A stretch of DNA of 50,438 nucleotides, taken from Halobacteriales archaeon QH_10_67_22 (lineage in GTDB: Archaea > Halobacteriota > Halobacteria > Halobacteriales > Haloarculaceae). Within the stretch, counting starts at the first letter, position 1. Each line of letters opens with the position of its first letter. Below, one piece after another: positions 1 to 50,438 of the stretch. The position numbers and the translations under genes are program-made. The notes under the pieces are model-generated. The model worked only from the letters and a program-made list of their open reading frames with translations. It was not told the DNA's origin and did not search any database. The DNA lies in NCBI GenBank assembly GCA_003021305.1, contig PXQN01000076.1:1-50438 (forward strand). The letters are read 5' to 3'.

Positions 1-961
1 CGAGGCCGTCCATCATCGTCAGCAGCTGGGCGACGACGCGGCGTTCGACTTCGCCGGTGACGTCCTCGCGCTTGGGCGCGATCGAGTCGAGCTCGTCGAT
101 GAAGATGATAGATGGGGCTTCCTCGGTGGCGTCCTCGAAGATCTCCCTGAGTTGCTGTTCGGACTCGCCGTAGTACTTCGAGATGATCTCCGGGCCGGCG
201 ATAGAGAAGAAACTCGCGGAGGTTTCGTTGGCGACGGCTTTGGCCAGCAGCGTCTTCCCGGTGCCGGGCGGGCCGTGCAACAGCACCCCCTGGGGCGGCT
301 CGATGCCGAGTTTCTTGAAGATCTGGGGGTGTTTCATCGGGAGTTCGACCATCTCCCGGACGCGCTGGATCTCGTTTTGCAGGCCGCCGATGTCCTCGTA
401 GGTGATCCCGCCGCCGGTCTTCTCGAAGCCCGAGATCGGTTCCTCGCGCAGTTCGACCTCGGTGTCCTCGGTGATGAGGACGACGCCCTCGGGTGCGGTC
501 TCGACGGCGATCAGCGGGATCGCTTGCCCGGGCGAGCGCATGAACGGGTGGTTCGTCGAGGACATGACGGGAACGATGTCGCGTTCGACGACCGGGCGTT
601 TGAGGATCTGCCGTTTGACCATGCCGGCGGCGTCGGAGCCGAACTGGACGCTGGCCTCCTCGGGCGGCGCGAGGACGAGTTTGTCGGCCTTGTCGGCCTC
701 GGCTTTCCGTATCTCGACCCGTTCGCCGATCCCCACGTCGGCGTTCTGGCGCGTGAACCCGTCGATGCGCACGGTGTCGGTGTTCCAGTCCTGTCGGTCC
801 GCACGCCAGACCTTCGCGGCCGTCGTGTCCGCGCCTTCGATCTCGATGATGTCCCCCGGCGAGAGCTTGAGGTGCAACAGCGTGTCCGGGTCCAGGCGGG
901 CGATGCCCCGGCCCGAGTCGTTCGGGTACGCCTTTGCCACCTCCAGTTGCACTTCGTTCAT
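1..961 (-). CDS. CDC48/VCP-type AAA+ ATPase, N-terminal part (runs off the window edge)
   Basis: Reverse strand reads [43 protein letters not shown]... then [17 protein letters not shown] (Walker A) and [14 protein letters not shown] (Walker B). Confidence 0.93.
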
Positions 962-1122
962 AGTGGAAGGTTGTCCCTCACTCGGGTAGCCCCGCGGATA
1001 TGCTTTTCCCTCCCGGCGGTTCCGGCGTTCGTTTGGTGATCGAGTACGTGTAGAGTAGTCACAGTTGCGGTCCGCGATACTCGCGTGATCAACTACTTAC
1101 CCCTGGGGATAGAAACAGCGGT

Positions 1123-1305
1123 ATGGACATCGCCTTGCTCGCCGGCGGCGTCTTCGCGGTGGCCGTCATCGTGCTCGCGGACAGGGTCGACGCCGTCGTC
1201 GACACGTTGCACACGTCGGACGACCCACTCACCGACTTCGACGCCGAACTGGACGCCGAGCCAGAAAGCGGTGACGACGCCGCCGAATCACTCGACGACG
1301 CCTGA
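1123..1305 (+). CDS. Small protein, hydrophobic N-terminus and acidic tail (60 aa)
   Basis: ORF MDIALLAGGVFAVAVIVLADRVDAVVDTL...; its TGA stop coincides with the edge of repeat element 1A. Confidence 0.55.
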   Translation: MDIALLAGGVFAVAVIVLADRVDAVVDTLHTSDDPLTDFDAELDAEPESGDDAAESLDDA

Positions 1306-1412
1306 TACGGTCGTGCGTACCTAATTTCTGCAGTGTCGGTTCGGATCGGCGTTTCGGACCACGAGGGCGGTCGTCTATTTCGTGAGCACAAAAAGAATTA
1401 CACACGACCGTA
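1306..1412 (+). mobile_element. Family-1 MITE-like element, copy 1A (107 bp, complete)
   Basis: TIRs TACGGTCGTGCGTA / TACACACGACCGTA; flanked by TGA (1303-1305) and TGA (1413-1415). Confidence 0.85.
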
Positions 1413-1422
1413 TGAGACCCGC

Positions 1423-1824
1423 TCACTTCCGGGCACCCAGTTCTTGCCGGAGGATCGTTGCCCCACCGAGACTGAGGAGTCCACCGATCCCGAGAAACAG
1501 CACCCACTGCCGGAGGTTGTACGGCGCGTCCCGCATCGACGCGACCTTGTCCTGTCGGTACTCCTCGAAGCCGATCGTCTGACAGCGTCGAACCTCGCTC
1601 TCGCCCAGGGTCACCTCCTCCATGCCCATCCCGGCGTCGACCATCCGGGACTGGCCCGCCAGGTCCTCGCACCCGCTCTTGTACTCCTGGAACTCGGCTC
1701 TGGTCACCGTCGTCGTGGCGTCGGCGTAGACGCTCCCGGCGACCATCGCGAGCCCGAGGACCAGGATACCGGCGGCGACGACGACCGAACCACGGTTCTC
1801 ACGGCGAGGACTGTCGGGGGCCAT
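1423..1824 (-). CDS. Haloarchaeal membrane protein with two TM segments (133 aa)
   Basis: ORF MAPDSPRRENRGSVVVAAGILVLGLAMVAGSVYA...LRQWVLFLGIGGLLSLGGATILRQELGARK. Confidence 0.6.
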   Translation of the reverse strand: MAPDSPRRENRGSVVVAAGILVLGLAMVAGSVYADATTTVTRAEFQEYKSGCEDLAGQSRMVDAGMGMEEVTLGESEVRRCQTIGFEEYRQDKVASMRDAPYNLRQWVLFLGIGGLLSLGGATILRQELGARK

Positions 1825-1940
1825 AGCTCGAACGTAGCCTCGGGACGACTATAACCGATCCGGGCGGTCCGGACCCGACCAGCTCGTGCCGGCCGGTCGC
1901 TCGCCGAAACTGGTTTGCTGGCGGAGCGACACGCTCGCGT

Positions 1941-1989
1941 ATGCGCGGACTCGACGACACGGACCGAGCGATCCTCGGGTTGTTGCTCA
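1941..1989 (+). pseudogene. 5' remnant of a Lrp/AsnC-family regulator interrupted by repeat element 2C
   Basis: Reads MRGLDDTDRAILGLLL, resembling the start of Lrp/AsnC HTH domains, then enters the family-2 element at TCA (1987-1989). Confidence 0.55.
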
Positions 1990-2084
1990 TACTGTCGGAC
2001 ACAAGCAAGCCGACACTCGATGCTTCGTTTGGCGGTCTCCGAGACGTCTCGATGGTGAAACACCGACGAGCGTGTTCACGTACT
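1990..2084 (-). mobile_element. Family-2 MITE-like element, copy 2C (one end missing)
   Basis: TACTGTCGGACACAAGCAAGCCGACACTCGATGCTTCGTTTGGCGGTCTCCGAGACGTCTCGATGGTGAAACACCGACGAGCGTGTTCACGTAC; matches 2A/2B in reverse orientation but lacks the far TIR. Confidence 0.8.
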
Positions 2085-2143
2085 ACACTGCTTTCGTTCA
2101 CAAGGGACAAACCGCTTGAATAAGCAGCCCCTTTAGACTAGTA

Positions 2144-4760
2144 ATGAGTGAGAGACGCGTCCCGCTGGAGGTGACAGGGATGAGCTGTGCCAACTGTGCG
2201 GCGACCATCGAGGAATCGGTAGCGTCGCTGGACGGCGTCTCGTCGGTGGACGTCAACTACGCGACCGACGAGGGGACGGTGGCCTACGACCCCGAGGCGG
2301 TGACGCTGGCCGAGATCCACAAGGCCGTCGCCGACGCGGGGTACGAGGCCGCGACGGAGACGGTGACAGTCGGGATCACGGGGATGTCGTGTGCCAACTG
2401 CGCCGAGACCAACGAGGCGGCGCTCCTGGAGACGCAGGGGGTCGTCGATGCGGACGTGAACTTCGCCACCGACGAGGCCAGCGTCACGTACAACCCCGCC
2501 GCGGCCTCGCCCGCGGATATCTACGACGCCATCGAACGAGCGGGCTACACGCCGGTCCGCGAGGACGAGGGCCAAAAGGGAGACGGTGAGTCGAGCGGGG
2601 ACCGTCAGGCGGCCGCACGGAACGAGGAGATCCGCCATCAGCGGAAACTGACCCTGTTCGGCGCCGCCCTCTCCGTGCCGCTGCTGGGGATGCTCGCGGG
2701 CCACCTGTTCGCGCCGGCCTGGATGGAGACGGCGTTCGCGGGCGTGCCCCTGGGGTGGGTCGCGTTCGCGCTGGCCACGCCGGTCCAGGTCGTCCTCGGG
2801 CGCCAGTACTACGAGAACTCCTACAAAGCGCTCGTTCGCAACCGGACGGCGAACATGGACGTGCTGATCGCGCTCGGTTCTTCGACGGCCTATCTCTACT
2901 CGGTGGCGCGACTGCTGGGTTTTCCCGGCGAGGGGATCTACTTCGACACGGCGGCGCTCATCCTGGTGTTCATCACGCTGGGCAACTACCTGGAGGCGCG
3001 TTCGAAGGGCCAGGCCTCGGAGGCGATCCGCAGTCTCCTGGAGATGGAAGCGGAGACAGCCACGCTCGTCGAGACCGAGGACGGCGACACCGTCGAACGC
3101 GAGGTAGCCCTGGAGGACGTCGAAGTGGGCGACCGGCTGAAAGTGCGGCCAGGCGAGAAGGTCCCGACCGACGGCGTCGTCGTCGAGGGCGAGAGCGCCG
3201 TCGACGAGTCGATGGTCACCGGGGAGTCGGTCCCAGTCGGGAAGGGACCCGACGACGAGGTGATCGGGTCGACGGTCAACCAGAACGGCGTGCTCGTCGT
3301 CGAGGCGACCAAGGTCGGCTCGGAGACGGCCATCCAGCAGATCGTCCAGCGAGTCAAAGACGCCCAGAGCCGCCAGCCCGAGATCCAGAACGTCGCCGAC
3401 CGGGTCAGCGCGTACTTCGTCCCCGCAGTCATCGTCAACGCCCTGTTCTGGGGGAGCGTCTGGTACGCGTTTCCCGACGTGCTGGCCGGCCTCGTGTCGG
3501 GACTGCCCCTGTGGGGGCTGGCGGCCGGCGGGCCGGCCACAGTCGGTGCCTTCGAGTTCGCCGTCGTGGTCTTTGCCTCGGCAGTGTTGATCGCCTGTCC
3601 CTGTGCGCTGGGGCTGGCGACGCCGGCGGCGACGATGGTCGGCACCGCCATCGGTGCCCGCAACGGCGTCCTCTTCGAGGGCGGCGACATCTTAGAGCGG
3701 GTTCGCGACGTCGATACCGTCGTCTTCGACAAGACTGGAACGCTGACCCGGGGCGAGATGGAACTGACCGACGTGGTGGCGCTCCCGGCGACCGACGGCG
3801 GACGGTGGCGTCCTCGAGCCCGAACTGACCGAGGAGTTCGTCCTCGAAGTCGCCGCGAGCGCCGAATCGGGAAGCGAACACCCGCTGGCCGAGGCCATCG
3901 TCGCGGGCGCCCGCGACCGCGGCATCGACGTCGGGAGTCCGACGGAGTTCGAGAACGTGCCCGGTCACGGCGTGAAAGCGACGACTCGCCACGGCCAGGT
4001 CCTCGTGGGCAACCGGAAGCTGATGGCCGACAACGGCGTCAACCCCGAGCCCGCAGCCGACGCGATGGACAGGCTCGAACGGGAGGGCAAGACGGCGATG
4101 CTCGTCGCACTGGCGGACGACGCCAGTGACTCGGACGGGGACCAGGCCCCCGACTACCGGCTGCTGGGCGTCGTCGCGGACGCCGACACGGTCAAAGACT
4201 CCGCCCGGAAGGCGGTTTCGGCGCTCCGGGAGCGCGGCGTGGACGTCTGGATGATCACCGGCGACAACGAGCGCACTGCGGGGGCCGTCGCCGAGACGGT
4301 CAGCATCGACCCCGCCAACGTGATGGCGAGTGTCCTGCCCGACCAGAAAGCCGACGCGGTCGACGACCTCCAGTCCGGGGGCCGGCGGGCGATGATGGTC
4401 GGCGACGGCGTCAACGACGCGCCCGCGCTGGCGACGGCCTACGTCGGGTGTGCCATCGGCAGCGGCACCGACGTCGCCATCGAAGCCGCAGACGTGACGC
4501 TGATGCGTGACGACCCCGTGGACGTGCTCAAAGCCATCCGCGTCTCCGCCGGGACGCTCTCGAAGATCAAACAGAACCTCTTCTGGGCGCTCGGGTACAA
4601 CACGGCGATGATCCCCCTGGCGTCGCTGGGCTTGCTCCAGCCGGTGCTTGCGGCGGCGGCGATGGCCGTCTCCAGCGTCTCGGTGCTCACCAACAGTCTC
4701 CTCTTTCGCCGGTACACCCCCGACGAGGAGTACCGGCTCCTCGGACTGTTCGAACGCTGA
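2144..4760 (+). pseudogene. copA: Copper-type P1B ATPase (CopA) with an apparent 1-nt frameshift near 3800-3808
   Basis: Two GMSCANCA metal-binding domains, TGES, CPCAL and DKTGT motifs in the first frame (2144 to about 3803); GDGVNDAPAL in the second frame (about 3805-4760). Confidence 0.85.
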
Positions 4761-4862
4761 CCGGCCCGATCCTACATCAAAATTCGTGATGTTAGTGGCC
4801 GAGACGGCCAATGCCGAACTTGTTTTGGTAAGTCTCTTTGGCGTGCTACCGTTACGTTCGAG

Positions 4863-5450
4863 TTGGATATGAACGGCAAACTCGGACGGCGGACGTTGAT
4901 CCGCGGCATCGGAGCGGCGGCGACAGCGGGTGTGCTGGCAGGTTGTTCGACTGACACGCGCGAGGACGGGGGCGATGGAGACGGTGGCGACGGCGAGATG
5001 ACAGACAGCGAGATGACCGACGGCGAGATGACAGACAGCGAGATGACCGACGGTGAGATGACCGACGGCGAGACCACCGAGAGCGGTGGCGGCGACGTTC
5101 CCGCGGAGGTCGACGACTACCTCAGCGAGGGCAACGCCAACCTGTACGAGGGAGAGGCAGTCGACGAGACCGGCACCGACAACCCGACGGTGATGGTCGG
5201 CGCCGGCGAGGGGTTCGCGTTCGACCCGCCCGCGATCAGAGTCTCGTCGGGGACGACGGTCACCTGGGAGTGGACCGGCGCAGGTGGCAACCACAACGTC
5301 GTCGAAAACGACGGCGAATTCGACAGCGGCGAGACCATCAACGAGGAAGGCCACACCTTCGAACACACGTTCGAGGAGAGCGGCAACTTCACGTACGTCT
5401 GCGAACCCCACGAAGTCGCGGGTATGCTGGGCGCCGTGGTCGTCGAGTAG
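4863..5450 (+). CDS. Halocyanin-like blue copper lipoprotein
   Basis: Lipobox-like AGVLAGCS after RR; cupredoxin motif GGNHNVVENDGEFDSG...FTYVCEPHEVAGMLGAVVV. Confidence 0.9.
   Translation: MDMNGKLGRRTLIRGIGAAATAGVLAGCSTDTREDGGDGDGGDGEMTDSEMTDGEMTDSEMTDGEMTDGETTESGGGDVPAEVDDYLSEGNANLYEGEAVDETGTDNPTVMVGAGEGFAFDPPAIRVSSGTTVTWEWTGAGGNHNVVENDGEFDSGETINEEGHTFEHTFEESGNFTYVCEPHEVAGMLGAVVVE
4995..5084 (+). repeat. Six tandem 15-bp units encoding (EMTD[S/G])n linker in halocyanin
   Basis: gagatgacagacagc / gagatgaccgacggc / gagatgacagacagc / gagatgaccgacggt / gagatgaccgacggc / gagaccaccgagagc. Confidence 0.9.
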
Positions 5451-5522
5451 GCAGGCAAAGGCCGTTTCTCTCGTGCCGTTCGTTCTCGATGGTCGCGTCG
5501 AGCGCAGTGAGGAGTCCGGTCG

Positions 5523-6839
5523 CTAGTCGCCGCGCAACTCGGCCATGTGGTCGATGCGTTTCTGGACGAGGTCGGGTTTGCCGATGTCGTGACGGATTCG
5601 CAGTCCCTCCTCGCCGGCCAGTGCGAGTGCGTCTTCGGCGATCCCCTCGGCAGTCGTGATCGATTCGGCGACGCCGACGACGGCGAATGCACGGGAGGTG
5701 GTCGTGTAGACCCCGTCCTCGCGTTCGTCGACGCTGGCATAAAAGAGGATGGCCTCGCCGTCGGCGTCGTCGGCCGCCGCCGCGGCGCTGTCCTCGTCGA
5801 CGGTCACTTTCGTCCCGGCCTCGGGCTCCGTGGGATAGCCCGCCGGGACGGCGTACTTGCAGACGGTCGCCTTCGGGTCGAAGGAGAGTTTCGGTAGCGA
5901 CTCGCCCTCGCGTGCGGCCACCAGCACGTCCAGGAAGTCCGTGTTGAGCACAGGCAGCGTGTTCATCGCCTCCGGGTCGCCGAAGCGTGCGTTGAACTCG
6001 ACGACTTTCGGCCCCTCGTCCGTGAGCATGAACTGGCCGTAGAGGACACCCTTGTACCCTTCGAGGGCGTCGACGGTCGCCTCCAGAACGGCGACGGCGT
6101 CCTCGTAGTCCTCGCGGGACATGAACGGCAACTCCAGCCCCCCGTCGGAGTACGAGCCCATCCCGCCGGTGTTGGGCCCTTCGTCGCCCTCGTAGGCACG
6201 TTTGTGGTCCTGGACGGCCGGGGTGACCCGCACCTGCCCGTTGGCGACGAACGCCTGGATAGTGAACTCCTCGCCGATCAGCCGCTCCTCGAGAACGATG
6301 CGGTCGTAGCCGGACTCGCGGATGTACGCTTTCCCCTCCTCGGCGGTGACCTGGTCGCCGATGACGCGGACGCCCTTGCCGCCGGTCAGGCCCGCCGGTT
6401 TGATCGCCAGGTCGCCGTCGTACTCGTCGACGTACTCACAGGCCGCCTCCATGTCCTCGAACGTCTCGAAGTCGGGACAACCCTGGATGTCGTGGCGTTT
6501 CATGAACCGCCGCTGGAAGGCCTTGTCCGTCTCGATGCGGGCCTCGGCCTGCTGTGGACCGAAGGCGTAGACGCCCGCGTCGTCGAGTGCGTCGGCGACG
6601 CCGGCGTCCAGGGGCGCCTCGGGGCCGACCACCGCGAGCGTCGCGTCGACCTCGCGGGCGTAGGCGGTCACCGCCGTCGGGTTCGTCGTCTCCAGAGTCT
6701 CGAAGCCCGCGGCGAGACGGGCGATGCCGGGGTTGCGGTTGCCCGCACAGGCGTAGAGCTCGGCATCCGAGTCGGCGAGCGACCGGGCGACGGCGTGTTC
6801 GCGGCCGCCGCCCCCGACCAGCAGTACTGTCTCTGTCAT
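5523..6839 (-). CDS. purD: Phosphoribosylamine--glycine ligase
   Basis: MTETVLLVGGGGREHAVARSLADS...FVANGQVRVTPAVQDHKRAYEGDEGPNTGGMGSYSD, typical PurD. Confidence 0.95.
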   Translation of the reverse strand: MTETVLLVGGGGREHAVARSLADSDAELYACAGNRNPGIARLAAGFETLETTNPTAVTAYAREVDATLAVVGPEAPLDAGVADALDDAGVYAFGPQQAEARIETDKAFQRRFMKRHDIQGCPDFETFEDMEAACEYVDEYDGDLAIKPAGLTGGKGVRVIGDQVTAEEGKAYIRESGYDRIVLEERLIGEEFTIQAFVANGQVRVTPAVQDHKRAYEGDEGPNTGGMGSYSDGGLELPFMSREDYEDAVAVLEATVDALEGYKGVLYGQFMLTDEGPKVVEFNARFGDPEAMNTLPVLNTDFLDVLVAAREGESLPKLSFDPKATVCKYAVPAGYPTEPEAGTKVTVDEDSAAAAADDADGEAILFYASVDEREDGVYTTTSRAFAVVGVAESITTAEGIAEDALALAGEEGLRIRHDIGKPDLVQKRIDHMAELRGD

Positions 6840-6928
6840 AGGCGTAGGCCCGCGTGGTGGCGACGTAAGTCCTGCGTTCCGTCGCCCAGTTCGCCGGGCT
6901 TTACCGTCCGGCCGCCCGACCCTGACGT

Positions 6929-9157
6929 ATGAGCGCCGACGCCGACCCCACGGAGCGCAACCGCCTCGACGAGGAGGAGAGTCCCTATCTGCGCCAGCAC
7001 GCCGACAACCCCGTCAACTGGCAACCCTGGGACGAGCAAGCCTTCGAGGCCGCCCGCGAGCGGGACGTGCCTGTCTTTCTCTCTATCGGCTACGCCGCCT
7101 GTCACTGGTGTCACGTCATGGAAGAAGAGAGCTTCCAGGACGAAGAAGTCGCTCGCCTGCTCAACGAGCAGTTCGTCCCCGTCAAGGTCGACCGCGAGGA
7201 GCGCCCCGACGTCGACAGCATCTACATGAGCATCTGCCAGCAGGTCACCGGCCGGGGCGGGTGGCCCCTCAGCGCCTGGCTCACGCCCGAGGGCGAACCC
7301 TTCTACGTCGGGACGTACTTTCCGAAAGAGGCCAAGCGAAACCAGCCCGGCTTCGTCGGGTTGTTAGAGGACATCCACAACTCCTGGTCGGACCCGGCGG
7401 AACGCGAGGAGATACAGAACCGTGCCCGCCAGTGGACCGAGGCCATCGAGAGCGACCTCGAAGAGACACCCGACCACCCCGGGGAACTCCCGGACTCGGA
7501 ACTGCTGACCGACGCGGCGGCCGCTGCACTCCGGGGCGCAGACCGTGAACACGGCGGCTGGGGTCGCGGCCAGAAGTTCCCCCACTCCGGCCGGTTGCAC
7601 CTGCTCGCACGGGCCGACCACGCCGACGACGATGGCCGTGACACCTACCGGGAGGTGCTGGTCGAAGCGCTGGACGCGATGGCCGACGGGGGGATGTACG
7701 ACCACCTCGGCGGCGGCTTTCACCGGTACACCGTCGACCGGGAGTGGGTCGTCCCCCACTTCGAGAAGATGCTGTACGACAACGCCGAACTCGCGCGGGC
7801 CTACCTTGCCGGCTTCCAGGTCACCGGGACCGACCGCTACCGCGACGTGGCGACCGAGACGCTCGGATTCGTCGAACGCGAACTCACCCACCCCGACGGG
7901 GGGTTCTACAGTACGCTCTCGGCCGAGAGCGCGCCGCCCGACGACCCCGACGGCGACACCGAGGAGGGCCTGTTCTACGTCTGGACGCCCGCCGGGGTCC
8001 ACGACGCCGTCACCGCCCGCGTCGAGGACGACGAACTGCCCGACGGTGTCGACGCCGAACGCGCGGCCGAACTGTTCTGCGAGCGCTACGGCGTGACGCC
8101 CGGCGGGAACTTCGAGAACGGGACGACGGTGCTGACCCTGGCGGCGTCGGTCGAGGCGGTCGCCGAGTCGGCGGGGCTGTCGACCGGGGCGGTCGCGGCG
8201 GCGCTTGACGCGGCCAAGCGAGCGACGGTCGCCGCCCGCGAACAGCGGCCGCGACCGCCCCGCGACGAGAAGGTGCTCGCGGGGTGGAACGGGCTCATGA
8301 TCTCGGCGTTCGCCGAGGCCGCGGTCGTCGACGACGGCTCCTGGGCCGAGTCGGCCCAGCGGGCGCTGGCGTTCGTTCGCGAGCACCTCTGGAACGCCGA
8401 GGCGGGACGGCTCTCCCGGCGGTACAAGGACGTCTCCGGGCCGCGCCCGGAGGCTCGGGAGTCGGGGTCTCCAGGCGGGGACGTCAAAGTCACGGGCTAT
8501 CTGGAGGACTACGCTTTCCTGGCACGGGGGGCCTTCGACACCTACGGCGCGACCGGCGACGTCGACCACCTGGCCTTTGCCCTCGAACTGGCGAGAGTCG
8601 TCGAGGCGGAGTTCTGGGACGCCGAGGAACGGACGCTGTATTTCACGCCACAGAGCGGCGAGTCGCTGGTCGCGCGGCCCCAGGAGCTGACCGACCGGTC
8701 GACGCCGTCCAGCGCCGGGGTAGCCGCACAATTGCTGTCGGCACTGGATGCCTTCGTCGACCACGACCGGTTCGGGGCGGTTGCCGAGGGCGTCGTCGAA
8801 ACCCACGCCCCGAGCATCGAAGCCGACCCCATCCAGCACGCCTCGCTGGTGCTGGCGGCCGACGACCTCGCGACCGGACACAGCGAACTGACACTCGCCG
8901 GTGACCGACCCGACGCGTGGCGCGAGAGCCTGGCGACCACCTACGTGCCACGCCGAGTGCTCGCGCCCCGTCCCGCGACCGACGACGAACTCGACGAGTG
9001 GCTTGGCGTTCTCGGGGTCGACGGTACTCCTGCTGTCTGGGCGGACAGGAGCGCACGCGACGGGAAACTGACCGTCTACGCCTGTCGGGCGCGGGCCTGT
9101 TCGCCGCCGACCCACGACGTCGAGGAGGCGCTTGGCTGGTTCGACGGGTCAGAGTGA
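6929..9157 (+). CDS. DUF255 / YyaL-type thioredoxin-domain protein
   Basis: [59 protein letters not shown] is characteristic of the family. Confidence 0.92.
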
Positions 9158-9237
9158 TAGTGGTTATTGGAGCGATTTACCGGGACGACCGCACGACTGC
9201 GTGCGATCGATCCGGAACAGATCTACAGTAATCACTA
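9158..9237 (+). mobile_element. Family-3 MITE-like element, copy 3A (about 80 bp)
   Basis: TAGTGGTTATTGGAGCGATTTACCGGGACGACCGCACG...CAGTAATCACTA; left flank is the TGA stop of the upstream CDS; right flank is CAA rather than TGA. Confidence 0.8.
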
Positions 9238-9639
9238 CAAGGCCGCCAGCTCTTCGAGTTCGCGGGAGAGATACACCGCGATGGGGACGGCCTCTTCCTC
9301 GACGAACCGCGCCACTTCCTCGCCGTCGTCGGTGCCCCCCGAGTCGCGCTCGACGACGACAGTCGGGATCAGTTCGATGCCGTACTCCTCGACACCGGGG
9401 CCGGTCTTCGAGCCGTCCTCTGCCTTCTCGACGGGGTAGTGCTCGACCCGGTCGTCGGGGACGCCGGCGGCCGCGAGAGCAGCGCCGAAGTCGGGCAACT
9501 GCGAGCGACAGTCGGTACACCAGTCCCCACCCCAGACCTTGTACCTGACCTCGTCGCTGAGCGTTGCCAGCACGTCGACCGAGTCGGCGTAGGCTTCCTC
9601 GGTCCAGACGGGGTTGGGCTCCATCGTCTCCAGTTTCAT
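9235..9639 (-). CDS. Thioredoxin-fold family protein
   Basis: MKLETMEPNPVWTEEAYADSVDVLATLSDEVRYKVWGGDWCTDCRSQLPDFGAALAAA (WCTDC redox motif). Its TAG stop lies in the terminus of element 3A. Confidence 0.85.
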   Translation of the reverse strand: MKLETMEPNPVWTEEAYADSVDVLATLSDEVRYKVWGGDWCTDCRSQLPDFGAALAAAGVPDDRVEHYPVEKAEDGSKTGPGVEEYGIELIPTVVVERDSGGTDDGEEVARFVEEEAVPIAVYLSRELEELAAL

Positions 9640-9741
9640 GCCACCTCGTTGCAGACCGACGGGCTTAGTTTCCCCGGGTGATGGCGACACTCCCTGCCGG
9701 TGACCGGGTGGTTTTCACGCCGGACGGCCTACCCTGTGGTA

Positions 9742-10644
9742 GTGAAATCGAACATTCTCGAGACGATCGGCTCACCGCTGGTCGAGGTCGAGGGCCCCGA
9801 AGGTGCGACCGTCGCGGCGAAAGTAGAGTCGTTCAACCCGGGTGGCTCCGCCAAAGACCGGCCGGCGCTGTGGATGGTCGAGGCCGCCGAAGCGGCGGGG
9901 ACGCTCTCGCCGGGCGACACCATCGTCGAACCGACGAGCGGCAACACGGGGATCGGACTCGCGATGGTCGGAGCGGCCAAGGGGTACGACGTGGTACTGG
10001 TGATGTCGTCCTCGAAATCGCCCGAACGGCGGGCGAGCATGCGCGGGTACGGCGCCGAGATCGAGCTGGTCGACGGGGACATCTCGGTCGCGCGCGAGCG
10101 CGCGAAGGAACTCGAAGCGCAGGACGGGTTCGTCCAGATGCGCCAGTTCGAGAACCCGGCCAACCCCCAGTCTCACTACGAGACGACCGGCCCGGAGATC
10201 GTCGAGGCCGTCGGCGACCGGACGGTCGACGCGCTAGTCGCCGGTATCGGGACCGGCGGGACGATCACGGGCGTCGGGCGCCGACTGCGGGAGGCCTACC
10301 CCGACGTAACGATCGTCGGCGTCGAACCGGCGACGAACGCCGTCCTCTCGACGGGCGAGGCCGGCGAGGACGACTTCCAGGGGATGGGCCCGGGGTTCGT
10401 CAGCGAGAACCTCGACCGGTCGCTGCTCGACGAGGTTCGAACTGTCGAACTCGAGGAGGCCGAAGACGAGTGTCGCCGCCTCGCACGCGAGGAAGGGATC
10501 TTCGTCGGCCAGTCCTCGGGCGCCTCGAACCTCGCGGCCAGACGGGTCGCTCGCGAACTGGTGGGGGACCTGCCGGACCCCCTGGTCGTCACCGTCTACT
10601 GGGACAGCGGCGAGCGCTACGTCTCGACCGGGATGTTCGACTGA
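9742..10644 (+). CDS. PLP-dependent cysteine synthase family protein (CysK/CysM)
   Basis: SFNPGGSAKDRPALWMVEAAE, EPTSGNTGIGLAMVGAAKGY and GIGTGGTITGVGRRL motifs. GTG start is a choice. Confidence 0.92.
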   Translation: MKSNILETIGSPLVEVEGPEGATVAAKVESFNPGGSAKDRPALWMVEAAEAAGTLSPGDTIVEPTSGNTGIGLAMVGAAKGYDVVLVMSSSKSPERRASMRGYGAEIELVDGDISVARERAKELEAQDGFVQMRQFENPANPQSHYETTGPEIVEAVGDRTVDALVAGIGTGGTITGVGRRLREAYPDVTIVGVEPATNAVLSTGEAGEDDFQGMGPGFVSENLDRSLLDEVRTVELEEAEDECRRLAREEGIFVGQSSGASNLAARRVARELVGDLPDPLVVTVYWDSGERYVSTGMFD

Positions 10645-10753
10645 TACTGTCGGACACGAGTACGTGAACACGCTCGTCGGTGTTTCACCATCGAGACGTC
10701 TCGGAGACCGCCAGACGAAGTATCGAGTGTCAACTTGCTTGTGTCCGACAGTA
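10645..10753 (+). mobile_element. Family-2 MITE-like element, copy 2A (109 bp, complete)
   Basis: TIRs TACTGTCGGACACGAG / CTTGTGTCCGACAGTA; central palindrome CGAGACGTCTCG; flanked by TGA on both sides (10642-10644 is the cysteine synthase stop). Confidence 0.85.
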
Positions 10754-10762
10754 TGAGGGCGA

Positions 10763-10827
10763 CCAGTGTCCGTCGGTTCCGTATGGACCGCACGGCCCGT
10801 GCGGTCGTCCCGGCACGACGACCACTG
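10763..10827 (-). mobile_element. Diverged family-3-like hairpin element, 3E
   Basis: Reverse complement CAGTGGTCGTCGTGCCGGGACGACCGCACGGGCCGTGCGGTCCATACGGAACCGACGGACACTGG shares the CCGGGACGACCGCACG...GTGCGGTC core with family 3. Confidence 0.45.
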
Positions 10828-11330
10828 TGACCACACCGCCGGACCGACGACCGGACAGTAGTATCGACACTGATACTCCGTTTTATTTCAATTCCGGAAT
10901 CTGAAATCCGTAATTGGAAATGCACGTCAAACTATAACTCGTAAGTGTGCACGTATAGTTCGAGATTTTCAATATAATGGTCGAATAGACAATTATAGCG
11001 ACGGATACTTACGTGTTCAGTACTGAAAACCGGATGCGCCGCGACGTGAACGCGTGGTCGCGCCAACGCCGCGACGGGCGATGTCCCAGTGCCCCGAACG
11101 GTCGACGCCCCGCGTGTGACCCGAGCGGTCAACGTGTCCTTCTGTTTTTCAACACGCCACTGGAGGGGATGTGCCGCCCGTCGAAACACGCCTCGCGCGC
11201 CGAGAGTTTGAACTTCCGTTATCTATTCCGGACTTTTTCCAAACGAAGCGCATTCAAAGATGATTATAATGGTCGCACGTACATTTTTTACACAAGATAT
11301 TTAAATAAGTGTCAGAGACATCCACCTGCA

Positions 11331-11546
11331 ATGAGTAAACCAACGTACAGACTGGTCGAACCGGTCGCGGGCTTCGACGAGGGCGACCTGCTCGACGTCA
11401 CCGCGCGGTTCGGTGACTGGCACCCATACGACGTCAAGCTCGAACCCCACGCCGAAGACGACGAGTTCCTCGGTGAGGGGTCCGTCGAGCTCACGTTCCA
11501 CGGCCTGGAGAACGTGAGTCGGGCCCGTCCGGCAGCGGCAATCTGA
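11331..11546 (+). CDS. Hypothetical protein (71 aa)
   Basis: ORF MSKPTYRLVEPVAGFDEGDLLDVTARFGDWHPYDVKLEPHAEDDEFLGEG... with AT-rich upstream TATTTAAATAAG. Confidence 0.6.
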   Translation: MSKPTYRLVEPVAGFDEGDLLDVTARFGDWHPYDVKLEPHAEDDEFLGEGSVELTFHGLENVSRARPAAAI

Positions 11547-11657
11547 AACGCGAGGACAGCCCGTTCGAACGAGGCGGTTCGTTTTCGAGTTCGTCGGTGG
11601 TGACGAGTCGACGTCGCACAGATGCAGAGCGAGTCGTCCGCGAGGGGGGTCCCGTCA

Positions 11658-11764
11658 TACGGTCGTGCGTATCTAATTTCTGCACTGTCGGTTCGGATCG
11701 GCGTTTCGGACCACAGGGACAGCCGTCTGTTACGTGGGCACAAAAGGAATTACGCACGACCGTA
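11658..11764 (+). mobile_element. Family-1 MITE-like element, copy 1B (107 bp, complete)
   Basis: TACGGTCGTGCGTA...TACGCACGACCGTA; flanked by TCA (11655-11657) and TCA (11765-11767). Confidence 0.88.
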
Positions 11765-11767
11765 TCA

Positions 11768-11847
11768 TAGTGATTATTGTAGCGATTTACCGGGACGACC
11801 GCACGATTGCGCGCGGTCGATCCGGAACAGACCGACAATAATCACTA
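11768..11847 (+). mobile_element. Family-3 MITE-like element, copy 3B (80 bp, complete)
   Basis: TAGTGATTATTGT...ACAATAATCACTA; flanked by TCA (11765-11767, shared with 1B) and TCA (11848-11850, the reverse-strand TGA stop of radB). Confidence 0.88.
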
Positions 11848-12585
11848 TCAGTGGTCCTCGGGCGTCGAGAGACCGCTATCGGTGATCTGGAACCGAACCG
11901 ATTCGCCCGCAGGGCGGGCACGGTGTTTCTCCAGGGTCCCACGCCGGTTGCCGCCGCGGAACCGCTCGACCCGCAGTATCGTGGCCGACCAGTGGTTGAG
12001 AGTGTGCCCGCCCAGCGCCCGCGAGCGGTCGCTCTCGGGGTCGGTGAACACCTGGTTGGTGAATGCGACCGCGATATCGTGTTTGCGGGCCAGTCCCAGG
12101 AGGTGAGCCAGTTGCCGGCCGACCGCTCGCAGGGCTTCGCCCTCCTCCTGTTCGGTGCGCTGGAGGCGGTAGAACCCGGTCGCGCTGTCCAGCACTATCA
12201 ACTCGACCGCGTCGACGAACTCCGCGGCGTCCCTGACGGCCTCCTCTTGCTCCTCGAAGGTGTGTGCCTCCGAGATGATGAGTCGGGACGCCACCTCGTC
12301 GACTGTGGGGGCCGCCCCGGACCCCCCGTCGGGTACGCCCTGCTGGGTATCGCTGTCTGTGGCGACCGCACTCGCGAGCTGTTCCATGCGCTCGACCGAG
12401 AGACCCTCGGTGTCGACGTACAGTGCGGACTCGCCGGTCGCGGCGAGTTCGACCGCCGCCGAGAGCACGATGTTGGTTTTCCCGGCCGCGGGCGGGCCGT
12501 AGATCTGCGTGACCGCGCCACGTTCGAACCCGCCACCGAGGAGGTCGTCGACCCCGCGACAGCCGGTCGAGATGCGCTCCGACAC
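11848..12585 (-). CDS. radB: DNA repair and recombination protein RadB
   Basis: VSERISTGCRGVDDLLGGGFERGAVTQIYGPPAAGKTNIVLSAAVELAATGESALYVDTEG, RecA-fold Walker A in RadB context; an upstream start at 12660 is possible. Confidence 0.9.
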   Translation of the reverse strand: MSERISTGCRGVDDLLGGGFERGAVTQIYGPPAAGKTNIVLSAAVELAATGESALYVDTEGLSVERMEQLASAVATDSDTQQGVPDGGSGAAPTVDEVASRLIISEAHTFEEQEEAVRDAAEFVDAVELIVLDSATGFYRLQRTEQEEGEALRAVGRQLAHLLGLARKHDIAVAFTNQVFTDPESDRSRALGGHTLNHWSATILRVERFRGGNRRGTLEKHRARPAGESVRFQITDSGLSTPEDH

Positions 12586-12745
12586 GGGCGTCCGTTGGCC
12601 GTGACCGGATAAAAACGCTGGCACTGGGGGGCGACTGGCTCCCGGACGACCGGTGTTCATTTCACAGAAGACACGTTCGATGGCGTTCTGTAGTGTCCGC
12701 CAAAGATTTTGTCGGCGTTATCTCCCCGACGAGCCACCAGGTGAA

Positions 12746-12874
12746 GTGAAACTTGACCAGGACGATGTCACCTGGATCTGTCAGAGGGTTGTTGATCACG
12801 ACCTCGATACCGGGTTGGTCGCTGACCAGTTCGAGATCAGCCGCCGCAGAGTCCAGCAACTCGCCAAAGAGTAA
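12746..12874 (+). pseudogene. N-terminal HTH remnant of an IS transposase
   Basis: VKLDQDDVTWICQRVVDHDLDTGLVADQFEISRRRVQQLAKE then stop; resembles N-termini of haloarchaeal IS630/IS481-like transposases but has no catalytic part. Confidence 0.6.
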
Positions 12875-12878
12875 CGTC

Positions 12879-13646
12879 ATGGTCCAGTGGTACAGCGAGC
12901 GAATCGCCACGCCGACGACGGAGGACGAGGTGTACGGCTACTGGGTGTTCGTCTTCGGTATCCTGATAGGGATATTCGGCATCCTCCTGTACCTGTCGAG
13001 TTACCCGCGGCCGGCGTCGTTTCCCGGTGAGGCGGGCATCGCGCTCAGCGCCATCGCGCTCGTGTTGGTGATGATCGGCCCGGTGATCCGGCTGCCGCTC
13101 CAGCGGACGGCGTCGCTGGTCTCGTACGCCGGGGCGCTCGTGTCGTTTCTCGCGGTCGTCTGGTTCATGTTCGAATACCCCGGCTGGCGAAACAGCGGGA
13201 TGGCCACGCCGGTCATCACGCTGTACGCGGTGGGGTTGGTGCTCATCGCGCTTGGCGCCGTCTTCGTCCCGGTCGTTCGCAGCCCACCGGCTGACCTCGA
13301 CGAGGAGGCGACGGTCGGGGAGTCCCCGGCCGCCATCCCGACCCCCAGCAAGGCGCGGTTCGAACTGTTCGAGGACCGGGCCGGGAAGTGGCGCTGGCGG
13401 CTCCGCCGCCGGAACGGCAACGTCATCGCCGACAGCGGACAGGGGTACGCCTCCCGGACCGGCGCTATCGACGGGATCCGGAGTGTCAAACGCAACGCAC
13501 CGAACGCCGAGGCTACCCTGCCCGACGACCTGGCTGACGGGAGTGAGGACACCGACGGCGAACGCGGCGATGGAGACGCCGACGACAAACACGACGATGA
13601 AGCCGGCGAGGGCACGGAAGCCGGCGAGGGCGACAGCGACGCCTGA
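12879..13646 (+). CDS. Membrane protein with C-terminal DUF1508/YegP-like domain
   Basis: Five or so TM helices, then FELFEDRAGKWRWRLRRRNGNVIADSGQGYASRTGAIDGIRSVKRNAP. Confidence 0.8.
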   Translation: MVQWYSERIATPTTEDEVYGYWVFVFGILIGIFGILLYLSSYPRPASFPGEAGIALSAIALVLVMIGPVIRLPLQRTASLVSYAGALVSFLAVVWFMFEYPGWRNSGMATPVITLYAVGLVLIALGAVFVPVVRSPPADLDEEATVGESPAAIPTPSKARFELFEDRAGKWRWRLRRRNGNVIADSGQGYASRTGAIDGIRSVKRNAPNAEATLPDDLADGSEDTDGERGDGDADDKHDDEAGEGTEAGEGDSDA

Positions 13647-13726
13647 TAGTGATTATTGTAGCGATCTACCGGTATGACCGCACGAACGCGTGCGGTCGAT
13701 CCGGAACAGACCGACAATAATCACTA
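13647..13726 (+). mobile_element. Family-3 MITE-like element, copy 3C (80 bp, complete)
   Basis: TAGTGATTATTGTAGCGATCTACCGG...ACAATAATCACTA; TGA flanks at 13644-13646 (CDS stop) and 13727-13729. Confidence 0.88.
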
Positions 13727-13743
13727 TGACCGGACACTACTGA

Positions 13744-13852
13744 TACTGTCGGACACAAGTACGTGAACACGCTTGTCGGTGCTTCACCATCGAGACGTCT
13801 CGTAGCCCGCCAAACGAAGTATCGAGTGTCGACTTGCTTGTGTCCGACAGTA
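13744..13852 (+). mobile_element. Family-2 MITE-like element, copy 2B (109 bp)
   Basis: TACTGTCGGACACAAG...CTTGTGTCCGACAGTA; left flank TGA (13741-13743), right flank TAA. Confidence 0.85.
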
Positions 13853-13889
13853 TAAATTCGGTCTGACGGTCCCGATGCCGGTCCCCGGT

Positions 13890-14387
13890 CTACAGCAAGA
13901 ACCGCTCGACGTCGTCGCTCATGTTGACGAACGCGTCGGCGGCGTCGACGAGTTCTCCGGCGGTCGACTCCTCGAAGGCACACACTTCCGAGCGGACGCC
14001 CTCGTGGCGGAGGTGCGAACAGAGCCGCGAGAAGTCGCCGTCGCCGGTACAGAGGACGACGGTGTCGGCGTGACTGGCCAGCGTCACCGCGTCGAGACTC
14101 ATGCCGACGTCCCAGTCGGCCTTCTGGGAGCCGTCGCCGAACGTCTTGATCTCCTTGATGCGGGTCTCGAAGCCGATGTCGACTAAGGCGTCGAAAAACG
14201 ACTCTTCTTCGGGCGAGTCGGCGCGGACGACGTAGGCGATGGCACGAGTGAGCTGGCGGTCCCGGACCACGGCTTCGAGCAACGCCGCGTAGTCGATGTT
14301 GCGCGAGTAGAGACTCTGGGCGGTGTGGTAGAGGTTCTGCGCGTCGGCGAGCACCGCGACGCGTTGCCCCGGGTGAACGTTTTCCAT
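13890..14387 (-). CDS. NYN (PIN-like) domain protein, LabA/DUF88 type
   Basis: VAVLADAQNLYHTAQSLYSRNIDYAALLEAV...KADWDVGMSLDAVTLASHADTVVLCTGDGDFSRLCSHLRHEG. Confidence 0.88.
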   Translation of the reverse strand: MENVHPGQRVAVLADAQNLYHTAQSLYSRNIDYAALLEAVVRDRQLTRAIAYVVRADSPEEESFFDALVDIGFETRIKEIKTFGDGSQKADWDVGMSLDAVTLASHADTVVLCTGDGDFSRLCSHLRHEGVRSEVCAFEESTAGELVDAADAFVNMSDDVERFLL

Positions 14388-14712
14388 ACCGCATCTGCCA
14401 GGGCCGCTCCGATATGTCTTTGGCTCCGTGGCCGGGTTCGGGCGCCACGACCGGCGCTGCTCGGCATCCACAATCGTTAAGTTCTCCGGCCGACCCGTTA
14501 CTGGTATGATCCACGCGTCACTCGTCGGCGTCCGCGGCGAGGGGTGGCGCGTCTCGCGGGCCGGCACGGCCGCTGGTTCTCCGAAACGCAAACGGGTCTG
14601 AGTGACTCGTGGCGGGCGTGGCACCCCCGTCCCGGGTCGACCTCGACCCTGACGACTGGCCGGTCCAACTCGAATCGCGCTCCCTATCACCCCGACACCA
14701 CAACACCGACCC

Positions 14713-15639
14713 ATGACAACGTTCGACTTCGAGGGCGTCTACCCCGCGATGTGTACGCCCTTCCACGACGACGGCAGTATCGACTTCGAAACGCTCCGCA
14801 CCGACGCCCAGCGTCTGGAGGCGGCTGGCGTCGACGGACTCGTCCCCTGTGGCTCGACCGGCGAGTCCGCGACGCTGTCTCACGACGAACACATCGAGGT
14901 CGTCGACGCGGTCATCGACGCCGTCGACGACGTCCCCGTCATCGCCGGCACCGGCTCGAACAACACCCGCGAGGCCCTCTCGCTGTCCCACCGGGCCGCC
15001 GACGCCGGCGCCGACGCACTATTGCTCATCTCGCCGTACTACAACAAGCCCGAACAGCGGGGCCTCGTCGACCACTACGAACGGGTCGCCGACGCCGTCG
15101 ACCTCCCGCAGATCGTCTACAACGTCCCTTCGCGGACGGGTCGCAACATCGAGCCAGACACGATCGTCGAACTGGCCGACCACCCCAACGTCCAGGGGTA
15201 CAAGGCCGCCAGCGGCGACATGGGCCAGATAAGTGAGATCGTCGAGCGCACCCGCGGGACGGACCTGGACGTACTCTCGGGCGACGACGGCATGACGGTG
15301 CCGATGCTCTCCGTTGGCGCGAGCGGTGCGATCAGCGTCGCCGCCAACGTCGAACCCGAGCGAACCTGTGCGATGGCCGGCGCCGCACTCGCCGGTGACT
15401 TCGAACGGGCGCGGGGGATCCACCACCGACTGGGACCGCTCTTCCGGGCGCTGTTCGTCGAGACCAACCCGATCCCGGTCAATGAAGCCATGTACATCCG
15501 TGACTACGGCCCCTGGCACATGCGCTCGCCGCTGACACGCCTCTCCGAAGCACATCGGGACGAACTCGAAGCGGTCCTCGACGAACTGGAAGCCGAAACC
15601 TTCGACTACGAGGACGAGTACGCCGAGCTGGAGCGATGA
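14713..15639 (+). CDS. dapA: 4-hydroxy-tetrahydrodipicolinate synthase
   Basis: GVYPAMCTPFHDDGSIDFETLR, GLVPCGSTGESATLSHDEH, IVYNVPSRTGRNIEPDTI. Confidence 0.95.
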   Translation: MTTFDFEGVYPAMCTPFHDDGSIDFETLRTDAQRLEAAGVDGLVPCGSTGESATLSHDEHIEVVDAVIDAVDDVPVIAGTGSNNTREALSLSHRAADAGADALLLISPYYNKPEQRGLVDHYERVADAVDLPQIVYNVPSRTGRNIEPDTIVELADHPNVQGYKAASGDMGQISEIVERTRGTDLDVLSGDDGMTVPMLSVGASGAISVAANVEPERTCAMAGAALAGDFERARGIHHRLGPLFRALFVETNPIPVNEAMYIRDYGPWHMRSPLTRLSEAHRDELEAVLDELEAETFDYEDEYAELER

Positions 15640-16397
15640 CACGGATCGGGGTCAACGGCGCCGCCGGGCGGATGGGACGCACAGTCATAGAGACAGCGGC
15701 CGACCGCGAGGACCTGGAGGTCGTCGTCGGCTTCGACGTGGCCGACGTCGACGCGGTCCGGGGCGTGCCGGTCGTCGACGCGAGCGACGTCGGCACCGGC
15801 CTCGCCGAGTACGAGCCGTCTGTCGTGGTCGATTTCACGCTCCCCGAGTCGACGGTCGCACTCGCCGACGCCTGCGCCGAGGCCGGCGTCGGGATGGTCG
15901 TCGGGACGACTGGCTTCGACGACGAGGGGTTCGACCGACTGGAGAGCGCCAGCGAGGCCGTCCCCGTCCTGAAGGCGACGAACTTCTCGCGGGGGATCCA
16001 GGCCCTGTTGCGCACAGTGCGGGAGGCCGTCGGCGCGCTCGACGGCTACGACCTCGAACTGACCGAAACCCACCACAACGACAAGGTCGACGCACCCTCG
16101 GGCACTGCAAAGACCATCTTAGAGACCGTCCAGGAACAGCGCGACGTCGAACCCGTCTACGGCCGCGAGGGCCACGCCCCGCGCGAGGACGACGAGATCG
16201 GTGTTTTCGCGCGGCGTGCCGGCGACATCCGCGGCGAACACGAACTCGTGCTGGCGGGCAACGACGAAGTGGTGTCGCTGTCACACCGCGCGGAAGACCG
16301 GGCGGTGTTCGCCGCCGGGGCCTTGGACGCCGCGGCCTGGCTCGCAGATCGGGACCCCGGCTGGTACGAGTTCGGTGCCGTCGTCGACGATACGTAG
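15636..16397 (+). CDS. dapB: 4-hydroxy-tetrahydrodipicolinate reductase
   Basis: TRIGVNGAAGRMGRTVIE, VDFTLPES, ELTETHHNDKVDAPSGTAKTI. Confidence 0.95.
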   Translation: MTRIGVNGAAGRMGRTVIETAADREDLEVVVGFDVADVDAVRGVPVVDASDVGTGLAEYEPSVVVDFTLPESTVALADACAEAGVGMVVGTTGFDDEGFDRLESASEAVPVLKATNFSRGIQALLRTVREAVGALDGYDLELTETHHNDKVDAPSGTAKTILETVQEQRDVEPVYGREGHAPREDDEIGVFARRAGDIRGEHELVLAGNDEVVSLSHRAEDRAVFAAGALDAAAWLADRDPGWYEFGAVVDDT

Positions 16398-16653
16398 CGG
16401 GCCGAACCCGGTCCCGGTCGAACCGCCAGCGCTGGTTGTCGCCACAGCCGACCGTGTACTCGTAGACCGCGACATCGGTCCCCGTCGAGATGTCCACGGT
16501 CACCGCGACCGATCCGTCGGGGGAGGTCACGTCTTGGACGGCGGAGTCGTCGCCCTCGGTGTGCTGGGCCGCCACCGTCTCGGGGACCGCCTTCGAGTAG
16601 GCCGCCGCGGCCAGCAGCCCCGAAACGCCGCCGAGGAACTGTCGTCGACTCAC
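16398..16653 (-). pseudogene. N-terminal remnant of a Tat-exported protein
   Basis: VSRRQFLGGVSGLLAAAAYSKAVPETVAAQHTEGDDSAVQDVTSPDGSVAVTVDISTG... reads open only because it continues antisense into dapB. Confidence 0.6.
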
Positions 16654-16680
16654 GCCGTCTGACTGCCGGTCTGTGTCTGA

Positions 16681-16764
16681 TACTGTCGGACACACGTACG
16701 TGAACACGCTCGTCGGTGTGTCACCATCGAGACGTCTCGGAAACCGCCAAACGAAGTATCGAGT
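16681..16764 (+). mobile_element. Family-2 MITE-like element, copy 2D (right end missing)
   Basis: TACTGTCGGACACACGTACGTGAACACGCTCGTCGGTGTGTCACCATCGAGACGTCTCGG...CGAAGTATCGAGT, then unrelated sequence; left flank TGA. Confidence 0.8.
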
Positions 16765-16898
16765 TTATTCCCGGTTCACGGGCGGTGTCCGGCGACGGAC
16801 GGATGGACCGTGGGCCACGGTGCTCGGGGCGTCGTGGGCACGACGCTCGGCGGTCGGAAAACCAGTGAGGTAATAGCCCTCGCTCTGTACGGGCAGGT

Positions 16899-17729
16899 AT
16901 GAGTCTGCAAGCGGAGATCGAGGCCCTCTGGGCACGAAAGCAGGACGGACTGACGGCGGCCGACGCGACCGAGGACCACCTCGCGGTTCTGGACGAGTTC
17001 CTCGCGGCGCTGGAATCGGGCGAGGTACGGGCCGCAGAGAAGTCCGGCGGCGAGTGGGAAGCGAACGCCTGGGTCAAACAGGGCATCCTGCTGAACTTCG
17101 GCCTGCGCGACACCGTTCCCCGCGAGTACGGCGACGTCACCTACCACGACGTGTTGCCCCTGCGCGAGACGGGCGACCTCCACGAACGCGGGACCCGCAA
17201 CACGCCCGACGGCACCGTCGTCCGCCGCGGGTCCTACGTCGGGAGCGACGCCATCCTCATGTCGCCCGCCTTCGTCAACATCGGCGCCCACGTCGGCGAC
17301 GGCACCCTGGTCGACTCCTGTGACACCGTCGGCTCCTGTGCCCAGATCGGTGCGGACGTGAAACTGGGCGCGAACACGCTGATCGGGGGCGTGCTCGAAC
17401 CGGTCGAGGACGCGCCCGTCGTCGTCGAGGACGGCGTCTCGCTGGGCGCCGGCTGTCGGGTCACGTCGGGCTTCGTCGTCGGCCACGATTCGGTCGTCGG
17501 CGAGAACACGCTGTTGACCCCGCGGATCCCCGTCTACGACCTCGTCGAGGAGGACGTCGTCTACGGCCATCTCCCGCCCGAGCGGCGGGCGTTCACCCGG
17601 TTCGGCGAGTCCTCGGTGTCCGACCACGACCTGATCGAGGGCGGCGCGTACAAACCCGCCGTCGTCGCCACGAGCGTCGAGGAGGAGACGCTAGAGGCGA
17701 CCGAACGGGAAGACGCGCTACGGGAGTAA
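16899..17729 (+). CDS. dapD: 2,3,4,5-tetrahydropyridine-2,6-dicarboxylate N-succinyltransferase
   Basis: Left-handed hexapeptide repeats; RRGSYVGSDAILMSPAFVNIGAHVGDGTLVDSCDTVGSCAQIGADVKLG. Confidence 0.93.
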   Translation: MSLQAEIEALWARKQDGLTAADATEDHLAVLDEFLAALESGEVRAAEKSGGEWEANAWVKQGILLNFGLRDTVPREYGDVTYHDVLPLRETGDLHERGTRNTPDGTVVRRGSYVGSDAILMSPAFVNIGAHVGDGTLVDSCDTVGSCAQIGADVKLGANTLIGGVLEPVEDAPVVVEDGVSLGAGCRVTSGFVVGHDSVVGENTLLTPRIPVYDLVEEDVVYGHLPPERRAFTRFGESSVSDHDLIEGGAYKPAVVATSVEEETLEATEREDALRE

Positions 17730-17777
17730 CGGGAGCGGGGTGAACATTTTTCTGTGTGCGTGGACGTACACAGAACC

Positions 17778-18026
17778 ATGGGGACGAAAACCATCTCGTT
17801 GGCCGACGACGCATACGAGAAACTGAAAGCACGCAAGCGGGAAGGGGAAAGTTTCAGCGACGTCGTCAGGCGGCTCGCAGGGGGCGTCACACTCGCGGAG
17901 TACTACGGCGTTCTCGACGAGGAGACGGCCGCCGACCTAGAGCAGGTCATCGAAGACCGGCGCGAGAAGCGTTCGTCGACTCACCGCGAGCGCGTGTCGG
18001 ACATCGTCGACGAGCTCGACGGATGA
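17778..18026 (+). CDS. vapB: Antitoxin, VapB type (UPF0330/DUF217-like)
   Basis: MGTKTISLADDAYEKLKARKREGESFSDVVRRLAGG...; 4-nt ATGA overlap with downstream PIN gene. Confidence 0.88.
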   Translation: MGTKTISLADDAYEKLKARKREGESFSDVVRRLAGGVTLAEYYGVLDEETAADLEQVIEDRREKRSSTHRERVSDIVDELDG

Positions 18027-18412
18027 TCCTCGATACGACGTTTCTCGTCGACCTGCTTCACGGTTCGGAGACCGTTTCCGAACGCGTCACGGATCTGGAC
18101 ACGTCGGGCACGCCCTTCGTCAGTTCGATAACGGTCATGGAACTGTTCGAGGGGGTCCACCTCGCGGATATGGCCGACGCCGAACGCACAGCCGTCACGG
18201 ACCTCCTGACCGAGACGAACGAACTGCCGTTCGACCGCGAGTGTGCGATGCGTGCTGGAGAGATCAACGCCTCGCTGGTCGAATCCGGGTCCGTGATAGA
18301 CGAAACCGACGTGATGATCGCCGCGACCGCACTGGTCAACGACTATCCAGTCGTCACTCGCAACGTCGATCACTTCGAACGTGTCGACGGCCTCGAAGTC
18401 GTCTCGTATTGA
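18023..18412 (+). CDS. vapC: PIN-domain toxin, VapC type
   Basis: MILDTTFLVDLLHGSE...VSSITVMELFEG...IDETDVMIAATALVNDYPVVTRNVDHFERVDGLEVVSY. Confidence 0.92.
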   Translation: MILDTTFLVDLLHGSETVSERVTDLDTSGTPFVSSITVMELFEGVHLADMADAERTAVTDLLTETNELPFDRECAMRAGEINASLVESGSVIDETDVMIAATALVNDYPVVTRNVDHFERVDGLEVVSY

Positions 18413-18460
18413 GGTGGCATCAGACCGCGTGCTTTTTTTCCGCCCGGCCTATCGAGGAGT

Positions 18461-19252
18461 GTGACCGTCGTTCTCTGTGGCGTCGGTGCCGACACGGGCA
18501 ACGTCAGACCGGTCCCGCGAGTCGACGCCGACGGCCGCTTCGAGTACGTCCCGATCCCCGAGAAGGGAGCGACGGCCGAGACGGCCACCTACGACTCGAT
18601 ACCCCGGCGGTTCGGCGACGGGGTACTCGCGGACCTGCTGGAGGGGGTGCGTCCCAACAGCCACGGCGAGTGGGTCACCGACGCCGCCGCAGTCGGGGCG
18701 ACGCCGGTCCACCACGACCCGAACCTCGACGCGCTGACCTACGGCGAGCACCGCCCGGGCTACGTGGCCCGCCTGCGCGAACTGGACCCCGGCGACGTCG
18801 TCGCATTCTACGCCGGCTTTCCCCGCCCCGAGACTGAGTGCAAACACCGCCACCTCTTTGGCTACTTCACCGTCGCGGAGTCGCCCGTCGTGCTCGACCC
18901 GGAACTGGCCCACGAGGACAAGGCCGCGATACTCGACGCGCATCCGGAGAACGCCCACGCCAGACGGTTCGAGGGCCACGGCGAGCTGTACTACCACGAC
19001 CCGGCGTTCACCGACCGACCGCGCCCGGTCGTCATCGTTCCCGGGCGGGACCCCGGCGGACTGCTCGATCGGGCGATACCGTTGAGCGACCGCCGGCGCG
19101 GCCCCAACTACTACATGGACGAGAGGGTGGTGGACGTACTCGCGCCCGCGTCGAGCACGGACAACGGCACCCACCTCGGTGGGTTCAAACCCGCCGTCGA
19201 GTGTGACGTCGACCCCGAGGCGTTCGTCGCGTTCGTCGAGGAGGAGTCGTAG
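18461..19252 (+). CDS. Nmad3-like (nucleotide modification-associated domain 3) protein
   Basis: VHHDPNLDALTYGEHRPGYVARLRELDPGDVVAFYAGFPRP...HRHLFGYFTVAESPVVL, pattern typical of the Nmad3 family; GTG start. Confidence 0.6.
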   Translation: MTVVLCGVGADTGNVRPVPRVDADGRFEYVPIPEKGATAETATYDSIPRRFGDGVLADLLEGVRPNSHGEWVTDAAAVGATPVHHDPNLDALTYGEHRPGYVARLRELDPGDVVAFYAGFPRPETECKHRHLFGYFTVAESPVVLDPELAHEDKAAILDAHPENAHARRFEGHGELYYHDPAFTDRPRPVVIVPGRDPGGLLDRAIPLSDRRRGPNYYMDERVVDVLAPASSTDNGTHLGGFKPAVECDVDPEAFVAFVEEES

Positions 19253-19418
19253 GTCGTCGCCCCGCCGGGACTGTTTCGTGGCCACCCACGGCGGTGGTCA
19301 CGACGACTGGCGGCCGTTCTCGGTGCCCGAGTGAACGGGGGCCACCGGGCGGTCGAGTCGGCCCGCTGGAACCGGCGGTTGGAAAGACTTGTACCGCGTC
19401 GTCACCGTAGGTCCGGCA

Positions 19419-20738
19419 ATGAGTGACGCTTCGCCGCCAGTCCGCCGGGTGACCGACTGGGAGTTCGACCGGCTGACGGGGGCCGCCGAGGCCCACGACA
19501 CGCCGCTGTACGTGCTGGACACCGAGCGCGTCAGGGCGAACTACGAGCGCTTCGCCGGCGCGTTCGCCGACGCCCTGGCGGACCCACACGTCATGTACGC
19601 CGCCAAGGCCCACACCGGGCGGAGAGTATTAGAGACGCTGCTGGACGCGGGGGCCGACATCGAGTGTGCGGCCCGCGGGGAACTCCAGCGGGCCATCGCG
19701 GCCGGCGCGGACCCGGACACGCTCCAGTACACGGCGGTGAACCCGCCGGCGGCCGACCTGGATTACGCCGCCGACCTGGGCGCCGACCACCCCGGGCTGA
19801 CGATTACTGCCGGCGCACGCGATACGTTCGACCGCCTGGAGCGACGGGGGTACGACGGCCGCGTCGCGATCCGGGTGAACCCGGGCATCGGCACCGGCCA
19901 CCACGAGAAGGTCGCGACCGGCAAGGACGCCAAGTTCGGCATCCCCGCAGACGAGGTCGCCGACCTTGCCGCGGAGTTGCAAGAGCGGTTCGACCTCGTG
20001 GGGATCCACGCCCACGTCGGCAGCGGCGTGTTGCACGGGGACCTCGACGACCACTGCCGGGCCATCGCGACGGTCGCCAACATCGCCCGGGAGGTCCAGC
20101 ACGAGAACGGGGCAGACCTGGAGTTCGTCGACTTCGGCGGGGGCTTTGGCGTGCCCTACCACGAGGACGAGGAGCCACTCGACGTGTCGGTCGTCGCCGA
20201 GCGAGTGAGCGAGGCCGTCGGGGACCTTGACGCGACGGTGGCCCTGGAACCCGGCCGGTACGTCGTCGCCGACGCCGAGGTGATCCTCGCGCGGGTCAAC
20301 ACCGTCAAGCAAACCCCGGAATCGACGGTCGTCGGCGTCGACGCGTCGCTGGCGACGCTCGTCCGCCCGGCGATGTTCGACTCCTATCACCCGATAGCGA
20401 ACGTTTCGGCGCCCGACCGCGAGCGCGAACCGGTGTCGGTCGGCGGCCCCTGCTGTACGAGCGCGGACGTGTTCTGTACGGACCGCCCGCTGGCGCGTCC
20501 GAAGCGGGGCGACCTGCTGGCCATCGGCAACGCCGGCGCGTACGGCTACGAACTCGCCAGCCAGTTCCACTCCCAGCCCCGCCCCGCGGAAGTCGCGTTC
20601 GAGGGCGACTCGACGCGGCTCGTCCGCCGTCGCGAGACGATGGTCGACGTGACCCGCGTCGAGGACGAACTCGACGACACCCACATCGGGGACGAGGGCG
20701 GAGACACCCACGTCGAACGACAGCACGCGGACCGATGA
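19419..20738 (+). CDS. lysA: Diaminopimelate decarboxylase
   Basis: HVMYAAKAHTGRRVLETLLDAGADIECAARGELQRAIAAG; GGPCCTSADVFCTDRPL; AYGYELASQFHSQPRPAEV. Confidence 0.94.
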   Translation: MSDASPPVRRVTDWEFDRLTGAAEAHDTPLYVLDTERVRANYERFAGAFADALADPHVMYAAKAHTGRRVLETLLDAGADIECAARGELQRAIAAGADPDTLQYTAVNPPAADLDYAADLGADHPGLTITAGARDTFDRLERRGYDGRVAIRVNPGIGTGHHEKVATGKDAKFGIPADEVADLAAELQERFDLVGIHAHVGSGVLHGDLDDHCRAIATVANIAREVQHENGADLEFVDFGGGFGVPYHEDEEPLDVSVVAERVSEAVGDLDATVALEPGRYVVADAEVILARVNTVKQTPESTVVGVDASLATLVRPAMFDSYHPIANVSAPDREREPVSVGGPCCTSADVFCTDRPLARPKRGDLLAIGNAGAYGYELASQFHSQPRPAEVAFEGDSTRLVRRRETMVDVTRVEDELDDTHIGDEGGDTHVERQHADR

Positions 20739-21856
20739 GTTTCGACGCGCTCGCCTTCCACGAACGTGCCGTGCAGACGCCGTCCCACGAGTCGGTCGAC
20801 GAGATGCGCGAGTTGCTCGTCGGGACGCTGGCGGACGCGGGCGCCGAACCCGTCGTCGACGAGGCGGGCACCGTCCTGGCGACCCGGACGGGGGCCGGCC
20901 ACGAGCGCGGCGACCGGGCGGTCGACGGCGACGACCACGAGGGAGCCCACCTCGTCTTGAACACGCACGCCGACACCGTCCCGCCCCACGTCCCCTTCGC
21001 CGAGCGGGAGGACGGCGCGGTCGTCGAGGGACGGGGCGCCTGTGACGCGAAGGGGCCGCTCGCGGCGCTCGTCTCGGCGTTTCTCGGCGCGGACGTGACG
21101 GCCGGCCGGTTGACGCTGGCGGTCACGCCCGACGAGGAAGTGAGCCAGACCGGCGCGGCTCACCTCGCCGGCAGACTGACAGCGGACGGGTTCGTCGTCG
21201 GCGAACCCACGGATCTCGCCGTCTGTAACGCCGCCCGGGGCCAGTTCGAGGGGACGGTCACGATACAGGGGACGAGCGCCCACGCCGGGACGCCCGCCGA
21301 GGGCGACAACGCGATCCGTGCGATGGCGCCCGTCCTGCAGGCGATGGAGACATACGACCAGGAGCGAGGCCCGGACGAACACGAGTCACTGGGTCGGGCG
21401 ACGCTGACGCCGACCGTCGTCGCGGGCGGCGAGGTTCCCAACCAGGTGCCCGCCGAGTGTCGGGTGACGTTCGACCGGCGGACGATACCGCCCGAGCGAG
21501 CAGAGGGGTTCCGCGCGGACCTGGAGACACACCTCTCGCAGTGGGTACCCGACGCGATGGGACTGCGCGTCGACCTCGAACAGCGCGAGGCGCCGTATCT
21601 GGAGGCGTTCGCGACCGACCCCGACGAGCCACTGGTCGGGGCGCTCGCGGCGGCCAGCGGCGGCCCAGTCCGTCCGTTCGGCGCGGCCACGGAGGCGTCA
21701 CTGTTCGCGCCACACGCGCCGACGGTCGTCTTCGGCCCCGGCGTGCTCGCCGACGACGAGGGGGCCGTCGCCCACAGCGACCGCGAGTACGTCCGCCGGG
21801 CCGACGTGGCGACTGCCGCGAGGGCCGTCGAGACGGCAGTGAATACCGTTCTGTAG
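20735..21856 (+). CDS. dapE: M20-family succinyl-diaminopimelate desuccinylase-like protein
   Basis: LVLNTHADTVPPHVPF, GRGACDAKGPLAALVSAF, TPDEEVSQTGAAHLAGRL, GTSAHAGTPAEGDNAI. Confidence 0.88.
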   Translation: MSFDALAFHERAVQTPSHESVDEMRELLVGTLADAGAEPVVDEAGTVLATRTGAGHERGDRAVDGDDHEGAHLVLNTHADTVPPHVPFAEREDGAVVEGRGACDAKGPLAALVSAFLGADVTAGRLTLAVTPDEEVSQTGAAHLAGRLTADGFVVGEPTDLAVCNAARGQFEGTVTIQGTSAHAGTPAEGDNAIRAMAPVLQAMETYDQERGPDEHESLGRATLTPTVVAGGEVPNQVPAECRVTFDRRTIPPERAEGFRADLETHLSQWVPDAMGLRVDLEQREAPYLEAFATDPDEPLVGALAAASGGPVRPFGAATEASLFAPHAPTVVFGPGVLADDEGAVAHSDREYVRRADVATAARAVETAVNTVL

Positions 21857-21861
21857 GGTCG

Positions 21862-23247
21862 TTACTCGATGTCGTCGACCAGCTCGTCGGCGATACCGGT
21901 GTAGGTGGCCGGCGTCAGCGCCTTGAGTTGTTCGCGGACCTCGGCCGGCAGGTCCAGGTCGGCGACCAGGTCGTGGAAGTCGGCGAGGCTCACCTCGCGG
22001 CCCCGCGTCGCCCGCTTGACCTGCTCGTAGGCGTCGGTGTACCCCTCGCGACGCAGGACCGTCTGGACGGCCTCGCCGACCACCTCTGGCGTCGCCTCCA
22101 GGTCCTCCCGCATGACCTGCTCGTTGGGGACGACCGTCCCGAGGCCGCTGTGGAGTTTCTCGTAGCCGATGAGACAGTGGGCGAGTGCGGCCCCGACGTT
22201 GCGCTTGACCGTCGAGTCCGAGAGGTCCCGCTGGAGGCGCGAGATCGTGAGATACTCCCCGAGGAAGGCCAGATCCGAGTTGGCCTTCGAGAGGTTACCC
22301 TCGCTGTTCTCGAAGTCTATCGGATTGACCTTGTGTGGCATCGTCGAGGAGCCAGTCTCGCCGTCGGCGGCCTCCTGGCCGAGGTACCGGTCGGAGACGT
22401 ACAGCCAGGCGTCCCGGTCCAGGTCGAGTAACACGCTGTTGACGCCCCGGAGCGCGTCGAACAGCGCCGCGAGGTCGTCACAGGGGTTGACCTGTGTCGT
22501 CAGCGGTTCGTGCTCTAACCCCAGGTCACGGACGAACAGGTGCGCGAACGACCGCCAGTCGACCTCCGGGTAGGCGGCGTGGTGGGCGGCGTAGGTCCCG
22601 GAGGCACCGGCGAGTTTCCCCGACAGGCCGTCCGTCGCGCGTTCGACGTTGCCGAGCGTCCGGCCCAGCCGCGACGCGTAGACGGCCATCTCCTTGCCGA
22701 AGGTGGTCGGCGTCGCGGGCTGGCCGTGTGTGTGCGCGAGCATCGGCAGCGCACGGTACTCCCGGGCCAGTTCGACCAGGGCGTCCCGGATCTCGCGCAG
22801 GCGCGCGACGAGCACCTCCGTGACGGCGGGTTTGACCAGCAGGCGGTAGGCGAGATTGTTGACGTCCTCGCTGGTGAGCCCGAAATGGATCCACTGACTG
22901 GCCTCAAGGTCCTCGGGGAGGCGTTCGCGGAGGAAGTACTCGACTGCCTTGACGTCGTGGTTGGTCGCGCTGTACTCGCCGTACCCCTCGGTTTCGATCT
23001 GTTTGACCAGCGCGGCGTCCTCGTCGTCGAACGACTCGTAGATCCCCCGGAGGTGGGCACGCTGTGTGGAATCGACCTCGAGTGGCGTCTCGGCCAGGTC
23101 GGCAAGCGCGATCAGGTATTCGACTTCGACGCGGGTGCGGGCCCGCACGAGCGCCCCCTCGCTCGCATATGGAACGAGCGGCTCGGTGTAACGAGCGTAG
23201 CGCCCGTCCAGTGGCGAGACGGCCTCTAGCGGCGAACGGTCGGTCAT
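21862..23247 (-). CDS. purB: Adenylosuccinate lyase
   Basis: MTDRSPLEAVSPLDGRYARYTEPL...; signature GSSTMPHKVNPIDFENSEGNL. Confidence 0.95.
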   Translation of the reverse strand: MTDRSPLEAVSPLDGRYARYTEPLVPYASEGALVRARTRVEVEYLIALADLAETPLEVDSTQRAHLRGIYESFDDEDAALVKQIETEGYGEYSATNHDVKAVEYFLRERLPEDLEASQWIHFGLTSEDVNNLAYRLLVKPAVTEVLVARLREIRDALVELAREYRALPMLAHTHGQPATPTTFGKEMAVYASRLGRTLGNVERATDGLSGKLAGASGTYAAHHAAYPEVDWRSFAHLFVRDLGLEHEPLTTQVNPCDDLAALFDALRGVNSVLLDLDRDAWLYVSDRYLGQEAADGETGSSTMPHKVNPIDFENSEGNLSKANSDLAFLGEYLTISRLQRDLSDSTVKRNVGAALAHCLIGYEKLHSGLGTVVPNEQVMREDLEATPEVVGEAVQTVLRREGYTDAYEQVKRATRGREVSLADFHDLVADLDLPAEVREQLKALTPATYTGIADELVDDIE

Positions 23248-23383
23248 ACCGGGACCTGGGACGAGTCGTGCAAAGAGGGTGTCGCTTCGCCGCCCGCTCG
23301 TCCCGACCGTGGCACGGTCCTGACCCGCGCTATCGATTGCCACGGTGGTTTTGAGTTACAAAATCGGACAACAATGGACCTGC

Positions 23384-23566
23384 ATGGGCTGGCAGGTGAC
23401 GGTGTATACGGCTCCGATGCTCGGGGCAGCCGTCGTCGCGTTTCTGCTGGCAGCCACCGCGTTCCGGAGCCGGGACCAGCGAACCGCGCTCCCGCTGGTC
23501 GCGTTCCTCCTCGGGATCGGGATCTGGTGTGCTACCAGCGGGCTCAGTCGGTACCGTTTGGACTGC
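23384..23566 (+). pseudogene. 5' remnant of a 7TM-type sensor histidine kinase
   Basis: MGWQVTVYTAPMLGAAVVAFLLAATAFRSRDQRTALPLVAFLLGIGIWCATSGL resembles the N-terminal 7TM region of haloarchaeal histidine kinases; no kinase domain follows. Confidence 0.6.
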
Positions 23567-24251
23567 TCGGTGAGCGGTCACAGGCGAGCAAACAGCGTCA
23601 ACTGTCGGGGGAGTCGACACAGTTCCGGTCGAAAAAAACACGGCGGGCCGGGGCGAGTGGATCGGCTGGTCGGAGCGAAAGGGCCCCCAGCCTCGGGGTG
23701 TTCCGGGGTGTCCGGACCGCCGCATCGAGCGTGCATCCAGAGGTGGACCGGATGTCAAACCGTCCTGAGTCGACACCGGCTTCTCGGGGAGAGACGGCGA
23801 TGTCGCTGACAGCTGTGTAGGGGGGAGCTGACGACGGTACCCACACCACCGCGGATGCAAACGAGTGTACGAGTATCGGGTGTAAAAAGTTTTTGAAACT
23901 GGATATTCGTGCGACAAGATCCCGTATTCACATGATTATTCGGCTGATTTATGTGCTTCCGTCAGACTACGGAATCGGTCGTACACGGGAGCCAACGCCA
24001 CGTCGGCAGCTGGACTACCCAGCGTGTCATGAAAACATCTGCGAGTCCTGTTGCAGCTGTCCGTGAACGATCAATACAGGGTACGCATGTACCCCGACGA
24101 GTAGAAACCTCTCTGAAATCCATCAGAAATCCGGTGAAACATGCAGAGGATCTATTCACCACAGAAGTAGAATTTTTTCTACACTGAACCAGACTAGATC
24201 GGCCATTAGGTGGGTCTGCCTACTGAGTAATGGCGTGCGAACTTCGCTACC

Positions 24252-25447
24252 CTATTGAGTAATATCTTCGAGCCGGTTCTCTTCTTCCTCGATTAACGCC
24301 TCCGGTGACGGGATCTCATCTGCATCTTTGTTTAACGCGTCTAAGACCTCGTCTGCTTGGAATTCTCGGTAGCGCTCCTTCTGAGTGCGCTCCCGAAGAA
24401 CTCCGTCGTCTTCTAATATAGATATCGCTTGATTCGCCGCCGGATACGACATATCGATCATCTCTGAAGCCCGATTAACTGTGAATACAGGTTCGGTGAA
24501 TATCTTCTCGAGAAGAGCCTTGACAGACGGCCGAGCATCGATATACTTCTCCTGATACTGCTCACGAAGGTATAGGAGGAGTTTCGCCCGACTAAACGCC
24601 TCGTTTGCCTGCTCTTTGATCCCCGTGAGGAAGAACAGTAACCATTCGTTCCATTCCCCTTCCTCACTAACCGCCAAGAGCCGATCCGTATATTCGTCTC
24701 GGTTCCGGCGAATGTACGAACTGAGATAGAACAGTGGATGGAGCAAGATATCCGACGCCATCAGTAACAACACAATAAGCAGACGACCGACGCGACCGTT
24801 CCCGTCGACAAACGGATGGATCGTTTCGATTTGGTAATGCAGAATCCCAATATCTATCAGATTGGGGTACGCCCCCTCAGACTGCATATATTCCTCAAAG
24901 TTCTCCATTCTCGACGCCGCAATTTCGGCTTTCGGTGGAACGAAACGGACTCGAGTTCCAATACCAGTCGATTCATCAATCCACGCGTAACGGTCCGTCC
25001 CTTTTCCATCAGTTCTCTATGCAGGTCTTTCAACAACTCATTCGAGAGGTTCCCTCGGAATCGCCCTGTTTTCGACAGCTGTTTCGCCGCCTGCTTCAGT
25101 GCAGATGCATAATTCCGCGCCTCGCGGATGTCCTTCGAATCCTCCCCTTCCTTGTACATATCTGAAACTGTGACGCGGGTTCCCTCAACTTGTGAAGATT
25201 GTTCGGCCTCCTTGTACACGAAAAGGCCGAAGACGGTCTCAGGATTCTCGATTTCAGTCCAGAAGCCATCGAGCCGACCAAGTGAGTGCATCGCACGGCC
25301 ATAAGCCTGAATTATGTCATCAGATAGTTCAATTTTCGGCGGCAATTCGTTCGGCTTGTAAAACTTGGAGAACGGGACATCAGAGCTCGAATCGACCGGC
25401 CGGTATACCCCTGGAGCAGGCGTATCGACGAGATATCCATCTTTCAT
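24252..25447 (-). pseudogene. Fic/DOC family protein split by an apparent frameshift near 24980-24990
   Basis: N-part MKDGYLVDTPAPGVYRPVDSSSDVPFSKFYKPNELPPKIEL...EQSSQVEGT; C-part contains HPFVDGNGRVGRLL and a winged-helix tail. The missing join (ESTGIGTRVRFVPPKAEIAASRMENFEEYM) is in another frame. Confidence 0.85.
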
Positions 25448-25468
25448 TAGCTATCTGTTCCCCCGACC

Positions 25469-25714
25469 TAAGTAAAAGGTTGTGCTAAATCGTTTCCCTA
25501 GAAATTCTAGATCGTGTCTGAGTAAATGGTTTCCTGAGATTGTTCTTCTAAACAGTCCAAATTACACTGAGTAAACTCCTCCCACTGAGTATTTTCTAAA
25601 CGCTCTAGACTACATTTGAGCAAACGGTTCCCGAAGACAATTTGCTTAGTGTACTAGATTACATCTGAATAAACTAGTCTGAGAATCTCTTTTCTAAATA
25701 TGTGCTTGTATCCC
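25469..25714 (+). repeat. Degenerate tandem array, five units of about 49 bp, upstream of the Fic gene
   Basis: TGAGTAAA-like anchors at 25469, 25519, 25568, 25617 and 25666 (spacing 50, 49, 49, 49); shared TTCTAAAC and CTAGATTACATC-like blocks. Confidence 0.75.
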
Positions 25715-26017
25715 AATTCCTTGTCGTTCAGGTTTGATGCTGACTATGCGCGTTCCATCTTGCACGGCGGTCAGAAAACATACGATACTTATCAGAAGGT
25801 CAAGCGGTCAGTAGGCACGCTCGACTGAGCAGCTGTTTCAGTCTGGACCTTGGCGAAATCAATTCCCTGTGGATGTTTCTATGACACGCTCGGACCACTG
25901 GCAGGTCGGGTAGTAGTTTAGCAGCGAGGTACGAAACTCTCGGGCTGTCCGACCACGGGGATGACCGTCGTCTCGCGAGTCGCAACTCCTTTGCTCGGGC
26001 GTCCCCGCGACTCGGGT

Positions 26018-27631
26018 ATGAAACTCGCGGGCATGGCGAGCAATCGCGGACGGAACCTCATGAATATCGCCGACCGGGCACCGGGTGGGGCGGAGTTCGG
26101 GGTCGTCCTCACGAACGACGCCGACGCACCGGTCGTAGAGAAAGCCCACAAGCGGTCGATCGCGACCGAAGTCGTCGAACGGGGCGCCGACGAATCCCGG
26201 CGCGACCACGAACGGAGAGTCCTCAACGCGCTCGAACCCTACGAGTTCGAGCTGGTCTGTCTGGACGGGTACATGCGCTTGCTCTCGGAGACGTTCCTGG
26301 ACCCGATGCCGACGACGCTGAACGTCCACCCCTCGCTGTTGCCGGCGTTCCCGGGGACCGACGCCTGGGGCGACGCGCTGGCGTACGGCGCCAAGACGGT
26401 CGGCTGTACGGTCCACGCGGTCACCAACGCCATCGCCGAGGACGGCTCGATCATCGAGGACGCAGTCGACGCGGGCCCCGTCGTCACGCAGGAACCAGTG
26501 CCGGTCTACGAGGGCGACGAGCGCGAGGACCTGCAAGACCGGGTGCTCTACCAAGGGGAGTTCCGGGCGTACCCGCGGGCAGTGAAGTGGTTCGCCGAGG
26601 ACCGCGTCGACGTCGACTGGGCGGCCGATCGGGTTGCCGTCGAGGGCGACGACGGGGGGCAGTTCCCCGCGCGATGGGTCGGGTCGGCCGACCGGGCGGC
26701 GGACCTGCGGTACGGCGAGAACCCCCACCAGGACGCGGCCGTCTACACCGATTACACCTGCGAGGAGGCCAGCGTCGTCGGCGCCGACCAGCACAATCCC
26801 GCGGCGGGTGACCTCTCGTACAACAACTACAACGACGCCGACGGGGCCCTGGACCTCATCAAGGAGTTCGACCGCCCGGCCGCGGCGGTGATCAAACACA
26901 CGAGTCCTGCCGGGTGTGCCACGGCCGGAGACCTGGCGACGGCCTACGAGCGGGCGCTGTCGACAGACCCCAAGAGCGCGTTCGGGGGGATCGTCGCGCT
27001 CAACCGCGAGTGTGACGCCGCCACCGCCGAGCAGGTCGTCGACTCGTTCAAGGTGGTCGTCGTCGCGCCCGGCTACACCGACGACGCGCTCGACGTGCTC
27101 TGCCGGAAGGAGAGTCTCCAGGTGCTGGACGTCGGTGACCGGCTGGACGCGACCGAGCCACTGACCGAGAAGAAACTCGTCGGCGGTCGCCTGCTCCAGG
27201 AACGGGACCGCCAGACACTCACCCGGGCGGACCTGGAGACCGTCACCGAGCGCGAGCCAACCGACGAGGAGGTCGAGTCGCTGCTGTTCGGCTGGCAGAC
27301 GGTCAAACACGTGATGTCAAACGCCGTTCTGTTCGCGAACGGCACCGAAACGGTTGGGATCGGTCCGGGACAGGTCTCGCGGGTCGACGCGGTGAAAGTC
27401 GCCAAGATGAAAGCCAAGGCGGACGCCGAGGGCAAGTCCGCCGAGGGTGGCGTCATGGCTTCGGACGCATTCTTCCCGTTCCCGGACAACATCGAAGTCG
27501 CCGCCGACGCGGGCATCGAGGCGGTCATCCAGCCCGGCGGGTCGAAACGCGACGACGAGGTGATCGCGGCCTGTGACGAGCACGACATGGCGATGGTCTT
27601 CACCGGCCAGCGGTGCTTTAGACACGACTGA
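26018..27631 (+). CDS. purNH: PurN-PurH fusion (GAR formyltransferase domain and AICAR formyltransferase domain)
   Basis: MKLAGMASNRGRNLMNIAD, LNVHPSLLPAFPGTDAWGDALAYGAKTVGCTVHAV (PurN); DLRYGENPHQDAAVY...SYNNYNDADGALDLIKEF...FFPFPDNIEVAADAGIEAVIQPGGSKRDDEVI (PurH). Confidence 0.93.
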   Translation: MKLAGMASNRGRNLMNIADRAPGGAEFGVVLTNDADAPVVEKAHKRSIATEVVERGADESRRDHERRVLNALEPYEFELVCLDGYMRLLSETFLDPMPTTLNVHPSLLPAFPGTDAWGDALAYGAKTVGCTVHAVTNAIAEDGSIIEDAVDAGPVVTQEPVPVYEGDEREDLQDRVLYQGEFRAYPRAVKWFAEDRVDVDWAADRVAVEGDDGGQFPARWVGSADRAADLRYGENPHQDAAVYTDYTCEEASVVGADQHNPAAGDLSYNNYNDADGALDLIKEFDRPAAAVIKHTSPAGCATAGDLATAYERALSTDPKSAFGGIVALNRECDAATAEQVVDSFKVVVVAPGYTDDALDVLCRKESLQVLDVGDRLDATEPLTEKKLVGGRLLQERDRQTLTRADLETVTEREPTDEEVESLLFGWQTVKHVMSNAVLFANGTETVGIGPGQVSRVDAVKVAKMKAKADAEGKSAEGGVMASDAFFPFPDNIEVAADAGIEAVIQPGGSKRDDEVIAACDEHDMAMVFTGQRCFRHD

Positions 27632-27708
27632 GCGCCAGCGAGGGAGTGCCTGAAACTCGTCGCGGCGTCGAGAGAGCGGGGGACGCCCTCATAGCGGTTT
27701 CGAGAGCG

Positions 27709-27846
27709 TTATTCGTAGTCGCTGATACCGAGCACGACGTCACAGTCGGGACAGGTCCAGACTTTCGGGGAGCTGGCGGCCGGCGCGCGTTCGAGACGCG
27801 TCGCCCACTCGGTGAGGTCCGTATCGCATGACGGGCATCGAGCCAT
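27709..27846 (-). CDS. Small zinc-ribbon protein (45 aa)
   Basis: MARCPSCDTDLTEWATRLERAPAASSPKVWTCPDCDVVLGISDYE, two CPxCD pairs. Confidence 0.75.
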   Translation of the reverse strand: MARCPSCDTDLTEWATRLERAPAASSPKVWTCPDCDVVLGISDYE

Positions 27847-27954
27847 GCAATGCGTGGGTAGGAGTGACACACACTTCAAGCTGGGCCGACAGCACGAGTT
27901 TCAGTTCGTGAAATCGCTCGAAACGCCTTTTGACGGACGGTCGGTCGATCCGCT

Positions 27955-28947
27955 GTGTCCCGTGTGCAGTCCGAGCGCGCCCTCTCGCCGGTCGTCGGGG
28001 TCGTCCTCCTGGTCGCCATCACGGTCGTGCTCGCAGGGCTGGGTGCGGCCGTCGCGTTCGATTTGACACAGAAGAAAGAACCCGCGCCGGAGGTGGTTCT
28101 CGATCTAGAGGAGACGCCGGACCCGGTCGCACACGAGTTCGAGCTGGAGAACGGCGACGTCCTCCGCGGAGAGAAAATCGAGTTCCGCGGAACCGCCGAC
28201 GAGCGTCCGTTTTCGGGGCGACTCGCCGCGGGCGAGACGGCGACTGTCTACCCCATCGAAGAGAGAGTCCGGGTCGTCTGGTTCGGTGAACACGGGACCA
28301 GCTACGTCCTCGCGACGTTCGAACCCGACCCAGCGCTGCCCGACGCCGACGAGGGCTGTAACTGGGTCGAAGCCGAGACCGGCGGAGCGACCAGTTCCGT
28401 GACTGTCGATGTCGTCGTCGACTGTGACGTCGAGACGGCGGGCGACGTGGATGTCGTCAACCCGGGCGTCGTCATCGGTGACATCGACAGTTACGACAAC
28501 ACTATCGACATCGACGACGGGACGGTGTACGGCACGGTCGATTCGAACAGCGCCGTCGACCTGGACGGTGCGACTGTCGCCGCCGACGTCACCGCGGGCG
28601 GTGACGTAACCATCACCGACGAGAGTACGGTCGACGGGGACGTCACCACCGGTTCGTCCGGAAGCATCGACATTGATGGCGGTTCGGCGGTCGGCGGGTC
28701 GCTCTCGGCCGGTGACGACATCGCTCTCGATGGGGTGACTGTCGAGGGAGACATCGAGGGACCGGACGTCGACATCGACAGTTCGACTGTCGAAGGGTCG
28801 GTCGTGGGCACGTCGAAGGTACAGCTCGACGGCGTGACCGTCACGGGCGACGTGTACGCCCCGGGCGGGAGTTTCTCGTGTACCGACTCGACCATCGACG
28901 GTCAGGACTGCTCGTCGTACACGCTACAGGACCCCGACGACTACTGA
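27955..28947 (+). CDS. Type IV pilin-like N-terminus plus repetitive bactofilin/polymer-forming-like domain
   Basis: ERALSPVVGVVLLVAITVVLAGLGAAVAFDL (archaeal pilin N-terminal signature), then tandem GDVxIxxxSxVxGDV-type repeats. Confidence 0.8.
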   Translation: MSRVQSERALSPVVGVVLLVAITVVLAGLGAAVAFDLTQKKEPAPEVVLDLEETPDPVAHEFELENGDVLRGEKIEFRGTADERPFSGRLAAGETATVYPIEERVRVVWFGEHGTSYVLATFEPDPALPDADEGCNWVEAETGGATSSVTVDVVVDCDVETAGDVDVVNPGVVIGDIDSYDNTIDIDDGTVYGTVDSNSAVDLDGATVAADVTAGGDVTITDESTVDGDVTTGSSGSIDIDGGSAVGGSLSAGDDIALDGVTVEGDIEGPDVDIDSSTVEGSVVGTSKVQLDGVTVTGDVYAPGGSFSCTDSTIDGQDCSSYTLQDPDDY

Positions 28948-28994
28948 CCCGGGGGGAGAGTGAGGCTTACTACCCTGGAGCACGACCACCGGAT

Positions 28995-29546
28995 ATGAGC
29001 GTGATCGCCTGGGTTCGGGACAACCCCCTCGGGACCCTCGTCTGTTTCCTGCTGGTCGCAACGCTGACCGCGGCGTCGTGGTTCGGGGTCGTGGTCTGGT
29101 CGGTCGCCGCGCTGGCGACCGGGGGCGCATCGGTACCGTTCCAGCTCCTGTTTTTGCTGTTGCTCGGCGCGGTGGTCGTCGGGAGCGCGCTCACCGTCGC
29201 GTCGCTGGTCGGTCTCGTGTACGGACTGCTCTCGCGAGCCTGGGACGCGGCCGCGGCGGCCGGGCGGGAAGTAGCACGCGGAGCCGAGGCCGCCGAACGG
29301 CGGAGCCCGCTGGCCCGGGTGGTCGGCCTGTCGGACCTGACCGGGCCGGTCGACCCGCGGTCGCGGGCAGCGAAGGTCGAGGACCGACTCGACCGCGTCA
29401 AAGCCCGGTACGTCGAGGGCGAACTCTCGATGGCCGAGTTCGAACGACGGATCCGTGACGTACTCGGCGAGGAGCGGGTCGGCCACGGCGGCGTCTCGAC
29501 CGGGGCCGACGGCGGCCACGAGCGGGCCCGCGAGTACGAGCGCTGA
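28995..29546 (+). CDS. Membrane protein with C-terminal SHOCT-like motif
   Basis: Two TM segments, then VEDRLDRVKARYVEGELSMAEFERRIRDVLGEE. Confidence 0.75.
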   Translation: MSVIAWVRDNPLGTLVCFLLVATLTAASWFGVVVWSVAALATGGASVPFQLLFLLLLGAVVVGSALTVASLVGLVYGLLSRAWDAAAAAGREVARGAEAAERRSPLARVVGLSDLTGPVDPRSRAAKVEDRLDRVKARYVEGELSMAEFERRIRDVLGEERVGHGGVSTGADGGHERAREYER

Positions 29547-29638
29547 CCGCCGGTCGGTGGGGCGGTGCCGAGACATTCACACCAGAACCCGACCGAGTAC
29601 CACGCAGTTATTTCCACCCACCCCTTCTACCGGGGCGT

Positions 29639-30385
29639 ATGGGACGAATGCTGATGGGGGTCGACCTCGACGAGTCGCCCGTCGGCGGCCTCATCGAGCG
29701 ACTCCTCTCCGAGAAGGAACTGGAGAAACTCGCCGACGGGGGCCAGCCCGCCGGCGACGACACGGACGCCTCCGAAGACGGGGCCGACGACATCGGGGAC
29801 GACGAGTTCGACTGGGTGACCGACGACGTCGACGACACCGAGGAGTGGGTGGCCGACCCGATGGACGACCCGCGGGATCCGGAGTTCGACCTCGGAGCGG
29901 ACGACGACGGGGGGCGGCTGGGCGGCTACCGACCGCTGTTGCTCAAGGCCGCCGTCGCGCTGGCAGTCCTGGCCGTACTGGCGGTCGTGGCCTATCGGTA
30001 CGCGGGACGGATCAAGGGAATCGTCCCGGACCGGTTGACCGACCGCGGCGGCGACGACTCCGAGAGTGACGACGCCGGGACCGACGAGGAGTTCGACGAC
30101 GACGTCTCGCCGGCGCGACGGCGCGCGAAGATGACCGACGACGACGCCGACAGACCCGGCCGGTCCGACCCCGACACCGAGTGGACGACCCGGGATGAAC
30201 CCGAGACCGAGGGCGAGGACGAAGCGGACGTCGACGCCGACGATGGCGGCGTCCGGTCGATCCGGGAGGACGTCGACCTGGGGGCGCTGGTCGGGCTGGC
30301 GACGCTGGCGCTCATCGCGGCGGTGGTCCGCAAGTTCGGTGAAGAGCGCCCGCACGACCCTCTGGTCGACGGGCCCGGTGAGTAA
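29639..30385 (+). CDS. Acidic single-TM protein of unknown function
   Basis: MGRMLMGVDLDESPVGGLIERLLSEKELEKLADG...LLLKAAVALAVLAVLAVVAYRYAG... with acidic flanks. Confidence 0.65.
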   Translation: MGRMLMGVDLDESPVGGLIERLLSEKELEKLADGGQPAGDDTDASEDGADDIGDDEFDWVTDDVDDTEEWVADPMDDPRDPEFDLGADDDGGRLGGYRPLLLKAAVALAVLAVLAVVAYRYAGRIKGIVPDRLTDRGGDDSESDDAGTDEEFDDDVSPARRRAKMTDDDADRPGRSDPDTEWTTRDEPETEGEDEADVDADDGGVRSIREDVDLGALVGLATLALIAAVVRKFGEERPHDPLVDGPGE

Positions 30386-30422
30386 CCGACACGTCTACCC
30401 GCCCGGCAACGGAACGCCGGGT

Positions 30423-30698
30423 ATGGACGACAGACTCGACGCGCTGACGGCACGCGAGGGGTGGCGTCGCGAGGGCGACGCCGCTAGAGTCCACTACCGC
30501 GGCGAGGGCGACCAGTACAGCATCGAATACTACGTACCGAGTGACTGCGTCGTTTACTGGAAAGTCCCGCCCGCGGACGGTCCCGAGACGGCCGTTCCCG
30601 TCGGGCGCGAGACGGTCCCGACGCCGCTGCGCGAGCGCATCCGGATGGACCTGGACGCCGCCGGGGTCGACCCGGAAGTCGAGCGCCGACAGCTGTGA
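30423..30698 (+). CDS. Small conserved-looking hypothetical protein (91 aa)
   Basis: MDDRLDALTAREGWRREGDAARVHYRGEGDQYSIEYYVPSDCVVYWKVPPADGPE. Confidence 0.6.
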   Translation: MDDRLDALTAREGWRREGDAARVHYRGEGDQYSIEYYVPSDCVVYWKVPPADGPETAVPVGRETVPTPLRERIRMDLDAAGVDPEVERRQL

Positions 30699-30798
30699 TA
30701 CGGCGCGCCCGGTGCACGCATCGACTCTGTCACCGGTGACGGGCGTGTCGTCGGGGAGTCCGACAGGCTAAAGCGCGCCCGTCCGGAACCAAGGGCGC

Positions 30799-33339
30799 AT
30801 GGAGTTCCACGAGGCGGCGAACTTCCTGTTCGACCTGCGCCGCTACGCTCCCCGTCCGGGGCTGGCGCCGACGCGGGACCTGCTCGGGCACCTGGGCGAC
30901 CCCCACGACGAACTGGTCTGCGTGCAGGTCACCGGCTCCAACGGGAAGGGCAGTACGGCGCGGATGGTCGAGCGTGCTCTCCGGGAGGCCGGGCTGTCGG
31001 TCGGGCTGTACACCTCGCCCCACCTCGACAGCGTCCGCGAACGGGTCCGCGTGGACGGCCGTCCGGTGTCGAAGGCGGCGGTCACCGACTTCGTCGGGGC
31101 GATGTGCGAGTACGCCACCGACCGTGGCGCGGACGGAACGTCGCCGACCTTTTTCGAGACGGTGACCGCGCTGGCGCTGTGGGAGTTCGACCGCCAGGAC
31201 GTCGACGTCGCCGTCCTGGAGGTGGGGATCGGCGGCAGTCTCGACGCGACGAGCGTCGTCGACCCCGTGGCCAGCGGGGTCACGACAGTCGCCCTGGAAC
31301 ACACCGATCTGCTGGGCGATACGATCCCCGAAATCGCCCGCGACAAGGCCGGCGTCGCCCCCGCCGACCGGCCGCTGGTGACCGCCGCCGAGGGCGAGGC
31401 ACTCGCTGCCATCGGCGAGGAAGTGTCGGACCTGCTGACGGTCGGCCTGAGCGGATCCGACGGCGGTGGCGGCGCCGATAGAGCGGACGTGACCGTCGAC
31501 TACGGCGGGCGCGAGGGGCTGGAAAGTCTCGTTACCGTCGAGGGCCCGGACTGGACGGTCGACACGGCGCTGCCGTTGCTGGGTGCCCACCAGGCGCGCA
31601 ACGCCGGCGTCGCGGCGGCGCTGGTCTCGCAGATATTCGACGCCGGGGTTTCGTCCGGGATCGACGGCGAGGAGGCGTGGCGGGCCGTCGAGCGGGGGAT
31701 GCGCAACGCCCACTGGCCCGGGCGGTTCGAAGTGATGGGCCGGGAGCCCCTGGTCGTCCTGGACGGCGCGCACAACCCAGGCGGCTGTGAGGCGCTCGTC
31801 GAGACGCTGTCGACGTTCGACTACGACGACCTGCACGTCGTCGCGGGCGCGATGACCGACAAGGACCACCGCGGCGTCGCCGCGGTGCTGGCCGAGGCCG
31901 ACCCGACTCACGTGGTCGCGACCCGCCCCGACCACGTCCGCGCGGAGGACGAGTCCGTCCTGGCACGCGCGATGGAACTGGAGACCGGAGCGACCGTCGA
32001 GACGGGGTCCGACGTGGCCGGCGCGCTCGACGACGCGCTGGCGGCCGCGGACGGAGACGACGCCGTCCTCGTCGCTGGCTCGCTTTTTGCCGTCGCCGAG
32101 GCCCGCACCAGGTGGGCCCGGACGACCGTCCCGAGGAGCATCGACTCGCCCGCCGAGGCCCGCGAGACGCTCGCGGCGGCAGAGGTCAGTGACGAGGGCG
32201 TCGAGGAACTGGCAGGCGAGGCCGTCCACCGTGTGGTCCGGACTCGCCTTCGGCCGGGACAAGCACAGTATCTCAGGGGACAGCTGCTGTCGCTGGGCGG
32301 GGCGTGTGCCGTCTCGACGCTGGACGAGCGGGACCGCGAGAACGTCGACGCCGTCTTGCTGGGCACGCGCGCCCAGTTCGAGGGGCTCGTCTCCGACCTG
32401 GCCGAGGGCCCGGACGGGCTGGCGCCGGTCGCCGACGAACTCCGCGCCACGCTTTCGATCGACCCCGACGAAGTCGCCGCGGACCGGTCGGTCCGGGCGG
32501 ACCCTGCCGGCGTGGCGGCCGACCGGGACTACCCCTGGGCCGACGGGACGGCCGTGATGGGAATCTTGAACATCACGCCGGACAGTTTCCACGACGGCGG
32601 CGAGTACGACACCGTCGAGGCGGCCCGCGAGCGCGCCGAGCGGATGGTCGCGGCAGGCGTCGACATCCTGGACGTCGGCGGCGAGTCGACCCGGCCGGGT
32701 GCCGACCCCGTCCCCGTCGAAGAAGAACGTGACCGGGTCGTGCCGGTCGTCGAAGCCATCGCCGACCTGGACGTGATGGTGTCGGTCGACACGCGCAAGG
32801 CGGCGGTCGCCCGTGCGGCGCTCGCGGCCGGCGCGGACCTGCTCAACGACGTTTCCGGGCTCGAAGACCCGGAGATGCGCCTGGTCGCAGCCGACCACGA
32901 CGTCCCCGTCGTCGTGATGCACAGCAACGAGGTGCCCGTCGACCCCGACGCCGACCCTCACTACGACGATGTCGTCCGCGACGTCATCGATTATCTGACC
33001 GAGCGGGTCCTGCTCGCCGAGAAAGCCGGGCTGGACCGCTCGCAGATCCTCGTCGACCCCGGGCTCGGCTTCGGAAAGTCCGCCGCCGAGAGTTTCGAAC
33101 TGCTGGGCCGACTCGACGAGTTGCGGGCGCTTGGCTGTCCGGTGCTGGTGGGCCACTCCCACAAGTCGATGTTCGAACTCGCGGGCGGGACGGCCGGCGA
33201 GGCGCTCGACGAGACCGTCGCCGCGACGGCCATCGCCGCCGACCGCGGGGCGGACGTCGTCCGCGTCCACGACGCCGCCGAGAACGTCGCCGCGGTCCGG
33301 GTCGCGGACGCCGCGAACGACCCCGACACGGGCGACTGA
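30799..33339 (+). CDS. folCP: Dihydrofolate synthase / dihydropteroate synthase fusion (FolC-FolP)
   Basis: VQVTGSNGKGSTARMVERALREAG...YTSPHLDSVRERVRVDG (FolC); GILNITPDSFHDGGEYDTVEAARERAERMVAAGVDILDVGGESTRPGA (FolP). Confidence 0.94.
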   Translation: MEFHEAANFLFDLRRYAPRPGLAPTRDLLGHLGDPHDELVCVQVTGSNGKGSTARMVERALREAGLSVGLYTSPHLDSVRERVRVDGRPVSKAAVTDFVGAMCEYATDRGADGTSPTFFETVTALALWEFDRQDVDVAVLEVGIGGSLDATSVVDPVASGVTTVALEHTDLLGDTIPEIARDKAGVAPADRPLVTAAEGEALAAIGEEVSDLLTVGLSGSDGGGGADRADVTVDYGGREGLESLVTVEGPDWTVDTALPLLGAHQARNAGVAAALVSQIFDAGVSSGIDGEEAWRAVERGMRNAHWPGRFEVMGREPLVVLDGAHNPGGCEALVETLSTFDYDDLHVVAGAMTDKDHRGVAAVLAEADPTHVVATRPDHVRAEDESVLARAMELETGATVETGSDVAGALDDALAAADGDDAVLVAGSLFAVAEARTRWARTTVPRSIDSPAEARETLAAAEVSDEGVEELAGEAVHRVVRTRLRPGQAQYLRGQLLSLGGACAVSTLDERDRENVDAVLLGTRAQFEGLVSDLAEGPDGLAPVADELRATLSIDPDEVAADRSVRADPAGVAADRDYPWADGTAVMGILNITPDSFHDGGEYDTVEAARERAERMVAAGVDILDVGGESTRPGADPVPVEEERDRVVPVVEAIADLDVMVSVDTRKAAVARAALAAGADLLNDVSGLEDPEMRLVAADHDVPVVVMHSNEVPVDPDADPHYDDVVRDVIDYLTERVLLAEKAGLDRSQILVDPGLGFGKSAAESFELLGRLDELRALGCPVLVGHSHKSMFELAGGTAGEALDETVAATAIAADRGADVVRVHDAAENVAAVRVADAANDPDTGD

Positions 33340-33421
33340 CGACCGAGGACGACTGTGCAAAACGACGACTATCGAGACGCTTTCGTGTGGAGGGCTTTCT
33401 GCGCGGCTGCGAAGCGGGCCG

Positions 33422-33607
33422 TTACCGCATCCCGTCGAGCGACCGGACGGTGTCGGACATCAGCCACGCTGTGTCGCTGTCGGGTCGCTCGATGCTGAGC
33501 GCGAAAAACGAGTCGCGGCCGTCGTCGACGGTGATGTGGTAGGTTTCGCTCGTCAGTGGCGGTTCGCTCGCGCCGGTCGCGTCGGAGGGTGACACACTGG
33601 CTCTCAC
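33422..33607 (-). CDS. Small haloarchaeal hypothetical protein (about 60 aa)
   Basis: ...EPPLTSETYHITVDDGRDSFFALSIERPDSDTAWLMSDTVRSLDGMR; composition and C-terminal WLMSDTV pattern look protein-coding. Confidence 0.5.
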   Translation of the reverse strand: MRASVSPSDATGASEPPLTSETYHITVDDGRDSFFALSIERPDSDTAWLMSDTVRSLDGMR

Positions 33608-33690
33608 CGACGCCCACGGATAACCGACTCGATCGGACCAAACAGTGTCGGAGAACCAACGCTTTTGTGCACGCGAGTCGAGTCCCGGAC

Positions 33691-34044
33691 GTGAGCGGCA
33701 TCGTCTTCTTCGCGACGACGGACCTTGACCGGGTCGTCGAGTTCTACCGGGAGACGTTCGACGCCGACATGTGGGTTGACCAGGGCGACTGTGCGATCCT
33801 CGTCCACGACGGCTTCAAGTTCGGATTCTGTGAACGGGACGAGACCGACGACTGTGCCACACTCACCTTCTACTACGGCGACCGGGCGGCGGTCGACGAC
33901 CGCTACGACGTGCTGGCCTCCCGGGCACAGGGGTCACCGGTCGTCAACGACGACTACGACATCTACCAGTTTTTCGCCGAGGACCCCGACGGCCGGACCG
34001 TCGAGGTGCAGACGTTCCTCCACCCCCTGCCGGACGAGGAGTGA
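33691..34044 (+). CDS. VOC (glyoxalase/bleomycin-resistance) family protein
   Basis: VSGIVFFATTDLDRVVEFYRETFDADMWVDQGDCAILVHDGFKFGFCER...YQFFAEDPDGRTVEVQTFLHP. Confidence 0.85.
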   Translation: MSGIVFFATTDLDRVVEFYRETFDADMWVDQGDCAILVHDGFKFGFCERDETDDCATLTFYYGDRAAVDDRYDVLASRAQGSPVVNDDYDIYQFFAEDPDGRTVEVQTFLHPLPDEE

Positions 34045-34112
34045 GCGTGTCGTCGAGGTTCCCGCCCAGCGAGGGCTGAGCGTGCGGTGGGGTTCCCCGC
34101 CCAGCGATGGCT
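34043..34112 (+). repeat. Two tandem 35-bp direct repeats (plus a partial third)
   Basis: GAGCGTGTCGTCGAGGTTCCCGCCCAGCGAGGGCT / GAGCGTGCGGTGGGGTTCCCCGCCCAGCGATGGCT / GGGGGTGTCGTCAGGTT. Confidence 0.7.
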
Positions 34113-34313
34113 GGGGGTGTCGTCAGGTTTTCGACGGCGGGGCGCGTGGAACGGATATGGTCGGGCCGGTCGAACTCGCCTTTCTCGTGGTCACGACGCT
34201 GTTCGTCGTCGTCGCGCCGACCCTGCTGTTTCTGGGACTGTGGCGTGGCCTGCAGGCAATGCGAGACGACGAACTCATCGAGCAAGTGCGAGCGACCGGT
34301 GTGATTGACGACC

Positions 34314-35372
34314 TTAGAACAGGCCGTAGTCGTCGACGACGTCCCGGTAGACGTCGAGGTACTGTTCGAGGACGGCGTCGTGGTCGTAGTCGCGCCAGTC
34401 CTCGTCGACGGTCATGCGGTCGAACTGCCCGGCGTCGACGATGGCCTCGGCCACGCCCTGGGGATCGGTGACGCGAAAACTGCGCTCGTGTTCCCTGATG
34501 AGTTCGTGGGCGCTGGACTCGGCCTGGTACTCGACGATGCCGACACAGCCACAGGCCAACCCCCTGAGAAGCTCCGTCGCGAACGACGCCCGACTGGCGG
34601 TCTGGACGAACGCGTGGGCACCCTTGTAGACTGCGACCCGGCGCTCCGTGTCACAGGCCCCGGCGAACGTGATGCGGTCGTCGATACGGAGGTCGGCGGC
34701 CTGGCGCTCGTAACTGCCCCGCTGGGGGCCGTCGCCGACGATCGTCGCCGACCAGTCCCTGTCGCGAAGTTCCGCCAGTCCGAGCAGCAGGCTTCCGGCG
34801 TTTGCAGTCTCGTCGAGTCGGTGCGAGTACACCACGTCGATCTCGTCGGCGGGTTCGACCGACCGGATGGTGGACCTGTCGATACTTTCCGGGATGACGT
34901 GGGTGTCCTCGCCTGCTGCGCCGACTTCGCGGACGGCAGTCCGGACCAGTTCCGAAGGGGTGACCACCGCGTCTGGCAGCGCCGCGGCCCGCTCGAACAG
35001 TCGCGCCTCTTCGATCGGTTCGTCGCCGTACCACTCTGCGACCAGGGGAGCACGCGCCAGTCGACGCCCGACGCTCGCGGCCTGGACGGCCGCCGGCGGA
35101 TCGGGACGGGCGTGGATCACGTCCGGTCGTTCTCTGGCGAGCAACCCCGGCAACCGCGTCGTGAACGACCCGACCTCCGGCGCCTCCGCGACGGCCCGGT
35201 AGGCGACGCCGTCGCGTTCGACCCGGTCCTCGAAGGTGTCCCACCACTGGGCACAGAACACCGTCACGTCGTGGCCCCGGCCGGCGAGGTGGCGTGCGAC
35301 CCGCTCGAACCGGTGTCTGCCGTCGGAGTCGTCGTAGTGGCCCGTCTTCATCGTCACCAGCGCCACGCGCAT
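34314..35372 (-). CDS. GT4-type glycosyltransferase
   Basis: MRVALVTMKTGHYDDSDGRHRFERVARHLAGRGHDVTVFCAQWW...TIVGDGPQRGSYERQAADL...GCVGIVEYQAESSAHELI. Confidence 0.88.
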   Translation of the reverse strand: MRVALVTMKTGHYDDSDGRHRFERVARHLAGRGHDVTVFCAQWWDTFEDRVERDGVAYRAVAEAPEVGSFTTRLPGLLARERPDVIHARPDPPAAVQAASVGRRLARAPLVAEWYGDEPIEEARLFERAAALPDAVVTPSELVRTAVREVGAAGEDTHVIPESIDRSTIRSVEPADEIDVVYSHRLDETANAGSLLLGLAELRDRDWSATIVGDGPQRGSYERQAADLRIDDRITFAGACDTERRVAVYKGAHAFVQTASRASFATELLRGLACGCVGIVEYQAESSAHELIREHERSFRVTDPQGVAEAIVDAGQFDRMTVDEDWRDYDHDAVLEQYLDVYRDVVDDYGLF

Positions 35373-35416
35373 ACGTCGGGAGAGGGTGCCCGTTTTCAAA
35401 AACCCCGGCCCCGTCA

Positions 35417-35523
35417 CACGGTCGTGCGTACTTCTTTTGATTCCCACGAAACAGAAGACTATCTCCGTGGTCTGAAACGCCGATCCTCACCGACACTGCC
35501 GAAATTGGGTACGCACGACCGTA
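35417..35523 (-). mobile_element. Family-1 MITE-like element, copy 1C (107 bp, complete)
   Basis: CACGGTCGTGCGTA...TACGCACGACCGTA, internal sequence reversed relative to 1A; flanked by TCA (35414-35416) and TCA (35524-35526). Confidence 0.87.
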
Positions 35524-35592
35524 TCAGGGGAAAGTAGGCTCGTCCTACGGTCGGGGGAAGGTTTATGACGCCGAATACGCATCTGAAAGCAA

Positions 35593-36324
35593 GTGAACCG
35601 ACGGGCGTTTCTCGGAGCGGTCGGTGCTACCGTGTCGGTCGGGCTGCTCGGGCGGCGGGCGTTCGCGACCGAGGACCCGCTGGTCGTGCGAGTGTGGCCG
35701 AGCACGCGCGCAGCAGAACACGAGCCAGTCGGGCGTCTCCGCGGGTACCTCGTGGCGGCGCTCGAACCCGTCGTCGGTCCCGTCGCCGTCCAGCGTGGCG
35801 AGGGCTCCGTCGACCTCCCTCGCGAGGGGGGACGCCAGGTGTTGAGCCGGCGCTGGCCGCGACGTGTGCTACTGGGCGCCAGCGGCTTCGGGCAGATAAA
35901 CCCCGTCGACGGCGTGAACCTGCTCGTGACCGACGGTGACCCGACGGTCCAGCCCGCGGGGTTCGCACGACCGGGCGTCGCGGCGGCGACCGGCGCGAGT
36001 GCGGTCGCTCGTATGCCGCCGGTCGATGAAATCGACCCCGTCGTCCCGTACTCGATCCCTGCCGCCGCGACCCAGCTGGCGCTACACGAGTGTGGCCACG
36101 CGCTCGGGTTCACCCACGAGCAGGGAAGCGTCACTGAATCGGAGGGGGGGATCGTCTCGAGTCCGATGGTGGGCAGCTACTACTGGGCGAGACCTGCGGT
36201 CCGGGACCGACAGCTAAACGGGGCCGAAAACGCCTGTGGCGAGTCGTACCCGGCACCGAACCTGGGTGGCAAGCGACGACTCCGCCTGCGATACGCCGAC
36301 TGTGTGACGGACCGTCATCAGTGA
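35593..36324 (+). CDS. Tat-exported metzincin-like zinc protease
   Basis: VNRRAFLGAVGATVSVGLLGRRAFA signal; ALHECGHALGFTHEQG (HExxHxxGxxH). Confidence 0.75.
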   Translation: MNRRAFLGAVGATVSVGLLGRRAFATEDPLVVRVWPSTRAAEHEPVGRLRGYLVAALEPVVGPVAVQRGEGSVDLPREGGRQVLSRRWPRRVLLGASGFGQINPVDGVNLLVTDGDPTVQPAGFARPGVAAATGASAVARMPPVDEIDPVVPYSIPAAATQLALHECGHALGFTHEQGSVTESEGGIVSSPMVGSYYWARPAVRDRQLNGAENACGESYPAPNLGGKRRLRLRYADCVTDRHQ

Positions 36325-36447
36325 TTCTCGGACACGTGAGCCTCGAACAAAGCGAGCCTCGCCAGTGACGCTTCGATACATCCCCGTCGAACGAGCGGCC
36401 GTCCTCAGGGGCTCACGAGCGGGCGCCGGCGCGACGCCCGGGGACAC

Positions 36448-36684
36448 TCATCCGTCCGCTGGCGTTTCGCCGTCGGTCGGCGTCTCGTCCATGCCGTCGG
36501 TCGGCGTGTCACCCATCCCGTCGGTCGGGGTCGTCCCCTCGCCGTCGCCGGGCGTCTCCCCCGCGCCGTCGCCGGGTGTCTCGTCCATTCCGTCTGTCGG
36601 TGACTCCGCGCCTGGGCCAGGGCCGCCACAGCCGGCGAGCCCGACTACAAGGAGTACGCTCAGTATCGCGATCTTGCGGTACAT
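36448..36684 (-). CDS. Low-complexity repeat lipoprotein (78 aa)
   Basis: MYRKIAILSVLLVVGLAGCGGPGPGAESPTDGMDETPGDGAGETPGDGEGTTPTDGMGDTPTDGMDETPTDGETPADG; lipobox LAGC. Confidence 0.65.
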   Translation of the reverse strand: MYRKIAILSVLLVVGLAGCGGPGPGAESPTDGMDETPGDGAGETPGDGEGTTPTDGMGDTPTDGMDETPTDGETPADG

Positions 36685-36851
36685 GCACTCTCGGCCACAC
36701 ACCGTCCCCACTTCGTTATGTGTGGATTTTCGGAGACGTTTGCGACCGTTGTGACCGTTGTGACTGTTCGAATCGCGGGACGTCAGACGGTTTCCGGCGC
36801 CGGTGGTGGCGCTCCCCGAAGGGTTTTGCCGTGGCCGACGGTTGGGAGCGT

Positions 36852-38681
36852 ATGTACGACCTAGAACGATACCTCTCGGTCCGGAGCGCGTACGGGGCGT
36901 CGTTTTCGCCCGACGGCGATGTCTCAGTGCTCCTCGACGCGACGGGCGTCCCGCAGGTCTGGACGCTCGACGGGCCGGGCGTCTGGCCCGAACAGCGCAC
37001 CTTCTACGACGAGCGAGTGACCTTCGCCTCGTGGTCACCCGAGCGCCGGGAACTCGTCTTCGGGATGGACGAAGGGGGCAACGAGCGCGCCCAGCTGTAC
37101 CGTCTCGACCCCGCCGACGGGACGGTCACGGACCTGACCCGGTCGCCCGAGGCCAAACACCGCTGGGGCGGGTGGAGCCACGACGGCGACCGCTTCGCGT
37201 TCGCGGCCAACCGCCGCGACGAGTCCGTCTTCGACGTGTACGTCCAGGGTCGCACGGAGACCGGTGCCGAGGCGACGCGGGTCTACGAGGGCGAGGGCTG
37301 GCTGTCGGTCGGGGGGTGGTCGCCCGACGATTCGCGACTGGTCGTCTCGCGGGCCCACTGGAGTTTCGACCAGGACCTGTTCGTCCTCGACGTCGAGTCG
37401 GGCGAGTTGACCCACGTCACGCCCCACGATGGCGACGTGCGGTTTACCAGCGCGTCCTGGGGGCCCGACGGGGAGGCGCTGTATCTCGTCACCGACTACG
37501 ACGCCGACACCGAGTACCTGGCGCGACTGGACCTGGCGACGGCGACGCCACTGGGCGCGGACGGCGACGTCGGCGCAGCGCTCGACGTCGTTCGTTGCGG
37601 CGGCGACTGGAACATCGACGGCGTCGCACTGGACGACGAGACCGGTCGGCTGGTGTACTCGCGCAACGTCGAGGGGTACACCGAACTCACGGTCGGGGAA
37701 CTCGACGGGCCGACGACGATAGCGGAGGTCCCGGGGCCGGACCTGCCCGGGGGCGTCGCGGGCGGCGTGAGTTTCGAAGACGGCGCCGACCGGTACGCCC
37801 TGTCGGCGTCGGGGCGAACCGACAACACGAACGTCTACGTGGTCGAGTTCGCGACCGGCGAGACCGAACGCTGGACGCGCGCCGCGACGGCCGGCATCCC
37901 CCGCGAGACGTTCGTCGCGCCCGACCTGGTCCGGTACCCGACCTTCGACGACCGCGAGGTTCCGGGACTGTTCTCGCTGCCCCGAGAGTGGACGCCCGGG
38001 GAGACGCCGGTGGTCGTCGACGTCCACGGCGGCCCCGAGAGCCAGCGCCGGCCGTCGTTCGCGGGGTTGACCCAGTACTTCCTCTCGCGGGGGTACGCCG
38101 TCTTCGAACCGAACGTCCGCGGGTCGACCGGGTACGGGAAGGCGTACACCCACCTCGACGACGTGGAAAACCGGATGGACGCGGTGGCCGACCTGGAGGC
38201 GGCGGTCGAGTGGCTGACCGCCCACGGGGCGATAGACCCCGACCGGGTGGTCGCGATGGGCGGGTCCTACGGCGGGTTCATGGTGCTGGCGGCGCTGACC
38301 GAGTACCCCGACCTCTGGGCGGCGGGCGTCGACGTCGTCGGCATCGCCAACTTCGTCACCTTCCTGGAGAACACGGGTTCGTGGCGCCGACAGCTGCGCG
38401 AGGCCGAGTACGGCTCGCTCGAGGCGGACCGCGAGTTCCTGGAATCGATATCGCCGATCAATCACGTTGAGGCCATCGAGGCGCCGCTGTTCGTGCTCCA
38501 CGGCGCCAACGACCCCCGCGTCCCGGTCGGCGAGGCCGAACAGGTCGCCGAGAAGGCGCGCGAACAGGGCGTCCCCGTCGAGCAACTGATATTCGAGGAC
38601 GAAGGCCACGGCATCTCGAAACTGGAGAACCGCATCGAGGCCTACACGGCAGTCGTCGACTTCCTCGACGACCACGTCTGA
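36852..38681 (+). CDS. S9 family prolyl oligopeptidase-type peptidase
   Basis: WD40-like beta-propeller N-half; catalytic VAMGGSYGGFMVLAALTEYPDLWAAG...LHGANDPRVPVGEAEQ...FEDEGHGI. Confidence 0.92.
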   Translation: MYDLERYLSVRSAYGASFSPDGDVSVLLDATGVPQVWTLDGPGVWPEQRTFYDERVTFASWSPERRELVFGMDEGGNERAQLYRLDPADGTVTDLTRSPEAKHRWGGWSHDGDRFAFAANRRDESVFDVYVQGRTETGAEATRVYEGEGWLSVGGWSPDDSRLVVSRAHWSFDQDLFVLDVESGELTHVTPHDGDVRFTSASWGPDGEALYLVTDYDADTEYLARLDLATATPLGADGDVGAALDVVRCGGDWNIDGVALDDETGRLVYSRNVEGYTELTVGELDGPTTIAEVPGPDLPGGVAGGVSFEDGADRYALSASGRTDNTNVYVVEFATGETERWTRAATAGIPRETFVAPDLVRYPTFDDREVPGLFSLPREWTPGETPVVVDVHGGPESQRRPSFAGLTQYFLSRGYAVFEPNVRGSTGYGKAYTHLDDVENRMDAVADLEAAVEWLTAHGAIDPDRVVAMGGSYGGFMVLAALTEYPDLWAAGVDVVGIANFVTFLENTGSWRRQLREAEYGSLEADREFLESISPINHVEAIEAPLFVLHGANDPRVPVGEAEQVAEKAREQGVPVEQLIFEDEGHGISKLENRIEAYTAVVDFLDDHV

Positions 38682-38745
38682 TACGGTCGTGCGTAACTAA
38701 TTTCTGCAGTGTCGGTTCAGATCGGCGTTTCGGACCACGGAGACA
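38682..38745 (+). mobile_element. Family-1 MITE-like element, copy 1D (right half missing)
   Basis: TACGGTCGTGCGTAACTAATTTCTGCAGTGTCGGTTCAGATCGGCGTTTCGGACCACGGAGA, then unrelated sequence; left flank is the TGA stop of the S9 peptidase. Confidence 0.8.
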
Positions 38746-38878
38746 CGGGCGGTCGAAACCGACAGACTGCGACGCACTCTTTCGAAGCCTGAATCCACCG
38801 GGTTCGGTCCGAGCCAGCGGCCCCCGGAGGATGAACGAACGCCCGGATTTATCTGTCAGGCTTCGGAGGTACCGATCT

Positions 38879-39361
38879 ATGCGTGTGGCGGACCTGTCGA
38901 AAGACAGGGTCGCTGAGAGGCTGGGGGCTCTGGAGGAAGCGTACTCGTCGTTCCCGGTCAACCAGACGACGCTGTCCGTCTCCGGCGATGCGTACGAGCG
39001 TGCGCGCGAGCGATGTACCACGGGACTCGCCGACGTCTACGTCCAGGTGTATGACGACGCCGGGGAGGTGTTACTCGTCGAGTCCGACGACGGCCTGACC
39101 GTGCCACACGTCGAACCGGGGACGGACGAACGACTCGAAGCAGGCACGCGACGGGCCATCGCCGAACGGACCGGCGTAGAGTGTCGGTTGACCGACCTCC
39201 AGCGGGCGACGATACTCGGGGTTCGTCACGACGGCAACCCGGAGCGTGAACCGCTGTACCGACTCACAACGCTCTTTGCCGCCGAACACACCGCCGGCAG
39301 TCCCGGTCCAGGGGTCGCGTGGTACGACGACCCCCCCGAGTCGGTGCTGCCGGACCACTGA
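38879..39361 (+). CDS. NUDIX-like domain protein (divergent)
   Basis: VYVQVYDDAGEVLLVESDDGLTVPHVEPGTDERLEAGTRRAIAERTGVECRLTDLQRATILGVRHDG; NUDIX-like layout, Nudix box eroded. Confidence 0.6.
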   Translation: MRVADLSKDRVAERLGALEEAYSSFPVNQTTLSVSGDAYERARERCTTGLADVYVQVYDDAGEVLLVESDDGLTVPHVEPGTDERLEAGTRRAIAERTGVECRLTDLQRATILGVRHDGNPEREPLYRLTTLFAAEHTAGSPGPGVAWYDDPPESVLPDH

Positions 39362-39468
39362 TACGGTCGTGCGTAATTCTTTTGATTCCCACGAAACAGA
39401 AGGCTCTCTCCGTGGTCCGAAACGCCGGTCTTCACCGACACTGCCGAAATTGGGTACGCACGACCGTA
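39362..39468 (-). mobile_element. Family-1 MITE-like element, copy 1E (107 bp, complete)
   Basis: TACGGTCGTGCGTAATTCTTTTGATTCCC...TACGCACGACCGTA, reversed relative to 1A; flanked by TGA (39359-39361, CDS stop) and TGA (39469-39471). Confidence 0.88.
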
Positions 39469-39548
39469 TGACGGCCGCGCCTGCTGGTGTCACGTTGTTG
39501 AGGAGAAACACAACCCTTAGGACCGCTGTTCCCCGAACTGTGGCCACA

Positions 39549-40391
39549 GTGGCAGTCATCGAGACGACGGGATTGACCAAACGCTACGGGGAGACGGCGG
39601 CCGTCCGTGGCCTGGACCTGACCGTCGATGGGGGGCGAATATACGGGTTTCTCGGACCCAACGGTGCCGGCAAGACGACCACGATGCGGCTGTTGACGGG
39701 GCTGACCCGTCCGACCAGCGGGTCGGCCACCGTGGCCGGCGTCGACGTCCGGGACCGCGACCAACTGGGCGAGCGGATCGGCTACGCGCCCGACACACCA
39801 CCCCTCTACGAGAAACTCACCGCCCGCGAACAGCTGGCTGCCGTCGCGGATGTCCGGGGGATCGACCGCGAGCACAAACGCGAGCGGATCCCGGCGCTGC
39901 TCGACCGGTTCGACCTCGACGATGCCGACGAGCCCATCGAGACCTACTCCCGGGGGATGAAACAGAAGACGAGCGTCGTCCAGGCCATCGTCCACGAACC
40001 GGACGTGGTGTTTCTCGACGAACCGACGAGCGGGCTCGACCCCAACGCCGCCCGGACGATGAAGACGGTGCTGGCGGACCTGCGCGAGGCCGGGACGACC
40101 GTCTTTCTCTCGACGCACGTCTTGCCGGTCGTCGACGAACTCGCGGATACGGTCGGACTGCTGTACGACGGCCAGTTGCTCGCCGAGGACGACCCGGAGT
40201 CGCTGAAAGACGCGCTCGCCGGCGACTCCCTGGAGGACGCCTTCGTCGAACTGACGACCAACGGCCACGGGGCGACGGCCGCCGTCACCGAGGACACTCC
40301 CGGCGACGCTGGCGAGGGGGCGACAGGGGAGGGCGCGGGCGACCCGTCGAACGCCGATGGAACGCCACTGGACTACAGTACAGACCGATGA
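39549..40391 (+). CDS. ABC transporter ATP-binding protein
   Basis: IYGFLGPNGAGKTTTMRLLTGLTRPTSG; YSRGMKQKTSVVQAIVHEPDVVFLDEPTSGLDPNAAR. Confidence 0.93.
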   Translation: MAVIETTGLTKRYGETAAVRGLDLTVDGGRIYGFLGPNGAGKTTTMRLLTGLTRPTSGSATVAGVDVRDRDQLGERIGYAPDTPPLYEKLTAREQLAAVADVRGIDREHKRERIPALLDRFDLDDADEPIETYSRGMKQKTSVVQAIVHEPDVVFLDEPTSGLDPNAARTMKTVLADLREAGTTVFLSTHVLPVVDELADTVGLLYDGQLLAEDDPESLKDALAGDSLEDAFVELTTNGHGATAAVTEDTPGDAGEGATGEGAGDPSNADGTPLDYSTDR

Positions 40392-41995
40392 CGGCACGCG
40401 GGGGGTCGGTCAGGGAGCGGGTCCGGCCGGCGCTGGTGGCGAGTCGCGTCACCGTTCGACAGCTGTTGCGCAAGCAGTACCAGTCGACGCTGTTGCTGGG
40501 GATCATCGTCGGGTTCAACGTCTTCCTGGCGGCGCTGCTGTCGGGGGTCGCCGGCCCCGGCGCCTACGACCTGGGACGGGCGCTGGCCGTCGGTGACGGC
40601 CTCGCGGCCACACAGGCGCGCGACGCGACGCTCTCCGGGCTCGTCCTGGTGAGCGTGATGCACACGCTCGGGGCGGCCTCGGACGCCAAGTACAAACACC
40701 ACCGCGTGGCGTTTCTGACCGCTACCTCGACGGGGGCCGTCGTCACGGCGCTTCTGACCCGGCGTGTCGTCGCGTCGCTCACGCTGTTCGGCCCGGCCCT
40801 CGTGGTGGCCGCCGTCGCCTTCGGCGCGGGGACCGGCGTGCCGGTGAACGCCCTCTCGGTCGGCCTGGTGAGCCTCTGGTTTGTGACCGCGACGGCGGTC
40901 TGTACGCTTCCGTTCGGGCTGGCGGTCAACTGGCTGCTGGCCGGGTACGACCTTTCAGGCAACGCGCGACTGGGGCTGGGTACGGTCGTCCTGGGTGTCT
41001 TCTACCTCGCGCTGTTCGGCCGGCGGGTTATCGCCGATCTGTTGTCCGTGACACCGGTCGCCTGGGCGGGCGATCTGCTGCTCGTGGGCGTGGCGGGGGG
41101 CGAGGCCGACCCGTTGCTGGCGGCCGGGTTCGCCCTCGCGAGTCTGGTCGCGGTCGCCGTCACGGGCGCGTCGTGTGTCCGTCTGGCCGAGGCGGCCTGG
41201 TTCAGCGAACCCGGCGTCGCCGACACCGACGACGAGTCGGACCGGACGCTCCCGGACTTCGGGACGGGGCGACTGTGCGGCGTCGTCCCATCCGGGCGCA
41301 CGGCCGCGCTGGTCGCGCTCACCTGGCGGCGGACCCGGCGGACGCCGAAAGTGCTGTTCTACGTCTACCCGTCGGCGTTCGTCGGGTTCGTCATGGTCGA
41401 GCGCCTGGTCGTCAACGGCCCGTTCACCCCGGCACTGGTGCCGGTCGTCGTCTGTTTCGCCGGCGGGACCGCGGCCGGGAGCGCGTTCACGCTCAACCCG
41501 CTCGGGACCGAGGGCGACGCGCTCCCGACGCTGCTCACGTCGGGCGCGGGGGCCGGGCGGATCGTCCGCGCCAAGGCGGTCGCGGCCGCGATCCCTGGAG
41601 GACTGGTCGTGGTCGGACTCGCTCTCGGCCTCGGCGTCGGACTCGCCGTCCCGCCGGCCGTGCTCGTCGCGACAGTCGTCTACGCCGTCGCGCTGGTCGC
41701 GCTTGCGGGCGTGCTCTCGCAGGCACTGGGCGTCCACTATCCGCCCGACCACGAGGGGCTGCTCGGCGGGAGCGTCACAGTCCCCGACAAGTCCGCGTCG
41801 ATGCTGTACACGGTGGGGATGGTGACCGTCGCACTCCCGGGGTTCGCGGGACTGGGACAGTACGCGCTGACCGGCGCCGTCGTGGGCCCGGTGCTGGTCG
41901 CGGGCGTCGGGTCGACCGTCGCCGCCGCGGTCGGCGGTGGCGTCCTGTCCTACCGGCACGCGGTCGGACGGCTGGACGCCTACTCGGTCGAGTGA
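40388..41995 (+). CDS. ABC transporter permease
   Basis: Many TM segments; ATGA overlap with the ATPase gene. Confidence 0.85.
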   Translation: MTARGGSVRERVRPALVASRVTVRQLLRKQYQSTLLLGIIVGFNVFLAALLSGVAGPGAYDLGRALAVGDGLAATQARDATLSGLVLVSVMHTLGAASDAKYKHHRVAFLTATSTGAVVTALLTRRVVASLTLFGPALVVAAVAFGAGTGVPVNALSVGLVSLWFVTATAVCTLPFGLAVNWLLAGYDLSGNARLGLGTVVLGVFYLALFGRRVIADLLSVTPVAWAGDLLLVGVAGGEADPLLAAGFALASLVAVAVTGASCVRLAEAAWFSEPGVADTDDESDRTLPDFGTGRLCGVVPSGRTAALVALTWRRTRRTPKVLFYVYPSAFVGFVMVERLVVNGPFTPALVPVVVCFAGGTAAGSAFTLNPLGTEGDALPTLLTSGAGAGRIVRAKAVAAAIPGGLVVVGLALGLGVGLAVPPAVLVATVVYAVALVALAGVLSQALGVHYPPDHEGLLGGSVTVPDKSASMLYTVGMVTVALPGFAGLGQYALTGAVVGPVLVAGVGSTVAAAVGGGVLSYRHAVGRLDAYSVE

Positions 41996-42042
41996 CCACC
42001 TCACCGGCCGTGAGCGCGCCTAATTCCTGCGAGAGAAAGACG

Positions 42043-43101
42043 CTAGAGGACGCCGGTGACCCGGGCGGTTTCGCGGGCGGCGGCCTCGCTGACGCCGTCG
42101 CCCAGTATGGTGTAGCGGTCCCGGACCTCGTGGGCGGTGGTCAGCGCCTCGATGACGACTTCGGGGTCGATACCCAGGTCGTCGGCGGTCGTCGGCGCGT
42201 CGATAGCGGACAGCGCCTCGCGGATGTCCCGGAACTGGCCGTCGGGCCCGGTGTGGAGGTACTCGGTCATGACCGCGCCGACGCCGACCTGGTGGCCGTG
42301 GAGGGCAGGTTCGGGGGCGATCCGGTCGAGCTGGTGGGAGAAGAGGTGTTCGGCGCCGCTGGCTGGCCGCGAGGAGCCGTCGATGGACATGGCGACGCCC
42401 GATGAGACCAGCGCCTTGACGACGATCCACGCCGACTCCTCCAGCCCCGGCCGGACCGAGCCGGCGTTCTCGACGAGCATCTCTGCGGTCATCTGTGAGA
42501 GCGCGCCGGCGTACTCCGAGTAGTCGACGTTTTTCAGCCGGTGAGCGAGTTGCCAGTCCCGCACCGCGGTGAAATTCGAGATGATGTCGGCACAGCCCGC
42601 CGACGTGAGTTTCCAGGGGGCGTCGGCCAGCACGTCCGTGTCGGCGACGACCGCCAGCGGCGGTTCGGCGGCGACGCTGTGGCGCGTATCGCCCTCCGGG
42701 ATCGATGCCCGGCCGGAGACGATACCGTCGTGGCTCGCGGCCGTCGGGACAGAGACGAACCCTCTGTGGACCTCGTGGGCGGCCATCTTCGTCACGTCGA
42801 TCACCTTGCCGCCGCCGACGCCGACGAGATAGCCAGCGTCGGCCGCCTCGGCCGCCTCGGCGACGTCCTCGACGGCGCCGAACGTCGCCCGCTCGACCAC
42901 CTCCATCGCCGGGTCGGCGTCGGTCGCCGCGAACAGGTCGTACACTCTGTCGCCCGCCACGTCCCGCGGTGTCGGACTCGTCACGACCAGCGGCCGACCC
43001 GCGAGGTGTAACTCCTCGACCGCCGAAACCGTCTCGTCGATGACCTCGTGGCCCACGACCACGTTCCGGGGTAGCCGGATCCACGACGTTTTGTCGAACA
43101 T
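42043..43101 (-). CDS. egsA: sn-glycerol-1-phosphate dehydrogenase
   Basis: MFDKTSWIRLPRNVVVGHEVIDET...GVGGGKVIDVTKMAAHEVHRGFVSVPTAASHDGIVSGRASI...GAEHLFSHQLD. Confidence 0.94.
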   Translation of the reverse strand: MFDKTSWIRLPRNVVVGHEVIDETVSAVEELHLAGRPLVVTSPTPRDVAGDRVYDLFAATDADPAMEVVERATFGAVEDVAEAAEAADAGYLVGVGGGKVIDVTKMAAHEVHRGFVSVPTAASHDGIVSGRASIPEGDTRHSVAAEPPLAVVADTDVLADAPWKLTSAGCADIISNFTAVRDWQLAHRLKNVDYSEYAGALSQMTAEMLVENAGSVRPGLEESAWIVVKALVSSGVAMSIDGSSRPASGAEHLFSHQLDRIAPEPALHGHQVGVGAVMTEYLHTGPDGQFRDIREALSAIDAPTTADDLGIDPEVVIEALTTAHEVRDRYTILGDGVSEAAARETARVTGVL

Positions 43102-43192
43102 ATCCCCGATTGGCCACCGAGGTTGAAACGGTTTCCCCCCGACCATCGAAGAGGGCGACGGCCGCAGTCTCGATGCCCCCGGCGGGCGACGT

Positions 43193-43828
43193 TCAGAACA
43201 CGTCGACGACGTCGTTGAGGTCCGCCGCGGTGACGTCACCTTCGCGGAACACGCGTGGGCCGTCGGCGATATCGACGATGGTGGTCGCCTGAGTCGCAGA
43301 GGGGGGCGGGTCGCCGACGACGATGGCGTCGACCCGGTCGCCGACGTGCTCGCGGGCCAGTTCGAGGTCGATGAGCGTGTCGTCGTCGACGGTTCCCGAC
43401 CGGTTGGCGGAAGACATCGCCAGCGGCCCGTCGAGGTGGGCCATCAGTTCCCGTAACGCGGGGTTGGCGATACAGCCGATCGAGACCGTGCCGTCGAGTT
43501 GCACGCGCTCGTGGGGGACCTGGTCTGTGGCCGCGACGATGAGAAAGAGCGGACCGGGCCAGAACGCGTCGACCAGGCGTTGTGCGACTCCCGCGTCGTC
43601 GGGCCGGCCGTACTGCTGCCAGTCGGCCGGGTCCCGGACGAACAGCGTCAGTGGTTTCTCTCGCGAGCGGCCCTTGATCTCGTAGAGGCGCTCTATCGCG
43701 TCCTCGTTGGCCGCGTCGACGCCCAGCGCCATGTTCGTATCACTCGGCGAGAGCACCACGCCACCCTCACGGACGCAGTCGGCCACACGCCGGAGGTTCG
43801 CAGGCGTCGGTTCGAGTTCCAGCGCCAT
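43193..43828 (-). CDS. L-threonylcarbamoyladenylate synthase (Sua5/YrdC family)
   Basis: VADCVREGGVVLSPSDTNMALGVDAANEDAIERLYEIKGRSREKPLTLFV...WPGPLFLIV...MSSANRSG. Confidence 0.9.
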   Translation of the reverse strand: MALELEPTPANLRRVADCVREGGVVLSPSDTNMALGVDAANEDAIERLYEIKGRSREKPLTLFVRDPADWQQYGRPDDAGVAQRLVDAFWPGPLFLIVAATDQVPHERVQLDGTVSIGCIANPALRELMAHLDGPLAMSSANRSGTVDDDTLIDLELAREHVGDRVDAIVVGDPPPSATQATTIVDIADGPRVFREGDVTAADLNDVVDVF

Positions 43829-44176
43829 CTGTCGGTTCGACCGTCGTGTCCCGGGGATAGGCTCCTGGCGTCTTAAATCCGGTCCCGCTTCGCCGGCCAC
43901 CTCCGGGACCCACACGCTCCGCTCTCCACGACGGACCGGGCAGCACGGTCCAGGGAACGTCTGCCAGTGACACGGCTCAAAAGTGTGTCGGCGCCTGCAG
44001 GCGGTGCCCGACGGGACCTGCCCCGCCGACGTCGGTTCGAACGAAGCTCTCAGGACTCCCTTGTGGTTTCTATCGATTTATTCTTCACGCCAGGGTGTCA
44101 TAGAACAGTTGCCATGCCTACCCGCTGTTCAGTACAGACGGTGGAATTATCAGCTTCTAAAGTCACTTGATAGTAC

Positions 44177-44350
44177 ATGAGCGAGGAAAGTGAGATGGCA
44201 TCGAGCGGAGAAGACATGGGGGTAAGCATGGCGATTGGGATCGCAATCGGAGTCGCTATCGGTTCTGCTACGAATAATCTCGGACTGTGGATCGCACTTG
44301 GAGTGGCACTCGGTGCTGCAATCGGAGTTGGACTGAGCAACCGGGAATAG
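44177..44350 (+). CDS. Small glycine-zipper membrane protein (57 aa)
   Basis: MSEESEMASSGEDMGVSMAIGIAIGVAIGSATNNLGLWIALGVALGAAIGVGLSNRE; two GxxxG-type helices. Not in the supplied ORF list. Confidence 0.65.
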   Translation: MSEESEMASSGEDMGVSMAIGIAIGVAIGSATNNLGLWIALGVALGAAIGVGLSNRE

Positions 44351-44998
44351 AGATGTATTGTTCCTGACTGAAATCAACCCACCTTGCGAACTGTTCTATG
44401 ACACCCTATTTCACGCAGGTACGAAAATCGTGAGTGAGCTACCGGTCGGGAGTGCTGTCGGTCCGAGACGGGATACCGGCGGGGCCGCGACGACCCCCCT
44501 CGAAACGGATGGGATAGGATGGGTCCGCCGCGAGGCGGGGAACGGAGCGTGTGACCGTGCCGCGCCCCCGGCACCACCGACTGGCGCCCGACGACTCATA
44601 AAACGCCGTCAGACTGCAGGCAGACAACCGGCAGACGTCTTGCGATTTCGAGGTGAAACGGGGGTTACGGCTATCCCGACTGCGGCCGCTCCGGAGGGGG
44701 ACTCTTCCCGCCCATCGCCCTGTTTCTCTGTGGTTTCAGGCCCCGCCCGGGACCGAAGCGGTACTTCCAGACCGTGAAACTTATACCTCAGGGGACTACG
44801 ATCATTAGATAAGAACGGAACAAGGTAGACGAAACAACTCCTATCCGCGATATACCGCCACGTTCGCCCACACAGCGTGTACGACACGCGACGGATATTT
44901 AGATGTCTCTATACTCATAATATCCCCTTATTCGGGTTTAAGACACACGTGGGCCTTGAGGGACAACCTCTTATTGGAGCGGCCAGAACGGCCGTTAC

Positions 44999-49540
<4,542 letters not shown>

Positions 49541-49571
49541 TAGTGATTATTGTAGCGATTTACCGGTACGT
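49541..49571 (+). mobile_element. Family-3 MITE-like element, copy 3D (left end only)
   Basis: TAGTGATTATTGTAGCGATTTACCGGTACGT, starting exactly after the gltB TGA stop (49538-49540); rest absent. Confidence 0.75.
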
Positions 49572-49739
49572 GACTCCCCGACACCCCACCCGTTCTGTTC
49601 GAACGTTTATTCTGACACGCTCGCGTAGAACGCTCGTTTCGGATTCAGAGTTCTTGTCCCAGATATTATAATATATTGCCGGTATAACTGTTTATATACG
49701 AACACCTATCAGCGAAGAGAATGTAATGCACGTATCTCG

Positions 49740-50246
49740 ATGTCGAGAGAGATACAGCGGACGGACGACACCGGTAGCACTGACGCCGGGACACTCGAAG
49801 TCGAGCTGTGGACGCGGCGGCCGGTGTGTGGTCCCCGGACGACGGCCATCGACCGGCTGGGCAGGCTCCGGTCGGCCGGAGCTGTCGAGGACTTCTCGGT
49901 CGAGACCTGGCCCGACGAGGTCACGGTGAGAGACGGCGAGGGGAGACACGAGGTGCTCGCCCTGGTCGAGCGGTTCGAATCGTGGGCCGAGACGGCGGGA
50001 GTGAGTGTCAGGCCGCCGTTCGAGACCCGGACGGCGTCGCTGCTGGTCGGCGACAGCGAGACGGTGTTGCGGACGCCCATGTTGCTGGCGGCCGCCTACG
50101 ACGGCGGCGACCTGGCCGGTGTCTACCCCTGCACCGACGGCGACCACACCTGGACGGTGGCGCAGTTCCTGGACGTGGTCGACCCCGAGGCCGACGCCGC
50201 CGTCACCCCCGACGGAGTTCCCGGCTCGATACTCGAAGGAGGATAG
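49740..50246 (+). CDS. Haloarchaeal hypothetical protein (HTH-associated type)
   Basis: ORF TLEVELWTRRPVCGPRTTAIDRLGRLRSAGAVEDFSVETWPDEVTV...; TATA-like TTTATATAC upstream. Confidence 0.7.
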   Translation: MSREIQRTDDTGSTDAGTLEVELWTRRPVCGPRTTAIDRLGRLRSAGAVEDFSVETWPDEVTVRDGEGRHEVLALVERFESWAETAGVSVRPPFETRTASLLVGDSETVLRTPMLLAAAYDGGDLAGVYPCTDGDHTWTVAQFLDVVDPEADAAVTPDGVPGSILEGG

Positions 50247-50343
50247 TGTAACTGTTACAGAATCTAGTAATAACCAGTAACAGTAGGCACTATTTCTGAA
50301 ATCAATTTTTAAGTGGGATTGGGCAGTCTATGGATGTAGACCG

Positions 50344-50438
50344 ATGAAGCAGGTGTCCGAAGGAATGGATGCGAAACCCGTCGCCTATATGGAGGCGGGT
50401 GCGTACGCCACCTTTCCAGGATATTCGTTCATCGGTCT
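50344..50438 (+). CDS. Start of an unidentified ORF running off the window
   Basis: MKQVSEGMDAKPVAYMEAGAYATFPGYSFIG...; AT-rich TTTTTAAGTGGGA upstream. Confidence 0.4.
   Translation, partial: MKQVSEGMDAKPVAYMEAGAYATFPGYSFIG

Follow-up and report, generated by a model that had tools for sequence, protein, structure and literature searches.

Two different mini-elements stacked at the radB stop codon of a haloarchaeon share a single TGA/TCA triplet

The window analysed here, by which we mean the whole stretch of 50,438 nucleotides, belongs to a haloarchaeal MAG of Haloarculaceae-like affiliation (G000; 2.52 Mb in 94 contigs, 77% complete). Its minus strand carries radB, whose product matches Rad51/KaiC/RecA-type Pfam models; RadB-type homologues were aligned in 40/40 relatives, and named radB homologues are found in Halosimplex, Haloarcula, Halorhabdus and others. 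At the 3' end of the gene, the plus strand reads TCA, a 107-bp element of family 1, TCA, an 80-bp element of family 3, and TCA (Table 1). The left and right ends of the family 1 copy are TACGGTCGTGCGTA and TACGCACGACCGTA, and those of the family 3 copy are TAGTGATTATTGT and ACAATAATCACTA. Both elements are non-coding, have terminal inverted repeats (TIRs) and are associated with a duplicated TGA/TCA; the family 3 copy is a near-full palindrome (MFE -44 kcal/mol, z -7.5). The earlier note had described one TCA as serving both elements and the last TCA as the reverse complement of the radB stop. Direct reading showed the layout to be exact, and the minus-strand open reading frame confirmed the stop.

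Table 1. Features of the radB stack and complete copies of the three element families elsewhere in the window.
Feature	Positions	Strand	Basis
TCA, outer copy of the family 1 target site	11655..11657	.	sequence
Family 1 element, 107 bp, perfect 14-bp TIRs, ~5.6% from family consensus	11658..11764	+	
TCA common to both elements, serving family 1 as its right and family 3 as its left duplicate	11765..11767	.	
Family 3 element, 80 bp, 13-bp TIRs, 2.5% from consensus	11768..11847	+	
TCA, reverse complement of the radB TGA stop, inner target-site copy of family 3	11848..11850	-	
radB, RadA/RecA-type recombinase paralogue, 270 aa, ending CAC TGA	11848..12660	-	
Stand-alone copy of family 1, flanked by TGA/TGA	1306..1412	+	
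Stand-alone copy of family 1, flanked by TCA/TCA (+ strand)	35417..35523	-	
Stand-alone copy of family 1 at the end of a 296-codon open frame, flanked by TGA/TGA (+ strand)	39362..39468	-	
Stand-alone family 3 copy, adjoins TGA stop of ORF 6929-9157, with a decayed CAA as its second flank	9158..9237	+	
Stand-alone family 3 copy, adjoins TGA stop of ORF 12753-13646, TGA/TGA	13647..13726	+	
Family 2 copy, 109 bp, TGA/TGA, directly 3' of the TGA closing a 320-codon open frame	10645..10753	+	

Both families recur throughout the genome, together with a third one, family 2, which is 109 bp long and has the ends TACTGTCGGACAC. Allowing up to 2 mismatches, ~269 ends of family 1, ~266 of family 2 and ~300 of family 3 were counted in 2.5 Mb, compared with 5, 28 and 9, respectively, for reversed-pattern controls. 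This corresponds to ~130-150 copies of each family and to ~400 copies altogether in 2.5 Mb. Copy statistics were obtained from sampled stretches amounting to 0.79 Mb, or ~31% of the assembly, in which 151 complete copies with nearly constant lengths of 107, 109 and 80 bp were found. A perfect TGA/TGA (or TCA/TCA) pair flanks 114/151 of these copies (family 1, 36/43; family 2, 23/45; family 3, 55/63), and most copies without matching triplets look like carriers of decayed duplicates. The mean pairwise divergence is 11.9% in family 1 versus 6.2% in family 3, and the hairpins that the elements form are strong (z -4 to -9). The 320-codon open frame that closes in front of the family 2 copy of Table 1 belongs to the frame region of ORF 9678-10667, with a PALP-family gene at 9700-10644. 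The window also contains one-ended, truncated copies of families 1, 3 and 2 (38682-38745, 49541-49570, 16680-16764 and 2000-2084). A 15-bp tandem repeat resembling GACGGCGAGATGACA is located at 4974-5093, inside or at the edge of overlapping open reading frames.

That the elements insert and duplicate the triplet can be observed at several loci. A family 2 copy is nested in a family 1 copy at an internal TGA (L058:8316-8424, that is, G000:C6:28316-28424), flanked by the host TGA (left) and by CGA (right), a duplicate with one substitution. This nesting also gives a relative date. The radB gene of Halorhabdus amylolytica closes with GAAGACGTC-TGA, behind which lie an 80-bp element belonging to this superfamily and a further TGA; H. 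salina has an identical GAAGACGTC-TGA that runs straight into intergenic sequence, leaving an empty site. The comparison of these two species indicates that the radB stop was hit independently in another genus. On plasmid pHmuk01 of Halomicrobium mukohataei, an element flanked by TCA on either side coincides exactly with a stop annotated in RefSeq. The earlier note had proposed comparing the radB 3' region of related strains for states with no, one and two elements. This comparison was possible across species: radB carries no element in the same-genus relative G001 and in H. salina, and an independently acquired single one in H. amylolytica; no single-element intermediate of the present locus was recovered. 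No allele with family 1 only, or empty, was found at the radB locus itself, the radB proteins of the nearest relatives being ~71-78% identical.

The arrangement seen at radB is not confined to this gene. Genome-wide, 18 pattern matches to a junction of family 1, triplet and family 3 were obtained, three of which were excluded, two being ends of family 2 and the third an unrelated flank; the control gave none. The remaining 15 stacks lie at differing genes, show all four relative orientations and involve two family 1 subfamilies, and family 1 is truncated to differing extents, down to a few bases. The nearest match of the radB family 1 half is a stand-alone copy (4/107 differences), and the family 3 half ties with many stand-alone copies (2/80 differences), so that neither half has a closer match in another stack than among the stand-alone copies. 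The region that gave the second-best match to the whole stretch (C82) was rejected as a further composite, since its two elements occupy the stops of a convergent gene pair and have no triplet in common. The pair was accordingly not seen to arrive at new sites in a fixed arrangement as one composite unit: the refuting observation that the earlier note had envisaged, recurrence of a fixed pair, was looked for, and what turned up were 14 further stacks that vary in orientation, subfamily, truncation and gene. Independent stacking at ~14 other places implies that the target is copied by the first insertion and left open for the next one. The earlier proposal of sequential insertion into a regenerated TGA/TCA triplet is thus supported by the varied stacks and by halves that are nearest to stand-alone copies. 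The best explanation, to which we assign a probability of roughly 0.88, is that two unrelated mini-elements used the same 3-bp target in separate transposition events. Given a short target that regenerates itself and a high copy number, such a stack is to be expected as a by-product.

A feature absent from the earlier note is the bias in the order of the stacks. Read on the TGA strand, 14/15 stacks have the order gene, TGA, family 3, TGA, family 1 (P = 0.0005 against 1:1). In the flanks of cleanly duplicated copies, the family 3 half-site preceding TSA is symmetric, with frequencies of 0.64 for G, 0.64 for A/T and 0.69 for C, from which we deduce that family 3 prefers approximately GACTSAGTC, a palindromic target. 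The family 1 half-site is weaker (S-T-C/G), with A nearly missing at the last position. Acidic haloarchaeal proteins often end in GAC-TGA (Asp-stop). A model based on these target preferences predicts ~10.5 insertions of family 3 onto family 1 and 3.9 of family 1 onto family 3, or ~14.4 stacks, compared with 15 seen. When family 3 is second, the model places it on the gene side in 66% of cases, and the observed 14/15 has P = 0.019; the bias therefore exceeds the predicted gene-side fraction of 0.66. When family 1 is second, it is placed gene-distally in only 43%, and 14/15 has P = 7e-5. Full-length copies of family 1 are present in 5/14 gene-3-1 stacks, and those of family 3 in 10/12 of the stacks not cut by a contig end.

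Taken together, the target model, the decay of the family 1 partners and the higher divergence of family 1 favour the insertion of family 1 first and family 3 second. At radB, family 1 would likewise have reached the stop before family 3, an order that rests on statistics. The reverse sequence, in which family 3 came first and family 1 later entered the gene-distal TGA, would yield the same final order; several family 1 subfamilies exist, so that part of the activity of this family could be recent, and in the stack at C18:15.7 kb it is family 3 that is the more diverged. We nevertheless consider this sequence doubtful in view of the low probability that the model gives to a consistently gene-distal choice and of the family 1 halves being more decayed than the family 3 halves, although geometry makes the outer element the more likely one to be truncated. 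It is important to mention that stacks of the same family are missing: there are no 3-3 junctions genome-wide where the target model predicts 6.6 (P = 0.001), and no 1-1 junctions where it predicts 4.1 (P = 0.017). This absence could be due to target immunity, to instability of identical neighbours or to assembly collapse in the MAG. Stacks of families 2 and 3 number 2, compared with ~11 expected from the same model.

Each insertion duplicates TSA (TGA/TCA), so that the gene retains an intact TGA stop and the new TGA comes to lie beyond the element, where it is available for a further insertion. At radB, family 1 would insert first at the stop, and family 3 would later take the gene-side TGA, its approximate GACTSAGTC target suiting GAC-TGA-like gene ends and tolerating a family 1 end on the other side; a mini-element would be expected to prefer GACTGAGTC and to tolerate GACTGATAC. 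Mobilisation would probably depend on a putative DDE-type transposase supplied in trans. No autonomous element with matching ends was found in the 1.7 Mb of sequence searched, the host assembly being 77% complete. None of 30 PF01609 loci examined has matching ends of its own, and no PF13586 transposase was detected in six Haloarculaceae-type genomes. A 1491-bp TCA-flanked insertion sequence in G004 (G004:C1:2844054-2845550; L146:1008-2498) mimics an autonomous parent and was rejected as such: it is a different, DDE_Tnp_1 insertion sequence with the ends CATCCGTCTTTAGC (CATCCGTCTTTAGCTAAGA) and a ~10-bp duplication (CTTTACGAAC), inserted inside a 77-bp TCA-flanked mini-element of MITE type. Viral contigs gave no paired match to family 1, and 55 16-mer matches to family 3 in them were taken as chance; a phage collection gave no element match.

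Instead of being a target duplication made by a transposase, the fixed TGA might be the core at which a site-specific recombinase crosses over. The triplet is indeed almost invariant, and a core crossover would leave junctions identical to those of a target duplication. This possibility is unlikely, since the half-sites of the target show two-fold symmetry about TSA and the ends form perfect inverted repeats, features that fit DDE transpososomes, and no recombinase was linked to the elements. Returning to transposition, we raise as a rather unlikely possibility a system restricted to Haloarculaceae-type haloarchaea, in which an unrecognised enzyme may use GACTSAGTC and exploit Asp-stop ends (GAC TGA); stops could then act as self-regenerating, harmless landing pads on which the families stack in a fixed order, with same-family stacking excluded by target immunity.

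The relationship of the elements to stop codons was analysed with genes called by a simple codon-usage caller. Copies lie on called stops in 20/43 cases for family 1, in 33/63 for family 3 and in 38% for family 2, the baseline being 13.8% of all non-coding TSA triplets. When the TSA triplets of the same intergenic gaps are compared, family 1 shows no excess (19 on stops versus 17.5 by equal choice), family 2 shows a modest one (17 versus 11.1, P = 0.005), and family 3 shows a clear one, with 28 versus 15.9 by equal choice, or versus 22.2 when its motif is considered (P = 0.0007), so the target motif explains about half of the family 3 excess. A strong recognition of stop codons was therefore rejected, given the lack of excess in family 1 and the modest within-gap excess in families 2 and 3. 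Stops are used mainly as a result of the TSA target, of the disappearance of intragenic insertions and of the family 3 half-site. Since the stop is duplicated, the protein suffers no harm from the insertion. It could be argued that the elements are dedicated functional structures, such as 3' UTR hairpins or terminators, which selection has put or maintained at stops, and not insertions that are simply tolerated, as about half of the family 1 and family 3 copies lie exactly on stops and the elements combine strong hairpins with fixed lengths. We regard this as very unlikely: the fold symmetry comes from the inverted repeats, both orientations occur at stops, the same-gap counts reveal no preference of family 1 and attribute about half of the family 3 excess to the motif, and no Rfam match was found for the elements. 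Least credible of all, and hardly to be entertained, is a 190-bp composite of families 1 and 3 transposing as one unit, which would account for a pair recurring 15 times with one common triplet and a strongly biased order, but conflicts with the four orientations, two subfamilies, assorted truncations and stand-alone nearest matches described above, and with stand-alone copies being about ten times as numerous as stacks in each family.

Related elements of 77-80 and 107-109 bp are present in other Haloarculaceae genera. In three of these genera, the TGA/TCA triplets on the two sides are the same in 33/38 end-paired candidates, almost all of them 72-80 or 107-108 bp long and with ends of the type TASNG. 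Stacks of two different elements sharing a TGA/TCA triplet also occur in other genera (G004 L185:3153-3314 and G017 L195:3787-3948), with other end sequences. A degenerate end pattern gave 179 matches in one complete genome versus 0 for the control, and relatives were found on plasmids of Haloarcula, Halapricum, Halocatena and Halomicrobium. In the open-access literature searched, we found no description of TGA-targeted elements.

Comparison with known classes of mobile elements places the three families close to MITEs, which they resemble in being short and non-coding (80, 107 and 109 bp), in having TIRs (13-14 bp), in duplicating a short target (114/151 copies, and the empty radB site in Halorhabdus) and in their high copy number. 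No autonomous relative with matching ends was found for them in the sequence searched, and they are unlike MITEs in that the TSA duplication is almost invariant and ~400 copies are present in 2.5 Mb. The small mobile repeats (SMRs) of Haloquadratum walsbyi, SMR-A of ~110 bp and SMR-B (HqIRS41) of 80 bp, have inverted terminal repeats and no known related transposase, and are often joined to other mobile elements (PMC3119063). Reportedly, they cause no target duplication, and target PATE/IS605 palindromes or other mobile elements (PMC3119063). Judged by that description, the present elements share with SMRs the ~80- and ~110-bp size classes, the inverted terminal repeats, the lack of a known related transposon and the frequent joining to other mobile elements; they differ in duplicating TGA/TCA and in landing in intergenic DNA and on stop codons. 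PATEs and other IS200-IS605 derivatives have neither TIRs nor duplications, whereas perfect TIRs and duplications are found here. Some groups of the IS5 family are insertion sequences with 3-bp TNA target duplications. The present elements are similar to these in their 3-bp duplication, fixed outer T and A, and symmetric target, and unlike them in that PF13586 was missing from the six genomes and none of the 30 PF01609 loci had matching ends of its own. The wider pattern is that of MITE/SMR-like elements of two fixed lengths, with parallel stacks in a fixed order and a TSA target whose symmetric site matches the Asp-stop ends of genes.

The structure of the radB stack, the duplication of the triplet, the independence of the two parts and their recurrence are shown by the data. 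With ~400 copies, three families and one 3-bp target, the genome amounts to a natural experiment in which stacks of this kind reveal in what order orphan mini-transposons inserted and which target rules they follow. By duplicating the stop codon itself, a mobile element can strike the 3' end of a gene and leave it undamaged, and both the absence of same-family stacks and the identity of the transposase that moves these elements become testable questions in haloarchaea.
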